This document shows, piece by piece, positions 1-64,000 of a stretch of DNA of 64,000 nucleotides. A program made the position numbers and the translations under genes. Source of the DNA: Microcoleus sp. FACHB-672 (GTDB taxonomy: Bacteria > Cyanobacteriota > Cyanobacteriia > Cyanobacteriales > Oscillatoriaceae); assembly GCF_014695725.1 (NCBI RefSeq), contig NZ_JACJOU010000007.1, positions 1-64,000 on the forward strand, written 5' to 3'. The notes under the pieces are model-generated. The model ran no database searches, was not told where the DNA came from, and was given only the letters and a program-made list of their open reading frames with translations. How positions within the stretch are numbered: position 1 is the stretch's first letter; each line of letters opens with the position of its first letter.

Positions 1-2
1 AT

Positions 3-128
<126 letters not shown>

Positions 129-144
129 GTTTTAGCGACTGCTT

Positions 145-178
145 AAAAAAGCGCTCTCAGAAATGAGGGCGCTTTTTT
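145..178 (+). terminator. Rho-independent terminator of psbA
   Basis: Hairpin AAAAAAGCGCTCTCA, loop gaaa, TGAGGGCGCTTTTTT. The stem is closed by an A-run and T-run, so it could also work on the minus strand for the Uma2 gene. Confidence 0.85.
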
Positions 179-225
179 GTTGGCTCGTAGTTAGGCTTTA
201 GCTGCATCCCCCTTAAACCAAGTAT

Positions 226-795
226 TTAAGCCGGCAACACTTCCTCATAAATTTCTGCCATTGCCAGCGTCAAATCCACAGAATTTAACTGTAAAATATC
301 ATCTGTTTCTAATATTTCTAAGTTCCAAGTTCCCGTTTCGTTTTTCCGATAAATTTCTACTTTCATCTCCTCTTGGGAAACCAGGACATATTCCTGCAAA
401 CTCGATAAACTTTGATAATTGAGACGTTTTTCACGCCGATCTAAGGTTTCTGTGGACGGAGAGAGAACTTCCACAATTAAACAAGGACGGGTTTTATAAT
501 ATTTTTCTGTATCTTGAGGATCGCACGTCACCATCACATCGGGATAGTAAAAGACATCGGCAGTATTGCTGGCAATTTCTATTTTAACTTTCATATCGGC
601 AATGAAAGTTTTACACCCACTACCGCGTAAATAAGTCAGTAAAGAAGCATAGATATTGCCGGCAATGCGGTTGTGTTCCTCGCTACCGCCAGACATGGCG
701 AAAATTTGACCACCGAGATATTCGTGGCGTCCTTTGCTACTTTCTTCGGATGTGAGGTAGTCTTCAGTAGAAATAAATGCCGACGCTAATTCCAT
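226..795 (-). CDS. Uma2 family endonuclease-like protein (DUF820)
   Basis: This 189-residue protein belongs to the Uma2/DUF820 family, which has a PD-(D/E)XK nuclease-like fold and is hugely expanded in cyanobacteria; its biological role is unsettled. Family marks visible are the N-terminal TSEEYL-like segment, RHEYLGGQIFAMSGGSEEHN, the YYPDVMVTCD segment with the acidic Asp, and PCLIVEVLSPSTETLDRREK with the Glu-x-Leu-Ser core. Length is typical. It starts with ATG behind a weak purine-rich stretch and is convergent with psbA. A degraded copy of its central segment lies about 1.1 kb away, at 1637-1738. Confidence 0.88.
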   Translation of the reverse strand: MELASAFISTEDYLTSEESSKGRHEYLGGQIFAMSGGSEEHNRIAGNIYASLLTYLRGSGCKTFIADMKVKIEIASNTADVFYYPDVMVTCDPQDTEKYYKTRPCLIVEVLSPSTETLDRREKRLNYQSLSSLQEYVLVSQEEMKVEIYRKNETGTWNLEILETDDILQLNSVDLTLAMAEIYEEVLPA

Positions 796-848
796 AATTT
801 CTTTGCCTAACTCTAGAGAATAGATTATTACACACTTAAATCAGCGCA

Positions 849-1628
849 ATGCTAATCCTATTCCCGGCGGACTACTTTAATCCCAAAACTATTGATAGTG
901 CCTTCTCCAATGAGGCAAACACATTTAAAGCTTGTGGTGCAGAAATTGCTTCGGTTGTGATCGAGGGTTTAGAAAGTGGTGAGCTAAAAACTAAGCCAAC
1001 TATTCATACAGGAGATGCCGTACTGTACAGAGGCTGGATGTTACCATTAGCGCAATATGAGTTTCTGGTGCAAAGTGTTGAAAAAATGGGTGGCATGATG
1101 CTTATCAGCACCAGTGAATATGCGGCGGCTCACTACTTGCCCAACTGGTATCCGTTAATTTCGCACCTAACCCCTGAAACTCGATTTTATAAATGTGACG
1201 AAAATTTAGTGGATGCTTTAGAACAACTGGGTTGGGAAAAATTTTTTATAAAAGACCACGTAAAATCGCTTAAAACCTCTCTAGGCTCTATTGTCGAGAC
1301 TCCACAAGATATTACGGCGGTGGTTCTAGAAATGCAAAAATTTAGGGGTCAGATTGAAGGGGGTTTGTGTGTTCGACGGATAGAAAATTGGGTGAACAAT
1401 TCTGAGCAACGGTATTTTATTTGGCAGGGCAATGTTTACGCAGCAAAAGAAACAGTGGTCATCCCGGATTTGGTTAGAGAATGCGCCCAAATAATTCCTA
1501 GCTCTTTTTTCAGCATAGACGTAGTCGAAACCGTTGATGGAAGACAGCGCGTTGTTGAAATTGGGGATGGGCAAGTGTCGGATCTCGTGGGTTGGACACC
1601 AGAAGAATTTACCCGCATTTGGTTCTAA
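849..1628 (+). CDS. ATP-grasp domain protein (DUF4343-like)
   Basis: A soluble 259-residue protein. The C-terminal half (about residues 120-255) has an ATP-grasp-like arrangement: FIKDHVKSLKTSLG gives a lysine in a nucleotide-binding strand, and FFSIDVVETVDGRQRVVEIGDGQVSDL resembles the metal-binding strand with Asp and Glu found in ATP-grasp ligases. Proteins of this shape are annotated as ATP-grasp domain-containing (DUF4343) in cyanobacteria and phages; the substrate is unknown. The start ATG lacks a clear ribosome site. It is divergent from the Uma2 gene, with 53 bases between the two starts. Confidence 0.7.
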   Translation: MLILFPADYFNPKTIDSAFSNEANTFKACGAEIASVVIEGLESGELKTKPTIHTGDAVLYRGWMLPLAQYEFLVQSVEKMGGMMLISTSEYAAAHYLPNWYPLISHLTPETRFYKCDENLVDALEQLGWEKFFIKDHVKSLKTSLGSIVETPQDITAVVLEMQKFRGQIEGGLCVRRIENWVNNSEQRYFIWQGNVYAAKETVVIPDLVRECAQIIPSSFFSIDVVETVDGRQRVVEIGDGQVSDLVGWTPEEFTRIWF

Positions 1629-1636
1629 TCTTTTGA

Positions 1637-1738
1637 GGGACGGTGAAAGAACTTCCACAATTACACAATGACGGGTTTTATAATATTTTTCTGTCTCTTG
1701 AGGGTCGTACGTCACCATCACATTGGGATAGTAAAAGC
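1637..1738 (-). pseudogene. Fragment of a second Uma2 gene
   Basis: The minus strand reads YYPNVMVTYDPQETEKYY followed by KTRHCVIVEVLSPS, which matches the central part of the intact Uma2 gene (complement of about 455-552) almost codon for codon. Nothing before or after it matches, so it is a roughly 100-base remnant of a paralogue. It is squeezed between the ATP-grasp gene stop and the vWA gene stop. Confidence 0.8.
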
Positions 1739-1740
1739 CC

Positions 1741-2796
1741 TCAAATTCTCTGCCGCACTGCTAATACCTGCTGGACAAATTCTGGATATTGCTCCTTCAC
1801 CCATTTAGGAAATATCAAAAGTGGATCGTTTGTTATCTGGCGTTTTAAAAGTGAAATAATATCATCTACTTCATTGACTAAATCAAAGACAAAGATATCA
1901 TAGGGCATTTGATTGTTGACATTGAAATCAAGATCAAGAAAGTGTTTGATATCAACATCTTTCCCCACACCCAAGACAAAAAACTTAACGGTATTGGGAT
2001 TATCAATATTAGCGCAGGCTTTCGCAATGCAATTGATAAACTGCGGTTCATCATTAAATAAACCATCGGTATAGATAATAAAAAAAGCGCCCCGATTTTT
2101 TGGTTTGCCCTCACGCAACCAAGTATCTAAGCATTTTTCTAAAGTAGGGGCGATGAAGGTTGTTGTCTTCGGTTGATTCTCGCTAAAAATTTTCCAGACT
2201 TGGGAGGCATCGGCAATAGCAATGGGATTCGGTGCAACTTCATGCCGGCTGAAGAAATAAATCGAAACAGACTCACAAATTTGCTGTCCAACTTGTTTCA
2301 CCGATTGCCAGCCGGCAGATAAAATTGAGGCGATATGTCCTTCTATCACTTCTTGCAAATATTGATAGCGAGTTTGGGTGCCGGTATCGGCATCTTTTCT
2401 CACCATTGACCCGCTTTGGTCAATTAAGATAAAAACGTCCCGGTTGTAAATGGTGGAAAACCGCAATTCATCCTTTTCCGCTGAGTTTTCACTTAAGGAA
2501 GTGGCGGAGCCGGCACAGTCTGTCCGCTGCAGCACTTGTGAATTGACTAATTCTGGCTTGTAACGATCAAACAATGCAATTAACTCTGGACGTTTGAAGC
2601 GACGTTCATCAGGAAAGTCATTGCGGATACCAAATTCTTTGCAAATATTTTCAATGTGTTTTCTAACCGTTGCTTCCGTAATTGTCAAAGCTTTGGCGAT
2701 CTCTGCGTCAGTTTCGCCGGCTAACACCTTCAACAAAACCTGCTTGCGCCGATGAGGCAGCTTATCGAAGGCTTGATCGAACTGGTTGTGATTCAT
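1741..2796 (-). CDS. HTH-von Willebrand factor A domain protein
   Basis: About 351 residues from the ATG at 2796; a TTG 13 codons upstream would also be possible. Residues 1-70 form a LuxR/sigma-4-like helix-turn-helix (LPHRRKQVLLKVLAGETDAE, then TITEATVRKHIENI), a module found at the N-terminus of many cyanobacterial vWA-MoxR-associated and NB-ARC/WD40 proteins. After a linker, a vWA domain starts with VFILIDQSGSM, the DxSxS metal-ion-dependent adhesion motif, and includes FIIYTDGLFND. Such vWA proteins usually act as scaffolds in ATPase or signalling complexes. No partner ATPase is adjacent. The function is not known. Confidence 0.75.
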   Translation of the reverse strand: MNHNQFDQAFDKLPHRRKQVLLKVLAGETDAEIAKALTITEATVRKHIENICKEFGIRNDFPDERRFKRPELIALFDRYKPELVNSQVLQRTDCAGSATSLSENSAEKDELRFSTIYNRDVFILIDQSGSMVRKDADTGTQTRYQYLQEVIEGHIASILSAGWQSVKQVGQQICESVSIYFFSRHEVAPNPIAIADASQVWKIFSENQPKTTTFIAPTLEKCLDTWLREGKPKNRGAFFIIYTDGLFNDEPQFINCIAKACANIDNPNTVKFFVLGVGKDVDIKHFLDLDFNVNNQMPYDIFVFDLVNEVDDIISLLKRQITNDPLLIFPKWVKEQYPEFVQQVLAVRQRI

Positions 2797-2964
2797 GCAC
2801 TCTAAAATGGAGCCATGTCTTTTAGCATATCGCAAGCGCGAGCTACAGGTACGTTTTACCGCCCTACTTGTGAATCTTTTTACACAACTTCCGGATGTGT
2901 ATGAGGCACAATGTAATTTTGAGATCTAGATACAAGCCGTTACACGGGCTACTAGATCCCGCGA

Positions 2965-3315
2965 ATGGACACCCTATTCACTGACACTGTCAAAATGTTC
3001 CCACAACCTCTTTTAGGTATCGTCGAACAAGCCATCGCTTACAATCAGCGAGGACGAGTTAAATTTGACGGGACATACTGGCCGGCACGCTTCTACAATC
3101 CAGATTGTCAAGCGACTGTGTCGCCTAACCAGTTTGTGAGTGTCGTTGCACGCGAAGGCATTACGCTGCTGGTAGTCCCCATCGATCCGATAACTTTACC
3201 GGAATCTCCCATTGAACTGTCAGACAGTGAGGCAGCTTTTGCCGGCACTGACTCCGGGCGTCAGATGTACTGGGAAGAACGTTTAAGCCGACGGACTTCT
3301 GTTCCTGTATTTTAG
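2965..3315 (+). CDS. Small NfeD-like OB-fold protein
   Basis: A 116-residue protein without signal or membrane segment. The segment GRVKFDGTYWPARF followed by VVAREGITLLVVP resembles the OB-fold C-terminal domain of NfeD/SPFH-associated proteins, here as a stand-alone domain. In the family the domain partners membrane stomatin-like proteins, but no such gene is nearby. Starts at ATG. It is divergent from the HTH-vWA gene and is followed by a terminator at 3395-3421. Confidence 0.6.
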   Translation: MDTLFTDTVKMFPQPLLGIVEQAIAYNQRGRVKFDGTYWPARFYNPDCQATVSPNQFVSVVAREGITLLVVPIDPITLPESPIELSDSEAAFAGTDSGRQMYWEERLSRRTSVPVF

Positions 3316-3394
3316 CCACGGCTTTGTACAGGACATTCCAAGATTTTAGAGTATAGGGTGTATCTAACTGTGTCAAAGTATCATATCTTGGCGA

Positions 3395-3421
3395 AAAAGG
3401 CGGGCATTTAGCTCGCCTTTT
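3395..3421 (+). terminator. Rho-independent terminator
   Basis: Hairpin AAAAGGCGGGC, loop attta, GCTCGCCTTTT, lying between the NfeD-like gene and rsmA. Confidence 0.7.
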
Positions 3422-3459
3422 GCAATTTCAGGGTAGCTGCCGGCCCGTAAAATGAAGAA

Positions 3460-4341
3460 ATGACTTTTCAACCTCGTAAACGATTCGCTCAGCACTGGCT
3501 ACAAAGTGAAAAGACGCTGCATCAAATCATCAGTGCGGCTGAGTTATCTCAAAACGACCGTGTCCTGGAAATTGGCCCCGGCACCGGCATCTTGACGCGC
3601 CAGCTGTTGCCCCTTGTCCAGTCTGCTGTCGCCGTAGAAATTGACCGCGATTTATGCCAACACCTAGCTAAACAGCTAGGGCAAACAGCAAACTTTTTGC
3701 TCCTCCAAGGCGATTTCCTTTCCCTAGAATTGGACGCCCTACTAAGCGCATGGCCGGCATTCCAACATCCGAATAAAGTTGTGGCCAACATCCCCTACAA
3801 CATCACCGGCCCGATTTTAGAAAAACTTCTAGGCACCATCAACGCGCCGGCTGCCAAACCCTTTGATTCAATCGTGTTGCTGGTACAAAAAGAAGTCGCA
3901 GAACGACTTTACGCTCAACCAGGGTCAAGAGCTTTCGGTGCCCTTTCCGTGCGGGTGCAGTATTTGGCCACCTGCGAATTAATCTGCCCTGTGCCGGCTA
4001 AAGCCTTTCACCCGCCCCCAAAAGTAGACTCTGCTGTTGTGCGGCTGCGTCCCCGACACGTAGAGATGCCGGCAGACAATCCCCGCTTGATGGGTACATT
4101 AATTCAGCAAGGCTTCTCCAGCAAGCGCAAAATGTTGCGAAATAACTTGAAAGGGCTAATTGATCGCGATCGCTTGACCCACTTACTGGAACAATTAAAA
4201 TTAAATCCCCAAGTCCGCGCCGAAGACCTCAGCGTTGCCAATTGGGTCGCCCTCAGCAACCAGTTAAACACTGGAGACTTATTGAACCGGCAAGATACAG
4301 AACACATTACGGAAGACACAGACTCAGCCCCTCTTCCCTAG
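3460..4341 (+). CDS. rsmA: 16S rRNA (A1518/A1519) dimethyltransferase RsmA/KsgA
   Basis: A 293-residue enzyme that dimethylates two adjacent adenosines in the 3' loop of 16S rRNA, using SAM, late in 30S assembly. Visible are the SAM-binding motif LEIGPGTGILT (about residues 36-46), the acidic VAVEIDRDL, and the catalytic motif ANIPYNITGPIL (NxPY type). The C-terminal RNA-binding helical domain includes FSSKRKMLRNNLKG. The last ~20 residues are a poorly conserved tail. The gene is followed by ispE after 26 bases, an rsmA-ispE arrangement seen in many cyanobacteria and consistent with one operon. Confidence 0.97.
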   Translation: MTFQPRKRFAQHWLQSEKTLHQIISAAELSQNDRVLEIGPGTGILTRQLLPLVQSAVAVEIDRDLCQHLAKQLGQTANFLLLQGDFLSLELDALLSAWPAFQHPNKVVANIPYNITGPILEKLLGTINAPAAKPFDSIVLLVQKEVAERLYAQPGSRAFGALSVRVQYLATCELICPVPAKAFHPPPKVDSAVVRLRPRHVEMPADNPRLMGTLIQQGFSSKRKMLRNNLKGLIDRDRLTHLLEQLKLNPQVRAEDLSVANWVALSNQLNTGDLLNRQDTEHITEDTDSAPLP

Positions 4342-4367
4342 CCCTTAGCCCCTCAAACGCCCCTCTC

Positions 4368-5321
4368 ATGCAAACCTACACCCTGATCGCCCCAGCCAAA
4401 ATCAATTTGTATCTGGAAATCATCGGCACTCGCCCGGATGGCTATCATGAACTGGCGATGGTATTGCAAAGTGTGGATTTAGCAGATCAAATTGCTGTGC
4501 GTGCCAATGGAACCGATGAAATTCGCATTCACTGTGATCATCCCCAAGTGCCGCTTGACAAAAGTAACCTGGCTTATCGCGCTGCCCAACTCATGGCTGA
4601 GCAGTTTCCAGATAGCTTTGAAAACTTTGGGGGTGCTGACATCACGATTCACAAGCACATCCCTGTGGCTGCTGGACTAGCCGGCGGCTCAACTGATGCC
4701 GCAGCAGTGCTGGTGGGGCTAGATTTGATGTGGGAACTGGGTTTGACGAGTACGGAATTACAAGAGTTGGGAGGCCGGCTGGGTTCTGATGTGCCTTTCT
4801 GCATTGCCGGTGGAACAGCACTCGCCACCGGCAGAGGTGATGCCCTTTCTCCCCTGCCGGATTTGACTCATTTGTATGTGGTGCTGGCGAAGTACCGCAG
4901 TCTGGAAGTATCTACAGCTTGGGCTTACCAGACGTTCCGGCAGCAGTTTAGCAATACTTACGTTTCTGACGTAAATACCCTCGAAAACCGCCGGCAGCGC
5001 GTCCACTCTGGGCCGATGGTAAATGCCATTGCCCATCGCGACGGCGCGAAAATTGGCCAGTTACTCCATAATGATTTAGAGCGCGTGGTGTTGCCGGCCT
5101 ATCCGCAAGTGTCGCGTTTGCGCCAAACCTTCGAGCAGCAGCCGGTTTTGGGAGCGATGATGTCTGGTTCCGGGCCAACTGTCTTTGCGGTGGCGGAATC
5201 TCAAGCGCAAGCACAACAAGTTAAAGAAGCGGTGAAAGCGGCTGTTCCTGACCCTGATTTAGAGCTATGGGTGGCGAAGCTCATCTCCACTGGCATTCAA
5301 CTAGCATCCCCCATAAAGTAG
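4368..5321 (+). CDS. ispE: 4-diphosphocytidyl-2-C-methyl-D-erythritol kinase
   Basis: A 317-residue GHMP kinase that phosphorylates CDP-methylerythritol in the MEP isoprenoid pathway, which supplies carotenoid, phytol and quinone precursors. The ATG at 4368 was chosen because it gives the family N-terminus MQTYTLIAPAKINLYLEI; a longer frame upstream overlaps rsmA and shows no homology. Key motifs are PVAAGLAGGSTDAAAVL (GHMP ATP-binding loop, about residues 100-117) and the C-terminal GAMMSGSGPTVFAV. Length is normal. Confidence 0.96.
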   Translation: MQTYTLIAPAKINLYLEIIGTRPDGYHELAMVLQSVDLADQIAVRANGTDEIRIHCDHPQVPLDKSNLAYRAAQLMAEQFPDSFENFGGADITIHKHIPVAAGLAGGSTDAAAVLVGLDLMWELGLTSTELQELGGRLGSDVPFCIAGGTALATGRGDALSPLPDLTHLYVVLAKYRSLEVSTAWAYQTFRQQFSNTYVSDVNTLENRRQRVHSGPMVNAIAHRDGAKIGQLLHNDLERVVLPAYPQVSRLRQTFEQQPVLGAMMSGSGPTVFAVAESQAQAQQVKEAVKAAVPDPDLELWVAKLISTGIQLASPIK

Positions 5322-5588
5322 TGTTAGCACTTAGCCTGAAAGCGTTTTGAATTCTGGTTTGGGGAGAAGTGGGAATCAGGTATGAGGCATTGGGCACCCC
5401 TGTGAGTCTTTCCCATAAAGCGAGAATATAAGGAAAGCAAGAAATTTGTTTCGCTTGCGGCGTTGAGATGGGCTGCCCGATCCCTTGCCGGCTGAACAAT
5501 GGGAGATTGGATAAAATGGTCTGTCTATGAACCCTGATGCGCTACAGATTTCAATCCTCAATTCTTTCCCTTACCTCCTAATAAAGCA

Positions 5589-5927
5589 ATGACTGACCTG
5601 AACCCAACGCCCAATTCCCCTTCTTTAACCCCTGAGCAACCCAGTGTGCTACGCTGCATCACCGGCTCTTTAGTGTCCAGCGCCCTCGCCTTTGCCGGCT
5701 ACCTGCTCACCAGCTCAATTGCCCAAAGCTTTGCAAATAAGCCAATTCACTCTGACAATGTTGCGGTTGTGAATATTTCATCGGCTGTGCGTACCCTGGT
5801 TGTGGGAATCAGCACGATGGCCACCGGCATCTTTGCGCTAGTGTCTTTGGGACTCATGGCTCTAGGAATTAAGATTCTGATTCAGCAGCTTGGCAAACAA
5901 TCGGCACCGCCTTCAGATGCTCAATAG
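5589..5927 (+). CDS. DUF3082 membrane protein
   Basis: A 112-residue protein with two hydrophobic segments (about residues 25-45 and 65-95) and a proline-rich N-terminus, matching the cyanobacterial/plastid-lineage DUF3082 family as I remember it. Its place after ispE recurs in cyanobacterial genomes. The function is unknown; an integral membrane location is inferred. Starts at ATG. Confidence 0.75.
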   Translation: MTDLNPTPNSPSLTPEQPSVLRCITGSLVSSALAFAGYLLTSSIAQSFANKPIHSDNVAVVNISSAVRTLVVGISTMATGIFALVSLGLMALGIKILIQQLGKQSAPPSDAQ

Positions 5928-5998
5928 TTCTAAATGTTCTGCCATCAGGGATAATAATCCAATTTGGGTTCTAGTCAAGATCCCCAGGAGACGGTTGA

Positions 5999-6643
5999 TT
6001 GGTGGAAAAAACCCCTAATAAGTACGAATATGCTTATCGAGATAGCAAACCGAGGTATCATCATCCCTATTTGATGACTCCGCTGCTGGAAATACTGTCT
6101 GCCCACAGCCAGGCCGGTGCTGCCCAGACGCGCGTGCTCGATCTTGGGTGTGGAAATGGCAGTCTCACCCATCTTGTGGCACAGCACGGGTATGAAGTTG
6201 TTGGTCTTGACAGTTCTGAACAGGGAATTGCTATTGCCCGTGAGAGTTTCCCAGATTGCAAATTTATCGAAGCAGATATTTACGATCTGCCAGATGCCGG
6301 TCTGATTAATTCATTTGATATTGTCATGGCAGTTGAAGTGATCGAACACTTATTTTATCCAAAAGAATTGGTCAGATACGCCCAAAAGTGCTTGAAACCG
6401 AACGGGTATTTAATTCTTAGCACGCCCTATCACGGCTACTTAAAAAACCTGATGTTGGCTGCTTCAGGAAAAATGGATGAGCATTTTACTGTTCTTTGGG
6501 ATATGGGTCACGTTAAATTCTTCTCTGTGCCGACGCTTTCCACTTTATTAAAATCTGAAGGATATACTGATATTTCCTTCAGGTTTGCCGGTCGGTTGCC
6601 CTATCTTTGGAAATCAATGTTGTGTTCTTGTAAGCCGTCCTAG
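5999..6643 (+). CDS. Class I SAM-dependent methyltransferase
   Basis: About 214 residues from a TTG, or 213 from the adjacent GTG at 6002; AGGAG at 5986 fits either start. It has the UbiG/type-11 methyltransferase motifs VLDLGCGNGSLT (motif I), VVGLDSSEQGI (post-I acidic residue), DIVMAVEVIEHLF (motif II) and LKPNGYLILSTPY (motif III). The C-terminus HVKFFSVPTLSTLLKSEGY is typical of sugar or lipid methyltransferases. The substrate is unknown and the neighbours give no pathway. Confidence 0.82.
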   Translation: MVEKTPNKYEYAYRDSKPRYHHPYLMTPLLEILSAHSQAGAAQTRVLDLGCGNGSLTHLVAQHGYEVVGLDSSEQGIAIARESFPDCKFIEADIYDLPDAGLINSFDIVMAVEVIEHLFYPKELVRYAQKCLKPNGYLILSTPYHGYLKNLMLAASGKMDEHFTVLWDMGHVKFFSVPTLSTLLKSEGYTDISFRFAGRLPYLWKSMLCSCKPS

Positions 6644-7130
6644 TCATTTGTAAACAGAGATTAGCCTTAAAAAGCTTTAAAAACCTGTTTGTTAAATCGC
6701 TCCTCATGACTTGCCGGCTGAATACTTGTAGGTTGGGTTGAGCGAAGCGCAACTCTCCGTTTCACTCCGCCCAACAGGCGCTCAACTAAAAGTTAACGAT
6801 TACTCGCTCATCAACTTTTGGTCAATCAACCTGTCGTTAATGATGCAAAAAACGTTGAAATAACCTTGAGAAGACTAGTTACTCAACCTAATGCGTCAGG
6901 TTTTGAGCTTAATTCGATTGCTCTAATTTAATTTAGTAAAAATTGTTGAGTAGGATGCATAAGTCACGCACCCTACTAGCGAAGGATATTTTTTAACCGG
7001 CACTCTTGAACTTGAGGACCCAACAATTGAGATTGTTGGGAGATTTTGCCTCTGGACTGGAATTTTCCTGCAAAGCATTCAGCGCAAACAGTGATGGAGT
7101 GAATGAAAGATTGCGTAACCGAATGCTTGC
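6644..7130. repeat. Non-coding spacer with dispersed cyanobacterial repeats
   Basis: No gene seen. Two repeat types common in cyanobacterial spacers are present. One starts near 6729 (GTAGGTTGGGTTGAGCGAAG) and carries a later GCCCAACA. The other, near 6949-6979, is an inverted GAGTAGGATGC ... GCACCCTACTAG element that can form a hairpin. Confidence 0.55.
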
Positions 7131-7391
7131 TTATGTCATTGGGAAAAATTGACTGACATGAAGAATGCTTTCTCCGTGATCGGGAATCCAAGCAACCCAC
7201 TCGCTATCGGAATGCCGGCACAGCAAAAGGGCTTCGTCAAAACTGAAAGAACTAGGAACCTCTAGGAGTGTCACCCACGTATTCGGCTGGAGTTCTTGTT
7301 GCCACTGATGCCTATCTAGGTGTCTTGCAGCGGGCCGAGGATAGGGACAGGACGGGATATTGAAGTTGGGTGTGCGGATGTCGAGTTTCAT
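7131..7391 (-). CDS. Conserved small cyanobacterial protein of unknown function
   Basis: 86 residues, soluble, tryptophan-rich. The pattern NTWVTLLEVPSSFSFDEALL followed by SDSEWVAWIPDHGESILHV looks like a conserved globular family that I have seen only in cyanobacteria; I know no function. The start is well supported: GAGGAGGAATTT sits directly before the ATG. Monocistronic on the minus strand. Confidence 0.72.
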   Translation of the reverse strand: MKLDIRTPNFNIPSCPYPRPAARHLDRHQWQQELQPNTWVTLLEVPSSFSFDEALLLCRHSDSEWVAWIPDHGESILHVSQFFPMT

Positions 7392-8135
7392 AAATTCCTC
7401 CTCGGGTTAACAGCACACCGCTAAGGCTTCCCGATCGGCTAGGATACTAAGCCGGCTTAGCAGTGGGCTAAAATCAATTGCGTTCTGTAACAAAGGATAC
7501 AGAAAATATTTGATTCCTGACAACCAATTGTCTTAGAACTTTACAACCGCATCAGTGCTGCTCTTGTGGACGTGGCCCGAACTTATTTTTCACCGGCATC
7601 GCTGCAATCACTGCCGGCACTGGGTTTGAGGCGATCACCGACAGGCCGGCGCTCACAAATTTTGCTCTAATCAATGCGAACAAAAAATCATACAAAGCAA
7701 AAAGTTTTGCAATTCTTATTTTTCGCCGGAATTTTCCCCAAAGATTCCACAAACATTCCACAGGTAAGCAGAGCGTTTTCCACAATTTAGACAGAGTTTT
7801 CCACAGGGGGGAACGGTATCATCAACGCTTGATGCTGGATTGGGGATTTCTCAGACAACACCTGGAACCTGTGGCAAAAGTTGTTTTTGTGTAAAGTTAT
7901 GTAACGAAAAATGCCCTAAAACACTGATTTTTTCGTAAACCTTTTTTTTGTATGAAGGCGGTTGTAACATTTCGCATCATTGACAACCCCACCCCCTGGT
8001 AGCGCAAAATGAACCGGCCTACCTAAAAATGCTCTCACCTGGACGGGCTTTGTTCGTCGCTTCTGCGTAGTGGAAGTGAAGGCAATCGCCGGCCCAGGGA
8101 AGGGAGAAAATAAGTAGCCGGCCTAAGGAGATTTT
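7392..8135. other. 744-base non-coding region
   Basis: No convincing gene: the longest frame (minus, 7552-7785) has low-complexity content and no ribosome site. The region holds an AT-rich stretch at about 7675-7735 followed by the row of DnaA-box-like sites listed separately, then poly-T tracts at 7930-7950. Confidence 0.6.
7743..7805 (+). other. Cluster of DnaA-box-like sites (possible replication origin)
   Basis: Four same-direction nonamers ending in TCCACA: GATTCCACA (7743), CATTCCACA (7754), TTTTCCACA (7776) and TTTTCCACA (7797). The last two match the cyanobacterial DnaA box exactly. Spacings of 11, 22 and 21 bases keep all four on one face of the helix, next to an AT-rich stretch. 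No dnaA or dnaN is in the window, so an origin role is only a hypothesis. Confidence 0.4.
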
Positions 8136-8360
8136 ATGAACGCAAGCATCAGCATTCTGGCGGAAATTCCCGAAGAATTACACGAATCCCTCAAAAACTA
8201 CTTGGACAGCCATCCAGACTGGGATCAAGACCGGGTTTTTTCTGCCGCTCTGTCACTGTTTTTGCTGCAAAATGGCAGTAGTGGCAGCCCTGAATCGTCA
8301 CGAAGCTATCGTCAGGCTGCCCGCGTGTATCTTGAATCGCTGTTCAAACACCCGGTTTAA
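8136..8360 (+). CDS. DUF2811 small protein (RHH-like)
   Basis: 74 residues: ISILAEIPEELHESLKNYLD then HPDWDQDRVFSAALSLFLLQ. This matches the cyanobacterial DUF2811 family, whose size and strand-helix-helix prediction resemble ribbon-helix-helix proteins. DNA binding is inference only. AAGGAG lies 7 bases before the ATG. It precedes the protoporphyrinogen oxidase gene by about 95 bases, which include a TCTAAAA short tandem repeat. Confidence 0.75.
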   Translation: MNASISILAEIPEELHESLKNYLDSHPDWDQDRVFSAALSLFLLQNGSSGSPESSRSYRQAARVYLESLFKHPV

Positions 8361-8411
8361 AACTTCATGGGGGTGCGTAAATTTTAGAGATTGGATTTTG
8401 GATCGCTCGCC

Positions 8412-8441
8412 ACTCTAAAATCTAAAATCTAAAATTTAAAA
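8412..8441. repeat. Short tandem heptamer repeat (TCTAAAA)
   Basis: Three to four imperfect copies of TCTAAAA in the spacer before the protoporphyrinogen oxidase gene. The inverse form (TTTTAGA copies) occurs at about 56748-56769 before the minus-strand coiled-coil gene. Such heptamer tandems are frequent in filamentous cyanobacteria. Confidence 0.6.
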
Positions 8442-8456
8442 TTTTTTGCCAGAGTC

Positions 8457-9908
8457 ATGCAAACAACTCAACCAGCCAATCCATCGAATGTCCTAGATAC
8501 TCTGATTGTGGGTGCCGGCATTAGCGGTCTGAGTTTGGGCCACACCCTGCAAAACGACAAAGCGCCCACCGACAGCCGTCCTTGGAAAATTTTGGTAACA
8601 GAAAGCCAAGGACGGGTGGGAGGACGGATTGTGTCATCGTCTGGAGACGGCTTTCTTTGGGAAGAAGGGCCAAACAGTTTTTCCCCAACACCGGCACTGC
8701 TGAAACTGGCTGTGGATGTGGGCTTAAAAGACGAGTTGGTGTTCGCAGATCGCCGGCTGCCGCGTTACGTGTACTGGAAGGGTGAGTTGATCCCCGTGCC
8801 GATGAGTCCGCCGGCACTGGTGAAGTCCCACTTGCTGAGTTTATCGGGGAAACTGCGGGCGCTGATGGGTGCGCTGGGCTTTGTGCCGCCGGCAATGGGA
8901 GGCGAGGAAACCGTGGGGCAGTTCTTTCGCCGGCATTTGGGTGCTGAGGTGACACAGCGCTTAGTAGAACCGTTCGTTTCAGGGGTGTATGCCGGCGATC
9001 CCGATCAGTTGAGTGCGGCTGCTGCCTTTGGGCGGGTGGCGAAACTAACAGAAGTGGGTGGAGGGCTAATCGCAGGGGCAGTGCTGTCTCGCCGGCCAAA
9101 ATCCCAGCCGGTTGTTACCGATCCCAACGTTCCCAAGACGAAACCCGGGGAGTTAGGGTCATTCCGAACCGGGATGCAAGCACTGCCCGAAGCCATTGCT
9201 AAAAAGTTGGGCGAAAATTTGAAACTTAACTGGCGTTTGTTGCAGTTGCGCCCCACCGACCGGCAAACTTATATTGCAGAATTTTCAACGCCGGAAGGTT
9301 CCCAACAGATTGAAGCTCGCAGCGTAGTGCTCACCACCCCCGCTTATGTCACGGCAGAGCTATTGCAGCCCCTACAACCCCCTATTAGCCATGCTTTAGA
9401 GGAATTGTCTTATCCGCCCGTTGCGTGTGTCGTCTTGGCCTATCCAGCGGACGCTTTTAAGGATAAATTGCAGGGGTTTGGGAACTTGATTCCTAGAGGT
9501 CAGGGAATTCGCACATTGGGCACCATTTGGGCTTCGAGTTTGTTTGCCGATCGTGCTCCGGAAGGGTGGAATTTGCTGATTAACTTTATTGGCGGCGCAA
9601 CAGACCTAGAAATTGGGGATTTAGATCAAGCGCAAATTGTTGAGGCGGTGCATCAAGACCTTTGCCGGTCGCTGCTGAAAACGGATGTGCCCCCGAAGGT
9701 TTTGGCGGTGAATGTGTGGAAACGTGCGATCCCGCAGTATACCCTTGGCCATCACCGGCGTCTTGAGCAAATCGAGCAGGGCTTGCGGCAGTTGCCTGGT
9801 TTATATTTATGCGGAAACTACACCGACGGCGTTGCTTTGGGAGATTGCGTTCGCCGTGGCATAGATTGTGCCAGTGTTGTTGGGCAATATTTAGCCGTAA
9901 AAAATTAA
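8457..9908 (+). CDS. hemG: Protoporphyrinogen oxidase, HemY/PPO type
   Basis: A 483-residue FAD flavoenzyme that oxidises protoporphyrinogen IX to protoporphyrin IX using oxygen, in haem and chlorophyll synthesis. Visible are the Rossmann FAD motif LIVGAGISGLSLG (about residues 17-29), GGRIVSS, the PPO-typical WEEGPNSFSP, VEPFVSGVYAGDPDQLSAAA, and the C-terminal FAD segment LYLCGNYTDGVALGDCVRRG. Length fits the plant/cyanobacterial PPO group. Most cyanobacteria use the unrelated HemJ, so this type is less usual. The symbol follows common plant/cyanobacterial naming; the gene is unrelated to E. coli hemG. Confidence 0.93.
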   Translation: MQTTQPANPSNVLDTLIVGAGISGLSLGHTLQNDKAPTDSRPWKILVTESQGRVGGRIVSSSGDGFLWEEGPNSFSPTPALLKLAVDVGLKDELVFADRRLPRYVYWKGELIPVPMSPPALVKSHLLSLSGKLRALMGALGFVPPAMGGEETVGQFFRRHLGAEVTQRLVEPFVSGVYAGDPDQLSAAAAFGRVAKLTEVGGGLIAGAVLSRRPKSQPVVTDPNVPKTKPGELGSFRTGMQALPEAIAKKLGENLKLNWRLLQLRPTDRQTYIAEFSTPEGSQQIEARSVVLTTPAYVTAELLQPLQPPISHALEELSYPPVACVVLAYPADAFKDKLQGFGNLIPRGQGIRTLGTIWASSLFADRAPEGWNLLINFIGGATDLEIGDLDQAQIVEAVHQDLCRSLLKTDVPPKVLAVNVWKRAIPQYTLGHHRRLEQIEQGLRQLPGLYLCGNYTDGVALGDCVRRGIDCASVVGQYLAVKN

Positions 9909-9944
9909 AGCTTTTCTCAGTGTGAATTCTCCGGGGAAGGTAGG

Positions 9945-9983
9945 AAAAAAAGGTAATGGTAATTGGTTGGAGTTACCATTACC
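9945..9983 (-). terminator. Rho-independent terminator for the response-regulator gene
   Basis: On the minus strand GGTAATGGTAA, a 10-base loop and TTACCATTACC (11-bp perfect stem) are followed by seven T. It lies about 170 bases after the response-regulator stop. Confidence 0.8.
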
Positions 9984-10151
9984 GCTTACCAAATCTCTTC
10001 AGTATTCTGTTGTGCCGGCAAGCAAGCTTAAAGGGCTGGCAGATGACATTTCCCTGAATGGAAGCCGGTGTGGGCGGGTGACTAAGGCCGCCGGCGCGTA
10101 CAAAATTCGTGTCCCGATCAGGCACACTGGACGCGAAGGCAGCAACAAAGC

Positions 10152-10868
10152 TCATTCAACCTGTTGTGTTCCGGGTGCCCCAGGCAATTCAAACTTATAG
10201 CCGACTCCCCGCACAGTTTGAATCATCGAAGGCTGGTTAACATCCACTTCAATTTTGCGGCGGATTTGGCCAATATGCACATCGACTACCCGCTGATCCC
10301 CGACATAGTCGTAGTCCCAGACTTCTTGCAACAGTTCAGCACGCCGCCAAACTCGGTTGGGGTGGCTGGCCAGAAAATACAGTAGGTCGAATTCGAGCGC
10401 GGTTAAAGGCACCATCTCCTTGTTGAGTGTGACCTCACGCCGCACTGGATCGATGAACATCTGTCCCAAGGTCAGAATTTGCTGTTCTGCTGTGGTTACG
10501 GGGCGCTGGCGCTTTAAAATTGCCTGGACTCTGGCTGCTAACTCGACCAGGCGGAAAGGCTTGGTGATGTAGTCATCGGCACCTTGGGAAAATCCCTGGA
10601 GGATGTCAGACTCGTCTGTCCTGCTTGTCAGCATCAGGACAAACACACCTGTACGCTTTTGCATTTCTTGGCACAGCTGGTAGCCGGTGGTATCTGGCAA
10701 ATTGACATCCAGAATCACAAGGTCTGGGTTAAACTGCTCAAACACCTCTAGGGCAGTCTTGCCGTTGTCGGCAGACTCCATTTCATAGCTCTGCTTGCTC
10801 AAGAAGCGATGAATTAAATTACGGATTGCAGGGTCGTCATCAACGACAAGAATCTTGGCAGGGGCCAT
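10152..10868 (-). CDS. OmpR/PhoB-family response regulator
   Basis: A 238-residue DNA-binding response regulator. The receiver domain (residues 1-120) has ILVVDDD, the phospho-acceptor Asp in LVILDVNLPD, Thr in LMLTSR, and the Lys of DDYITKPF. The winged-helix effector domain (about residues 130-230) shows LTALEFDLLYFLASHPNRVW and VVDVHIGQIRRKIE, ending in VRGVGYKF. Highly similar orphan regulators exist across cyanobacteria, but I cannot assign it to RpaA, RpaB or NblR with confidence. No sensor kinase is adjacent. Starts at ATG behind AAGG. Confidence 0.9.
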   Translation of the reverse strand: MAPAKILVVDDDPAIRNLIHRFLSKQSYEMESADNGKTALEVFEQFNPDLVILDVNLPDTTGYQLCQEMQKRTGVFVLMLTSRTDESDILQGFSQGADDYITKPFRLVELAARVQAILKRQRPVTTAEQQILTLGQMFIDPVRREVTLNKEMVPLTALEFDLLYFLASHPNRVWRRAELLQEVWDYDYVGDQRVVDVHIGQIRRKIEVDVNQPSMIQTVRGVGYKFELPGAPGTQQVE

Positions 10869-11532
10869 GTCTACAACCTTGCTCTAAGAACTGGGCAAGA
10901 AGGATTTCTCAGACTGATGGCGAGCGCCAGGTGAAGCTCTGGCGGCAACTAAGCAACTCTGTAGGAGAGCGGCTCCCAGCATAGTCGTTTATCCAGCATT
11001 CTAGAAAATTATCGGCTGAAAGCCCATCGATCAAGGATCTTGACCGATTGACGCGAGTTTAAAACTTGTGTCTGGGTTTTACCGAAACTCCCTGGAAATT
11101 TTTGTATGCAAACCCTGATTTTACGGAAGTAAAGCTCAATTTACAACAGAATTCAGGCTGTGCAACAAGAAGATACAGGGAACTGAGCAGCCAACGGCGG
11201 TTGGTTTACTTTTACTAGGCAGTAAAAGGTTAAGCGCGAGACGCGTTTGGATGCCGGTTGTTATTTCACTTTGAAACCGCAACGACTTAAGCTGTGGTTG
11301 CGGGCCGGCACTTGGGCTGTGGATAGTAGGCAAAGTTACTTACCAGCCGCCCCAAGAGAAGTTGCCACCGGCTTTGAGGGATTTGCCTTCGCCTTAGCGC
11401 TGCCTAAGCTAAGCACTGCCGGCGGTTACACTCCCAAAAAGATTCGGCAGATTGTAACAAATTGCGAAGCCTCACTTAACCGCAACTTCTTTCTTAAGAT
11501 GGCATTAGAAATCATACTTGATCAATACCCTT
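10869..11532. other. 664-base region without a supported gene
   Basis: The upstream region of the response regulator. A plus-strand frame at 11247-11621 runs into the HNH gene antisense and shows no domain. The only structure seen is a perfect short inverted repeat, CTTTTACT aggc AGTAAAAG, at 11209-11228. Confidence 0.5.
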
Positions 11533-11778
11533 TTAAAGAGCGAAATGACGCCGAAAGCGGGGATCGAGGTGGTGTTTTTTCTGCCGGTTGCACCGGCTAC
11601 ACAGGGTTTGTAGGTTGCTGATGTCGTTGCTGCCGGCACGCGCGAGGGGGATAATGTGGTCAATTGTCAGTGATGTCTCTAAGTGTGTTTGACCACAGCT
11701 TTTGCACTGGTAACGATCCCGCTCAAAAACATATTTCCTCACTTCTGGGGGAATGGGAATTCTGGGTGTTTTAGTCAT
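11533..11778 (-). CDS. HNH endonuclease
   Basis: 81 residues forming one HNH domain: YQCKSCGQTH and LCSRCNRQKK supply the two CxxC zinc pairs, SLTIDHIIPLARAG holds the catalytic His of the IDHI core, and NDISNLQTLC supplies the Asn. Small stand-alone HNH proteins of this kind are common in cyanobacteria; the DNA target is unknown. The start is ATG. Confidence 0.88.
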   Translation of the reverse strand: MTKTPRIPIPPEVRKYVFERDRYQCKSCGQTHLETSLTIDHIIPLARAGSNDISNLQTLCSRCNRQKKHHLDPRFRRHFAL

Positions 11779-11865
11779 GGCTGTGCCGGTGGCGTCTTCT
11801 TGGAAAAATCATATCAAAAACCTAAATACCAAATCCCTGCCTTATTTCACGCCGGCATCTGGCAT

Positions 11866-12249
11866 TTATTTATTTTCTTCTTTGCTCATTTGTCGAATCT
11901 CATCTAGGGGAGATCCAGTTTCGCCGGCTTCGGCTGTATTGGGTGCCGGTGTTTCTTCTATTTCGGGTTCATCTGGACAAAATTCCACAGTCAGTTTAAC
12001 TCTAAATTTTCCGCTTTCCCAGCCGTCAGCCTTATATTTCAAAGCATAACATTCTATCCCTTCACCAAATAGTTTGTTTCTGATTGGTTCTGAAACATTT
12101 AATCTCTTTCTAGTTGCTAGGTTAAACTCTAAAGCAGTTAAATTTATTTAAACAAAGCCATTAGAGTTTAAATTTAACTCGCGCCCTAAAGAGTCTGCTT
12201 TAAAACACACAACCTCATGCTTTTCCAATGGCTTTAATTTATCGCTCAT
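11866..12249 (-). pseudogene. KGK-domain gene interrupted by an in-frame stop
   Basis: Reading 128 codons from an ATG behind GGGAGGACGG gives MSDKLKPLEKHEVVCF and so on to codon 33, then TAA at 12148-12150, then an uninterrupted frame to the stop at 11866. The part after the stop carries KLFGEGIECYALK, GWESGKFRVKLTVEFCPDEP and ends SPLDEIRQM, clearly a paralogue of the intact KGK protein next door. No later ATG in the frame could rescue the domain. Length otherwise fits. Sequencing error is an alternative to a true nonsense mutation. Confidence 0.75.
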
Positions 12250-12369
12250 ATCAATCCGTCCTCCCTAAATTACAAAAATGCCTGATGGATTAAGTCTTTC
12301 TATGGGTACGCAATTTTTGTGTATTATGCCACGTAAAATCGTGGCAAACTGTTAGTTTCAACGGCTCTC

Positions 12370-12795
12370 TTAAATCTTCATTTGCCGTATCTCATCAAGG
12401 GGTGAGCTTTCTTCGCTGGCAGCCGGTTCACTTGCCTGTGTTTCTTCTACCTCAACAGTTTCCGGGCAAAACTCTAAAGTAATTCTCACTTTGCCTTTTT
12501 GCCAATTTTTACCGGGTTGGAGTATTTTACAATCAATACCTTTACCAAACCAACTTTCCTTTTTTTCTGTCCAGTTGGATGAAGAGTATTGTCCCTTGAC
12601 AAGTGGTAGAATTGCTGCAATAAATTCACTTATTGTAAAAGTGCGGTTGGTTAATAAAATTTGGTCTGAATAGATAGACACAACATCTTCACGATCTAGA
12701 GACTCAAACTTGTCTTCCATTTCTCTCATTGACATTTTCTCATCCTTCTTTATATTCAAACTCTCCAGCAGAGCTTCAATTTTTCTTTTTGACAT
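12370..12795 (-). CDS. KGK-domain protein
   Basis: 141 residues from the ATG at 12795 (preceded by AAGGACGACAAA). A second good start lies exactly 60 bases further in, at 12735, and a weaker one at 12852. The body reads EDVVSIYSDQILL, WFGKGIDCKILQPGKNWQKG, then KVRITLEFCPE, the signature of the cyanobacterial KGK family. A Glu-rich tail ends SSPLDEIRQMKI. The function of the family is unknown. Both gene starts stem from a 60-base tandem duplication encoding (D/N)I-K-D-KMS...ESL twice. The dead paralogue lies directly downstream. Confidence 0.78.
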   Translation of the reverse strand: MSKRKIEALLESLNIKKDEKMSMREMEDKFESLDREDVVSIYSDQILLTNRTFTISEFIAAILPLVKGQYSSSNWTEKKESWFGKGIDCKILQPGKNWQKGKVRITLEFCPETVEVEETQASEPAASEESSPLDEIRQMKI

Positions 12796-12852
12796 TTTGT
12801 CGTCCTTCTCTATATCGGATTGATTGAATAGATATCCTGCAAATTCCTGCAA
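12735..12852 (-). repeat. 60-base tandem duplication at the KGK gene start
   Basis: DIEKDDKMSKRKIEALLESL is followed directly by NIKKDEKMSMREMEDKFESL. The DNA repeats AGAAGGAnGAnAAAATGTC at 60-base spacing, so both the ribosome site and the start codon are duplicated. Confidence 0.7.
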
Positions 12853-12944
12853 AAGTCGTTTTTTTTACCACAGATAAACACCGATGGTTTAACAACGGGT
12901 GTTTAAGATAAATTGGCACTTGGAGACTTTTGCAAGAAATTGAA

Positions 12945-15404
12945 TTATTCTACTAGCGCTTCTACTAGCAGTTTTTGCTCGTTCGGAGGATTGGCTTCGG
13001 CAACTTCACCGGCAGTAATAAAATCATCTTTGAACTTAACCACCGGCAATTGATAGCGATCCAATTGCATCCCTTGTAAACACTGATTAATTCCGCCAAC
13101 GGCTTCATTATAAGTATTGACAGTTTGCTGCAATTGTGTTTGATTTTTCTGATTTTGATCGAGTTGTTCTTGGGCTTCCTTTTCTAACGTTTTTTCGAGA
13201 TGGGCGCGAGCGCGGTTGTATTGCTGTAAAATTGATTCTTCTTGCTCTTTTGCTAGGGGCAGCAAGTGAGTTTTGAACGTTTGATTGATTGTTTGGCGAA
13301 AAGCACTTTGAATGGTTTGTTTTACTTTGGGTTCAAAGTCCATTTTTAACAACTGACGAATTGCCGGCTCTGCCTCTACCATACTGGCGCAATCGTAAGC
13401 TTGAGAAGTTTGCTGCAAGACTTGACGGAATTGGTAAATTGAAAATGTGTTCTCGTCATAAAATCGAGCGCTTTCTCGCACATAACGATCACATTCTGAA
13501 CTCGCGGCAGCGCGAATTGCATGCTGCACTTGCGTTTCCAAACTTTTAAATGCTTGCTCAACACCGGCATCTGTTCCAATTAGCCGGCACATCTGCCGGT
13601 AATACTCTTGATGGCGGATGCGATCCATTAAATAAACAAACCAATTGGCAATGACTTGTTGTGATTCTGCTACAAGAACTTCTTCTAATTCATTTGCCAT
13701 GAAATAAAATGCCTCTACTAAAATCGCCAGGAGTGGCGCAGTAGAGTTGCGCGGATGAGTATGTGTTGCACGCCGGTAAGCTTCTTCAACAGAAAAAGTA
13801 TTCAGAAGTTCATCCATGCGTGAAACCATTTTCACTTTGAGCTTGCGAAAATCTTCCTCAAAGATTGGACACTGATTGGTAATCGTCTCATTGACTTCCT
13901 GACTGATGTGTTCAATCAAAGCTGTACCAATTTGCCCTAATTCGTAATTCAGTTGCTCCAAACGCCGCGACTTTACACCCTCAATATTAATTGGTTGACT
14001 CTCCAACTCTCGGTGTTGCTCTAAATAAAGCCGGCGCAAGGCGACACACACCGGCTGAAGATCGTTTGCTAGCGCTTCAAAAAGTTGAGGACGTTTTTCT
14101 TCCTTTAAATAGCGAGTGATGCCGGTGCGGAATTCTTCTATTCCACTATCGGAAATAAGCTGATCAATTAGGGGTGAACCCTGTTCATTCAGAATTCTGG
14201 CATAATTCTCATTTGGGGTTTCGTAGCTGAAAACAGCAATCTTAAACTTATTGGGAGAAAGCTTGCCAGAGTTGGCACAATAGCGGTTAAATTCGTTGAT
14301 AAATTGGGACGTTTCTTCCTGAATGCCGGTGCCTTTGACACTTTGGGCAAAAAGAGAATCTAACCCATAACGCTCTCGCTGGCTTGTTCCTTTGATTTGA
14401 CTGCCATAAAATCCCAGCAATCCACTGGTTTTATAAACTCGGCTGTTGTCTCTAAACTGGGAATTAATCAAATCATCGAGTCGTTGGCGCAATTGAGTAT
14501 TGTACCAAGTTTCATCGACTCGATTGAAAACATAAAAGACGCGATCCCGAATCCCTGGATTCTTCCGCATCTTTTCCAAAAGTTCTGTTTCTTCGGTTGT
14601 CATGTCTCCTTCGGATGCCGGTTTGAGTACGCACACGACAGCCGATGTTTCCGGATCTTCAATCTTGCGATAAGTAAGTTCCGCATCCTTCTTCACCGGC
14701 GCATCAATTCCCGGCATATCAATCAGCACGTTGCCATCTTGTAATAGCGGGTGATGGCAGTAATATTCGATTCGCTTTAAAACTGCACTATTGCTGCCGC
14801 GACGTGCGTAACCGGCAGCTTCTTTTAAATTGGAAAAGTCAAATTGCTCCATCGAAAACGTGTTACTGTGGGTTGGATGAATGCGCTCACTGTTATCCGC
14901 ATAACCCTTCAGTAACAAAACTAGCGCTTTCGCTTGTTTCGCTCGCTCAGATTTACTTTCTCCACCTTCCAGCTTGATGATCGTTTCGCCTTTTTCAGTT
15001 AGCAATTCAATCGCTTCGCGCTGTTGAAGATTGGTTTCTGCTGTTAATCCCAGACGCTTACACAAAGCATCTGCCTGCTCTTTAATTTCTGTCTGACTTA
15101 AAAAGGTGAGAACGACTCGTTCTTTCTCGGCTTCAGCATATTCAATATAGCATTCGGTGCCGGTGGCGTGTCCTTCAGCGCTGTAGAGCAATTCTCGCTC
15201 TAGCAAGGCGTTGATCAGCATCGATTTGCCGGCACTAAATGCACCGGCGAAGACGATTTCAAATTTAGGAGAAATTGCTTTTTTCAGGGACGCCTGAACC
15301 CCGGTGATATCTTGCATCCGTAAGGACGGTTCTTGATTCAACAGATGCAGTAGACTATCAACCTGAGCTTGCAGATTTTCGCACTGAGGTAACAGTTGAG
15401 TCAT
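12945..15404 (-). CDS. Bacterial dynamin-like GTPase
   Basis: A large (819-residue) GTPase of the dynamin superfamily, thought to remodel or fuse membranes. The G1 loop is GAFSAGKSMLIN (residues 54-65), G2 is a Thr in ATGTECYIEY, G3 is IDMPGID and G4 is FNRVDE. The rest is long alpha-helical stalk, with coiled coil near the end (EKEAQEQLDQNQKNQTQLQQ). I see no clear transmembrane paddle. Cyanobacterial BDLP is the closest characterised relative in spirit, but identity cannot be claimed. The ATG is preceded by AGGA. Monocistronic. Confidence 0.88.
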   Translation of the reverse strand: MTQLLPQCENLQAQVDSLLHLLNQEPSLRMQDITGVQASLKKAISPKFEIVFAGAFSAGKSMLINALLERELLYSAEGHATGTECYIEYAEAEKERVVLTFLSQTEIKEQADALCKRLGLTAETNLQQREAIELLTEKGETIIKLEGGESKSERAKQAKALVLLLKGYADNSERIHPTHSNTFSMEQFDFSNLKEAAGYARRGSNSAVLKRIEYYCHHPLLQDGNVLIDMPGIDAPVKKDAELTYRKIEDPETSAVVCVLKPASEGDMTTEETELLEKMRKNPGIRDRVFYVFNRVDETWYNTQLRQRLDDLINSQFRDNSRVYKTSGLLGFYGSQIKGTSQRERYGLDSLFAQSVKGTGIQEETSQFINEFNRYCANSGKLSPNKFKIAVFSYETPNENYARILNEQGSPLIDQLISDSGIEEFRTGITRYLKEEKRPQLFEALANDLQPVCVALRRLYLEQHRELESQPINIEGVKSRRLEQLNYELGQIGTALIEHISQEVNETITNQCPIFEEDFRKLKVKMVSRMDELLNTFSVEEAYRRATHTHPRNSTAPLLAILVEAFYFMANELEEVLVAESQQVIANWFVYLMDRIRHQEYYRQMCRLIGTDAGVEQAFKSLETQVQHAIRAAASSECDRYVRESARFYDENTFSIYQFRQVLQQTSQAYDCASMVEAEPAIRQLLKMDFEPKVKQTIQSAFRQTINQTFKTHLLPLAKEQEESILQQYNRARAHLEKTLEKEAQEQLDQNQKNQTQLQQTVNTYNEAVGGINQCLQGMQLDRYQLPVVKFKDDFITAGEVAEANPPNEQKLLVEALVE

Positions 15405-15904
15405 ATTTGTCCTGAAAGTGAAGAGGAACCAACGAGAGACAGATCGAATCTGAATTCTTTAATAGGTTGCCCAAAATTTGCTTGTCTCTACCCAGGAGTA
15501 TGAACCAGGTTGAGAAAATTTCTGAAAAAATACAAAGTTACAAGTTTCTCTAAATTTTACGAAAAACTTCTAAGATTTAAATTTAATTCTATAAAAGTAA
15601 ATAGAACGTGCTAAAATTGCTTTTCAATATTTATTCAGTTAAAAAATAAGGGCAAAAAATTAACTCGGATGCTGGAACTTGTCAAGCCGGCTTAGCAATA
15701 ACGATATTAAACTTTGCAGTACATTGTGCTGACGTTTATAGTTCGGAAAAACATTCAGCCACGTCTTGAGCAAGTGATTCTCAATTAAGTATGCGAACAC
15801 CGGCATTCAGCCGAAAATTATCAAAGCCCTTCGCTAATTAACTGTTAAAATATGATTAAACTTAGGTTGTATCATTTTGTAAAGATAAATTCGGTAACTG
15901 CCTT
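15405..15904. other. 500-base AT-rich spacer
   Basis: Lies between the divergent dynamin-like and clpS genes and presumably carries both promoters. I see no gene, repeat or clear operator. Confidence 0.5.
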
Positions 15905-16231
15905 ATGACTGCGGTACTTTCAGCAGCTATTCACGCAATGGCCACTTCACCAACGGTAGCTCCCGATAAAGCCAGTCAAGTTACACGGCAACTCTATCCC
16001 AACTACAAAGTAATCGTGTTGAACGATGATTTCAATACGTTTCAGCACGTTGCTGAATGCTTGATGAAGTATATTCCGGGGATGACAGGCGATCAGGCTT
16101 GGCAATTGACCAACCAAATCCACTCGGACGGCCAAGCCACGGTTTGGGTTGGCCCGCAAGAGCAAGCTGAGCTTTATCACCAGCAGCTCAGTCGTGCCGG
16201 CTTAACGATGGCTCCATTAGAGAAAGCCTAA
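15905..16231 (+). CDS. clpS: ATP-dependent Clp protease adaptor ClpS
   Basis: A 108-residue adaptor that delivers N-degron substrates to the ClpC/ClpP protease. The core YKVIVLNDDFNTFQHVAECL contains the Asn-Asp-Asp of the N-degron pocket, followed by the helix IPGMTGDQAWQLTNQIHSDG. About 30 N-terminal residues form the flexible extension. Cyanobacteria often have two clpS paralogues, and the sequence alone does not tell which this is. Starts at ATG and is followed by a terminator hairpin at 16309-16341. Confidence 0.93.
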   Translation: MTAVLSAAIHAMATSPTVAPDKASQVTRQLYPNYKVIVLNDDFNTFQHVAECLMKYIPGMTGDQAWQLTNQIHSDGQATVWVGPQEQAELYHQQLSRAGLTMAPLEKA

Positions 16232-16308
16232 AGTTAAGGAGTCGGTGAGAATTTCATCGGGTTTGTGAGGCAATCATTATCAAGTGCCGGCACAAACTCA
16301 AATGAAAA

Positions 16309-16341
16309 CCGGCGCGTCTGGTGCCGGCTCTTTTCTTTTTT
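16309..16341 (+). terminator. Rho-independent terminator of clpS
   Basis: ACCGGCGC, loop tctg, GTGCCGGCT followed by TTTTCTTTTTT; one G-T pair in the stem. Confidence 0.7.
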
Positions 16342-16445
16342 CGGTTCTCTGACTGTCCCCCTGATAAGTTTTCACTTTTTGCTTTTCACTTTTTTGGGCT
16401 AGGCCGGCCCTAGACTAGGGGGGTAGTTATTTGGTCTAAATTATT

Positions 16446-16739
16446 ATGGGCAACTCTTCCAGTGCTCGATTAGTTCTCAATCATTCGACTCACATTCCCG
16501 GTTTGATTGCGATCCTGGAACGGCTGACAAAGTATGCCGATATTCAAACCATCACTCCAGGCGTCATTGGCAATGTTAAGGGTCACACCCCTCGGATGAC
16601 GTTACGGGTGTCCGTTCCCATTCGTGGCGGGTTTAAAGTGCTGGCGAGACAAGGTAAAACGGTTCAAGAAGTCTTTGTCATCACCAGCTTGAGCCAGAAT
16701 GAGCTGGAAGAGATAATTGCCTTGTTATTAAAGAAATAA
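16446..16739 (+). CDS. DUF2103 predicted metal-binding protein
   Basis: 97 residues: SSARLVLNHSTHIPGL gives two conserved histidines, then ITPGVIGNVKGHTPRM and FKVLARQGKTVQEVFV. This matches the DUF2103 family of cyanobacteria, described only as a predicted metal-binding protein; function unknown. Starts at ATG. There is no operon partner: ClpS lies 214 bases upstream behind a terminator. Confidence 0.72.
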   Translation: MGNSSSARLVLNHSTHIPGLIAILERLTKYADIQTITPGVIGNVKGHTPRMTLRVSVPIRGGFKVLARQGKTVQEVFVITSLSQNELEEIIALLLKK

Positions 16740-16845
16740 GTCAAGCTTGCTGATTAAGGCAATACATTTAAAGACTAAAGCGTTTGCCTTCTAATACATA
16801 AGCCTAAAAGTAGCGCCGTGTAACCCGTCGCTATCTCGCAGCCAC

Positions 16846-16944
16846 ACTCCTTATCCACTAAGGTTTTTAGAAATAAAATGCAGGCGGCATCAAGTTCCTT
16901 TGCCGGCCTGACAAAATTTGCTGAAAACCTTAGAGATAAGGAGT
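16846..16944. repeat. Nested inverted repeat, about 100 bases
   Basis: The left arm ACTCCTTATCCACTAAGG plus TTTTTAG pairs with the right arm CTGAAAACCTTAGAGATAAG plus GAGT, giving about 24 bp with one bulge and one mismatch. Inside the 50-base loop, CAGGCGGC faces GCCGGCCTG. It could fold as a long stem in RNA, or be a small non-autonomous mobile element. Confidence 0.6.
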
Positions 16945-17071
16945 TTTACCCTTTGCGCGATTGCCGGTGACAATTTCGCCACTTTTAAGCCAAACAGAGA
17001 TCCAGGAATGAGCCATGTCATTTCTGGATCTACTGCTTTTCGGTCAATTTGTAAATATCGTGTTATATTAG

Positions 17072-17089
17072 TTTACATAAGTTTACAAA
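17072..17089 (+). promoter_or_regulatory. HLR1 element (RpaB-binding site)
   Basis: TTTACATA AG TTTACAAA is a perfect fit to the HLR1 consensus, two (G/T)TTACA(T/A)(T/A) copies two bases apart, used by RpaB to control high-light genes such as hli and psbA. It ends 13 bases before the start codon of the Psb34-like gene, a position that would overlap the transcript start and favour repression. Confidence 0.75.
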
Positions 17090-17102
17090 AGGGCACAAAC
17101 CC

Positions 17103-17525
17103 ATGCGCTACACCGATAAACAAGGGAAAACCCTCAACCTAGACGAATGTATGACTGCCGACAGCTTCTTTATGGAAGCTGATAATTACATCGACGAACC
17201 GTTAGAAATGCACTTCGATCTAACAGGTGAGTTAAAAGCCGGCAAGAAAGGGAAACAAGCCGCAGCAACCCTTCGCAGTAATGGCAGTGAATTAATCCCC
17301 GCAGAAGCCCAAGCCTATAAACGCAGCAATGCCACTCAATTGCTTGAGGTGCCGGCAGGACGCACCGTAGATAACGAAGGACTTAACAATAACTACGCAA
17401 TGCAGCCGGCTATGTCCTTGGCAGAGTATCCCTCATCAGAACAGCAGAAGCGTTATGCCTTTCAAGGCGCAATTGCTATCGTGTTCGTTGCCTTAACGCT
17501 ATTGACTGTATTTGTTGTCAGCTAG
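17103..17525 (+). CDS. Psb34/Ssl1498-like single-span protein with a long insertion
   Basis: 140 residues. The first residues (MRYTDKQGKTLNL) and the last ~50 (LNNNYAMQPAMSLAEYPSSE, then QQKRYAFQG and a hydrophobic C-terminal span) resemble the two ends of Psb34/Ssl1498, a ~60-residue photosystem II assembly and light-harvesting-like protein of cyanobacteria. Between them lies an extra ~80-residue charged, soluble segment (MTADSFFMEADNYIDEPLEM onward). The single span at residues ~117-139 suggests a thylakoid anchor. The HLR1 site just upstream supports high-light control, and nblA lies 93 bases downstream. The family assignment is from memory and moderate. Confidence 0.55.
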   Translation: MRYTDKQGKTLNLDECMTADSFFMEADNYIDEPLEMHFDLTGELKAGKKGKQAAATLRSNGSELIPAEAQAYKRSNATQLLEVPAGRTVDNEGLNNNYAMQPAMSLAEYPSSEQQKRYAFQGAIAIVFVALTLLTVFVVS

Positions 17526-17536
17526 GTGTAACAACA

Positions 17537-17570
17537 GCTAGATATTTAGCTTTAAACCAAGATATCTAGC
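17537..17570 (+). terminator. Hairpin between the Psb34-like gene and nblA
   Basis: GCTAGATAT ... GATATCTAGC, a 9-bp stem without a T-run. It may attenuate read-through into nblA rather than end transcription fully. Confidence 0.4.
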
Positions 17571-17618
17571 TAGCATTGACCCTCTAGTTTTCGCCCAAAT
17601 TCGGCACAGGAGCCAGCC

Positions 17619-17816
17619 ATGAATCAGCCTATCAAATTATCTTTAGAACAAGAATTTAGCATCCGTAGCTTTGCACACCAAGTGCAGCAAATGTCTCGTG
17701 AGCAAGCCCAGGATTTTTTGCTCATGTTGCACAAGCAGATGATCATGCAGGAAACGATGTACAAGGAATTTCTGAAGCACGAGTGGAATATCGATGCCGG
17801 CGCTAGTTCTATCTAA
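17619..17816 (+). CDS. nblA: Phycobilisome degradation protein NblA
   Basis: 65 residues, the normal NblA length. NblA targets phycobilisomes to Clp protease during nitrogen or sulfur starvation and in high light. The family pattern MNQPIKLSLEQEFSIRSFAH, then MSREQAQDFLLMLHKQM and KEFLKHEW, is complete, including the C-terminal region that binds phycocyanin alpha. CAGGAGCC precedes the ATG. No clear NtcA site (GTAN8TAC) was found in the 93-base spacer, so control may come from the HLR1-driven upstream gene. An AT-rich hairpin with an eight-T run follows at about 17963-18006. Confidence 0.93.
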   Translation: MNQPIKLSLEQEFSIRSFAHQVQQMSREQAQDFLLMLHKQMIMQETMYKEFLKHEWNIDAGASSI

Positions 17817-17962
17817 AGCCGGTCAGCAATTATCCGACCATTTGAAAAGAAAGCCCTATCTCGGCTTGAGGATTCAAGCACGCTACAGTTGCTAAATACA
17901 GCCGAGACAGTCAATTTGCCAAAGCTCCCCTGAGAGCCGGTGAAATAATCTTCAAAATATAA

Positions 17963-18006
17963 AAAAGCTTTGTTGCAATCCTTGTATTAGCGGCGAGCTT
18001 TTTTTT
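17963..18006 (+). terminator. Probable terminator of nblA
   Basis: AAAAAAGCT ... AGCTTTTTTTT: a 9-bp AT-rich stem with a long loop and T-run. Downstream, to 18243, the DNA is very AT-rich and presumably holds the fasciclin gene promoter. Confidence 0.5.
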
Positions 18007-18243
18007 ATGTTAAGCTACCGATCCCTAACATCATATCGCCATTTTATGTGCTGTCAATCAAGATTTATCTAATTATTATTTTTAAATTAATTTCTCCTTA
18101 ATCTAAAAAACACTTTTAATGTTATGTGTAATATAAATGGCTTATTTTCTGAGAGCAAATCAACAAAATATATCTATGCCTAATAGTAGATATTCTTCGT
18201 TTTAAAAAGGTTTATAGTTGAAAACAGAAAGACACAAAACTAG

Positions 18244-18657
18244 GTGAACAACTTGGCTAATATCGTAGAAACTGCCATCAATGCTGGCTCATTCAATACC
18301 CTAGTTACTGCAATCAAAGCGGCTGATTTGGTAGACACTTTAAATGGCGCTGGTCCCTTCACAGTTTTTGCGCCGACTGATGAAGCTTTTGCTAAGCTGC
18401 CCGAAGGTACAGTAGAAGGATTGCTTAAGGATATCCCAACGCTTAAGAAAATCCTGACCTACCATGTCGTTTCAGGCAAGGTAATGGCATCTGACGTGGT
18501 GAAGCTGGATTCAGCAACCACAGTTCAAGGTTCAGACGTGAAAATTGACGCTTCCAATGGCGGCGTCAAGGTCAATGATGCCACCGTTGCAACAGCAGAT
18601 GTTGCTGCTGATAATGGTGTCATCCACATCATTGACACAGTTTTGATTCCGGCGTAA
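18244..18657 (+). CDS. Fasciclin (FAS1) domain protein
   Basis: A single FAS1 domain in 137 residues: [51 protein letters not shown] and the closing [16 protein letters not shown]1 proteins mediate adhesion or surface contacts, but this one has no signal peptide, as in the short cytosolic cyanobacterial versions. The start is GTG at 18244; a TTG three codons on (MANIVET) is an alternative matching relatives. A perfect 13-bp terminator follows. Confidence 0.9.
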
Positions 18658-18683
18658 CCAACGCTTAAGTAGTGAATGCTATC

Positions 18684-18719
18684 TGAGGGGCAGCGATTAT
18701 TTATAGTCGCTGCCCCTCA
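18684..18719 (+). terminator. Strong terminator after the fasciclin gene
   Basis: TGAGGGGCAGCGA, loop ttatttatag, TCGCTGCCCCTCA: a 13-bp perfect stem, then ACTGTTTT. It lies between convergent genes and may serve both strands. Confidence 0.8.
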
Positions 18720-18754
18720 ACTGTTTTAAGGAACGATTTAGGCGCAAAACTTTA

Positions 18755-19057
18755 TCATATTTCGTAGTCAACCACGGCACGTTCGCTAACTATTTTGCCG
18801 ATAAATTCTTTGCATTTTTCGTGTTCTGGATGTTTCTGATAAGTATCCAGCGCCTCGAAACTGGCAAAGGCAGAATACAGTGCCACATCGTAAGCTGCCG
18901 GTGATTCAATGCCATTCATGCCCACTTCAAGATGCTCAATTTCTGGGATAACTGCCGGCAGCGCTTCTAGCATTTCCTTCATCTTGCCGGCATTTTCCTC
19001 TTTAGAAGCGCCTTCTGCGGTATCTTTTAACCGCCACATGACAATATGCTTGATCAT
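18755..19057 (-). CDS. Dabb-family stress-responsive alpha/beta-barrel protein
   Basis: 100 residues with the Dabb pattern: IKHIVMWRLKDTA, an acidic helix, IEHLEVGMNG, YDVALYSAFASFEALDTYQ and HPEHEKCKEFI. Members form dimeric ferredoxin-like barrels; function varies and is unknown here. AGGAAC precedes the ATG. It lies 57 bases after cpcF on the same strand and could be the last cistron of the cpc transcript, though no linkage of function is known. Confidence 0.85.
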   Translation of the reverse strand: MIKHIVMWRLKDTAEGASKEENAGKMKEMLEALPAVIPEIEHLEVGMNGIESPAAYDVALYSAFASFEALDTYQKHPEHEKCKEFIGKIVSERAVVDYEI

Positions 19058-19113
19058 TCAATGTTCCTATTAGAAAAAACGAGATTAAATTTCTCTGGTT
19101 CCACAAAACCAGG

Positions 19114-19773
19114 CTAGGCAGTGAGCGTCTGAGTTGCCAGCACAGCACGAGCGCGAACTACCAATTCTGCATCTGCTTGCGCCATTTGCTGCAACTGCGC
19201 CAAAAGTTGAGAAAACCAAGCGGGACGATCTGCCGGCACTGCACTCCCCAACCCTTGCAATCCCACGATGCCGGCATAGCGCACAACCCATTCTGGATCT
19301 TGACAAACTTTGCTTAATGTATTGTAAGTCCGCTCTTGATCGTCCCGAACCAGCTCACTTGATAACCCAACCCACTGTAGATTGCCCAACCCTCTAGCCG
19401 CCGCGCGGCGCACGCTCAAGGCAAAATCAGTTTCAGCAGCCGAGATCAGTAAATCGATGCCACGGGGATCACCGATGCCGGCTAATGCGCGAACCGCCCA
19501 AGCTCTCGCACCGTAGTTATAGCTATCAAGCTGATCTAAAATAGCCTGAACTGCCGGCTCACCGAGTAAAATTAGCCCATCCACCGCCGCCACTGCCGCA
19601 CCGGGGTTGTTGTAGCGTAAAACCTGAATCAAACTCGGAATCGCTGCCGGTGAGCGAACAGCCGCCAGCGCCTTCACTGCGTTTAACAAGCCATCAGCAG
19701 AATCCGCCTCATCAACGGCTTGAATCAATTTTTGAATGCTTTCATCCTTGGTCATAATTGCATCGCTAAACAT
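19114..19773 (-). CDS. cpcF: Phycocyanobilin lyase subunit CpcF
   Basis: A HEAT-repeat protein of about 219 residues, partner of CpcE in the lyase that attaches phycocyanobilin to Cys84 of phycocyanin alpha. Repeats include AIPSLIQVLRYNNPGAAVAA, ARAWAVRALAGIGDPRGI and LSVRRAAARGLGNLQW. The ATG at 19773 was chosen because AAGAGG sits just before it; ATGs at 19797 and 19755 are alternatives. It follows cpcE after about 160 bases in the usual order. Confidence 0.88.
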   Translation of the reverse strand: MFSDAIMTKDESIQKLIQAVDEADSADGLLNAVKALAAVRSPAAIPSLIQVLRYNNPGAAVAAVDGLILLGEPAVQAILDQLDSYNYGARAWAVRALAGIGDPRGIDLLISAAETDFALSVRRAAARGLGNLQWVGLSSELVRDDQERTYNTLSKVCQDPEWVVRYAGIVGLQGLGSAVPADRPAWFSQLLAQLQQMAQADAELVVRARAVLATQTLTA

Positions 19774-19934
19774 TAAACCTCTTGCAAAAACCTCCAAACG
19801 TCAAACTCTATGGCACATTAACTATTAACCCATCTGTGTCCATCTGTGGTTAAAAATCAAAACCTAAGACTTTGCAAGAAGCCTGAAGTACAGATTATCA
19901 ATAATTTTTATAACTCAAGATTGCCGGCATATCA

Positions 19935-20774
19935 TCACAAAAGCGAATCCATCACCGTCATAACCTGAATCGCATTATCAGACAGCGAAGGGGGTTGTGT
20001 CGGGTTACTCCCTAGCTGATGTTCTAGAATGCCTTTAAGCGCAATCAACTTAAGACTATTTTCTGCCAAAGTTTCAGCAATCGCCTCGGCTGCCGGCAAA
20101 TAACCAATCGCCCCTAGATCCATCAAAGCCGACCGGCGCAACTGTAACTCATCGCCGTGTAAAGCTTGAACCAGGCGTTCTGCATAAATCGATTGGCCTG
20201 TGAGCTGGTACATCGCTCGTGCTGCGGAGTATTGCACCCGCTTAACCGGATGTTCCAGGAACGGCTGAATCAGGGAAATCGCCTCTGTAGCGTGGAGGGT
20301 TCCTAACGCTTCGATGACTGAATTGTAAGGTTGGGCGAGGTGGGGTTTTCCCGGAACAAGCACAGCCGCTTCCACACCGCCGGCTAGCATTTGCATCAAC
20401 ACCGGCACACTGGCAGCAGCATTGAGCATTTCCAGAGATTGCGCTGCAGCTTCTCGAAGGTAGTAGTCTGAACTCTCTAAACACCAAATCAGCGCCGGCA
20501 CTGAACGCTGGTCTCCCAGTTTGCCCAGTGCCCGCGCTGCATTGCGTCTCAGGGGATATCCCCCATCGTCTGTACGGTCAGATTCATCTTCCAAAGCCGC
20601 CAGCAAAGCTTCAACTGCCGCCGGTTCCCGAATTCTGAACCTGCCAAGCCACCAAGCTGCATAGTAGCGCAGACCCAGGTCATCACCCCGCAGATTTGCG
20701 ATTGCTTGCTCTACGGTTAAAGATTCGCCACCATTTTCTGGTGCGGGTGGTGCCGGTTCAAAATAATCCTGCAT
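19935..20774 (-). CDS. cpcE: Phycocyanobilin lyase subunit CpcE
   Basis: 279 residues of HEAT/PBS-lyase repeats: LGLRYYAAWWLGRFRI, YPLRRNAARALGKLGDQRSV, YYLREAAAQSLEML and VKRVQYSAARAMYQLTG. Together with CpcF it forms the heterodimeric lyase that loads phycocyanobilin onto the alpha subunit. Length is normal. It starts 26 bases after the cpcD stop, consistent with one cpcBACDEF transcript. Confidence 0.93.
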   Translation of the reverse strand: MQDYFEPAPPAPENGGESLTVEQAIANLRGDDLGLRYYAAWWLGRFRIREPAAVEALLAALEDESDRTDDGGYPLRRNAARALGKLGDQRSVPALIWCLESSDYYLREAAAQSLEMLNAAASVPVLMQMLAGGVEAAVLVPGKPHLAQPYNSVIEALGTLHATEAISLIQPFLEHPVKRVQYSAARAMYQLTGQSIYAERLVQALHGDELQLRRSALMDLGAIGYLPAAEAIAETLAENSLKLIALKGILEHQLGSNPTQPPSLSDNAIQVMTVMDSLL

Positions 20775-20800
20775 GGGTCTGGTACTGTCAGATGGCTTAT

Positions 20801-21166
20801 TTAGCTATCGTGCTCCGATTTGCCTTCACCTTCGTGGTGATGCTCGGAAGCAGCGTCATGATGATGCTCCGATGCACCCTCATGGTGATGCTCCGATGCA
20901 GCTTTCCTGCTCTTCTCAAATTCAGCATTACCTTCAGGGGTCATCGGGTAAATGTTGACTATTTTGCCACCCATGCGAAGGATGCGCTGCATTTCTTCAT
21001 TCATCCGGTTGTAAGGCACTGTGATAAACACACTGCCACTTTGGCGAATGGGGTAATTTGTTCTGTCACTTTCTTCGCTTTGAGCTAAACCAGTGACTTC
21101 GTACCGAAAGAGCCGGCTACCAGAAGAGCTGCTTGCCGCTCTCCCATAAGCTAATTGACCAAGCAT
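20801..21166 (-). CDS. cpcD: Phycobilisome rod-capping linker CpcD with a His-rich tail
   Basis: 121 residues. Residues 1-77 are a normal CpcD: RLFRYEVTGLAQSEESD, GSVFITVPYNRMNEEMQRIL and GGKIVNIYPMTPEG. CpcD caps the core-distal end of phycocyanin rods. Typical CpcD ends near residue 80, but this one continues with a linker (AEFEKSRK) and three copies of an 8-residue unit, AASEHHHE, GASEHHHD and AASEHHHE, then GEGKSEHDS. The tail adds ten histidines and many acids, a composition that could bind Ni, Zn or Cu; that role is inference. The stop is normal and cpcE follows at 26 bases. Confidence 0.9.
   Translation of the reverse strand: MLGQLAYGRAASSSSGSRLFRYEVTGLAQSEESDRTNYPIRQSGSVFITVPYNRMNEEMQRILRMGGKIVNIYPMTPEGNAEFEKSRKAASEHHHEGASEHHHDAASEHHHEGEGKSEHDS
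20831..20902 (-). repeat. Three 24-base tandem repeats encoding the His-rich tail
   Basis: Units at 20831-20854, 20855-20878 and 20879-20902 each encode (A/G)ASEHHH(E/D). They differ at several mostly silent positions (CAC/CAT, TCG/TCC), so the array is not brand new. Confidence 0.9.
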
Positions 21167-21247
21167 ATTCTTGCGATCTCCTAAAGATGAAAGTCTTACA
21201 CTAACTTTGAACTTTGAACTTTTGACTCTTCAAAATTCAAAACGATC

Positions 21248-22114
21248 TTAGGCTGGCGTAATGCTGGCAATTTTACCGCCCTGACGCTGAATTTGCTGCA
21301 GTTTGTTCGATAACTGCTCGTAAGGCACGATAAAGCTAGTGCTGCTGCGACGCACGCTAGGATAGCCGGGATTGCGAACGCCGGTTACTTCAATCCGGTA
21401 AACTTTACCCGTTTGACCAAACCCTAAAGAGCCACCCAAACTGGTAGTGGGAGTGGAATCTTGAGATGTGCGATATGCCCAGCCTTCAGAACCACCGGAA
21501 GGAGCGACAATGGCGGATGAGCGATTTTGACCGAGTTCGCGAGCCAGACGGGAGTTATTGCCTTCCACCTGAGAGCGATCACTGTTGGCATAACCGCGAT
21601 ACAGCCGGAACATCCGGGTGAAGCCTACGGTTTTTTGACTCCGTTGGGTTTCAAAACCACGATAGTAAGGCACGATATTTTCGCCAAAGCTCTCTTGATA
21701 CTCTGGAGAATCGATGTAAGAATCGATTTCGGCATCAAACCCTTGGGTTTCGTAGATGTCTAGGTGGAAAATCACCTCAGACTCATCATAGGGAGCGCGA
21801 CCCAACAAGTGTTTATAGTTCAGTTCAATGACGCGCGTCTGGAAATTGTTGTAAAGAAACTTCGATTTGTAAAGCTCCGATTTTGCAACACAGCGCACGA
21901 ATTCTCGCACGGTGATGCTGCCATTTTTCAAAAGGGATTCTGCACTGGTGAGTCGTTCTGACTTCATCAGATAGTCGTTGCCTAAAACCTGCCGGTAAAC
22001 GGCACGAATCACGCCCTCAACATCTTCCAGGCTCCAATCTCTCCGCAATTCAACTGGGGATGCTTCGCTAAAAGCTGAGGTTCCCAAGCGGGATGCTGCT
22101 GCTGTAATAGCCAT
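21248..22114 (-). CDS. cpcC: Phycocyanin rod linker CpcC
   Basis: A 288-residue rod linker. The N-terminal PBS linker domain (about residues 20-180) shows [38 protein letters not shown] and [20 protein letters not shown]. The C-terminal CpcD-like domain (about 230-288) shows YRIEVTGV and [20 protein letters not shown]. It links phycocyanin hexamers and tunes energy transfer in the rod. It follows cpcA after 253 bases, which contain a compound hairpin. Only one rod-linker gene is present in this operon. Confidence 0.95.
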
Positions 22115-22259
22115 TTAAAATTCTCCCAACTAACAACAAGCTTTTTCAGCCAAACCTTGTGCAATCGCTTTCAGCTTTCATGAGTTTTTAAATCCGATCC
22201 CAAATCTAAAATCCTCAATCTTATTGCTGATAGCTATGTTTTAGGTCTATATAAACGAA

Positions 22260-22323
22260 GATGCCCGGACGGGTAAACAACCACTAGCCTGTTGCTAGCC
22301 CCTGCCTACCTATCCGGACATCT
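22260..22323 (-). promoter_or_regulatory. Compound hairpin in the cpcA-cpcC spacer
   Basis: On the minus strand GATGTCCGGATA...GGTA pairs with TACCCGTCCGGGCATC at the outside, and CTAGC aacag GCTAG forms an inner stem. It sits 45 bases after the cpcA stop. Such structures commonly reduce read-through or protect the abundant cpcBA mRNA. Confidence 0.65.
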
Positions 22324-22367
22324 CTTGCCGGACTACGCAATCGTAAAGACGCTATAGAGCGTATCTT

Positions 22368-22856
22368 TTAGCTCAGGGCGTTGATGGCGTAGTCGATGTA
22401 GGTGTTAGCTTCGGTGGCGGCTTGTCCGCTCAGACCGTGATTGCTCTTGATGTGCTTGAGAGCTTCGATGTACCAGCTGGGGGACAGTTCAAAGGTGGTG
22501 TTGATTTCATCTAAACCAGCAATCAGGAACTCATCCATTGGGCCGGTGCCACCAGCAACTAAGCAGTAGGTGACCATACGCAGGTAGTAACCGATGTCGC
22601 GAGAACACTTGTCTTTACCGCGCTGATCGGCTGCGTACTGATTGCCCTGCATTTGGTTGGTGTAGGGGAACTTGTTGTACACCGCTTGGGCTGCACCATT
22701 GATCAGGGTTTGAGCATTGCCGGTCAAAGCACGAGCGGCTTCCATGCTAGCAGCTGCGCGGCGGTAGCGCCCGTCAACGGCTTGCAATTCGGTGTTGCTG
22801 AGGAAACGGCCTTGGGTATCGGCGGTTGCAATTGCTTCAGTAATGGGGGTTTTCAT
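22368..22856 (-). CDS. cpcA: C-phycocyanin alpha subunit
   Basis: 162 residues, the exact family length. Chromophore Cys84 lies in [20 protein letters not shown], and the protein ends [10 protein letters not shown] as usual. With CpcB it forms (alpha-beta)6 hexamers, the main antenna pigment-protein of phycobilisome rods. It follows cpcB by 78 bases. Confidence 0.98.
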
Positions 22857-22934
22857 TGTTAGATTGTCTCCCGAATGGTTTTGCTACAAAGTTTTCGTCG
22901 AAATGTGAGAACTTGCTGAAGGATATCAGCGGGT

Positions 22935-25325
<2,391 letters not shown>

Positions 25326-26036
25326 TCAGCTAGATGAATCGCCGAGTCCCTTTGTAGCTGGGTTTGTTAACTCAGAAATTAATCGGCAACACTCATCAAC
25401 CGGCAGCCTTTGTGCCATTGCCGCCACCAAAGCTTCGTAAGCTGATTGATGAGATTCAATTAAAGATTTCGCTTGCAAAGATGCCCAACGCTCTTTTAAC
25501 TGTCCCTGTTGGGGAAGCCGCAATTGAGTCAAAACCGCTCTAACTTTTTGCCGATCTTCAGAGCCTCCCTCAGCACTGCCATAGATCAGGGTTTCAGCCG
25601 CAATTCCCGCCATCCAGACGGTGCAGTAGCGATCTAGCAGCTGCGTGGAAAGACGCCCTTGCTGTAGTTCCAACGCCAATTCTCGATCATCAAACCGCAC
25701 GCCGCCTTGGGCTGAGTGTCCTTGCCTGAAGGCTTCCCAGGCATTGAGGGCGTAACCGGCAACGGGAATATCCAAGAGGTAAGCAACTAAAAAATGACCC
25801 GCTTCGTGACGAACAATGCGTTCACGATGCTCACCAGAGGCACCAGCCAGCCAATCTACCAGCAGTGTACCGCCTTGCCCCTGCCAGCTGAGGGTATCCA
25901 AAGTAGCGAGTCCTAACAGGCAAAAAGTCGCGATTGCCGGCACTGCGGGGGAGAGATTAAATATTGGCCCTAACAAGCTGGATAGTGTCAGGGTAAAAAT
26001 TGTTATGGCAATGAGATTGAGGGAAATCTTACTCAT
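25326..26036 (-). CDS. FtsH-like (M41) zinc protease domain protein lacking AAA ATPase
   Basis: 236 residues. Two hydrophobic spans lie near the N-terminus (about residues 5-28 and 32-48), followed by a peptidase M41-like domain: VRHEAGHFLVAYLL gives the HExxH-type zinc site (HEAGH), and MAGIAAETLIYGSAEGGSED gives the downstream acidic zinc ligand region. The AAA+ ATPase of FtsH is absent. Similar ATPase-less proteins exist in cyanobacteria and plastids; whether they act alone or join FtsH complexes is unclear. Starts at ATG. Confidence 0.8.
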   Translation of the reverse strand: MSKISLNLIAITIFTLTLSSLLGPIFNLSPAVPAIATFCLLGLATLDTLSWQGQGGTLLVDWLAGASGEHRERIVRHEAGHFLVAYLLDIPVAGYALNAWEAFRQGHSAQGGVRFDDRELALELQQGRLSTQLLDRYCTVWMAGIAAETLIYGSAEGGSEDRQKVRAVLTQLRLPQQGQLKERWASLQAKSLIESHQSAYEALVAAMAQRLPVDECCRLISELTNPATKGLGDSSS

Positions 26037-26213
26037 TATTTATTAGTGGGTAGGAGCCGATTTGCAAACCGGCCCGTACAGCGATGGTAAAAATCAGTTA
26101 ATTGTTAACTATTGTTAACGACTAACCTCACAATTCGCAACCTTGCGACAACCGATCTCTGCACGAGCAGTGATTAAACCTAGCTCTTCCTCTATTTCGC
26201 TAAGCTGTCCCAA

Positions 26214-27044
26214 CTATTTCGCGCCCTGCCCTTTGTAAAACGTTTCCAAGCTATCGGAGTCGCCGACAAAGCGCCAATGCCAAGGCTCATAACTGACACC
26301 TTGAGGATTATCTTTGGGAAATGACAGCTCAAAGCTATAGCGAGGGGCATTCGCCGAAAGCCACTTGAAAGCTTCTGTGTTTTCAAATTCGGGATTTACG
26401 TTTGTTGCCGGCACTGCTGCATCCCCGATATCAAGGGCGTAGCCGGTGTGATGCTCACTATAACCCGGAGGCGCACTGACTTCCGCCCGTTTGGTTGCCA
26501 CTTGTGCCCGTTCCGCTTTCACCTCAAAAAACAAGTGCTGTTGATCGTCAATCGTACGAAAGCCAGAAATCGGCACCAAGCTGATGCCCTCTGCCTGAGC
26601 GGCTGCCTGCATCGCTAAAAATGCTTCTGCTGCGGCTTTACGCATTTTAATGCTGCCATCGGGCGCAACCGGCTTGAGTTCTGCTGCCGGCGCTTCCGCA
26701 TAGCGCTTGTGTCCTAAAAGACTTTCTTGCTCCTCAACACTACTCGTCGCGCCGGCAGTAGGTTGGGGCTGTGTTGACTCGCTTGCAGGGGCACTTGGGG
26801 TGCTTTCTGCCGTTTGCCGCGACGCCATCGATTGTGTTTCTACTAAAGCAAACCCCACACCGGCAACGAGCGTAACTCCCAATCCCACCAGTCCTGCAAT
26901 CAGCCATCCCCGCGAAAACCGAGACTGGGGTTTTTGCTCAGGAGTATCGCGGAAAGCAACAGGAATATCGTCGATAGGGGGTACTGAGTTGTGCAAGGGT
27001 TTTCCAGACGAACCAGCCTTATTCAAGGGAGCCACTCTCCGCAC
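26214..27044 (-). CDS. M15-family D-Ala-D-Ala carboxypeptidase (VanY-like)
   Basis: 276 residues, GTG start. One membrane anchor (about residues 46-66, WLIAGLVGLGVTLVAGVGFA) precedes a Ser/Pro/Thr-rich linker and a VanY domain. Zinc and active-site motifs are SEHHTGYALDIGD (SxHxxGxAxD) and YEPWHWRFVG (ExxHW), with PISGFRTIDDQQHLF upstream. It should trim peptidoglycan stem peptides in the periplasm. Monocistronic. Confidence 0.9.
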   Translation of the reverse strand: MRRVAPLNKAGSSGKPLHNSVPPIDDIPVAFRDTPEQKPQSRFSRGWLIAGLVGLGVTLVAGVGFALVETQSMASRQTAESTPSAPASESTQPQPTAGATSSVEEQESLLGHKRYAEAPAAELKPVAPDGSIKMRKAAAEAFLAMQAAAQAEGISLVPISGFRTIDDQQHLFFEVKAERAQVATKRAEVSAPPGYSEHHTGYALDIGDAAVPATNVNPEFENTEAFKWLSANAPRYSFELSFPKDNPQGVSYEPWHWRFVGDSDSLETFYKGQGAK

Positions 27045-27342
27045 TCAATCCAACACTCAATCATTGTATATGCAGACCTATTTATCAACATCTGCGGCAA
27101 CTCAATCGTGTTGGGCTTCTACACTATTCCTTTACACGCTCAGTGCCACATTGCCCGTAAATCTTTGCTGCTCAAGCCCCAGGTTTTCAAACTCAACCGC
27201 ACTTAATTTGCCTATTTACTTATCGCACTTGCCAAGGAGAATGCAGAGACGACAAAGTCCAGACAATCATTTGAATGAATTATTTCACTGTAACTAAGAA
27301 TTTTATATTAAAATATTATGCAAGTTAAAGTATAAATAAAAA

Positions 27343-28287
27343 ATGATTTCCAGCCTAGGAATTCAGCTACTAAACCTGTATTTTAAGTTAGCCGGTGGAG
27401 TTGTGCTGGGATTGGTTTTAGGCTGGAAACTGCCAGAAGTCGCACCGGCATATTTGGGCAAATTTTTATTCTGGATTGGCGTGCCGGTGGGCATTGTGGC
27501 ATTTCTGCGCGGGGCCGATTTATCTGGTTCCATTTGGATAGCGCCGGCAGCCGCATGGGCAGCAATTATTCTGGGGGCAGGATTAGCGTGGGCTTGGATC
27601 GAGATAGAAAGCAAGCGCAACCCTTCAGGCTTAATGTCTTCAAAACCGGCACAGGGCACTTTTTTGATAGCGGCAATGGTGGGAAACACCGGCTATTTAG
27701 GCTATCCAGTCATCCTGGCATTAGTGGGAGATAAATACTTCGCTTGGGCGCTTTTCTACGATATGTTAGGCACCCTATTTGGCGCTTACGGATTGGGAGT
27801 CGTCCTGGCCGCTCGCTTTGGCATCGGCACTCAAAATTCCTGGCAATTAGCCTTTGTCATGCTGCAAAATCCTGCCTTGTGGGCGTTTGGTTTTGGCTTA
27901 ATTGTCCGAAACGTGGCGCTGCCGGTGCTAGCGGAAGAAATATTGCAAGCATTTGCCTGGGGTTCATTGGCTTTAGCCCTCGTGCACATTGGAATGCGGC
28001 TAAGCCGGCTGTCTTCTTGGGGAAGCTTACAACCGGCAGCGATGAGCCTGGGAATTAAAATGCTAATCGTGCCTTTAGTATTGGGTGCCGGTTTACCCTT
28101 TCTGGGCATTACCGGCCCTCCGCATCTGGCGATTGTGCTGCAAATGGCCATGCCGCCAGCGTTTGCCACCCTCGTGCTTGCAGAAGCTTACAATCTCGAC
28201 CGCGATTTAGCGGTAACCGCCGTAGCAGCCGGATCGGTTGGCTTTTTGCTGATCTTGCCGGTGTGGTTGTGGATTTTTGGCCTTTAG
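27343..28287 (+). CDS. AEC-family transporter
   Basis: 314 residues with about ten hydrophobic spans in two halves, as in the auxin-efflux-carrier (AEC) family of secondary transporters. Family-like segments are AAMVGNTGYLGYPVILALVG and MAMPPAFATLVLAEAYNLD, near the two discontinuous helices. The substrate is unknown; bacterial members often move organic acids. Its stop overlaps the stop of the convergent phosphoribosyltransferase gene by 4 bases. Confidence 0.88.
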   Translation: MISSLGIQLLNLYFKLAGGVVLGLVLGWKLPEVAPAYLGKFLFWIGVPVGIVAFLRGADLSGSIWIAPAAAWAAIILGAGLAWAWIEIESKRNPSGLMSSKPAQGTFLIAAMVGNTGYLGYPVILALVGDKYFAWALFYDMLGTLFGAYGLGVVLAARFGIGTQNSWQLAFVMLQNPALWAFGFGLIVRNVALPVLAEEILQAFAWGSLALALVHIGMRLSRLSSWGSLQPAAMSLGIKMLIVPLVLGAGLPFLGITGPPHLAIVLQMAMPPAFATLVLAEAYNLDRDLAVTAVAAGSVGFLLILPVWLWIFGL

Positions 28288-28829
28288 CAATTTTCTCGTT
28301 CCCAGGCAATTTCCTGAGAAGAAGAATAAGTAGCAGCAAGTTCAGCCGGTGTCATTTGTTCGTAAGGTTCAAAAGGCTGGTGAATCCAGGGATTGTCTGG
28401 CAAGTAATCCACATAGTAATCAGGCGCAATAATGGAAGAGGCTTTGTACCAGAGAACAGCCGTGCGAATTTCCTCGATATCCGCCCCATAATGAGACGAT
28501 AGCCAGTTAAGTGTCTGCTGGAGTGAGATACCGGAATCTGCCAAGTCATCCACTAAGAGAATATGACTGCCAAGGTTGCCGGTGGTCATTGTCAGGTGGG
28601 TTGAGAAAGAAATTTCCCCGCGAACTTGACCGCCGGTACCCCCATAAGAAGAAACCGATAAAATCGCCAAGGGCAGGTTGTAAATCCGCGAGAGGGTATC
28701 GCCCACGCGCAACCCCCCTCTAGCAATGCAGACAATTTGGTTGAACTGCCAATGGGACAGGTAAATTTTGGCAGCGAGTCGCTCAATTTTTTGATGGTAC
28801 TCAGACCAGGAAATATAAAGATCAGACAT
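28284..28829 (-). CDS. Phosphoribosyltransferase (purine PRT-like)
   Basis: About 181 residues from the ATG at 28829 (MSDLYISWSEYHQKI), chosen because the longer frame to 28934 adds an unrelated hydrophobic stretch. The PRPP-binding loop is HILLVDDLADSGISLQQT, preceded by IVCIARGGLRVGDTLSR. It resembles the xanthine/hypoxanthine PRT-like group used in purine salvage; the base specificity cannot be read from the sequence. Convergent with the AEC gene. Confidence 0.87.
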   Translation of the reverse strand: MSDLYISWSEYHQKIERLAAKIYLSHWQFNQIVCIARGGLRVGDTLSRIYNLPLAILSVSSYGGTGGQVRGEISFSTHLTMTTGNLGSHILLVDDLADSGISLQQTLNWLSSHYGADIEEIRTAVLWYKASSIIAPDYYVDYLPDNPWIHQPFEPYEQMTPAELAATYSSSQEIAWERENC

Positions 28830-28992
28830 AGATAGCATGATGAACGCAGGGATCAGCAGAATAATACAACTGCCGGCAGATGCGAAATGTTGCGCCGCGA
28901 CATAAGGCACAATAACAGAACGATGAAACGCCATTCTTCATCACAGATGCTTGGCAACCGCGAGGGCTGATTTTACTTCGTTACAAACTGAC

Positions 28993-30450
28993 ATGACTAA
29001 CACTTCCCCTTCTGCCGATTCCCCTATTTCACCTGAGTCTGAAAAGCTCAACTTTAGCACCAAACTGGCCTACGGGGCGGGGGATATGGGGACGGCAATC
29101 ACAGCAATGCTTTTGATTTCTTTTTTGTCACCCTTCCTCACCGATGTTGCTGGGTTAGCCCCCGGCTTAGCCGGCAAAACCCAGTTAGTTGGTAAAGTTT
29201 GGGATGCCGTTAATGACCCATTAGTGGGGGTGCTGAGTGATCGCACCCAAAGCCGGTGGGGACGCCGCTATCCCTGGATGATCTGGGGGGCGGTTCCGTT
29301 TGGAGTCTTCTTTTTTTTGCAGTGGGTTGTCCCCCGCTTTAGCAATACCGAAAATATTAATCAGTGGGGGCTGTTTTTCTACTACACGATTATCTCGATT
29401 TTATTTAATACCTTCTATACAGTTGTCAATTTACCTTACACCGCTCTAACTCCCGAACTCACCCAAGATTACAACGAACGCACCAGCCTCAACAGCTTTC
29501 GCTTTACCTTCTCTATTGGCGGCAGCATTCTGTCTTTATTGCTGGCTTTAGTGATTGCACAGCTGATTCCCAATGACCGAGGGCAGCAGTTTTTGATATT
29601 AGGAGGCATTTGTGCAGTTTTCTCTGTACTGCCTTTATATTGGTGTGTTTGGGGAACGCGCAAACGCGCCGCAGCAGTGGCCGCAAAACACCCGGAAACC
29701 GAGCAACCTGTCTCTCTGCCGGTGTTACAACAACTGAAGCTGATTTTAAACAACCGGCCTTTTTTGTTTGTGGTGGGAATTTATTTGTTTTCTTGGTTAG
29801 CTGTCCAGGTGACGGCTGGAATCATTCCCTACTTTGTAGGAAGTTTGATGCGCCTGGGGCAGACGGAAATTAATTTAGTCCTGTTGCTGGTACAGGGAAC
29901 TGCTTTGAGTATGCTGTTTGTTTGGGGTGCTATCAGCAAGCGCGTGGGCAAAAAAGCTGTTTACTTTATGGGGATGAGTGTCTGGATTTTGGCACAGGCA
30001 GGATTATTTTTCCTGCAACCCGGTCAAGTCGGGCTAATGTACTTTCTGGCAGCGATGGCCGGCTTAGGTGTGTCCACAGCTTATCTAATTCCCTGGTCAA
30101 TGCTTCCCGATGTAATCGAATTGGATGAACTGAGAACGGGACAGCGTCGGGAGGGCATTTTTTATAGCTTTATGGTGTTTCTGCAAAAAATTTGTTTGGG
30201 ACTTGCGGTGTGGTTGATGTTAGAAAGTCTGGGTTGGGCCGGCTATATTAAACCCACTGCTGCCATCCCGCTACCCGAGCAATCGGATGCTGTAGATATG
30301 GTGATTCGCATTGCGATTGGACCTTTGCCAACACTGGCTTTGCTTGCCGGTTTGGTACTGGCTTATTTTTATCCGATTACTCGTGAAGTCCACGCTGAAA
30401 TTTTACTGCAACTTCAGGAACGTAGAGCGGAACGAGGGGCTAGGGAATAG
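28993..30450 (+). CDS. MFS transporter of the GPH (MelB-like) type
   Basis: About 485 residues from the ATG at 28993; a TTG 14 codons upstream is less likely. Twelve hydrophobic spans. The loop 2-3 motif SDRTQSRWGRRYPWMIWG is typical of glycoside-pentoside-hexuronide:cation symporters, as is PYTALTPELTQDYNERTSLN. The likely substrate is a sugar or sugar-like compound, taken up with a cation. The 3' end touches an IS5-type transposase remnant on the other strand. Confidence 0.88.
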   Translation: MTNTSPSADSPISPESEKLNFSTKLAYGAGDMGTAITAMLLISFLSPFLTDVAGLAPGLAGKTQLVGKVWDAVNDPLVGVLSDRTQSRWGRRYPWMIWGAVPFGVFFFLQWVVPRFSNTENINQWGLFFYYTIISILFNTFYTVVNLPYTALTPELTQDYNERTSLNSFRFTFSIGGSILSLLLALVIAQLIPNDRGQQFLILGGICAVFSVLPLYWCVWGTRKRAAAVAAKHPETEQPVSLPVLQQLKLILNNRPFLFVVGIYLFSWLAVQVTAGIIPYFVGSLMRLGQTEINLVLLLVQGTALSMLFVWGAISKRVGKKAVYFMGMSVWILAQAGLFFLQPGQVGLMYFLAAMAGLGVSTAYLIPWSMLPDVIELDELRTGQRREGIFYSFMVFLQKICLGLAVWLMLESLGWAGYIKPTAAIPLPEQSDAVDMVIRIAIGPLPTLALLAGLVLAYFYPITREVHAEILLQLQERRAERGARE

Positions 30451-30818
30451 GGCGTGTTTTCAAAGTACAACCACAATAAAATATAGGCGATGGTGATCAT
30501 AGCGGTTTAATTTGCAGCCAGCTTTTCATCTCGAGTAGCGATGCGGCGAAATTGCTTGAGTCGGTTGATCGTGCTTTCGACAATGTTGCGTTGACGGTAG
30601 ATTTGACCGTTAAAAGAAGCTAGAGGTGGCTCATTGGAGAGTCTGGGAATCGTCAAGCGAATAGCACGACAGTGCAGGTAATTACGGATACGATGGCCAG
30701 TACAACCCTTGTCTCCAACTACTCTTTTGGAACGGATACGTGAGCGACCTCGACCCTGACATTTGACAGTTCCGCGTTCCCTCAATTTTTCACCGAGTGT
30801 AGCTGAAGGAGTAATCAT
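30451..30818 (-). pseudogene. IS5-type transposase remnant with an in-frame stop
   Basis: The minus frame from 30818 reads VVGDKGCTGHRIRNYL, TIPRLSNEP, then RNIVESTINRLKQFRRIATR and DEKLAAN, the C-terminal third of an IS5/ISxac3-like DDE transposase. A TAA at 30507-30509 interrupts it. Beyond the stop the same frame continues TAMITIAYILLWLYFENTP to about 30451, which fits the usual hydrophobic C-terminus, so the stop replaces a Tyr-like codon. The N-terminal two thirds are missing. Confidence 0.85.
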
Positions 30819-30970
30819 TTAACCAGGAGAGGAACCGTCCGATACTTCAAATAGTGCAGCAGTAAGCGCAGTGAACACTTCAACATCTCAAGTGACTTGG
30901 AGTAGCACAAGGTTTTACGATGGAGGGGGCACAAGTATTTCTATGTCAAGTCATCTATCAAAAGTTAGCT

Positions 30971-33274
30971 ATGTCCCGACTTAAGCGTCGTCAATTTATA
31001 CAATTTTCGGCATCTGTGTTGACCAGCCTGGGTCTAAGCCAGCTAGATATTCAACGCCAGGGACTTCGCTACGCCAAGAGTCTTGCCCAAAGTACACCCC
31101 GCAAACTGGCGCTGTTGGTCGGAATTAATGGCTATCCGGATAACCCCTTACAAGGATGCATCACTGATGCTGACTTGCAGCAGCAACTTTTAATTCACCG
31201 CTTTGGCTTTAATCCTGCTGACATTGTCCTGGTAACTGATACAACCGATGTCAAGCCTACTCGTGCTGGGATACTCCAAGGGTTTGAGGAACACCTCATT
31301 AAGCAAGCCAAGCCAGGAGATGTTGTCGTCTTTCACTATTCTGGGCATGGTTCTCAGGTATTTGACCCAGATAGTGGCTTTCCAGACCAGCTTAACAGTA
31401 CCTTCGTACCTATCAACCGGGAAGTTTCCCAAAAGGGTGAACGAGCCGTTGTCTCCGACATCATGGGGGAAACCCTGTTTTTGTTGATGTCCAACTTAAA
31501 AACAGAAAATGTTACTGTCATTTTGGATAGCTGTCACTCCGGTGGGGGCAAGCGGGACGGTGGGGGCAAGCGGGGCAATCTGACAATCCGTGCGATTAGT
31601 GGTGGTAATGACATTGACCCCAGCCCGATGGAACGAGAGTATCAACGACAGTTGATATCGCGACTGGGGTTAACGCCTGAACAGGTCAAGAAACTGCGCC
31701 AAGAGAGTATTGCCAAAGGGGTAGTAATTGCTTCCGCTGCACGAGACGAACTCGCGGCTGACACACCGTTCGATGGCTTTCATGCTGGAGCCTTTACTTA
31801 TGCTTTAACTCAGTATCTCTGGCAAGCAACGGGTAATGAAGGAGTGAGCAGCGTCGTCGCTAATGTCTCGCGCAGTACGACGCAGATTTCCGGTACTCGA
31901 CAGGTGCCGGAATTTGAGGTGAAAAAAGGAACCGATAATGCTCGCAAACCCACGTTCTTCCTCAATAAATCAGTGCCACCCGCCGAGGCAGTAATTACTA
32001 AAATTGAGGGCGACACGGTTGAGTTTTGGCTGGGAGGCATTGAGCCTCGCTCTATTGCTGCCTTCAACAAAGGTGCTGTTTTCTTGCTGTTAGACGAGCA
32101 TGGTCAAAACTTAGGCGTAGTGCAGATGGAATCCCGTGACCCCAAAAATGGCTTGATTGGATGGGGAAAACTGCTCGAAATACGCCAACGGAATAACCTC
32201 AAACCGGGATTGCTTTTGCAAGAACAAGCCAGATCGATTCCTGAGAATTTAGCCTTACGCATCGGGCTGGATGAGTCCCTGGCAACTGGGGGAAGTCGGG
32301 CAGGGCTCGTAGCCATTCCCAAAATCCCGCGCTTAGAACCGACGCCATTGGGACAGACTGAGGTGCATTACATTTTGGGTCGGATGACCGAGGCAAGGGT
32401 TCAAGAACTCCAGAAAACAAAGCAACAAGAGATTCCTGCGATTGGGAGTGTGGGCTTGTACGACCAAGGACTAGATTTGATTCCGGGTTCGTTTGGTACG
32501 AGTGGAGAAAGTGTTATCCAGGCAGTTGACCGCCTCAAAGCTAAATTTCGCTCCCTACTCGCTGCCCGACTGGTCAAGCTTACGCTCAACGCTGACTCAT
32601 CGAGGATGAACGTGTCAGCCAAGATGAGAATTGTTGATGGAACAGGTAAACCGCTCGATGTAGTGGCTCAAGAGTTTACGGTGCGCGGTGAGAGTCCGCT
32701 TCAACAAACGCAAGGATTGAATCAAACGCCTGCGGTGGTTCCTGCTGGTGCTGTGACCTTTGAAAACAGCGTTCCTGGGTTGCCAGTTGGTACTCGCGTC
32801 CAGTTGGAGGTGGAAAATCAGGAAAAGGGCGATCTCTATGTGACGGTGCTGGTGATTAGTCCAGAAGGAGATATGTTCGTCATCTTTCCCAATAACTGGA
32901 CGGCTGGTATAGAGGCGGCAATTATCCAAGCTGGACAGACGCGAAAAATACCAGACTCCGCGCAACAAGACCAATTTAAGATTACCGTTGCTAAGCCGTT
33001 AGGAACGGCAGAGGTGTTGGTGATTGCTAGTGCTACACCGATTCGAGAGGCCCTGAAAGTGTTAAAGCAGATTGCTAACAGTCGGGGACAGCGCAGTGGG
33101 CCAGTAGCGCTGGAAGAGGATTCGACAAAGGCGATTGATACACTGCTCGGTGACCTTGACCGCGGTAGTCGGGGTGGTAATCCCTTGAGTGTCAGCTATG
33201 ACCCTAATACTCGTACTGTCAATACAGCTCAGTTAGCGGCACTGTCGATTACGTTTCAGGTGGTTGAAGTGTAA
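30971..33274 (+). CDS. Exported caspase-family protease (peptidase C14, metacaspase-like)
   Basis: 767 residues from the ATG at 30971. The N-terminus SRLKRRQFIQFSASVLTSLG is a twin-arginine signal. A p20-like caspase domain follows (about 45-330): KLALLVGINGYPDNPLQGCI, VVFHYSGHGSQV with His126, and VILDSCHSGG with Cys188 form the catalytic dyad; AGAFTYALTQYLW closes the domain. A later region (about 600-690, VQLEVENQEKGDLYVTVL, then FPNN) resembles DUF4384, often fused to cyanobacterial caspases. It sits directly upstream of the TPR-CHAT protease gene on the same strand (126 bases), after an IS remnant. Substrates and trigger are unknown. Confidence 0.9.
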   Translation: MSRLKRRQFIQFSASVLTSLGLSQLDIQRQGLRYAKSLAQSTPRKLALLVGINGYPDNPLQGCITDADLQQQLLIHRFGFNPADIVLVTDTTDVKPTRAGILQGFEEHLIKQAKPGDVVVFHYSGHGSQVFDPDSGFPDQLNSTFVPINREVSQKGERAVVSDIMGETLFLLMSNLKTENVTVILDSCHSGGGKRDGGGKRGNLTIRAISGGNDIDPSPMEREYQRQLISRLGLTPEQVKKLRQESIAKGVVIASAARDELAADTPFDGFHAGAFTYALTQYLWQATGNEGVSSVVANVSRSTTQISGTRQVPEFEVKKGTDNARKPTFFLNKSVPPAEAVITKIEGDTVEFWLGGIEPRSIAAFNKGAVFLLLDEHGQNLGVVQMESRDPKNGLIGWGKLLEIRQRNNLKPGLLLQEQARSIPENLALRIGLDESLATGGSRAGLVAIPKIPRLEPTPLGQTEVHYILGRMTEARVQELQKTKQQEIPAIGSVGLYDQGLDLIPGSFGTSGESVIQAVDRLKAKFRSLLAARLVKLTLNADSSRMNVSAKMRIVDGTGKPLDVVAQEFTVRGESPLQQTQGLNQTPAVVPAGAVTFENSVPGLPVGTRVQLEVENQEKGDLYVTVLVISPEGDMFVIFPNNWTAGIEAAIIQAGQTRKIPDSAQQDQFKITVAKPLGTAEVLVIASATPIREALKVLKQIANSRGQRSGPVALEEDSTKAIDTLLGDLDRGSRGGNPLSVSYDPNTRTVNTAQLAALSITFQVVEV

Positions 33275-33400
33275 TGAGGTTGAGTTGAAGGGGTTAAACC
33301 ATCGATTGACTCAAGCTTTCGTTGGCTTGAATATGTCCCTAATACTGAGAGATATAAGTTCTGCCTAAGTCTTAAGACTATTAATAAAAGGATTTTTTTG

Positions 33401-36400
33401 ATGGCTCCTCATCTGCACCACATTGTTACTGCCACCCTGTTGTTCTCTCTAAATTCTCCTATCCAACCTGTTGGAACTACTCTTGCAATACAAACAGCAT
33501 CAGCACAGGAACAAGTGACCCGAGTCCGAAGCTGCATAACCTCAACCCAGATGTTGGATCACACCCAGATGTTGAATCAGATAAAAGCTAATTATGCGAA
33601 AGTGTACGCAGCATTGGGACAATACGACCAAGCGTTAGAGATTGCCCAGACTATTGAAAAAACTGGGCAATGGAACCAGGCACAGGAAACAATTGCCTTA
33701 GTGTATGCAAAAGCGGGGCAGTATGAGAAAGCTTTTCAAATACTTCAACCTATTGCCTCCTCCATACCCTATAGAGGCGTCCCTGAGATAGCTCGTTATG
33801 CTGCTGAAGCAGGACAATACAGTCTATTTTTGAAAACTGTTCAAGCGAACAATTTAAATGATGACGAATTGAGTAAGATTGTATCCACTTATAAAGAATT
33901 GGGTCAATATGAACAGGCTTTTATAGTTATTCAAACTATTAGAAGTAACTATCTTAGAGCTAGTAAATTAATCCAGCTAGCCAGGACATATATACAAGCA
34001 GGACAACAGAATAAAGCGGATGAAATACTTTCAACAGCTCTACCGCTCATCCCAACTCTTGAGGAAAATCAGTCTGAAACTCATGGCTTGTTGGATGCCT
34101 TGTTGGGGTTAGTCAGCACCTATATACATACTGGACAACCTAAAAAAGTGGACGAGCTACTCTCAGTAGCTCTGAAATTAGCTCAAACTATTAAAAATAA
34201 TCAGTCTCAATCGAAGGCATTATCTCAGGTAGCTCTTGAATATGCAAGGATAAAACAATATGACCAGTCCTTAGAGATTATCTTAGCTATTGATAACTCA
34301 AACACTACTTATTCTGTAGAAGTAATTAAGCAATTTTTAAAGGCTGGCTTAGATGATAAAGCTTTAGAGATTGGTAAACATATTTTTCATAAAACTGAAA
34401 GTAACGGAACCCAACTTATTTCACAAATTGGTTTTCTAACTGATATAGTTACTGCTTACTCAGAACAGAGAGTTTACGAGCCAGTTTTTTACAGCAGAGT
34501 TTTACAAATTACTCAATCTTATTCCTCTCAAAACACTCATATTTTAGGTAAAATAGCTGCTGCTTATGCAAAAGCAAAACAAGAAGAGAAAGCCTTTGAT
34601 ATTGTCAAAAGTATTGCGAACATTGAGGAACGCGCTTTCTTTTTAGCTGGCCTAGCTGTCGCATATGCCCAAGTGGGAGAATATGAGAAAGCTTTTGATA
34701 TTGTCCAAACTATCGAGAAAGATTCGACTCAAGGCTGGGTAGCACCCTATATTTTTGCCAAAAATAAGGCATTGTTTGGAATTGCTGTCTCTTATATTGA
34801 AGCTGGGCTTTATGATAAGGCACTTGCCGTCGCCACAAATATTCAAGGACGCCGCCTTGTAGATAGTCTCGGCAGAGCCGATCAAGCTAGCGCAACCTTG
34901 AGTATAATTGCTCAAGAGTACATTCAAGCCGGACAATATAACTACGCTCTACAAATTTCTAAAGCTATTACAGATAACCCTATAGAGTCAGTTTCTTCAA
35001 AATGGCATGCTCTAGAAGTGATAGCCCACTCGTATGTTGAATCTGGACAGTATGACCAAGCCCTAAAGATTGCCCAAACTATCGCGGATGCTACTAAAAA
35101 AACTCAAGTTCTAGACTACATAGCCAACAGAGCTGCTAGGAGAGGAAAACTTTCCCTAGCCCTTCAGATTGTCCAAACTATCGAGGACTCTGATAAGAGA
35201 GCTGACGGGTTAGTGCTCATCGCCCGCAAGTATGCCGATGCCGGACAGTATAACCAAGCCTTACAGGTTGCCCAAACAATCGAAAATTGCTTTAACAGAG
35301 TTAATGTACTACTGGAAATAGCGAGTCAGTACGCAAACGCTGGACAAAAAATTCAAGCGACAGACCTCCTAGCCCAACTGCCTCAATTTCAAGATTTTGC
35401 TGTAGTCAATTCCCGTCCTCGTGAGGATGAAGCTAGCGAGCTACAGAGGCAAGGTGATGCTCAGCGTGAAGTTGGTAAATTTGAGGCAGCATTGCAGTCT
35501 TATCAACAAGCGCTGAACATTTATCGGGAAATTGGAGATCGCCAGGAGCAGATATGGACTTTGAGAGGCATGGTATGGGTTTACCAAAGTATGGCAGAGG
35601 TTTACGCTGAGCGGGGAGATACTGCTAAAGTAATTGATTTTCATCAGCAGCGTTTGGCAATCTATCGAGAACTTGGCCAACCCGTGGAGGAAATCTATAC
35701 CTTAGTGGATCTGGGAAAAGTTTATGCCAGTCAAGGAGATAATGCCAAGGCGTCTGATTACTACCTACAGAGTTGGGCAATTTTGCGAAGGTATAAAAAC
35801 CCTCAAGAGATTGCTTCAGAGGCGTCACAAGAGATTTCCGCATCGCTATTGTGGTGGTTCTTGGGGAGAACTCTTTTTGAGTCTGGTCATTTAGCTGCGG
35901 CAAAAGAGGCTCTACTGGCTGACATTCAATATCAGGAATCTCGATTAACCAGTTTTCCTGGCAATGATGCCACTAGAGTGAAACTCACAGATGAGTTATT
36001 CTCTACGTCTTATCAGCTTCTGCAACGCATCTTCGTTGCTCAGGGTCAGGTTGAGGCGGCTCTAGAAATGGCTGAACGCGGTCGGAGTCGTGCGTTTGTA
36101 CAGTTACTAGCAGAACGCCTAGCCCGTTCAGAAAAGCAACCAACAGAGGTGATTAATCGTGTCTCCACCAGTCCACCTACCATCGAGCAAATTCGTCAAG
36201 TCGCCAAAGAACAAAACGCCACTCTTGTTGAGCATTCGATTGTTGACGAACAACTGTATATTTGGAGCATCAAACCCACAGGTGAAGTAGGGTTTAGTCA
36301 GGTTGATCTCAAATCCCTAGGTATATCCTTACAAGACCTCGTTACTAGCAGCCGTGAATCTATCGGCGTTAGGGGTCGCAGTCTTGAAATATCATTTGAC

Positions 36401-37279
36401 CCCGGACTCAATCAGACCGAGGGCTTACAGCAACTACACAAACTCCTGATTGAACCCATCGCCCAATACCTCCCTACTGAACCCAATGATCGCCTTATTT
36501 TCATCCCGCAAAACGAACTGTTCTTAGTACCCTTTCCCGCCCTTCAAGACGCTTCAGGCAAATACCTCATCGAAAAACACACCATCCTCACCGCCCCATC
36601 AATTCAAGTCTTGCAGCTAACCCACGAAAAACGCCAAGCGGTTTCAGGAAAGGAAGTGTTGGTCGTCGGAAATCCCACGATGCCCAGCCTTACCACTGAG
36701 TTGGGAAAACCTTCCCAAATGTTATTCAGTCTACCCGGTGCCGAAAAAGAAGCAACTGCGATTGCCCAACTACTCAAAACCAAAGCACTTACAGGTAATC
36801 AAGCCACCAAAGCAGCAGTTTTACTAAAGCTGTCGAATGCCCGGATTATTCATTTGGCGACTCACGGGTTATTGGACGATCTTACTGGAATGGGCGTACC
36901 GGGAGCGATCGCCCTGGCTCCAGATGGCACACGTGAACTCAATGACGGTTTACTTACGAGTAGCGAAATTCTCAACATGGACTTAAATGCTGAATTAGTT
37001 GTCTTAAGTGCCTGCGATACGGGCAGGGGGAAACTTACGGGCGATGGTGTGATTGGGCTATCTCGCTCCTTAATTACAGCCGGAGTTCCCAGTGTGATAG
37101 TATCCCTGTGGTCAGTACCCGATGCTCCCACCGCTTTTTTGATGACCCAGTTTTATCAAAATCTGCAAACGAACCCTGATAAAGCCCAAATGTTGCGACA
37201 AGCGATGCTGACAACAATGAAAAACCACCCTAATCCCAGAGATTGGGCAGCGTTTACGCTTATTGGGGAAGCGCAGTAG
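33401..37279 (+). CDS. Exported TPR-CHAT protease, very long
   Basis: 1292 residues from the ATG at 33401 (AGGATTTTTTTG before it). A Sec-type signal (TLLFSLNSPIQP ... ASAQ) is followed by about 600 residues of degenerate 30-40-residue repeats of the type YAKAGQYEKAFDIVQTIE, then classical TPRs at about 680-800 (FEAALQSYQQALNIYREIGD). The C-terminal CHAT domain (about 1000-1290), a caspase-fold module, carries IIHLATHGLLDD with His1155 and VVLSACDTGRG with Cys1205. TPR-CHAT proteins act as regulated proteases elsewhere, for example with CRISPR gRAMP and in separase-like roles. No CRISPR genes are nearby. Likely co-transcribed with the caspase gene. Confidence 0.9.
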   Translation: MAPHLHHIVTATLLFSLNSPIQPVGTTLAIQTASAQEQVTRVRSCITSTQMLDHTQMLNQIKANYAKVYAALGQYDQALEIAQTIEKTGQWNQAQETIALVYAKAGQYEKAFQILQPIASSIPYRGVPEIARYAAEAGQYSLFLKTVQANNLNDDELSKIVSTYKELGQYEQAFIVIQTIRSNYLRASKLIQLARTYIQAGQQNKADEILSTALPLIPTLEENQSETHGLLDALLGLVSTYIHTGQPKKVDELLSVALKLAQTIKNNQSQSKALSQVALEYARIKQYDQSLEIILAIDNSNTTYSVEVIKQFLKAGLDDKALEIGKHIFHKTESNGTQLISQIGFLTDIVTAYSEQRVYEPVFYSRVLQITQSYSSQNTHILGKIAAAYAKAKQEEKAFDIVKSIANIEERAFFLAGLAVAYAQVGEYEKAFDIVQTIEKDSTQGWVAPYIFAKNKALFGIAVSYIEAGLYDKALAVATNIQGRRLVDSLGRADQASATLSIIAQEYIQAGQYNYALQISKAITDNPIESVSSKWHALEVIAHSYVESGQYDQALKIAQTIADATKKTQVLDYIANRAARRGKLSLALQIVQTIEDSDKRADGLVLIARKYADAGQYNQALQVAQTIENCFNRVNVLLEIASQYANAGQKIQATDLLAQLPQFQDFAVVNSRPREDEASELQRQGDAQREVGKFEAALQSYQQALNIYREIGDRQEQIWTLRGMVWVYQSMAEVYAERGDTAKVIDFHQQRLAIYRELGQPVEEIYTLVDLGKVYASQGDNAKASDYYLQSWAILRRYKNPQEIASEASQEISASLLWWFLGRTLFESGHLAAAKEALLADIQYQESRLTSFPGNDATRVKLTDELFSTSYQLLQRIFVAQGQVEAALEMAERGRSRAFVQLLAERLARSEKQPTEVINRVSTSPPTIEQIRQVAKEQNATLVEHSIVDEQLYIWSIKPTGEVGFSQVDLKSLGISLQDLVTSSRESIGVRGRSLEISFDPGLNQTEGLQQLHKLLIEPIAQYLPTEPNDRLIFIPQNELFLVPFPALQDASGKYLIEKHTILTAPSIQVLQLTHEKRQAVSGKEVLVVGNPTMPSLTTELGKPSQMLFSLPGAEKEATAIAQLLKTKALTGNQATKAAVLLKLSNARIIHLATHGLLDDLTGMGVPGAIALAPDGTRELNDGLLTSSEILNMDLNAELVVLSACDTGRGKLTGDGVIGLSRSLITAGVPSVIVSLWSVPDAPTAFLMTQFYQNLQTNPDKAQMLRQAMLTTMKNHPNPRDWAAFTLIGEAQ

Positions 37280-37595
37280 GGACGACGCAGAGCGCTCCCT
37301 CTGATGAAGGCGATCTGGTCAATCGGTATTAAAAACCAATTTAATTCGATTACAGGCGCAGGTTCGGGTTCAATTTCTGGAAATCTGGTCGGATTTAGTT
37401 TCTCGTCTGCTTGCTCTCAAACCCCATAAACGGCTTCATTTTTACAAAGAGATGAAAGGTGTGTCCCTTAATTGGTCTAGTTTCTAGCTATTTTGTCATC
37501 CTTTGAGAGAAAGTTGAAGAGTTGTCAAAATTTATTAATCAGCTTCTTTGTCAAGAACTTTTAGATGCGTTTTCCCTGGACTCCAGGTGCAGTTT
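37280..37595. other. 316-base spacer
   Basis: Between the convergent TPR-CHAT and sensor-kinase genes. I see no gene and no clear terminator hairpin. Confidence 0.5.
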
Positions 37596-39992
37596 TCAGG
37601 GTTCATTCTTCTCTTTTAAGTAGGTAGGTATGGCAACTGTGAAGGCTGTCCAACCGGCATCACTTTCAACCTGAATGCTGCCGCCTAACTGTTCGACAAG
37701 TTTGTAAACCAAAGCTAGCCCTAAGCCGGTGCCGCCTTGTTGCCAAGGATCGGCGTTGGGAACTCGGTAGAACTTTTCAAAGATTCGGGGCAGTTCAGCT
37801 TGAGGAATTTCCGCTTGATTGACGATGGTGAATAGGCAAACAGGGGGGGCGGATGAAGTATTCGGTGCCAGAGATTCTTTCCCTCCCTCTGAGTAACGGA
37901 CGCTTAGCGCTATCTTGCCACCGGCACTTGTGTATTTGCAGGCATTGTTGAGCAGTTCTGTTACAATCCGCCCTAAACTGATGGCATCTGAAATAAAGGG
38001 GGGGAGTTCAGGCGGATAATCAACTTCTAAAATTTGCTGCCGGTGGGAGATTCTGCAATTAAAAGGTGCGAGAATAGTCGGCAACCACTGCGGTAGGTCC
38101 ACAGCAGTTGTGTGTAACCCGTAGGCGTCTGCTTCTAGCCTTTGCAAATCCAGTAAATCTTCGATCAGCTCATTTTCTCGGTCGCACTCGGTTCGCAAAA
38201 TCTTTAAATAGCGCTCGCGCCGGTCTGGATCTTCAGCCGCTTGCAGCAGGTGAATCGCCATTTTCATGTTAGCGATGGGCGAGCGCAATTCATGAGAAAC
38301 GGTACTTAAAAAGTCATCTTTGAGCCGATTAAGTTTGGCGAGTTCTTCCACTTGTGCGCGGGAGGATTGATAAAGTCGGGCTTGGCGAATGGCGATGGCG
38401 CACTGATTGGCGACTTGTTGCACTAAGAGAATTTCTCTCGTGCCCAGAACTGTGCCAATTCGGTTAAATACTGCTAAGTGACCGATTACTCCTTGGTCAT
38501 CGGATGAGATGGGGCACAGCAGTTTTACCGGCAAATCTTTGCACAGTTCGGGTACGCGAATATCCCCTTGTTCAGAAGATTGATAGTATTCTCCGCGCAG
38601 CAGCCGGCTAAAGGCATTAGGGGCGTCTGCCATCTTAATCGTACAGCCCAAAGCCGATCCGAACTGAGGCGCGGTAGCTTCATAGCAAATGGTTGCTTGT
38701 GTACGTTCAAGGTTGTAAACAGCGGCGCAGCAGTAATCTGTTTTCAGGACGCTGTGAAGTGCGACGACAGCGGTTTGCAAAATCTGAGCTTCATCGAAGC
38801 TATCGCGAATTTCATTGGTGATTCGCTGAGTGTCGGCAGCCAAATCGAGTGCTTTTTTCAGATGGCTGGTGCGTTTTTGAACTTGATGTTCTAGCTCTTT
38901 GCTGACGACAATGCTAGCTTTAAAATAAGTGGGCGATTCGTAATCGCTTGTTATTGAGTTGCTGTTACAAATGCTGAGTAAAGCTACAGGACTTTTCTTG
39001 TGGAGATTGAAGTTTAAAAAAGAATTCTGGTCTTTAGATTCGGGCGCGAAGTCCAGCAAGTTGCTGTGTTTGTCTAGCTGAAACATTAAATCTGGTAACG
39101 CTTGCGGCAAGGCTGTATTTTTTGTTTCCCTCTGCAATCGGGCTTCTTGTGCTTGCTTTTGATCTTCACACAACATGAGTACGATCAAGTTTCCGTCATT
39201 TCCTGGCACAGCGCGAGCCACTTGTCTCACCCACAAGAGGCTGCCGTCTTTTCGCACTTTACGAACTTCTCGGCGCGATACGGCTGCCGGCTGCTGCAAA
39301 CAAGCGAGCAGGTGCTGCTGCACTGCGGGTTTGTCGTCTTCGTAAACAACTTTCAGGATAGATTGTCCGACTAATTCTTCTGGAGTGTAGGCTAATTGTT
39401 CGGCTCCAAAAGCGTTGACTGAAAGCACGTTTCCGTCGGCATCTAAAGTGAAATAGATGGAGGGGTTTTCCTCATACAAGGCTCGGTATCGCTCTTCACT
39501 TTTTCGCATTGCTTCTTCAGCTCGGTTACGCTCAGTGGCATCGGCGTAAATTCCGACAAAGCCAATCAAGTTGTCGGCGCTATCTGGCAGCACTGCCTCG
39601 CTCACGTCTGCGAGAAATTGGCTACTATCTTTACGCTGGACAACCAATTCTCCCTGCGCTGAATCTGTGCTTTTAACTGCGCTGAGGGTTGCTTCGGCTT
39701 GGTGGTGGTTCACTTGCGCTGCGAGCGCGTCGTTAATACTTTTGCCCATAACTTCTTCAGCCTGCCATTAATAAAGCGTTTGAGCGTAACAATTCCAATA
39801 AATTACTTTGCCGTTTTGCTCTGTACCGATGATTGCATTACAAACTTGGTCTAACAGGGATGCTAGGAATAGAATTTGCTGTTGCGCCTGCCGGTGGTTA
39901 GCTTCTAAAGCATTTAAAATTTGTTGCAGCCCGTCAAAGGCGGCTTCGTCTCTGCAATATTCATGAAGGCGCTGAGCGCGTTCAAGTTTCAT
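37596..39992 (-). pseudogene. PAS-PAS-GAF histidine kinase split by one in-frame stop
   Basis: Read as one 798-codon gene from the ATG at 39992, it gives a short helical N-terminus, a first PAS domain (AIIGTEQNGKVIYWNCYAQT ...), a second PAS (YRALYEENPSIYFTLDADGN) with a PAC region, a GAF domain (about 385-540), HisKA with FLSTVSHELRSPIANMK (phospho-His at 567 in read-through numbering), and HATPase with NACKYTSAGGKI and GGTGLGLALVYKL. A TAA at 39768-39770 (codon 75) cuts the first PAS; the frame is continuous on both sides (AQTLY, stop, WQAEEVMGKS). A truncated kinase starting at 39749 would keep the second PAS, GAF and kinase domains and might still work. Confidence 0.85.
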
Positions 39993-40180
39993 ACGTCACA
40001 CTTCAGGAGTCTAGTTCATTTAAACTTTTACGAGGGTAAATTGTTCAGTATTTGATTTTGATATAGTTAAGCTTTAATCACTGTTTGTTTATAATTATAA
40101 GGGAAAAAACCTAAGAAATTATAAAATTTTGTGGGTGGTTTGTTTGGCTAAGTTAAAATTTATAATCTAAAATCGACAAA

Positions 40181-40798
40181 ATGGAATCGGACGATTCTCT
40201 GCTAAATGTTGAAGCGGTAAGTTTTTGGGAGCAGCGCTATCAGGAAGGAACCGCTGCCTGGAATTTGGCACAACCGGCTCCTCCTTTTGTTAGCTTTTTA
40301 AACTCTCCTCAAGTTTCACCCCCTGGTCGCATGGCAGTTTTGGGCTGCGGTTACGGTTATGAAGCATTGCTGTTTGCTTCTAAGGGTTTTGAAGTTGTTG
40401 GTTTTGACTTTGCTCCTTCTGCCATTGCAGCAGCAAACCATTTAGCTGAAGCTGCCGGCATTTCTACTCAATTTTTGCAGCGAGATATCTTTGACTTGGC
40501 AAATGAGTTTGCCAGTTATTTTAATTATGTGGTAGAGCATACTTGCTTCTGTGCCATTTTGCCGGGAAGACGGCCTGCTTATGTTGAGCTGGTGCGAGAC
40601 TTATTGCGCCCGGATGGGGAATTGATCGGCCTGTTTTTTACCCATTCTCGGGCCGGCGGGCCTCCTTTTGGGGTGACACCGGCACAGATTGAGGAGTATT
40701 TTGCTGCTGATTTCGAGCTGCTTTCTTTGGTGCCGGTGACGAATTCGGTAGCGTCACGTCAAGGAGAGGAGCATTTTGGGCGCTTTCGCCGAAAGTAG
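40181..40798 (+). CDS. TPMT-family SAM methyltransferase
   Basis: 205 residues. FWEQRYQEGTAAWNLAQPAP is the N-terminal signature of the thiopurine/halide methyltransferase (TPMT) family, followed by the SAM loop AVLGCGYGYEALLFA, the acidic VVGFDFAPSAI and VVEHTCFCAILPGRRPAYVE. Plant and bacterial members methylate halides, thiols or hydrogen sulfide; the substrate here is open. Starts at ATG in an AT-rich context. Confidence 0.87.
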   Translation: MESDDSLLNVEAVSFWEQRYQEGTAAWNLAQPAPPFVSFLNSPQVSPPGRMAVLGCGYGYEALLFASKGFEVVGFDFAPSAIAAANHLAEAAGISTQFLQRDIFDLANEFASYFNYVVEHTCFCAILPGRRPAYVELVRDLLRPDGELIGLFFTHSRAGGPPFGVTPAQIEEYFAADFELLSLVPVTNSVASRQGEEHFGRFRRK

Positions 40799-41051
40799 AG
40801 GCGCTGGTGAGCAAACAGCCAAGATTAACAGACTGAATTGTTGAGCCTGGTGTCGCCGGCTAGAATACTTTATTTTTAAATGCTATATTTTCAAATCTTG
40901 TAAATAATCTGTAATTTATTCACAGAAGTCATTTGGGGCTTTTCATTTTTCTGTGAATTTTGCAAAACATACGCAAATCACCAGAATGCCATAACCGGGC
41001 GTCTATAATTAAAGATAAGAAGATTGTAAAGTTTTGTGAATTAAGACAAGT

Positions 41052-41726
41052 ATGAATCCCCTTACTTTAAAGCAAATTTCCGAGCACCTAGACAGCGAAA
41101 ACTCTCGTGATCGCATGATTGCGCTGGCTTCGCTGCGGAAATTCCCAGCCGATGATGCGGTGCCCTTAATTAAAAAAGTCCTTGACGATCAAAGCTTGCA
41201 AGTGCGCTCAATGGCAGTGTTTGCGTTGGGAGTCAAACAAACAGACGAGTGCTATCCGATTTTGGTGCGGTTGCTAGAAACCGATCCAGATTACGGCATT
41301 CGCGCTGATGCTGCCGGCGCTTTGGGATATCTAGAAGATCGGCGAGCGTTTGAGCCGCTGGTGCGGGCGTTTTATGAGGATACCGATTGGCTGGTGCGCT
41401 TTAGTGCGGCGGTGGCGCTAGGAAATTTGAAAGATCCTCGCGCTCATGATGTGCTGATGAAAGCGCTCGATAGTGAGGAAGTGGTGGTGCAACAAGGGGC
41501 GATCGCAGCGCTGGGTGAAATTAAATCGATAGCCTCTGTTGATCGCATTCTCCGCTTCGCTCAGTCAGAAGATTGGCTGATCCGGCAGCGTTTGGCAGAG
41601 GCGCTGGGGCATTTGCCGAGTGAGAAGAGTGTTTCGGCGCTGAAGTATTTAGCAAAGGATGCTCATTGGCAAGTGGCTGAGGCGGCGAGTATTTCTTTAC
41701 AGCGTTTGGATGAGGCGGGAATTTAG
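41052..41726 (+). CDS. HEAT-repeat protein
   Basis: 224 residues of six or seven HEAT/PBS-lyase-type repeats, for example SLQVRSMAVFALGVKQTDEC, YGIRADAAGALGYLEDRRAF, WLVRFSAAVALGNLKDPRAH and WLIRQRLAEALGHLPSEKSV. Related to the fold of CpcE/CpcF, but the repeat spacing and the distance from bilin genes argue against a lyase. In cyanobacteria such proteins are usually scaffolds of unknown role. Starts at ATG. Confidence 0.85.
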   Translation: MNPLTLKQISEHLDSENSRDRMIALASLRKFPADDAVPLIKKVLDDQSLQVRSMAVFALGVKQTDECYPILVRLLETDPDYGIRADAAGALGYLEDRRAFEPLVRAFYEDTDWLVRFSAAVALGNLKDPRAHDVLMKALDSEEVVVQQGAIAALGEIKSIASVDRILRFAQSEDWLIRQRLAEALGHLPSEKSVSALKYLAKDAHWQVAEAASISLQRLDEAGI

Positions 41727-41975
41727 GCGCGGCAAATTTAAGGATTCGTATTGGCAAGTTTTCTGGCACGCAAACTAAGCTTGTTGATGCTGAGCTTGTA
41801 TGAGTTTTGCCGGCATGACAGCAAAACTTTTTGAGGTAGTAATGGATACCACTGTAAGGTTGTGTTCGCCTCCTGCCGGCAGAATAGAAATTCTCTGACT
41901 TCGTGCAAACTTGTTATCCTCCTCTCGGTTGATGTATTTAGGGGTTTAATTTGTTGCAATAGATGAGAAGTCACA

Positions 41976-42536
41976 ATGTTCGGAGACTCTTCAATAATGC
42001 GTAAGTTAAATATCGGTCTTACTGACGAGCAACGCGATGGTGTCATCGATTTACTCAATCATGACCTTGCAGATGCTTATCTTTTGCTGATCAAAACCAA
42101 GAAGTATCACTGGGATGTTGTCGGCCCTCAGTTCCGCTCACTCCATCAATTGTGGGAAGAACACTATCAAGCATTAACCATTAACATTGATGAGCTTGCA
42201 GAACGGATTAGAACTTTGGGCGGTTATCCGATCGGAACCGCTGAAGGATTCCTGAAATATGCCTCGATTAAAGAACACATTGGCGATCTGCCTTTAGCAA
42301 CACAAATGGTTGCTCGCTTGGTGGATGATCACGAGCAAATTATCCGTAACCTGCGCGATCATGTCGATCAGTCAGGTGACAAATACCACGATCAAGGAAC
42401 GGCAGACTTTTTAACCGGCTTGATGGAACAGCACGAACAAATGGCTTGGATGCTGCGTTCGTTTATCGAAGGGGAATCCCTTGTATCGGATGGGCAAAAG
42501 CCTCAAGCTTCGCCACAAACCGCCGCTCACGTCTAG
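41976..42536 (+). CDS. dps: Dps-family ferritin-like DNA-protection protein
   Basis: 186 residues. The ferroxidase-site motifs of Dps are present: KKYHWDVVGPQFRSLHQLWE followed by HYQALTINIDELAERIRTLG. The protein should form a dodecamer that oxidises and stores iron with peroxide and guards DNA. A second ATG at 41997 (MRKLNIGL) is an alternative start. The C-terminal tail DGQKPQASPQTAAHV is poorly conserved. Monocistronic. Confidence 0.93.
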   Translation: MFGDSSIMRKLNIGLTDEQRDGVIDLLNHDLADAYLLLIKTKKYHWDVVGPQFRSLHQLWEEHYQALTINIDELAERIRTLGGYPIGTAEGFLKYASIKEHIGDLPLATQMVARLVDDHEQIIRNLRDHVDQSGDKYHDQGTADFLTGLMEQHEQMAWMLRSFIEGESLVSDGQKPQASPQTAAHV

Positions 42537-42845
42537 AAAATTTGTCAGAAGTTGAGACATTTTTTTTCTTGACAGTTTCAGTCGGCTTAATATGCCGCTA
42601 CAGTTTTAATCCTTGACTCATGCCACACTGACGCCGCTGAGAGAAAAATGTTTGAGCTAGGCGTGGGTGTTGGCTTGAGTTCAAGGAATTTTAATAAAAA
42701 CTGTTTTATTGTTTTGTCGGCTGCCATCTTAAAGCTGGGTTCAATCGTTTTATATTAACTGACAGCGTATATTAACAAAAATAAGTGGTTTGTCAAGTAA
42801 CAAATCATGAGAATTAATAAGATATAAAAATAATACAAAAATTAT
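42537..42845. other. 309-base AT-rich spacer
   Basis: Between dps and the DoxX-like gene. No gene or recognised site; poly-T at 42561-42570 could be part of a weak dps terminator. Confidence 0.45.
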
Positions 42846-43289
42846 ATGTTTAAAATTGAAAACTTAAAAGAAATATTTAGAGTAATTTTAGCAGTAGCTT
42901 TAATCGTACTTGGCGTGCTTCACTTTACGGTTTCCGAGCCATTTGTGAGGATTATGCCACCTCAGCTACCCTATCCTCTGGAATTAGTTTATCTTAGTGG
43001 ATTCTTTGAAATTTTGGGAGCAGTTGGTTTATTAATTCCGCCAGTTTCTCGGGCGGCGGCTTGGGGAATCATTGCGTTGTTTATCGCAGTTTTTCCAGCG
43101 AATATTAATATGGCTGTTAATCACATTCATATTGATGGTATTCCAGATTCGCCTTGGTTTCAAGTAGTTAGGCTACCGTTACAAGCAGTTTTGATTGCTT
43201 GGGCGTGGTGGTATACAAAACCGAGTGATCCGGATAAGCAAGCAAGCATTATTCCAAAAAATTTAATTTCTAAGTTGCCCACGAGTTGA
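42846..43289 (+). CDS. DoxX-like four-helix membrane protein
   Basis: 147 residues with four hydrophobic segments (about 10-28, 45-65, 70-87 and 108-125). The pattern VLGVLHFTVSEPFVRIMPP, then ELVYLSGFFEILGAVGLLIP matches small DoxX/MauE-type quinone-linked membrane proteins. The precise role is unknown. Starts at ATG. Unusually AT-rich for the window and without GCCGGC. Confidence 0.75.
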   Translation: MFKIENLKEIFRVILAVALIVLGVLHFTVSEPFVRIMPPQLPYPLELVYLSGFFEILGAVGLLIPPVSRAAAWGIIALFIAVFPANINMAVNHIHIDGIPDSPWFQVVRLPLQAVLIAWAWWYTKPSDPDKQASIIPKNLISKLPTS

Positions 43290-43397
43290 GGGTTGGGATG
43301 CTAAAGACGCGATGCCGGTTTTGCATCGTTAACCATATGAGAGTGCTTGCAAAAGTAGATAGTTTATAGAGTCGGTCAATTTGAGTTTAAGGCTGTT

Positions 43398-43432
43398 ATT
43401 CTCAACGGGTTGTCACTCAGCCGGTTGAGAAT
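43398..43432. repeat. Hairpin between the DoxX-like and TetR genes
   Basis: ATTCTCAACGGG ... CCGGTTGAGAAT: a 12-bp stem with one mismatch and no T-run. Confidence 0.55.
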
Positions 43433-43558
43433 CACGTGAAGAACGTTGAGATGCCCTTGGCACGGCTAGAGCTTACTCCGCCAAATCTATTGGCCTTAAG
43501 CCACTCACTTCGATTTCTAGGTGTGGGCTTGACAGACGCATGAGCTTGGGATAGATTA

Positions 43559-43588
43559 TGACTACTTAGTCATATGACTGAGCGGTCA
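43559..43588. promoter_or_regulatory. Double TetR-type operator
   Basis: Two palindromes of the same plan, TGACT actt AGTCA (43559-43572) and TGACT gagc GGTCA (43575-43588), start 16 bases apart, directly before the TetR gene. The TGAC-N-GTCA pattern is common for TetR-family operators, so autoregulation is likely. Confidence 0.65.
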
Positions 43589-43608
43589 CATTAGCCTTGA
43601 GCTGGTTT

Positions 43609-44265
43609 ATGCCCTCCCAGACGTTCTTTAATTTGCCTGTTCCGAGACAGCGGATCATTATCGGCTCAGCGATCACCGAGTTTGCTAACCACAGCTATGA
43701 AGCGGCGTCGATATCAAGCATTGTCAGTCAGGCAAAAATCGCTAAAGGGAGCTTTTATCAATACTTTGAGGACAAGCAAGACTTGTATCTCTACCTCGTT
43801 GATTTAGCGATTGAAGCAAGGAATTCGTTCATTGCTGGAGTTAACTTGCCTAGTATTCAAGCCGGCTTTTTTATATACTTGCGGGCTTTATTTGAGGCCG
43901 TTCTAGCGTTTCAACTGGCAAATCCAGCCTTTACTCAAATCCTTTATCGGGGGCCAAATCACGGCGATGTGCCCTTTCCGGATGAAGTCTTCAAACGCAC
44001 TAATGCGGCATCAATAGCATTTATGCGACAGTGTGTAGAAGAGGGCATTGCCCAAGGTCAACTAGCGGCTGATGTCAACCCTGATATTGCAGCATTTACG
44101 ATTGTTACGCTGGGTAACGAACTCAGGCACTTTATCCCTGCTCACTTGGGGCTTAATGTAAAGCAGTTAGTTAAAGAGGGGCCTGAGCTTGATCTGGGTG
44201 CAATTGGCAAAATTTTAGATAACTTTGTACGCACCCTAGAGTACGGTATTGGAGGCCGGCATTGA
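43609..44265 (+). CDS. TetR/AcrR-family transcriptional regulator
   Basis: 218 residues from the ATG at 43609; a TTG at 43597 would add four. The N-terminal TetR DNA-binding domain reads RQRIIIGSAITEFANHSYEA, ASISSIVSQAKIAKGSFYQY, FEDKQDLYLYLVD. The C-terminal ligand domain is helical. A double operator lies 20 bases upstream. The likely target besides itself is the Coq4 gene 380 bases downstream on the same strand; that is inference. Confidence 0.9.
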   Translation: MPSQTFFNLPVPRQRIIIGSAITEFANHSYEAASISSIVSQAKIAKGSFYQYFEDKQDLYLYLVDLAIEARNSFIAGVNLPSIQAGFFIYLRALFEAVLAFQLANPAFTQILYRGPNHGDVPFPDEVFKRTNAASIAFMRQCVEEGIAQGQLAADVNPDIAAFTIVTLGNELRHFIPAHLGLNVKQLVKEGPELDLGAIGKILDNFVRTLEYGIGGRH

Positions 44266-44644
44266 TGCTTAATACCCTGCCCATTGCCATCAAAATCATC
44301 CATCTTGTTGCGTTGAACTTTGTCTTTGTAATCGCAATCAGTCGCGCCAAGACAATCGCTTAGTTGCATTGATTAGCAACAAGTTAGAGCAACCAATTAT
44401 TATGCGATTACAAATATAGCAATCCTAAATTGGTTGCAAGATTTTTATTGGGCAAGATGCTCGCACTATAAGCTTTTCAGGGTGATGATTATTAACCAAT
44501 CACAGAGGATTGCTATGGCAACCCAAAGAACAATGTTAAATCCAATTAGAGCCGGCTAATAAAAGATGATCAAGTTAAAAAAGTTGCAGGTAATCAACAA
44601 AGCCTTGTCATTAGAAATTATCTACGCACAATCTAGAGAAAATT
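44266..44644. other. 379-base spacer between the TetR and coq4 genes
   Basis: AT-rich. Holds a 14-codon frame at 44515-44559 (MATQRTMLNPIRAG) behind AGAGGA, which may be a decayed gene start. No terminator or operator recognised. Confidence 0.4.
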
Positions 44645-45355
44645 ATGCTTAAACAATTTGAAGACCTCACCCGAACCGTTCGCAATCTACACACTGTCAC
44701 GGATTTGCTCAAATCGATGGGTGAAAAAACAGAGAATGTTTTTGACATCGAAGATAACTTTCGAGGCAGCGATCAGATGAAGGTGTGCGTCGAACGAGTT
44801 AAAGCTATCCCCGAAGCCCGTGCCATGATAGAAAGCCGGTATCTCGGCCCTGAAATCGACCTCGAAGCTTTATCAAATTTACCGCATGGCACGCTTGGTC
44901 ATACCTATGCCACTGTAATGAAAGCCTTGGGCTTCGACCCCAACTTTTACCGTCGTCGTGATGTTGAAAACGATGCAGACTGGGTGACTATGCGCTTACG
45001 GAAAACCCACGATATTGTACACCTGATAACAGGCTTTGGGCCTACCGGCGGCGAGTTGGGAGTGTTAGCCATTCATGCAGTTCAAATTGGCTATCCGATG
45101 GGTGTGTTGCTTCAGGTTGCTAGTATGGGTTTAGCGCTTAAGCGCCAACCGGAGAAGCTTGACTATGTAACGCAGCAGTCGGCAAGAGGCATGGGGATGG
45201 CAATACAAATTAAACCGCTGATTGCTCAGCGTTGGGAAGCCGGTTGGGACAAACCTGTGCGGCAATGGCGCGAGGAATTAAATATTACTGATCCTGTAAT
45301 TAATGAACCCTACAGTCTGAAGAACCGGCTGCCTGGTCTTGATTTGGACTGGTAA
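44645..45355 (+). CDS. Coq4-family protein
   Basis: 236 residues of the Coq4 family, which in eukaryotes and some bacteria serves ubiquinone synthesis. The metal motif is THDIVHLITGFGPTGGE (HDxxH plus a downstream Glu), and FRGSDQMKVCVERVKAI and LPHGTLGHTYATVM fit the helical core. Cyanobacteria make plastoquinone rather than ubiquinone, so its substrate here is uncertain. The TetR gene upstream suggests controlled expression. Confidence 0.85.
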   Translation: MLKQFEDLTRTVRNLHTVTDLLKSMGEKTENVFDIEDNFRGSDQMKVCVERVKAIPEARAMIESRYLGPEIDLEALSNLPHGTLGHTYATVMKALGFDPNFYRRRDVENDADWVTMRLRKTHDIVHLITGFGPTGGELGVLAIHAVQIGYPMGVLLQVASMGLALKRQPEKLDYVTQQSARGMGMAIQIKPLIAQRWEAGWDKPVRQWREELNITDPVINEPYSLKNRLPGLDLDW

Positions 45356-45402
45356 AGCTATGCAGTTAAATTGAAAAGAGTAGCCTTGCTCATCAGTTGA
45401 TG

Positions 45403-45446
45403 GATGTTTGTGGATGAAAAGATCAACTTTTTCATCCACAAACATC
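45403..45446. repeat. Perfect 18-bp inverted repeat after the coq4 gene
   Basis: GATGTTTGTGGATGAAAA, an 8-base loop, and TTTTCATCCACAAACATC. Very stable as RNA and close behind the coq4 stop. It may act as a terminator although no long T-run follows. Confidence 0.75.
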
Positions 45447-45686
45447 TTTCGCATTGGTAACGGTAAAAGTTTAGCCAAAAAAAGAGAGGTAAACAATAAG
45501 AATCAAGCTTATTCTCTCTAGTAAACACTACTTATTATTCACATCGTCAGTGTTGAAAAAACGATTTCTTAAACCTATATAAAAAATTAAAAAATTGTCA
45601 ATTGCTTGTAGTTCAGCCTTTATTCAGTAATCAACAAATTTATTTTTGCTTGGCGTACTTTCACCAGGAAATGACTTAAAACAGCG

Positions 45687-46097
45687 TTACTTAGAAAAAG
45701 TCGATTCTGTATATTCAGGCAGTATCTCTGAAAGTTCTTCAAGTTTGGGGTCAACGACCTGAAGATGTTGCTCTAAAATTGCAAGATTGCGAATGTTGGA
45801 TTTATAGTAAGCATCGAACAAATCACCCACCAATGGAACTGTCCCCACAACAGCTTCTAGGCCGACATTAAAGATCATCTTTGCCAAGAATTCGCGGGGA
45901 ATATTAAACCGGGCGGCTAAATAAATGATGTAAGCTGAAAACGCTGTACTTACTAAATCACCGGCACCCGGAACTAAACCCAGAATTGGGTCTATGCCAA
46001 TGCGAAAACGCGTGCCTGGGATACCGATGGCCGTATCCATGAGCCGGCTGAGTTTGCGGATGCGGTTAAGAGTCGCTAAACGTTGTGCAGTGTTCAT
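45687..46097 (-). CDS. DUF4112 protein
   Basis: 136 residues. The pattern TAIGIPGTRFRIGIDPILGL, VPGAGDLVSTAFSAYIIYLA and VGTVPLVGDLFDAYYKSNIRN is the DUF4112 family, with two hydrophobic, Gly/Pro-rich repeats that may be membrane-associated. Function unknown. Divergent from the ABC exporter gene, 114 bases apart. Confidence 0.85.
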   Translation of the reverse strand: MNTAQRLATLNRIRKLSRLMDTAIGIPGTRFRIGIDPILGLVPGAGDLVSTAFSAYIIYLAARFNIPREFLAKMIFNVGLEAVVGTVPLVGDLFDAYYKSNIRNLAILEQHLQVVDPKLEELSEILPEYTESTFSK

Positions 46098-46211
46098 AAT
46101 TAATCATAGTGCCATAAGCAATCAGGACTGGTCTTATACCCTAAGACTGAAAGCAGAGTGGAACTTCAACTCAAAACTGCCACCTTTTCCTGACCATTTG
46201 ATAGATAAAAC

Positions 46212-48053
46212 ATGAGGAGTCCGAAAAAACCAAGCGTTTTTAAATGGAGCCGGCAAAGCTTGCGCCAAGCGTTATCAGTCTTTCAGTACAGCGGAAAGGC
46301 ATTAGGCTTAGTCTGGACTACCAACCGCACGCTGACGGTAATATTTGCCGTTCTTACGTTAATCGCCGGCATCCTGCCAGCCGCCGTAGCTTATGCCGGC
46401 AAATTAATTGTTGATAGCGTTGTCAGCGCTTCTGGGAGTGGACTGGCAGCCGATCGCTGGACGGCTATCAGCTACGTGGGATTAGAAGCGCTTGTGGTGA
46501 TGCTATTCGCCGGCACACAACGCGGTTTAAGCGTTTGTCAGTCCTTGTTGCGGGTGCTGCTGGGTCAAAAAGTCAATGTATTAATCTTAGAAAAAGCGCT
46601 GACTCTGGATCTGGTTCACTTCGAGGATTCAGAATTTTATGACAAAATGACACAGGCGCGGCATGAAGCATCCAGCCGGCCTTTAAGTTTAGTCAGTCGC
46701 ACGTTTAAGCTGGTGCAAGACGCCCTTTCTCTGATTACTTACGGCGGCTTATTATTACAGTTTTCAGGATGGGCGGTTGTTGTACTGGTAATCACAGCCA
46801 TTCCTCCCTTCTTTGCCGAAACACGCTTTGCCGGTGAAGCTTTCCGTTTATTCAGGTGGCGTTCCCCAGAAACCCGACAACAACATTACCTGGAAACCCT
46901 GATCGCCCGTGAAGACTTCGCAAAAGAAGTTCAACTTTATCAATTAGGGCCGATATTACTCGGACGTTATCGTAACATTTTCCAGCGGCTCTATGGCGAA
47001 GACCGTGACCTCACCCTACGGCGTGGTTTTTGGGGATATTTATTAGGTTTACTGAGTACAACTGCCTTTTATCTCGCCTATGCCTGGATCGTTTTAGAAA
47101 CCATTGTCGGTCGTATTTCTCTGGGAGATATGACCATGTATTTAATGGTATTTCGCCAAGGACAAACTACCTTTGCTGGCACACTCAGCGCCATTGGTGG
47201 AATGTACGAAGATAACCTTTATCTTGCCAATCTTTACGACTTTCTTAAACAAGATATTTTTAAACAGCAAGGGAGAGTCACTCAAGGTTTAATTGCGAAT
47301 GATGGCATTCGCTTTGAGAATGTCTCCTTTACTTATCCCGGAAGCCAACAGCCAGCCCTTAAAAATATCTCATTCCACCTTAAACCAGGTGAGAAACTTG
47401 CAATTGTCGGTAAAAATGGCTCTGGAAAGACAACCTTAATCAAACTTCTGACACGGTTATATACCCCTTCTGCCGGTCGCATTCTACTGGATGGGTTAGA
47501 CTTGCAAGAATGGGATGTGGGTATTCTGCGCCGGCGCATTGGCGTAATTTTTCAAGACTTTGTTCGCTACCAGTTTACTGTGGGTGAAAATGTTGGCGTG
47601 GGCGATGTGGAACGCTTAGAAGATGAAGCCGGCTGGGAAATTGCCGCAGAAAAAGGGATGGCACGCCCTTTTATTGAAACCATGCCAGAAAGCTTTAAAA
47701 CTCAATTAGGTCGGTGGTTCAAATCAGGTGTTGAACTTTCTGGGGGTCAATGGCAAAAAATTGCTCTGTCACGGGCATTCATGCGAACCAAAGCTGATAT
47801 TTTAGTGCTGGATGAACCCACAGCCGCGATGGATGCAGAAGCCGAATTTGAAATTTTTGAGCGTTTTCGCACCCTGACTCAAAAACAAATGGTTTTCCTA
47901 ATTTCTCATCGCTTTTCCACCGTGAGAATGGCAGACAAAATCGCAGTCATTGAAGCCGGCGAACTGATAGAAGAAGGAACCCACGAAGAATTACTGCAAG
48001 CAAATGGACGCTACGCCCAACTTTTTACAATTCAAGCAGCAGGATACCAATAA
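46212..48053 (+). CDS. ABC exporter half-transporter (ABCB/MsbA type)
   Basis: 613 residues. An N-terminal six-helix permease (about 35-330) is fused to an ATPase domain (about 360-600): Walker A GKNGSGKTTL at ~398, signature ELSGGQWQKIALSRAF at ~508, Walker B ADILVLDEPTAAMD, and the switch His in FLISHRFSTV. It should work as a homodimer and export lipids, peptides or drugs. The substrate is unknown and no partner peptide or accessory gene is adjacent. Followed by tlyA after 58 bases. Confidence 0.93.
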   Translation: MRSPKKPSVFKWSRQSLRQALSVFQYSGKALGLVWTTNRTLTVIFAVLTLIAGILPAAVAYAGKLIVDSVVSASGSGLAADRWTAISYVGLEALVVMLFAGTQRGLSVCQSLLRVLLGQKVNVLILEKALTLDLVHFEDSEFYDKMTQARHEASSRPLSLVSRTFKLVQDALSLITYGGLLLQFSGWAVVVLVITAIPPFFAETRFAGEAFRLFRWRSPETRQQHYLETLIAREDFAKEVQLYQLGPILLGRYRNIFQRLYGEDRDLTLRRGFWGYLLGLLSTTAFYLAYAWIVLETIVGRISLGDMTMYLMVFRQGQTTFAGTLSAIGGMYEDNLYLANLYDFLKQDIFKQQGRVTQGLIANDGIRFENVSFTYPGSQQPALKNISFHLKPGEKLAIVGKNGSGKTTLIKLLTRLYTPSAGRILLDGLDLQEWDVGILRRRIGVIFQDFVRYQFTVGENVGVGDVERLEDEAGWEIAAEKGMARPFIETMPESFKTQLGRWFKSGVELSGGQWQKIALSRAFMRTKADILVLDEPTAAMDAEAEFEIFERFRTLTQKQMVFLISHRFSTVRMADKIAVIEAGELIEEGTHEELLQANGRYAQLFTIQAAGYQ

Positions 48054-48111
48054 CCTGTAAAATCTTTAGTACCCTAATCCAGGCTAAAAATAGCCTTACA
48101 TTGAGTCGATT

Positions 48112-48939
48112 ATGCCGGCTAAACAACGACTCGACACCCTATTAGTAGAACTCAACCTCTGTGAATCGCGGCAGTTGGCCCAAAGGCTGATCCGTGCCGG
48201 TGAGGTGATGGTGAATCAGCAGGTGATTGATAAACCAGGTACGGAAGTCGATCCAGCGGCACAAATTAAAGTAAAAGCCCGTTCGCCCTACGTTTCTAGA
48301 GGCGGCGAAAAACTGGCAAAAGCCCTAGAAGTCTTTGCGATTCCCGTACAAGGGCGAATTTGTCTGGATGGCGGCATTTCCACCGGCGGCTTTACTGACT
48401 GCCTTCTGCAAGCCGGTGCTGAGTGTGTTTACGGTATTGATGTCGGTTATGGGCAGGTTGATTGGCGTCTGCGAAATGATCCGCGCGTATTGTTGAGAGA
48501 ACGCACGAATCTACGAAACTTGACAAAAATTGATTTATATAACGTGGAATCGCCGCAGCCAGATTTAGGTGTGGTGGATGTGTCGTTTATTTCCCTGAGC
48601 AAAATTATGCCGGCACTGTGGGATCTCCTGCAATCACCCAGAGAGGCGGTGTTGCTGGTGAAACCGCAGTTTGAAGTGGGAAGATCACGGGTGGGAAAAA
48701 AGGGTGTGGTGCGCGATCCGGCGGATCATGCGGATGCGATCGCCCAAGTCTTGCAAGCTGCCGGTGTTTTGGGATGGCAGTATCGCGGTTTAACCTGGTC
48801 GCCAATTGTCGGGCCGGCAGGTAATATTGAGTATCTGTTGTGGTTGGCAATGGAAAGTTTGCTGCCGGTGCCTGATTTAAAGGAAATTACCAAAATTACT
48901 GAAACGGCGGTGAGGGAATTGAAACCGAAGCCGGCTTAA
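48112..48939 (+). CDS. tlyA: TlyA-family rRNA 2'-O-methyltransferase
   Basis: 275 residues. An N-terminal S4 RNA-binding domain (RLDTLLVELNLCESRQLAQR) is joined to an FtsJ-like methyltransferase with YVSRGGEKLAKALE, CLDGGISTGGFTDCLLQAGA (SAM site) and DLGVVDVSFISLSKI. Family members 2'-O-methylate cytidines in 16S and/or 23S rRNA; in mycobacteria this affects capreomycin sensitivity. Length is typical. Confidence 0.93.
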   Translation: MPAKQRLDTLLVELNLCESRQLAQRLIRAGEVMVNQQVIDKPGTEVDPAAQIKVKARSPYVSRGGEKLAKALEVFAIPVQGRICLDGGISTGGFTDCLLQAGAECVYGIDVGYGQVDWRLRNDPRVLLRERTNLRNLTKIDLYNVESPQPDLGVVDVSFISLSKIMPALWDLLQSPREAVLLVKPQFEVGRSRVGKKGVVRDPADHADAIAQVLQAAGVLGWQYRGLTWSPIVGPAGNIEYLLWLAMESLLPVPDLKEITKITETAVRELKPKPA

Positions 48940-48989
48940 AGGTGTGAGGAGTGCCGATAGAAATAACACCGAAAATCGCTCACAAAAAT

Positions 48990-50450
48990 TTAAGACTTCA
49001 TCGATAATTCCTGCCGCAAACGATCAATCACTGTGTTTGGTTCCACCTGATTTAAGATGTCTTGAATAATCGTATCGGAACCCATTGGACCCCAAGTGCA
49101 ACCTTGTTCGAGATAAACTTGCGCTGCATGACCGACGGTGTAGGCTCCATAACCGGCTAAACTGGCTTGAGCAACCGCAGCGCCGGCATAAGCAGTAATC
49201 CCACTCCCATCACCCGCTGCACCGGCAGCCGCACCGGCACTTTTGCTAATTCCCAGAACTAAGCTACTGGCCATTTCACTGAGCAACAAACCGCCGGCAC
49301 TCAACAAAATTGTTTTCCAAAGTTTACCCGCTTCGTAGCCGGTCATCGGCAACCCGTACAGCCGCGCCAATGAGCGAATTAGGGCCAAATCTGCCACAAC
49401 TCCCCCCAGCAAGTCTAAAAAGGCAAAAGGGTTGACGCCAACGGCCAACGCTTTATATTTAGCAAATTCCCAAATCAAGTCTTCCGCTGCTTTTTGGCGA
49501 GAATCTAGTGTTTTACTTGCAATATTTGCTTGGGCGTCTCTCGCTTGAATCAAAGCATTCAGCGCCAACAGTGAACGTCCTTCTCGATTCAGAATATTGA
49601 GAATTTTCTGCTGGAGTTCATCTACTTGCGGTGGCGGGGTTTCCCATTCGTTCGTGATCCGACCATCGGGCCACTCAATTCGCACCGGCAGCGGCATCGG
49701 TTCTGCCGCCACCATCACAATATCATCGGGAGATAGGGCATTGGGCATGGGGGATGGGGCATTAGACGTTGAGGGCATTTCCCCCTCTCCCACTCGTCCC
49801 CTCTCCTTCTCGCCGGCAGCTAACTGTTGCAGTTGTTGGTAAATCGCTTGCCGGTCTTGTTCGGGATAAAGGTCGATTTTATTAAAGACTAAAATCAGGG
49901 GTTTGCGCGTCTTCCGCAACTCAGATAAGGCTTTATACTCAGTGCGGGTAATATCGCCGGCAACCACGAACAAAATTAAATCAGATTGGTGGGCAACATC
50001 CCTAGCCATTTGCGCCCTGACCTGGCCATCGACTTCATCCAATCCAGGGGTATCGATTAACTCGACCTGCACTTTACCTTCAGGATTGGGCATCCAGCGC
50101 ACCGAACGCGGCCATTGAGTGACGCCGTTAATCGGGCCGGTTTGCAAAATTTTCTGGCCGATTAAGGCATTCAGAACCGCTGATTTGCCACGACTGACTA
50201 AACCAAAGGCAGCAATGCGAATCATGCTTTGGTCTAGCTTTGCGAGATTTCCCGACAATACATCAAGCTGTTTCTGCATGGCAGATTGCAGTTCTGTATC
50301 TTTGGCAAGTTGTGGCTGCCGGCGCACATGAGAATACCAGGACAGCGTTTGCCGCAGACTCGCACGGGCGCGGTTAAAATGAGTGTCTTGCTTAGATGCC
50401 TGACGCTCAGCAGTCGTAGGATTGGGTTGGGGCGATTGAGGATTACTCAA
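48990..50450 (-). CDS. Era-like GTPase with C-terminal DUF697-like membrane region
   Basis: 486 residues, TTG start (no ATG near the conserved start). G1 is GLVSRGKSAVLNALIG, G3 is LIDTPGLDEVDG and G4 is LVFNKIDLYP. The C-terminal third has hydrophobic Gly/Ala-rich helices (FLDLLGGVVADLALIRSLAR, YAGAAVAQASLAGYGAYTVG) as in DUF697 proteins. A low-complexity Ser/Pro insertion (around MPSTSNAPSPMPNALSP) breaks the GTPase domain. A paralogue of the GTPase at 51661-53136. Probably acts at the membrane; role unknown. Confidence 0.85.
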   Translation of the reverse strand: MSNPQSPQPNPTTAERQASKQDTHFNRARASLRQTLSWYSHVRRQPQLAKDTELQSAMQKQLDVLSGNLAKLDQSMIRIAAFGLVSRGKSAVLNALIGQKILQTGPINGVTQWPRSVRWMPNPEGKVQVELIDTPGLDEVDGQVRAQMARDVAHQSDLILFVVAGDITRTEYKALSELRKTRKPLILVFNKIDLYPEQDRQAIYQQLQQLAAGEKERGRVGEGEMPSTSNAPSPMPNALSPDDIVMVAAEPMPLPVRIEWPDGRITNEWETPPPQVDELQQKILNILNREGRSLLALNALIQARDAQANIASKTLDSRQKAAEDLIWEFAKYKALAVGVNPFAFLDLLGGVVADLALIRSLARLYGLPMTGYEAGKLWKTILLSAGGLLLSEMASSLVLGISKSAGAAAGAAGDGSGITAYAGAAVAQASLAGYGAYTVGHAAQVYLEQGCTWGPMGSDTIIQDILNQVEPNTVIDRLRQELSMKS

Positions 50451-50503
50451 GGTTAGATGGGGAAAGACACCTGCATCTTCATTTTCGTCTAATTTAAACC
50501 CTG

Positions 50504-50983
50504 TTGGTTTGCCCTCTTTCTACTCTTATAATAAAAACTAGCTCTACGAAAGAATCGTCATTGTCTATCGAGAATAGTCAAGAGGGGAATTCCTCTGAAA
50601 TCTCTAATCCCCTTGAGGAGGAAACAGCATCAGATGAAAAGAGTGGAGAGTTAACCCAACAACCAGCCTCAGAGTTAGCTCAATCAGAGGTTGAATTCGT
50701 TAATCCAAAAACTCTACTATCAAGACAGAAACCTAGCGAGATGACACCAAATAAAATTAAGATGCTTCAGAAGAAAATCCGCGCCACAGGATTTAACCCT
50801 GAATACCCTATTGAAGTTACTAATGTTGACGGTCGGTTAATTATTTTAGACGGGCATCATCGAGTTGCTGCTGCTATCAAATTAGCAATAGATGTACCAA
50901 TCACAAGACAACAACTATCGCCGTTACAAGAACAGCAGCTTTTGGACGAAGTAGCCGAGGCACAACAAGACCTTATATTTTAA
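50504..50983 (+). CDS. ParB/Srx-like N-terminal domain protein
   Basis: 159 residues from a TTG; the true start is uncertain. The first ~65 residues are acidic and Ser/Glu-rich. Residues ~65-140 form a ParB-N-like fold: VEFVNPKTLLSRQKPSEMTP, PIEVTNVDGRLIILDGHHRV and AAAIKLAIDVPI, where GHHRVAAAI corresponds to the GxxR box. No HTH domain follows, so it is not a partition protein. Stand-alone ParB-N domains occur as nucleases or as parts of toxin modules. The next gene starts 19 bases on. AT-rich and free of GCCGGC. Confidence 0.7.
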   Translation: MVCPLSTLIIKTSSTKESSLSIENSQEGNSSEISNPLEEETASDEKSGELTQQPASELAQSEVEFVNPKTLLSRQKPSEMTPNKIKMLQKKIRATGFNPEYPIEVTNVDGRLIILDGHHRVAAAIKLAIDVPITRQQLSPLQEQQLLDEVAEAQQDLIF

Positions 50984-51002
50984 CGCTGCAAAAAACAATA
51001 TT

Positions 51003-51569
51003 ATGAAATATTTAAGCAAACATATAGCTAAACTCTCGACTATAAGAATACCTACTCGGTTTTACAATCAGACGCTAACTTTTTATTTAGAAAAGCATAA
51101 AACTATTGAATTTCGTTTACGATTGGTCGAAACTAAACACACTAAGTCAGTTGAAATTATTTTACAATTTGTCGAAATTCAAAAAAAATTAATTTCTGCT
51201 TTCCAGCAAAAATTTTCTCATATAAATAAGTGGGAATATATGCTAGATATTCCACGAACTGGAAACTTCTATGCCTTGGGGGAAGAATGGAAGTTTCAGA
51301 GACATGGCAAAGGAATTTGCTTTACTGGACAGAAGTCCGGTAAAGTTGTGGACGCCCATACTGAAATCTCAGCATATCCAAAAGGATTTGATGCGTGGCG
51401 ACTTGAGCAATACTTTAACTCAATTGAAGTTGAAAATATTGTTTATAAGTTAGATGTCTTTAATATTCTTGATGAAGATGGTACTGAGAAATTACTGGAT
51501 ACTTTACTCAAAGATAGTTTAATTACGTTGGCATTAGAACGACCAAAATTATATTTATTAAATAGCTAA
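51003..51569 (+). CDS. Unknown protein, possibly DUF6896-type
   Basis: 188 residues, soluble, rich in Lys, Phe and Leu. The middle part (WKFQRHGKGICFTGQKSGKV, then VDAHTEISAYPKGFDAWRLE and QYFNSIE) resembles DUF6896, a family I recall beside toxin genes; this is recognition from memory and weak. The start is ATG. It overlaps nothing and is close behind the ParB-like gene, so the two probably share a transcript, closed by the terminator at 51616-51653. Strong AT bias compared with both flanks suggests transfer. Confidence 0.55.
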   Translation: MKYLSKHIAKLSTIRIPTRFYNQTLTFYLEKHKTIEFRLRLVETKHTKSVEIILQFVEIQKKLISAFQQKFSHINKWEYMLDIPRTGNFYALGEEWKFQRHGKGICFTGQKSGKVVDAHTEISAYPKGFDAWRLEQYFNSIEVENIVYKLDVFNILDEDGTEKLLDTLLKDSLITLALERPKLYLLNS

Positions 51570-51615
51570 GAAGCAAGCTACAGCTTTTATCTGTTCTAGC
51601 TATTACCTTATTTCT

Positions 51616-51653
51616 AGGATGAGTAGAGCAATTGCCCTGCTCATCCTATTTTT
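51616..51653 (+). terminator. Rho-independent terminator of the ParB-like/DUF6896-like pair
   Basis: AGGATGAG ... CTCATCCT followed by ATTTTTG. It lies just before the stop of the minus-strand GTPase gene. Confidence 0.7.
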
Positions 51654-51660
51654 GCTATGC

Positions 51661-53136
51661 TCACTCGGCAGTTTGAGGAGTCAACCGGCTCGCCACTTGC
51701 TTGACAAAAGATTGCAAAAATGCAGCCTGCTGATTTTGCTGAAATACATTTTGCAATGTTTTCCCCAACTTGTCAAAATTCAAAGGTTTCTCATCAGAAA
51801 CCGGCACAGCAACATCTTGCGCTTGAAAATATTCAATCAAACTCAATCCTGCAATTCGCGTCAGATAAGCAGCACTGACACCTTGAATTGCACCGCCGGC
51901 AACAAAGGTAATCGCATTACTTTTGAGGACGGTGCTAATTGTTTTTGTGGAAAGTTCAACTAACCCCAACTTCAGCATAAAACTCGCCATTGTCGTGGCA
52001 ATTGCCTGGGCTTGCTGGAGGGAAAATTTTTGCTGGTAAATGCCACCAAGATCAACAACAAGCTGAGAGGCAATTGCGCCGGTTGCTAGCAAATCGAGGG
52101 CGGGAACAGGGTTAGCAAAGGCGGCAGCCGCAGCAATCCACTGATATTGCTCAATTGCCGGCATGGCGCGATCACGTCTTATGCGATTCAATGCCGTTTT
52201 TGCTTCTAATTTCAAAGCACCGGCTGCCCGCAGGGTACTTGCAAATACCAGCTTTTGGGCATCCTCTACCAGAATTTGGCTCAACCGGCTCGTGAGCGAA
52301 TGAATCTCTGGTGCCGGCACCTCTTGCCACTCTTTCACTGAACCGTCTGGTTGATGCTGGCGAACTTTCACCGGCACAGGGGAAGCGGAAATCGCCATCA
52401 CATCTCCACTATTTAGGATTTCTTTAATCCTGAATTGCTGCTGCTGCAAAACGGTTGCTCGTTCTTCCGGCAAATATTGGTCTTGCTTATTCCACAGCAA
52501 AATAGTTCGCACACCCGCTGATGCCAGTTGTTGCAGGGTTTGACATTCCGGTTCCGTTAAATCGCCGGTGATCACAAACAGCACCAAGTCTGAGGCAATT
52601 GCCAATTCTAGGGCATTTTTCTGGGCAGTGGTTCCGCTATCCGTCCCCGCAAACAATGCCGGTGTCTCTGTGAAGGTGATTGGCTGGAGTTGCGGCATGG
52701 CAGACTTTAACGCTTGGATCAGCGTTGTTTTACCGGCTGCCTTCCCACCTGTGACAGCAAGACGAATTTCCTGCCGGTCTAACTCAGCTTTTAGCTGGTT
52801 CCCTCGTTCCCCCAGTGTCTGGCACACCCCCTTGATCGCCGCCTGAGAATTGGCATCGAGGTTTTGTGTCTCTGCCTCCAGATGCCCAATCATGGCTTCT
52901 GCCTCTGCGAGGGCTTTTTCTACCGTTTGCCTGTCTAGAAGCGCCAGTGTGGGAGTCGGTTTGATTTTGGGCGTTCCTTGCTGAAGCCACCACGCCGCCG
53001 CGCCGGCTCCGATCACCCCCAAAACCGTCCACTCACCCACCTGCACCACTGAGTGATGGAGACTTTCTAACAACCACAGGGAAAATGAAAGACCAATGCC
53101 CCCAATTAAAATGGGTCGCCGCAAGTTGACAGCCAT
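51661..53136 (-). CDS. Membrane GTPase with DUF697-like C-terminus
   Basis: 491 residues. Two N-terminal hydrophobic spans (about 9-24 and 33-48) are followed by a GTPase domain whose G1 loop is LAVTGGKAAGKTTLIQAL, G4 is LLWNKQDQYLP, and G3 is degenerate (FTETPALFAG instead of DTPG). The C-terminal region (FANPVPALDLLATGAIASQL, VVDLGGIYQQ, LSLIEYFQAQD) is DUF697-like. It shares layout with the GTPase at 48990-50450, from which it is separated by the inserted plus-strand pair. Function unknown; membrane location is likely. Confidence 0.83.
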   Translation of the reverse strand: MAVNLRRPILIGGIGLSFSLWLLESLHHSVVQVGEWTVLGVIGAGAAAWWLQQGTPKIKPTPTLALLDRQTVEKALAEAEAMIGHLEAETQNLDANSQAAIKGVCQTLGERGNQLKAELDRQEIRLAVTGGKAAGKTTLIQALKSAMPQLQPITFTETPALFAGTDSGTTAQKNALELAIASDLVLFVITGDLTEPECQTLQQLASAGVRTILLWNKQDQYLPEERATVLQQQQFRIKEILNSGDVMAISASPVPVKVRQHQPDGSVKEWQEVPAPEIHSLTSRLSQILVEDAQKLVFASTLRAAGALKLEAKTALNRIRRDRAMPAIEQYQWIAAAAAFANPVPALDLLATGAIASQLVVDLGGIYQQKFSLQQAQAIATTMASFMLKLGLVELSTKTISTVLKSNAITFVAGGAIQGVSAAYLTRIAGLSLIEYFQAQDVAVPVSDEKPLNFDKLGKTLQNVFQQNQQAAFLQSFVKQVASRLTPQTAE

Positions 53137-53639
53137 AGACAGAATTTAAGATTTTGTTTGGGATCGTGCCGGCAAAAGCTAAAACAAAGTCTAACCTTGC
53201 TTCAACTTCACGCGCTTCACTCGATCTCATTCTACCTTTAGGGGCACTGCCGCGTAGGGTTGCCCGGTGCCGGTGAAATCACAATCACTTTTTCACTGAT
53301 TCACTCACAATGAACACCCAAAGAAAAATTTTTTACGGAAGGATACGTTAACTCGTCTAACCGAATCGTTCCATAAATTTTGCCGCAAGCACAGTATAGA
53401 AAAGGGTTAGAGCGCTGATTATCCCTGATTAACCGTTAGATAACGTCGGTCAAGCCATCTTGATCGAGATGTACGATCCGTTACGTGAGGCGACGCGAAC
53501 ATCCGCGCAAAGCGAATGCTCTCCGTGGCTTTCCCGACAGGTCTCTCTAAAAAATTGTTCATCAAACCATTGACTTTCCGCCAAGGTAGTGCGATTCAAT
53601 AATAAGTGTTCTCAGGTAATCTTCTCTAAGGAGAATTCG
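53137..53639. repeat. 503-base spacer with a dispersed repeat
   Basis: No gene. At about 53484-53530 the motif GAGGCGACGCGAACATCCGC with AAGCGAATGCTCTCCGTGGC resembles a short interspersed repeat common in filamentous cyanobacteria. The remainder should contain the promoter of the secreted-protein gene. Confidence 0.5.
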
Positions 53640-54029
53640 ATGAGGTTCAATCAGTCCTTCTGTACCTTCATGGCTGCTACCGCTTTAGCTGCGCCATTAG
53701 TTTCACTGAGTGTCAAAAGCACCCAAGCTCAAGATCAAAATCTCTCGTTTACGCTGATCAACCGAGCAAGCAGTCCTTTAACAGAGTTTTACACCTCTCC
53801 TACCGGCGTTAATAACTGGGAAAGAGATATTTTAGGGGTGGATGTACTCAACCGGGGAGAATCTGCACAAGTGAGCATTGCCGACGGTCGCCGCACCTGC
53901 ATCTACGACATCAGAGGGACCTTCGCTGATGGTGAAACGGTGGAAGACTATCGCGTCAATCTTTGCGATCTACAGAGTTATGAGTTCTTCGACCGTTCGC
54001 CCAACCAACCGGTACGTGCTTTGTGGTAA
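53640..54029 (+). CDS. Small secreted protein of unknown function
   Basis: 129 residues from the ATG at 53640, chosen for the AAGGAG 7 bases upstream; the frame extends 17 codons further 5' without a site. The signal peptide is MRFNQSFCTFMAATALAAPL ... STQAQ. The mature part (FTLINRASSPLTEFYTSP, NRGESAQVSIADGRRTCIYD, FADGETVEDYRVNLCDLQSY) is a small beta-rich domain with two cysteines, a type frequent in cyanobacterial periplasm. Function unknown. Confidence 0.82.
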   Translation: MRFNQSFCTFMAATALAAPLVSLSVKSTQAQDQNLSFTLINRASSPLTEFYTSPTGVNNWERDILGVDVLNRGESAQVSIADGRRTCIYDIRGTFADGETVEDYRVNLCDLQSYEFFDRSPNQPVRALW

Positions 54030-54219
54030 ACGTCCCATAAGGCTCATGATAGTTAGCGCTAGCGCTCAAACACACACAAGTCGCCCAAAGGCTTTCCGGT
54101 AATGATTGCCAGCTCTGGCCGGCTGGCAATTGCTGAAACGACTGCCGGGAAAGCTTTTGACACGCATCTACTTATTTTTATTAGCAAAATTCGCTGGAAT
54201 TTCTATCGCGCTAAAAACT

Positions 54220-54252
54220 AAGCCCTGCAATCAGAAATGATTACAGGGCTTC
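54220..54252 (-). terminator. Terminator hairpin after tRNA-fMet
   Basis: AAGCCCTGCAATCA gaaa TGATTACAGGGCTT; on the minus strand it is followed by AGTTTTTAG. It ends 14 bases from the tRNA 3' end. Confidence 0.7.
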
Positions 54253-54265
54253 TAAAGTTTATATT

Positions 54266-54342
<77 letters not shown>

Positions 54343-54616
54343 TCGCTTTGTCGCTTTTATTAATATAACTCGCAACCTAACAAATTGGCAACCCCTTAAG
54401 AAGAACTATTTTGAACACCTGCCGGCACAACTGCGATTTTGACTGTTGCGCTTTAGGGGTTGCCTTGTCAGCGTCATGAAAGAGTAGCACTTAACCCTCA
54501 GCCTTAAGGGCCGATTATCCGAGCCAGAAACTGACTGCTGCTGAAATGATGGCAGTGCGCCTACTAGGACAACCATCTCGCTGGACTGCCCCGGTTGGAT
54601 TTGCCGGCCATTCAGC

Positions 54617-54883
54617 TTAGCGGCCCACCCCCGCCGGCTGCCGAAGCGTCTCGCCTGCCATAAAGCCGGCTAAAACTGGTTGCTGCGGTTCTTGGCGTTG
54701 TTTGATCGTTTGCAGTTGTAACAATAAGGTTTCAATTTCTGCTTGGAGGTGCAGGAACTTCACTTGCTGATCGGCTTGATAAGGAGACTTCATCGATTCT
54801 ATGGGTTTATTTCTAAAGGGGGACGACACCGGAGCATCGCCGGCCACTGGGGACTGAGTACAAGTAGATGGACAATTTGACAT
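54617..54883 (-). CDS. Small conserved coiled-coil protein
   Basis: 88 residues. The core YQADQQVKFLHLQAEIETLL plus LQLQTIKQRQ is a helical, heptad-like segment that I recognise as recurring in cyanobacterial hypothetical proteins; the Ser/Pro-rich N-terminus is variable. No function known. The start could also be an internal ATG (MKSPYQADQQ) at about 54793. Confidence 0.65.
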   Translation of the reverse strand: MSNCPSTCTQSPVAGDAPVSSPFRNKPIESMKSPYQADQQVKFLHLQAEIETLLLQLQTIKQRQEPQQPVLAGFMAGETLRQPAGVGR

Positions 54884-55102
54884 CTGTAATTGGTTAGTTA
54901 TTTTTGCCTACTCACACCATGACGTATTGTAACCTGAACTATAAATTAATTTGCATCCAATTTGTCAATTTTCTGCTTGTGTCAGTTTCGCAACTGACTG
55001 AGATTTTTTACCACGGTCTCACCAAAGGCGTAGGCTTTCTGGAGGATCGAGGTAAACTAAAGGTTAAAACTAAGTTTGTTTGCATCTGAACCCCTAAAAA
55101 CC

Positions 55103-56236
55103 GTGACTCTGAGCCTGTCTGCTGCTGATTCTCATGCCTCTGGGGCAAACCTTCATACGGGCGACCAGCCGGTCGCTGCTAAAGGCTGGCCCGGTCTGAT
55201 CAAAGCCTATCGGCCTTATCTGCCAGTGACAGATACCACGCCGATAGTGACCCTGCAAGAGGGCAACACCCCTCTTATCCCTGTTCCCTCGATTGCCAAG
55301 CTGATTGGTAAAGAGGTGAGAGTTTTTGTGAAATATGATGGTCTCAACCCCACCGGCAGCTTTAAAGACCGGGGAATGACAATGGCCATTTCCAAAGCCA
55401 AGGAAGCCGGGGCGCAGGCAGTGATTTGTGCCAGCACCGGCAACACCTCAGCCGCAGCAGCAGCTTATGCACGGCGGGGGGGAATGCGAGCCTTTGTTTT
55501 GATTCCCGAAGGTTATGTGGCGCTGGGTAAGTTGGCGCAGGCGTTGGTCTACGGGGCTGAAGTTCTGTCAATTAAGGGAAATTTTGACCAAGCGCTGGAA
55601 ATTGTGCGGGATATGGCGTCTCACTATCCTGTGACGCTGGTAAATTCGGTCAATCCCTACCGGCTGGAAGGTCAGAAAACCGCTGCATTTGAGGTGGTAG
55701 ACGTTCTCGGTGATGCCCCCGACTGGCTGTGCATTCCAGTGGGTAATGCGGGGAATATCACAGCATACTGGATGGGTTTTTGTCAGTACCATCAGGAAGG
55801 AAAATGCGGTCGCTTACCGCGAATGATGGGATTTCAAGCAGCCGGTGCAGCCCCTATCGTCACCGGCGCACCTGTGACCAATCCAGAAACTTTGGCCACA
55901 GCGATCCGAATCGGCAACCCGGCCAACTGGGAGCGGGCGCTCGCGACGGGAGAAGCTAGCCAAGGGCAATTTAATGCCGTCACAGACGAGGAAATTTTAG
56001 AGGCTTATCGCCTACTGGCTAGCCAGGAAGGTGTTTTTTGTGAACCGGCAAGTGCCGCATCCGTCGCCGGCTTACTGAAGGTGAAAGATCGCGTTCCTGC
56101 CGGCGCAACAGTGGTTTGCGTACTTACCGGCAACGGTCTTAAAGACCCAGATAGTGCCATCCATCACTGTAACAACGCGTTTAAGCAGGGGATTGATCCG
56201 AGTTTATCGGCGGTAGCATCAGTAATGGGTTTTTAG
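55103..56236 (+). CDS. thrC: Threonine synthase
   Basis: 377 residues from the GTG at 55103, giving the family N-terminus MTLSLSA; an upstream TTG at 55076 is less likely. A PLP enzyme that makes threonine from O-phosphohomoserine. The PLP lysine is in [18 protein letters not shown], with [33 protein letters not shown] (phosphate loop) and a C-terminal [12 protein letters not shown]. This is the shorter, Bacillus-like ThrC class. Its last 56 bases overlap a convergent gene. Confidence 0.95.
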
Positions 56237-56738
56237 CCTCAGCCGCCGTCGCTGCCGGCGCTTCTGTGCCGGTGATGGCGGCGCGGGCGGCTTTAAGCCG
56301 GTCCATCGTATCCCCCAAAGCCGTTGTTAAACTTTCGCGGGTTTGAACATGGGCAGCCTGCTCGACTTTCAGCGCATCTGCCAAACGCGCAACTTCTTGA
56401 AGAACCAGATCCCGCTCCCTCAACAACTCCACGAGTTTGGCTTTTGCTTGATCATCTGCCAATTGTTCCATTTGTTGAGCGAGGGTATCCCCAGTGCCGG
56501 CTCCGCCCGGTTTGGTGTGGGGAAAACCCTCCTGAAGACGCTGGATTTTTGATTTAAGAGATTCAATCGTTTGTTGGGCTAGCTTCGTCTCAGTTCGACG
56601 CTGCTGCGCTTCTTTGTTGTAAAGTTCGCGCCAGTGTTCGGCACTCGTATGAGCGGCCTCTCGTTCGGCTTCACGCTCTGCCAATTGCTGTTGCAGAGCT
56701 TTAATTTCATCCAACCACTGCTTGACGTCGTGAGTCAT
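56181..56738 (-). CDS. Coiled-coil protein of unknown function
   Basis: 185 residues, mostly long heptad-rich helix ([20 protein letters not shown], then [20 protein letters not shown] and [20 protein letters not shown]), with an Ala/Pro-rich end. No enzymatic motif. The start ATG is preceded by TTTTAGA heptamer repeats. The 3' end overlaps thrC by 56 bases on the opposite strand. It resembles cyanobacterial proteins annotated only as hypothetical. Confidence 0.75.
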
Positions 56739-56846
56739 ATCAATTTTAGATTTTAGATTTTAAATTGTTCTTTGTCTGTTCTTTGTCTGAGTGGGCTTTG
56801 CGTCCTTATTCAAGGATGCCAATAATGAATGACGAAGGACAAATGA

Positions 56847-57752
56847 GTGATAAGTAGTAATAATCTTAAATCGAAAATGCTATCAACTCGCTTTTTCCGG
56901 TTCTTTCGTCACCTTAATTTGGCAACAGTGCGGGAGATTATCAAGCACGTGGGAGAACGGCGGTTAGCCGGCTTATCGGCGGAAATGGCCTATAACGCGA
57001 TGTTAGCCATTTGTCCGGCGATTCTGGCGTTTTTAGCGGCAATAGGGCTGTTTGAATCCTTGCAATCAACGATTTACGAGCTGGCGCGTCAGGTCGCTAA
57101 GTTCGCCCCGGATGACGTTCGCATTCTGATTCGCAGCTTGATCCAAGAGCTTAGCATTACGAGAAATCAAAGGCTGTTTTCTTTAAGCTTTATTGCCTCG
57201 CTCTGGGCATTTTCGGGTGCCCTGAGCGCGGCGATGGCAGCGCTTGATCAAATTTATCAAATTCCTCCCTCTCAAACTCGACCGTTTTGGCTAGCTAAAC
57301 TGGTTTCTCTGGCTCTCACCCTTGGGACGATTTTGCTCCTGATCAACGCCTCAGCATTGGTGTTTATTAGTGACCTAATCGTGCGATTGGTTGCCAGCCA
57401 AGGTGATAATACCGTGGAGTATGGATTACTGAGACTTTGGCGTCTGTTTATGTGGCCTGTGGCTTTAGGAATTGTTTCTGTTGCCTTTGGCTTTATCTAT
57501 CGCTATGGACCAAGCCGGTGGCCTGTTGGAACGCCGGTTATGCCTGGTGCTGTTTTGGCGGCACTCTTCTGGGCAATTTTATCTGGTTTGTTTCGGCTGT
57601 ATGTTTCCCATTTTGGGGACTATAACCGAACTTATGGGATTGTCGGTGCTGTGATTGTTTTGTTGCTGTGGCTGTACTTGAGTTCGCTGGTGATGCTGAT
57701 TGGCGCTCAGTTAAATGTGACAGTTGGCGAGGCAATGCGCCGGCCTCAATAG
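56847..57752 (+). CDS. YihY/BrkB-family membrane protein
   Basis: 301 residues; GTG start with AAGGA eight bases upstream (an ATG at 56877 is possible). Six hydrophobic spans and the family signatures LAGLSAEMAYNAMLAICPAI, FSLSFIASLWAFSGALSAAM, and FRLYVSHFGDYNRTYGIVGA, then VIVLLLWLYLSSLVMLIGAQ. Once misnamed ribonuclease BN; now thought to be a transporter-like inner-membrane protein. Function not established. Confidence 0.92.
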   Translation: MISSNNLKSKMLSTRFFRFFRHLNLATVREIIKHVGERRLAGLSAEMAYNAMLAICPAILAFLAAIGLFESLQSTIYELARQVAKFAPDDVRILIRSLIQELSITRNQRLFSLSFIASLWAFSGALSAAMAALDQIYQIPPSQTRPFWLAKLVSLALTLGTILLLINASALVFISDLIVRLVASQGDNTVEYGLLRLWRLFMWPVALGIVSVAFGFIYRYGPSRWPVGTPVMPGAVLAALFWAILSGLFRLYVSHFGDYNRTYGIVGAVIVLLLWLYLSSLVMLIGAQLNVTVGEAMRRPQ

Positions 57753-57805
57753 GGGAAGGAAAATAGGGACTAACAACTGAGCACCGAGTACTGAACACTT
57801 AAAAT

Positions 57806-58006
57806 TCAGTACCTTCCCCTGCGGCTTTGTAGCCGGCTGATGATGCCGGTGGCGATAGAAAGTAAGATTAATATCCAAAGGATCGATCCGGGAATGAATG
57901 TAAGAATTCCAAAGCCTCTCAGCAGCCATACAAGGACTGTCAACCCTAAGACAATGCCAAAAATGTATGGCAGAATTGCAGTTCCAGAATTGAAAGAGCG
58001 GCTCAT
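57806..58006 (-). CDS. Small two-span membrane protein
   Basis: 66 residues from the ATG at 58006, chosen for AGGAGA ten bases upstream. Two hydrophobic helices (AILPYIFGIVLGLTVLVWLL and FIPGSILWILILLSIATGII) end in a basic tail SRLQSRRGRY. No family assigned. Convergent with the YihY gene, 53 bases apart. Confidence 0.7.
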   Translation of the reverse strand: MSRSFNSGTAILPYIFGIVLGLTVLVWLLRGFGILTFIPGSILWILILLSIATGIISRLQSRRGRY

Positions 58007-58248
58007 GGTTACTTCTCCTAACACGATCAGGGTGAGTATTCACACCAACGATAACAAGCTGGAAGCGATTTCACAAAAGTCACCCACATTTTAAACTGTA
58101 TAAACCTTGTTGGTTTATGTACGTCTTTATATAGATATTTGGCTAAATTTTGACGAACCCCGGTTAGCTTACAGCCAGGACTCCTTTTCAGAGCTAAGAT
58201 ATGACCATTCCAGACTTAATTGCATAGCTTCATTTGGAAGTAGCCCTC

Positions 58249-58806
58249 ATGACTGCACTGACTCCTTCAGACTATCTTGATTCAGCAATGGCTTCAGATT
58301 GGCATCCAGCTGCTCGAGCATCACTCTTACGCGGTGAGATTTTGATCGCAACTCAATCTCATACTGCTTGGGGTGGTGCTGTAACTGCTTCAATGTATTT
58401 ATCTTTATCCCGCTCAAAAGCTTGGCAGCAGCTAACTGATTATCCACGCTGGGTACAATTTTTTCCCGATCTGACTCACTCTCAGGTGTTGGAATTGAAT
58501 CAAAACAGCAAGCGTTTATATCAAGTTGCCAGGAAAACGTTCTTATTTTTGAGTATTCAAGCTGAAATATACCTAAAGGTTGTAGAAATTTCTCATCGGC
58601 AAATTAAATTTTACTTTGAGAAAGGAAATTTTGTAGATTTTTCAGCAGATTTAAAGTTAGAAGATTGCGACACCGGCACGATAATTACCTATTCTGTGCA
58701 GGCAACTCCCTCAATTCCAGTGCCTTCTATTTTCATTCAACAGGCAATGCACCTTGACTTGCCGGCGAATATGCGGCAAATGCGAAAAGTGATGTGCGAG
58801 CAGTAA
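58249..58806 (+). CDS. SRPBCC-family protein (cyclase/dehydrase-like)
   Basis: About 185 residues from the ATG at 58249; a TTG at 58234 is an alternative. The START/Bet v1-like fold is suggested by LSRSKAWQQLTDYPRWVQFF, PDLTHSQVLELNQNSKRLYQ, DLKLEDCDTGTIITYSVQAT and the final helix LPANMRQMRKVM. Proteins of this group bind hydrophobic ligands. The ligand is unknown. Followed by a dispersed inverted repeat. Confidence 0.83.
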   Translation: MTALTPSDYLDSAMASDWHPAARASLLRGEILIATQSHTAWGGAVTASMYLSLSRSKAWQQLTDYPRWVQFFPDLTHSQVLELNQNSKRLYQVARKTFLFLSIQAEIYLKVVEISHRQIKFYFEKGNFVDFSADLKLEDCDTGTIITYSVQATPSIPVPSIFIQQAMHLDLPANMRQMRKVMCEQ

Positions 58807-58821
58807 GCCTTTTTGTCTGGG

Positions 58822-58883
58822 TTTAACGCAAAGGATACAGAGAAGTTAAGACGGTGTTCCTCTGCGTCTTCCTTTGCGTTAAA
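58822..58883. repeat. Dispersed inverted repeat (GCAAAGGA type)
   Basis: TTTAACGCAAAGGA ... TCCTTTGCGTTAAA, with CAGAG facing CTCTG inside. This sequence type is scattered through cyanobacterial spacers. Confidence 0.7.
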
Positions 58884-58911
58884 AGCTCAAGGCTAGATGT
58901 TGAATTTATCT

Positions 58912-59046
58912 TTACTGAGCAGTCAGCAACTCTGCCGGCAGCCGCTTGAAGGCGAGGCGCTCATTTTCGACATCCACATAAATTGTGTCGCCGTCGTTGA
59001 ATTCTGCGCGCCGAAGCTTCTTAACGAGTACCAGTCGCTCTCCCAT
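58912..59046 (-). pseudogene. Likely 3' remnant of clpB (44 codons)
   Basis: The minus strand reads 44 codons; the segment AEFNDGDTIYVDVENERLAF then KRLPAELLTAQ, stop, resembles the extreme C-terminus of the ClpB disaggregase (small D2 domain end). The rest of clpB is missing: an in-frame stop lies two codons before the ATG and no ribosome site is present. It follows the glycan operon. Alternatively it is a tiny independent gene. Confidence 0.5.
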
Positions 59047-59065
59047 AGCTTAAGCGTAGAGCGTT

Positions 59066-59941
59066 TTAAAAAAGACTTTCAAATTCCACACAGTCAAAAA
59101 TTTTAAGAACTGTGTTATCTGTCGCGTTTATTATTTTTATCCCCTTCTTTTCAGCAATTTTATTCAAATCGTAGTATTTCTTAAAAATTTCATAAATAGC
59201 TTTAAAGCATTCTACATAATACCGATCTCCCCAAACTCTCTGAATTTCATTCTTTTGGTGAATTCCGTTAGTATAAAATCTCCTTTCTGATTCTTGATCA
59301 AACATAAAATGATTGCTATCCATGCCCAAAAGATATATTTGTTTAAATCCCAAATATAAAGCAATTACTATAGCCATTAACGAACAAGTAAAACTGGTAA
59401 ATAACGGAGTTTCTAAATCGATAAATTTATCAAGGCTTCTATTACAGAAATCTCCACTAAAATAATAATTAACATCTATCTTTTTGAATAATTCATCATT
59501 CTGATTTACGATTTCATAGGCTGAAGGATTTTTTTGCTTCAATAACCCTCTGTGAGACAATCCAAGGAAAAGGATCGTATTAGCGCACAAGTTTGCATCC
59601 ATATCTTTGAACCAGGCCAACCATTCTTCATCTGTCTGAGGTTGGTGAAGTGGTGCAACTACATAGTATTGAGGTTTGATAAACTCGTAAAGAGGGTGGA
59701 CATAGAAATTATTCAGTGCCATAACTTTTTCATTTTCCAACAGCCTTAAATCGATGTTTTTTATTGATGGCCCACTCCCAATGATGAAGCATCTCCCTGT
59801 TTCTGTATTCTTAAGCTGGGAATTTTTTTGAATTAATTTTCTGTATTTTTGAAATTCAAGAAAATACAAAGCATTCATCAATTCTCCGAATAAAAGTGGA
59901 GGGAGAATCTGACGGGCTAATTCTTTAGGACTCATAACCAT
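59066..59941 (-). CDS. MptE/DUF115-like protein of the glycan operon
   Basis: 291 residues. RCFIIGSGPSIKNIDLRLLE is the N-terminal GxGPS loop, and SLMAIVIALYLGFKQIYLLG, then MDSNHF is the typical DUF115/6-hydroxymethylpterin-diphosphokinase MptE-like core, found also in Maf-type flagellin glycosyltransferases. Linked to nonulosonate genes such proteins are believed to transfer or handle the sugar. The start overlaps the stop of the upstream gene (ATG at 59941 or 59935), so translation is coupled. Base composition is AT-rich, without GCCGGC. Confidence 0.75.
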   Translation of the reverse strand: MVMSPKELARQILPPLLFGELMNALYFLEFQKYRKLIQKNSQLKNTETGRCFIIGSGPSIKNIDLRLLENEKVMALNNFYVHPLYEFIKPQYYVVAPLHQPQTDEEWLAWFKDMDANLCANTILFLGLSHRGLLKQKNPSAYEIVNQNDELFKKIDVNYYFSGDFCNRSLDKFIDLETPLFTSFTCSLMAIVIALYLGFKQIYLLGMDSNHFMFDQESERRFYTNGIHQKNEIQRVWGDRYYVECFKAIYEIFKKYYDLNKIAEKKGIKIINATDNTVLKIFDCVEFESLF

Positions 59942-61905
59942 TTTTCCAGCTTTTCTAAAGCTATCCAGAAACCCTCCCCTTGATTATGATGTCCTTGCCA
60001 AATTTCAGGGATAAATGAGGCTGTCGGTGAGGCTTTTTCTAGAAATTCGGCTAAAGCTGGAAAATCCATATCCCCTTCCCCGATTTGCAAACCCTCTCCA
60101 TCTACACCGGCAGCGTCTGCAATATGAAAATGAGCTGTGTGAGGTGCGACTTGTTCAACAAACTGATTAAATGACCAATTGTAATGGTTACTTGCCAATT
60201 TGGAATGGGAAATATCTAGACAGACGCGATAGCCATGCTCACGGCAGAATTCAACAGTATCATCGGGTTCTACAAACAAATTTAAATAGAGCTGACCCCC
60301 AAAATACCAAGGAAAGGGGGGCAGAGTTTGAGGGATAATTTCTACTCCCTTTGTATCCAGTTCTGACAGGCTTTTAGCAATTAAATCATACCACTGGCGG
60401 CGCTCTGAGACAGGTATGGGTGCGTCTGTTGTAAACCCCCCCAAATTTCCGACAATTAAAGGACGCGAGGCTTTTTTGAAAAAAGGCTTAAGTGTTCGCG
60501 TTACATCAATTACTCTCTGTAGCTCTCTGACTGAATGTTGCCGATAGTTTTCATCTAGAGCGCAGAGATTTAACAAATGATCGCCTGCAAACAATTCAGG
60601 ACTGTGAACCACCAAATCTAAATCATAAGTTTGGTTAAAAAATTGATGGATATCTTGCTCCAAGTCCCGGTAACTCAAGTGAAACTCCAGCAAATCCGGG
60701 TTAGATTTAGCTAAAATAGTTTTAAAATCATGGTAGCGAACCGGCAGACCCCAAGGCCGGTTAAATTTGTAATGGCGGGATTTAACAGTTTCTTGTTCTA
60801 AGTCACCGGCAAAGAAAAAGTCACCAGCTTTCAAGGATCTTTTTGCCTTTAAACCGATCAAATCTGATTTGCGATTGGGCTGTAAACCTTTTCCTGGACT
60901 CTTGACTACAATCATCTCTGCTGTGATGACTTGTCCCGGTTCCAAATCGCAATTAATAACCAAACTTTTTGCTAAGGTTGCTCGGTTCATTAATTCCCCT
61001 TGGGAAAGTCTGCGGGGTGCGGCGGTTCCCAACGCTTGCTCAACCTCACGAATCCCTTGAACCATCGCTTGAAACTCTTTAGGCAACAAGCTGACTTTAT
61101 GATCGTTGCCTTCCATCGATTTATCGAGTGTGAAGTGTTTCTCGATAACTTTTGCTCCTTTGGCTACGGCGGCAATGGCTGTGTAAATGCCCCGGTCATG
61201 GCCAGAATACCCGATCAGGCACTCACCGATGTCCTCCAACCGCTCTAAATAATTAAGATTGACATCCTTAAATGGGGTAGGGTAAGTAGAATTGCAGTGC
61301 AACAGCATATACACTGCGCCTAGCCGTTTTAGCAGAGCGACTGCTTCAATAATCTCATCTTCAGTAGACATCCCGGTAGAACACAGCAGAGGCTTGCCGG
61401 TTTTTGCTAAAGCTGTGAGCAAGTCGTGATTCGTTAAATCTGCTGAGGCGACTTTATAAGCCAGCATCCCGTACTGTTCAAGTTGTAATAAACTCTCCAA
61501 ATCCCACACACTGCACAAGGGCAAAATATCTCGTTGCCGGCAGTAGTCAAAGGCGGCAAACAACTCTTGAGAACTAAGTTGAAATCGCGCCAACAAATCT
61601 AGAGTGTACTGAGAACCGATGTCCTCACTAGGATCATTACTGTTGCCGGCATTGTGATACAAAGAAGGCAAATGCCGCATCTGAAATTTCGCGCAATTCG
61701 CCCCAACTTCCACCGCTTTGTCAATCAGTTGCTTAGCTAAGATGAGGCTGCCATTGTGATTGATGCCAATCTCAGCAATTATGAAGGTGGCTGATTTAGC
61801 ATCAATCGTAAATTGATCAATCTGGATACTTTGAGAAGCAATGCCATTACAGGCTAGGCTCGATTTTTTCTTGGGAAAATTGGGCACATCTAAATAAGCA
61901 CGCAT
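59932..61905 (-). CDS. NeuB-type nonulosonate synthase fused to SAF and TIM-barrel isomerase-like domains
   Basis: 657 residues. About 35-300 is a NeuB domain condensing phosphoenolpyruvate with a hexosamine: FIIAEIGINHNGSLILAKQL, CAKFQMRH, LLCSTGMSTEDEI, IGYSGHDRGIYTAIAAVAKG and KVIEKHFTLDKSMEGNDHKV. About 315-375 is a SAF/antifreeze-like domain (LAKSLVINCDLEPGQVITAE, then IGLKAKRSLKAGD). About 385-657 is an AP-endonuclease-2/xylose-isomerase-like barrel (VCLDISHSKLASNHYNWSFN, HFHIADAAGVDGEGLQIGEG). NeuB alone is ~350 residues; the fused barrel may supply or modify the sugar. AAAGGA precedes the ATG. Confidence 0.9.
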   Translation of the reverse strand: MRAYLDVPNFPKKKSSLACNGIASQSIQIDQFTIDAKSATFIIAEIGINHNGSLILAKQLIDKAVEVGANCAKFQMRHLPSLYHNAGNSNDPSEDIGSQYTLDLLARFQLSSQELFAAFDYCRQRDILPLCSVWDLESLLQLEQYGMLAYKVASADLTNHDLLTALAKTGKPLLCSTGMSTEDEIIEAVALLKRLGAVYMLLHCNSTYPTPFKDVNLNYLERLEDIGECLIGYSGHDRGIYTAIAAVAKGAKVIEKHFTLDKSMEGNDHKVSLLPKEFQAMVQGIREVEQALGTAAPRRLSQGELMNRATLAKSLVINCDLEPGQVITAEMIVVKSPGKGLQPNRKSDLIGLKAKRSLKAGDFFFAGDLEQETVKSRHYKFNRPWGLPVRYHDFKTILAKSNPDLLEFHLSYRDLEQDIHQFFNQTYDLDLVVHSPELFAGDHLLNLCALDENYRQHSVRELQRVIDVTRTLKPFFKKASRPLIVGNLGGFTTDAPIPVSERRQWYDLIAKSLSELDTKGVEIIPQTLPPFPWYFGGQLYLNLFVEPDDTVEFCREHGYRVCLDISHSKLASNHYNWSFNQFVEQVAPHTAHFHIADAAGVDGEGLQIGEGDMDFPALAEFLEKASPTASFIPEIWQGHHNQGEGFWIALEKLEKWL

Positions 61906-61934
61906 CAGAAAGTCCTTTGGGAGTGACTAGAGCT

Positions 61935-62624
61935 TTAGGGATAGTGAAATTTTTCCACCTTGCTGAGCAAGAACTCCGCAATTTCAAAATCTACCATTGA
62001 ATCTATATCCCAGCTAGCCTCTTCACTCATAGAAAATAGAGAAATTTGGCCGCCCAGCCGATTCCCTAGAGACTTTAGCACCCAAGGCTTAAAAATGTAA
62101 AGCGACCCGTTCTCAACAAATTGTGGCAGCATATCTTGACGGCGGGGGCGCTGGCGATAGTCGTAGTTAATAGACTGAGCAAGGCCGTTGACTTGTTCCC
62201 AAAAAAATTTATGGGAGCGAGAGACGGATAATAGCGAGTCAGCATTCTCTAATATTAACTGCTCAATCGCTTGATCGATGTCGGCACCTGTCCTAATTGG
62301 GGAAGTGCATTGCAGGAAAATAACTAACTCTGGAGAGATGCCGGTTTTTTCAAGTTCTGTTAGAGCGTGAAGTAAGGCTGATTCAGAGGATGCAGTGTCC
62401 CCGGCAAGTTCTGCTGGACGATCAATGACTTCTGCACCATACAGTCTGGAAATTTCGGCAATTTCTGGGTCATCCGTTGAGACGTAGACACTGTTTACCA
62501 GCTTTGCTTCCTTGGCATCCAGAATAGAGTGGGCGACTAAGGGTTTACCGGCAAGGGGGCGCAGGTTCTTGCGGGGGACACCTTTGGAACCGCCGCGAGC
62601 GGGGATGATAGCAAGTGTACTCAA
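61935..62624 (-). CDS. neuA: CMP-nonulosonate (acylneuraminate) cytidylyltransferase
   Basis: 229 residues, TTG start. It activates the NeuB product with CTP to give a CMP-sugar. Motifs are IIPARGGSKGVPRKNLRPLA (nucleotide-binding P-loop), VYVSTDDPEIAEI, LIFLQ-like VIFLQCTSPIRTGADIDQAI, and the acidic WDIDSMVDFEIAEF near the end. Length is typical. It lies 29 bases before the NeuB fusion gene. Whether the sugar is sialic, legionaminic or pseudaminic acid cannot be read from the sequence. Confidence 0.9.
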   Translation of the reverse strand: MSTLAIIPARGGSKGVPRKNLRPLAGKPLVAHSILDAKEAKLVNSVYVSTDDPEIAEISRLYGAEVIDRPAELAGDTASSESALLHALTELEKTGISPELVIFLQCTSPIRTGADIDQAIEQLILENADSLLSVSRSHKFFWEQVNGLAQSINYDYRQRPRRQDMLPQFVENGSLYIFKPWVLKSLGNRLGGQISLFSMSEEASWDIDSMVDFEIAEFLLSKVEKFHYP

Positions 62625-62635
62625 TCGTCTTTACC

Positions 62636-63880
62636 TTAATTTTGCTGATTTCGACTGGTTATTTCTAATAATTGTGTTAAGTCGTAGAAGCAGACCTCTG
62701 GTGAAAAGCGTTGTTTGGCCAAGTTGAGGGCTTCTGTTTCCAGCATTTGACGCCGATGGGGATCGCGCAGCAACTCGATAATAGCCTCGTGCATTTGATC
62801 GACTTCTACAGAAACAAACGCTCGTCCCGCGTGTTCTTCCAAACCATCAGCACCAATTGGAGTGCTTACCAAGCATTTTCCATAAGCGAGGGCTTCTACA
62901 GACTTAATTTTTAACCCAGATCCATAGTTTACAGGATTGATCGCAATGGTAGCCTTCTGGTAGTAGGACGCGATATCTGGACAAAATCCATGAAAAACTA
63001 CAGCATTTTCCCGTGTAGTCACCTCGGAAAAATGATGGGAAACATTGCCACAGATATGGAATTCTGTTTCAGGTACAGTCTGGCGTATAATCGGCCATTG
63101 GCGCTCTAGGAATATTCGCAACGCGTGTATATTGTGTTTGGCTTGTGAGCTAACGAAAAGAATATAACTATTATTTGTAGTTGTTGAGGGATATTCATTT
63201 ACTACAACCGGATGTTCTGCAATAACAATCGGTTTCCCTGGAAGCATATCGGCCAGTAATTTTGCTTCATTTGGTTGAATGGCAATCAAAGCATCGGCTA
63301 GTGATAACAGTTCAATTTCATGTTTTTCTGAAAATTTTCCTCGTTGCTGAGGCACCCCTGCCGCTCGTTCGCTTTTCTGGCGCTGGCTGAGTACATCAAT
63401 GGTATCAATTACTGACAGGACTCCATGTTTACGAGCCACTATTGTAGAAGTTGCTGCTGAAAAGACATATTCAGCAATGATTGCAATGGGTCGTAATTTT
63501 GTACACAGTTCATCCAGTAGTAGCATTGCCGGAGGATGAATTTTTCCCAGAGGATTTTTATGAGAAAATGCCGCTAATTCTTTTGCATACCGAGATGATA
63601 GGGAGCAACGGGCTGATATAGAAATGATTTCATACCTAATTCTCCTTAGCAAGTTGCGGCGCACTGAAATGGCGTGGGGATAAGCAATCCATACGCCGTC
63701 AAAGCCATTTTTTAATGGAGCTAAATCGGAGCCGTTAGCAGCCGGCATAACTAGACCGACATGATAAAATTTCCGAAGCCACTGAGCCATCTCCCAAATG
63801 CGCACTGCTGCACCATTTTGGAGCGGATAAGGTGCAACAACAGAGTAAATTATTACCCAATCTTTTTTTGGGGATTTCAT
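62636..63880 (-). CDS. GT4-type glycosyltransferase
   Basis: 414 residues from the ATG at 63880; a GTG directly upstream is possible. The GT-B fold is indicated by an N-terminal substrate half (VVAPYPLQNGAAVRIWEMAQ) and a C-terminal nucleotide-sugar half with ILFVSSQAKHNIHALRIFLE, FHGFCPDIASYYQKATIAIN, and PVNYGSGLKIKSVEALAYGK, including the EA(L)AYG acceptor of GT4 enzymes. First gene of the minus-strand glycan operon. Acceptor and donor are unknown. A TATAAAT-like box lies about 25 bases upstream. Confidence 0.88.
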   Translation of the reverse strand: MKSPKKDWVIIYSVVAPYPLQNGAAVRIWEMAQWLRKFYHVGLVMPAANGSDLAPLKNGFDGVWIAYPHAISVRRNLLRRIRYEIISISARCSLSSRYAKELAAFSHKNPLGKIHPPAMLLLDELCTKLRPIAIIAEYVFSAATSTIVARKHGVLSVIDTIDVLSQRQKSERAAGVPQQRGKFSEKHEIELLSLADALIAIQPNEAKLLADMLPGKPIVIAEHPVVVNEYPSTTTNNSYILFVSSQAKHNIHALRIFLERQWPIIRQTVPETEFHICGNVSHHFSEVTTRENAVVFHGFCPDIASYYQKATIAINPVNYGSGLKIKSVEALAYGKCLVSTPIGADGLEEHAGRAFVSVEVDQMHEAIIELLRDPHRRQMLETEALNLAKQRFSPEVCFYDLTQLLEITSRNQQN

Positions 63881-64000
63881 CACAGCTTTGCAGAGAAATA
63901 TTTATTTATAATGAAGCCGGCGTAATACACTGGAAACAGTGCGCTTTACTAAATATATCAGTAAATCGCAGTAGGTCATCATATCCACAGCTTTTTCCTG

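Follow-up and report, generated by a model that had tools for sequence, protein, structure and literature searches.

A three-unit histidine-rich tail on the rod-capping linker CpcD of Microcoleus sp. FACHB-672

The cpcD gene of Microcoleus sp. FACHB-672 continues past its rod-capping domain into a repeat tail that is rich in histidine. Does this tail bind metal, does it respond to pH, or is it a nearly neutral extension of a phycobilisome linker? The gene lies in the window analysed here, a stretch of 64,000 nucleotides of contig NZ_JACJOU010000007.1. The features that bear on the question are collected in Table 1.

Table 1. Features of the cpc cluster and of the CpcD tail in the window
Feature	Position	Strand	Basis
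cpcD, rod-capping linker, 121 aa including the His-rich tail	20801..21166	-	translation, profile matches
CpcD domain, residues 17-74	20945..21118	-	Pfam PF01383 full-length match, 90 bits
cpcC rod linker, PBS_linker_poly and CpcD domain	21248..22114	-	domain matches
cpcA, phycocyanin alpha	22368..22856	-	NCBIfam TIGR01338 above cut-off
cpcB, phycocyanin beta	22935..23453	-	NCBIfam TIGR01339 above cut-off
probable cpcE, HEAT-type phycocyanin lyase subunit	19935..20774	-	HEAT_PBS/HEAT_2; name inferred from canonical order
probable cpcF	19114..19797	-	HEAT_2/HEAT_PBS; name inferred from canonical order
tail unit 1, AASEHHHE	20879..20902	-	unit motif, TRF
tail unit 2, GASEHHHD	20855..20878	-	unit motif, TRF
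tail unit 3, AASEHHHE	20831..20854	-	unit motif, TRF
tail end GEGKSEHDS and stop	20801..20830	-	translation

The minus-strand translation from 21166 to 20801 gives 121 residues with zero internal stops and the C-terminus ...SRKAASEHHHEGASEHHHDAASEHHHEGEGKSEHDS. The Pfam profile PF01383 is matched from end to end (profile 1-55 of 55, 90 bits), and the NCBIfam model rod_cap_CpcD scores 131 bits against a cut-off of 80. Residues 1-76 exhibit 76% identity to the best CpcD outside the genus. The gene is located within a canonical cpcB-A-C-D-E-F cluster, behind cpcC and ahead of cpcE and cpcF, and cpcE begins 26 bp after it. The complete PF01383 domain, the score above the equivalog cut-off, the place in the cpc cluster and the known CpcD fold are those of a rod-capping linker. 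The tailed protein is an ordinary CpcD with an extended C-terminus.

After residue 88 the chain consists of three 8-residue units, (A/G)ASEHHH(E/D), followed by GEGKSEHDS. TRF reports a 24-bp tandem array at 20838-20902 with 2.7 copies and 85% matches, and the unit motif has three matches in the window where shuffles give 0.00 expected. The tail holds 10 His and 9 acidic residues per 33. The runner-up 33-residue stretch among all window frames of at least 90 aa has 6 His and lies antisense to cpcD; His makes up 1.7% of the residues in the long ORFs of the window. The initial annotation had described a complete CpcD with a triplicate tail of ten His and many acids, and translation, profiles, TRF and the unit motif all confirm it. 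A pattern search found the spaced motif EHHH(E/D)xxxEHHH nowhere else in the Microcoleus sp. FACHB-672 genome. A mobile origin of the 24-bp unit was rejected, since the motif has no second site there.

The tail is shared within the genus. Species were compared with one genome per species, which gives three species-level genomes in the genus, and the same three units with the terminal GEGKSEHDS are present in 3/3 of them. The CpcD of the two other species is 98% and 92% identical to the present one over all 121 residues; in the 92% species (G389) several of the differences fall in residues 5-14. A metagenome-assembled genome, Microcoleus vaginatus WJT46-NPBG5 (contig JAHHHM010000017.1), has a tail identical to that of G389. 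In all nine units of the three species the His, Glu and Ser positions are kept, apart from one E/D swap. The tail is absent from the CpcD of 5/5 other family genomes, which belong to three genera and in which the C-terminus follows soon after the domain. Either the ancestor of the genus acquired the tail or the rest of the family lost it, as this distribution suggests, and the number of units has since remained constant at three. The view that the tail is not a very recent slip, earlier drawn from silent differences among the units, holds on better evidence than those differences, because the tail and its unit number are common to three species.

Tails of other CpcD proteins were surveyed in 185 distinct stand-alone sequences, taken from 80 named loci and from whole-genome samples. 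The number of residues beyond position 76 has a median of 8 and ranges from 0 to 57, with many unrelated hydrophilic sequences, and at least 30 such residues are present in 22/185. The earlier statement that known CpcD proteins end near residue 80 thus describes the typical case and fails for these 22. There is zero His after residue 76 in 152 of the 185 proteins and three or more in nine; the highest count belongs to the three CpcDs of this genus, with ten each. The search for His repeats among CpcD homologues, which had been proposed as a check, therefore finds them to be rare, with separate repeats in other lineages.

Second in His count is genus g9 of family f7, which we suspect to be Microcoleus in the strict sense. 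Its CpcD carries at the same site an (SSHE) tail of 1 to 6 copies by species, for instance SSHESSHESSHESSHESSHESSHESSGDHQ, encoded by the near-identical codons TCA TCC CAT GAA/GAG. These CpcDs (L009, L138, L139, L147, L159 and L030) offer a natural copy-number series for slippage versus selection. The CpcD L196, from a genome suspected to be Nostoc-like, has the tail HSEHSHESQSGEH, and that of Laspinema has QETHEGEGE. The differences in unit length and sequence between the tails make them look like products of separate origins, arising more than once through the growth of short repeats. Shared descent with the (SSHE)n tails is unsupported, as the units are unlike in length and sequence and a His repeat is lacking in all three other genera of the family to which Microcoleus sp. 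FACHB-672 belongs. There is good support for regarding the CpcD C-terminus as a permissive attachment point on which His-rich repeats grew more than once.

Several other extensions were observed. The CpcD of L146 (G262, genus g35) has a tail with a duplicated KPLTSEPE / QPLTSEPE, copied from the domain end SIQPLTSEP, and is apparently at an early stage of repeat growth. In Chroococcidiopsis-like and Chroococcus-like genomes (L016, L020, L051, L063 and L068), cpcD occurs as a neighbouring pair, and one gene of the pair encodes a tail of the AKTEAATANQNLEAEGKSKATGAQ type, which is conserved across genera; L059, L065 and L078 have tails related to it. Outside the window, the Microcoleus sp. FACHB-672 genome encodes a further CpcD-domain protein of about 347 aa (L004; G000:C21:166207-166509, minus strand; PF01383 45 bits). 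In this protein some 280 residues of acidic repeats (DEPAAQHEE.PEID) come after the domain, together with a Lys-rich end, which is another long C-terminal extension.

No linker of the rod lies further out than CpcD (PMC9205905). The CpcL-phycobilisomes of Synechocystis have the CpcD domain of FNR at the distal end, where the Pfam00427 domain of CpcC2 holds it; in this solved structure the rod-cap CpcD domain docks on a member of the cpcC family (Pfam00427) (PMC10322944). The FNR domains after the CpcD domain are unresolved owing to a long flexible linker (PMC10322944), so that in a close relative the chain behind the domain can leave the rod. Shortening of this linker alters function in Synechococcus 7002 (PMC9319322). 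PetH shares the binding site of CpcD via its own CpcD domain (PMC10322944, PMC9319322).

The PDB chains that best match the present CpcD in Foldseek, 8hfq_m, 7sc8_BN and 7veb_Y (probability 1.00), represent either CpcD at the rod tip or the FNR CpcD domain. AlphaFold predicts an ordered domain, a possible helix at residues 77-92, and pLDDT below 50 for residues 94-104 and 107-120. An exposed and disordered tail is well supported by this model and, as regards exposure, by the structures of relatives, because CpcD sits at the outer tip of the rod and a flexible, exposed linker follows the PetH domain. The initial annotation had placed the tail at the core-distal tip of every rod. The tip is expected from the cryo-EM literature on CpcD, but "every" goes too far, since PetH can also cap rods. 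The genome encodes one stand-alone CpcD and PetH; rods capped by CpcD would therefore bear the tail and rods capped by PetH would not.

The company of the motif bears on metal binding. EHHH(E/D)xxxEHHH occurs in 18/391 genomes of the order, and in three of these it is the tailed CpcD of this genus. The 15 other genomes have it in 13 CobW/COG0523-type GTPases and 2 LarC-type nickel-insertion proteins, three of them identified by Pfam and the others by reading their sequences against those three. The reversed control pattern has zero matches in the 391 genomes. Seeing that the motif is otherwise confined to metal-handling proteins in these genomes, metal binding by the tail is plausible on composition and motif company. 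His loops of the EHHHEHGHEHHHE type were noted in the LarC-type nickel-insertion proteins of two genomes of family f11 (L246, L247).

The His stretch of COG0523 proteins is defined as HxHxHxH with x = 0-4 (PMC2770081). The CpcD tail fails this rule, with gaps of 5, 5 and 7 between its His clusters. No metal gene was identified near cpcD within the annotated part of the window, where the genes next to cpcD that have family matches encode phycobiliproteins, lyases and a Dabb-domain protein. Membership among the metallochaperones was rejected on the HxHxHxH rule and this neighbourhood. A role of the tail as stand-in for a missing His-rich CobW was likewise rejected, since two CobW-type proteins are encoded in the genome and their His runs are much denser (14 and 19 His per 33 residues). 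Of the earlier suggestion that the tail is suited to metal capture, the motif company speaks in favour and the failed His-stretch rule against. A literature search returned no paper joining "CpcD" and "histidine-rich", nothing on C-terminal extensions of CpcD or on this tail, and, among the papers it covered, no reported metal-binding role for rod-tip linkers.

The most likely working description, which we hold tentatively on composition, motif company and the structures of relatives, is that the tail, exposed at the rod tip, binds metal weakly and reversibly; a nearly neutral repeat tail ranks only slightly lower. Duplication of the 24-bp unit would let the CpcD C-terminus grow into a disordered tail of His, Glu and Ser. 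With the CpcD domain plugging the outer hexamer of the rod, the tail would lie free in the cytosol at the tip, as with the PetH linker. Weak, reversible binding of transition metals (Zn, Ni, Cu or similar) may then occur at the HHH-plus-acid clusters. Given the great abundance of phycobilisomes, tails on the antenna could provide a low-affinity surface for metal buffering or metal bridging. The broader proposal, that several lineages independently made the rod tip metal-binding via His-rich CpcD tails and that the antenna doubles as a metal buffer or a metal-bridged scaffold, appears improbable.

It is also quite possible that the tail is a nearly neutral, slippage-born extension of low complexity, on a solvent-facing C-terminus that tolerates almost any hydrophilic sequence, with His incidental. 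The wide spread of tail lengths and unrelated hydrophilic sequences in the survey fits such tolerance, and the (SSHE) tails show what slippage would produce, a copy number that varies from species to species and codons that are nearly identical. In the present tail, a hand count over the nine unit copies gives 5 synonymous versus 3 non-synonymous changes, or 4 versus 4 if a mixed site is taken as non-synonymous. P ranges from 0.009 to 0.05 for 5/8 and from 0.05 to 0.18 for 4/8, according to the transition bias that is assumed, and between-species dN/dS in the tail has too few sites to decide. Units 2 and 3 of G389 match at 22/24 bases, which indicates that they were homogenised, and homogenisation alone can preserve sequence without selection. 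Selection acting on the repeat is weakly supported by these counts. The silent differences had been read as a sign of maintenance; some synonymous excess does exist, yet it is weak (5 versus 3, P about 0.01-0.05), as a neutral tail would have it. What a neutral tail explains less well is the constancy of unit number and of all His positions in three species whose N-terminal segment diverged (92% identity overall), and the two or more origins of His-rich repeats at this site although His is rare.

A third explanation takes the tail as a contact surface dependent on pH or salt, in which His protonation near pH 6-7 would tune phycobilisome packing, contact between rod and membrane, or competition with PetH for the tip. 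The density of His and acids would give a strong change in net charge over physiological pH, and PetH binds the same site in a genome with a single stand-alone CpcD. However, neither a conserved binding partner nor a docking motif can be recognised for the tail, which is predicted to be disordered, and we consider this explanation unlikely. A sequencing or assembly artefact, foreseen as a possible refutation, or an untranslated tail is highly improbable, as the same tail with silent differences recurs in the assemblies of two other species and the frame stays open up to the stop, with cpcE 26 bp on.

Few protein complexes of cyanobacteria are as abundant as phycobilisomes, and a metal role at the rod tip would matter for this reason. 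A native His tag at the rod tip makes a possible role in metal handling directly testable, and it offers a route to the isolation of intact native phycobilisomes by IMAC. Recurrent His-repeat tails at one site also present a small and countable case of convergent evolution by repeat growth.

Compared with known CpcD (PF01383; NCBIfam NF058509), the present protein is alike in its full-length domain and its place in cpcBACDEF, and differs in the extra 33-residue His/Glu/Ser repeat tail. The (SSHE)n CpcD of g9 likewise has tandem His/Ser/Glu repeats at this site behind the domain, but its unit is of 4 residues with 1 His and its copy number changes, whereas the tail here has 8-residue units, constantly three. 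PetH (FNR-L) also combines a CpcD domain at the rod tip with a flexible exposed segment; however, it runs on into catalytic domains, and its linker in this genome (L002) is not His-rich. With the CobW/COG0523 and LarC proteins of the order the tail shares the EHHH(E/D)xxxEHHH arrangement, with acids around the His clusters. The His stretches of such chaperones (CobW/COG0523, LarC, HypB and UreE type) are much denser and are attached to a GTPase or metal-insertion domain, whereas the tail here is carried by a structural linker of the antenna.
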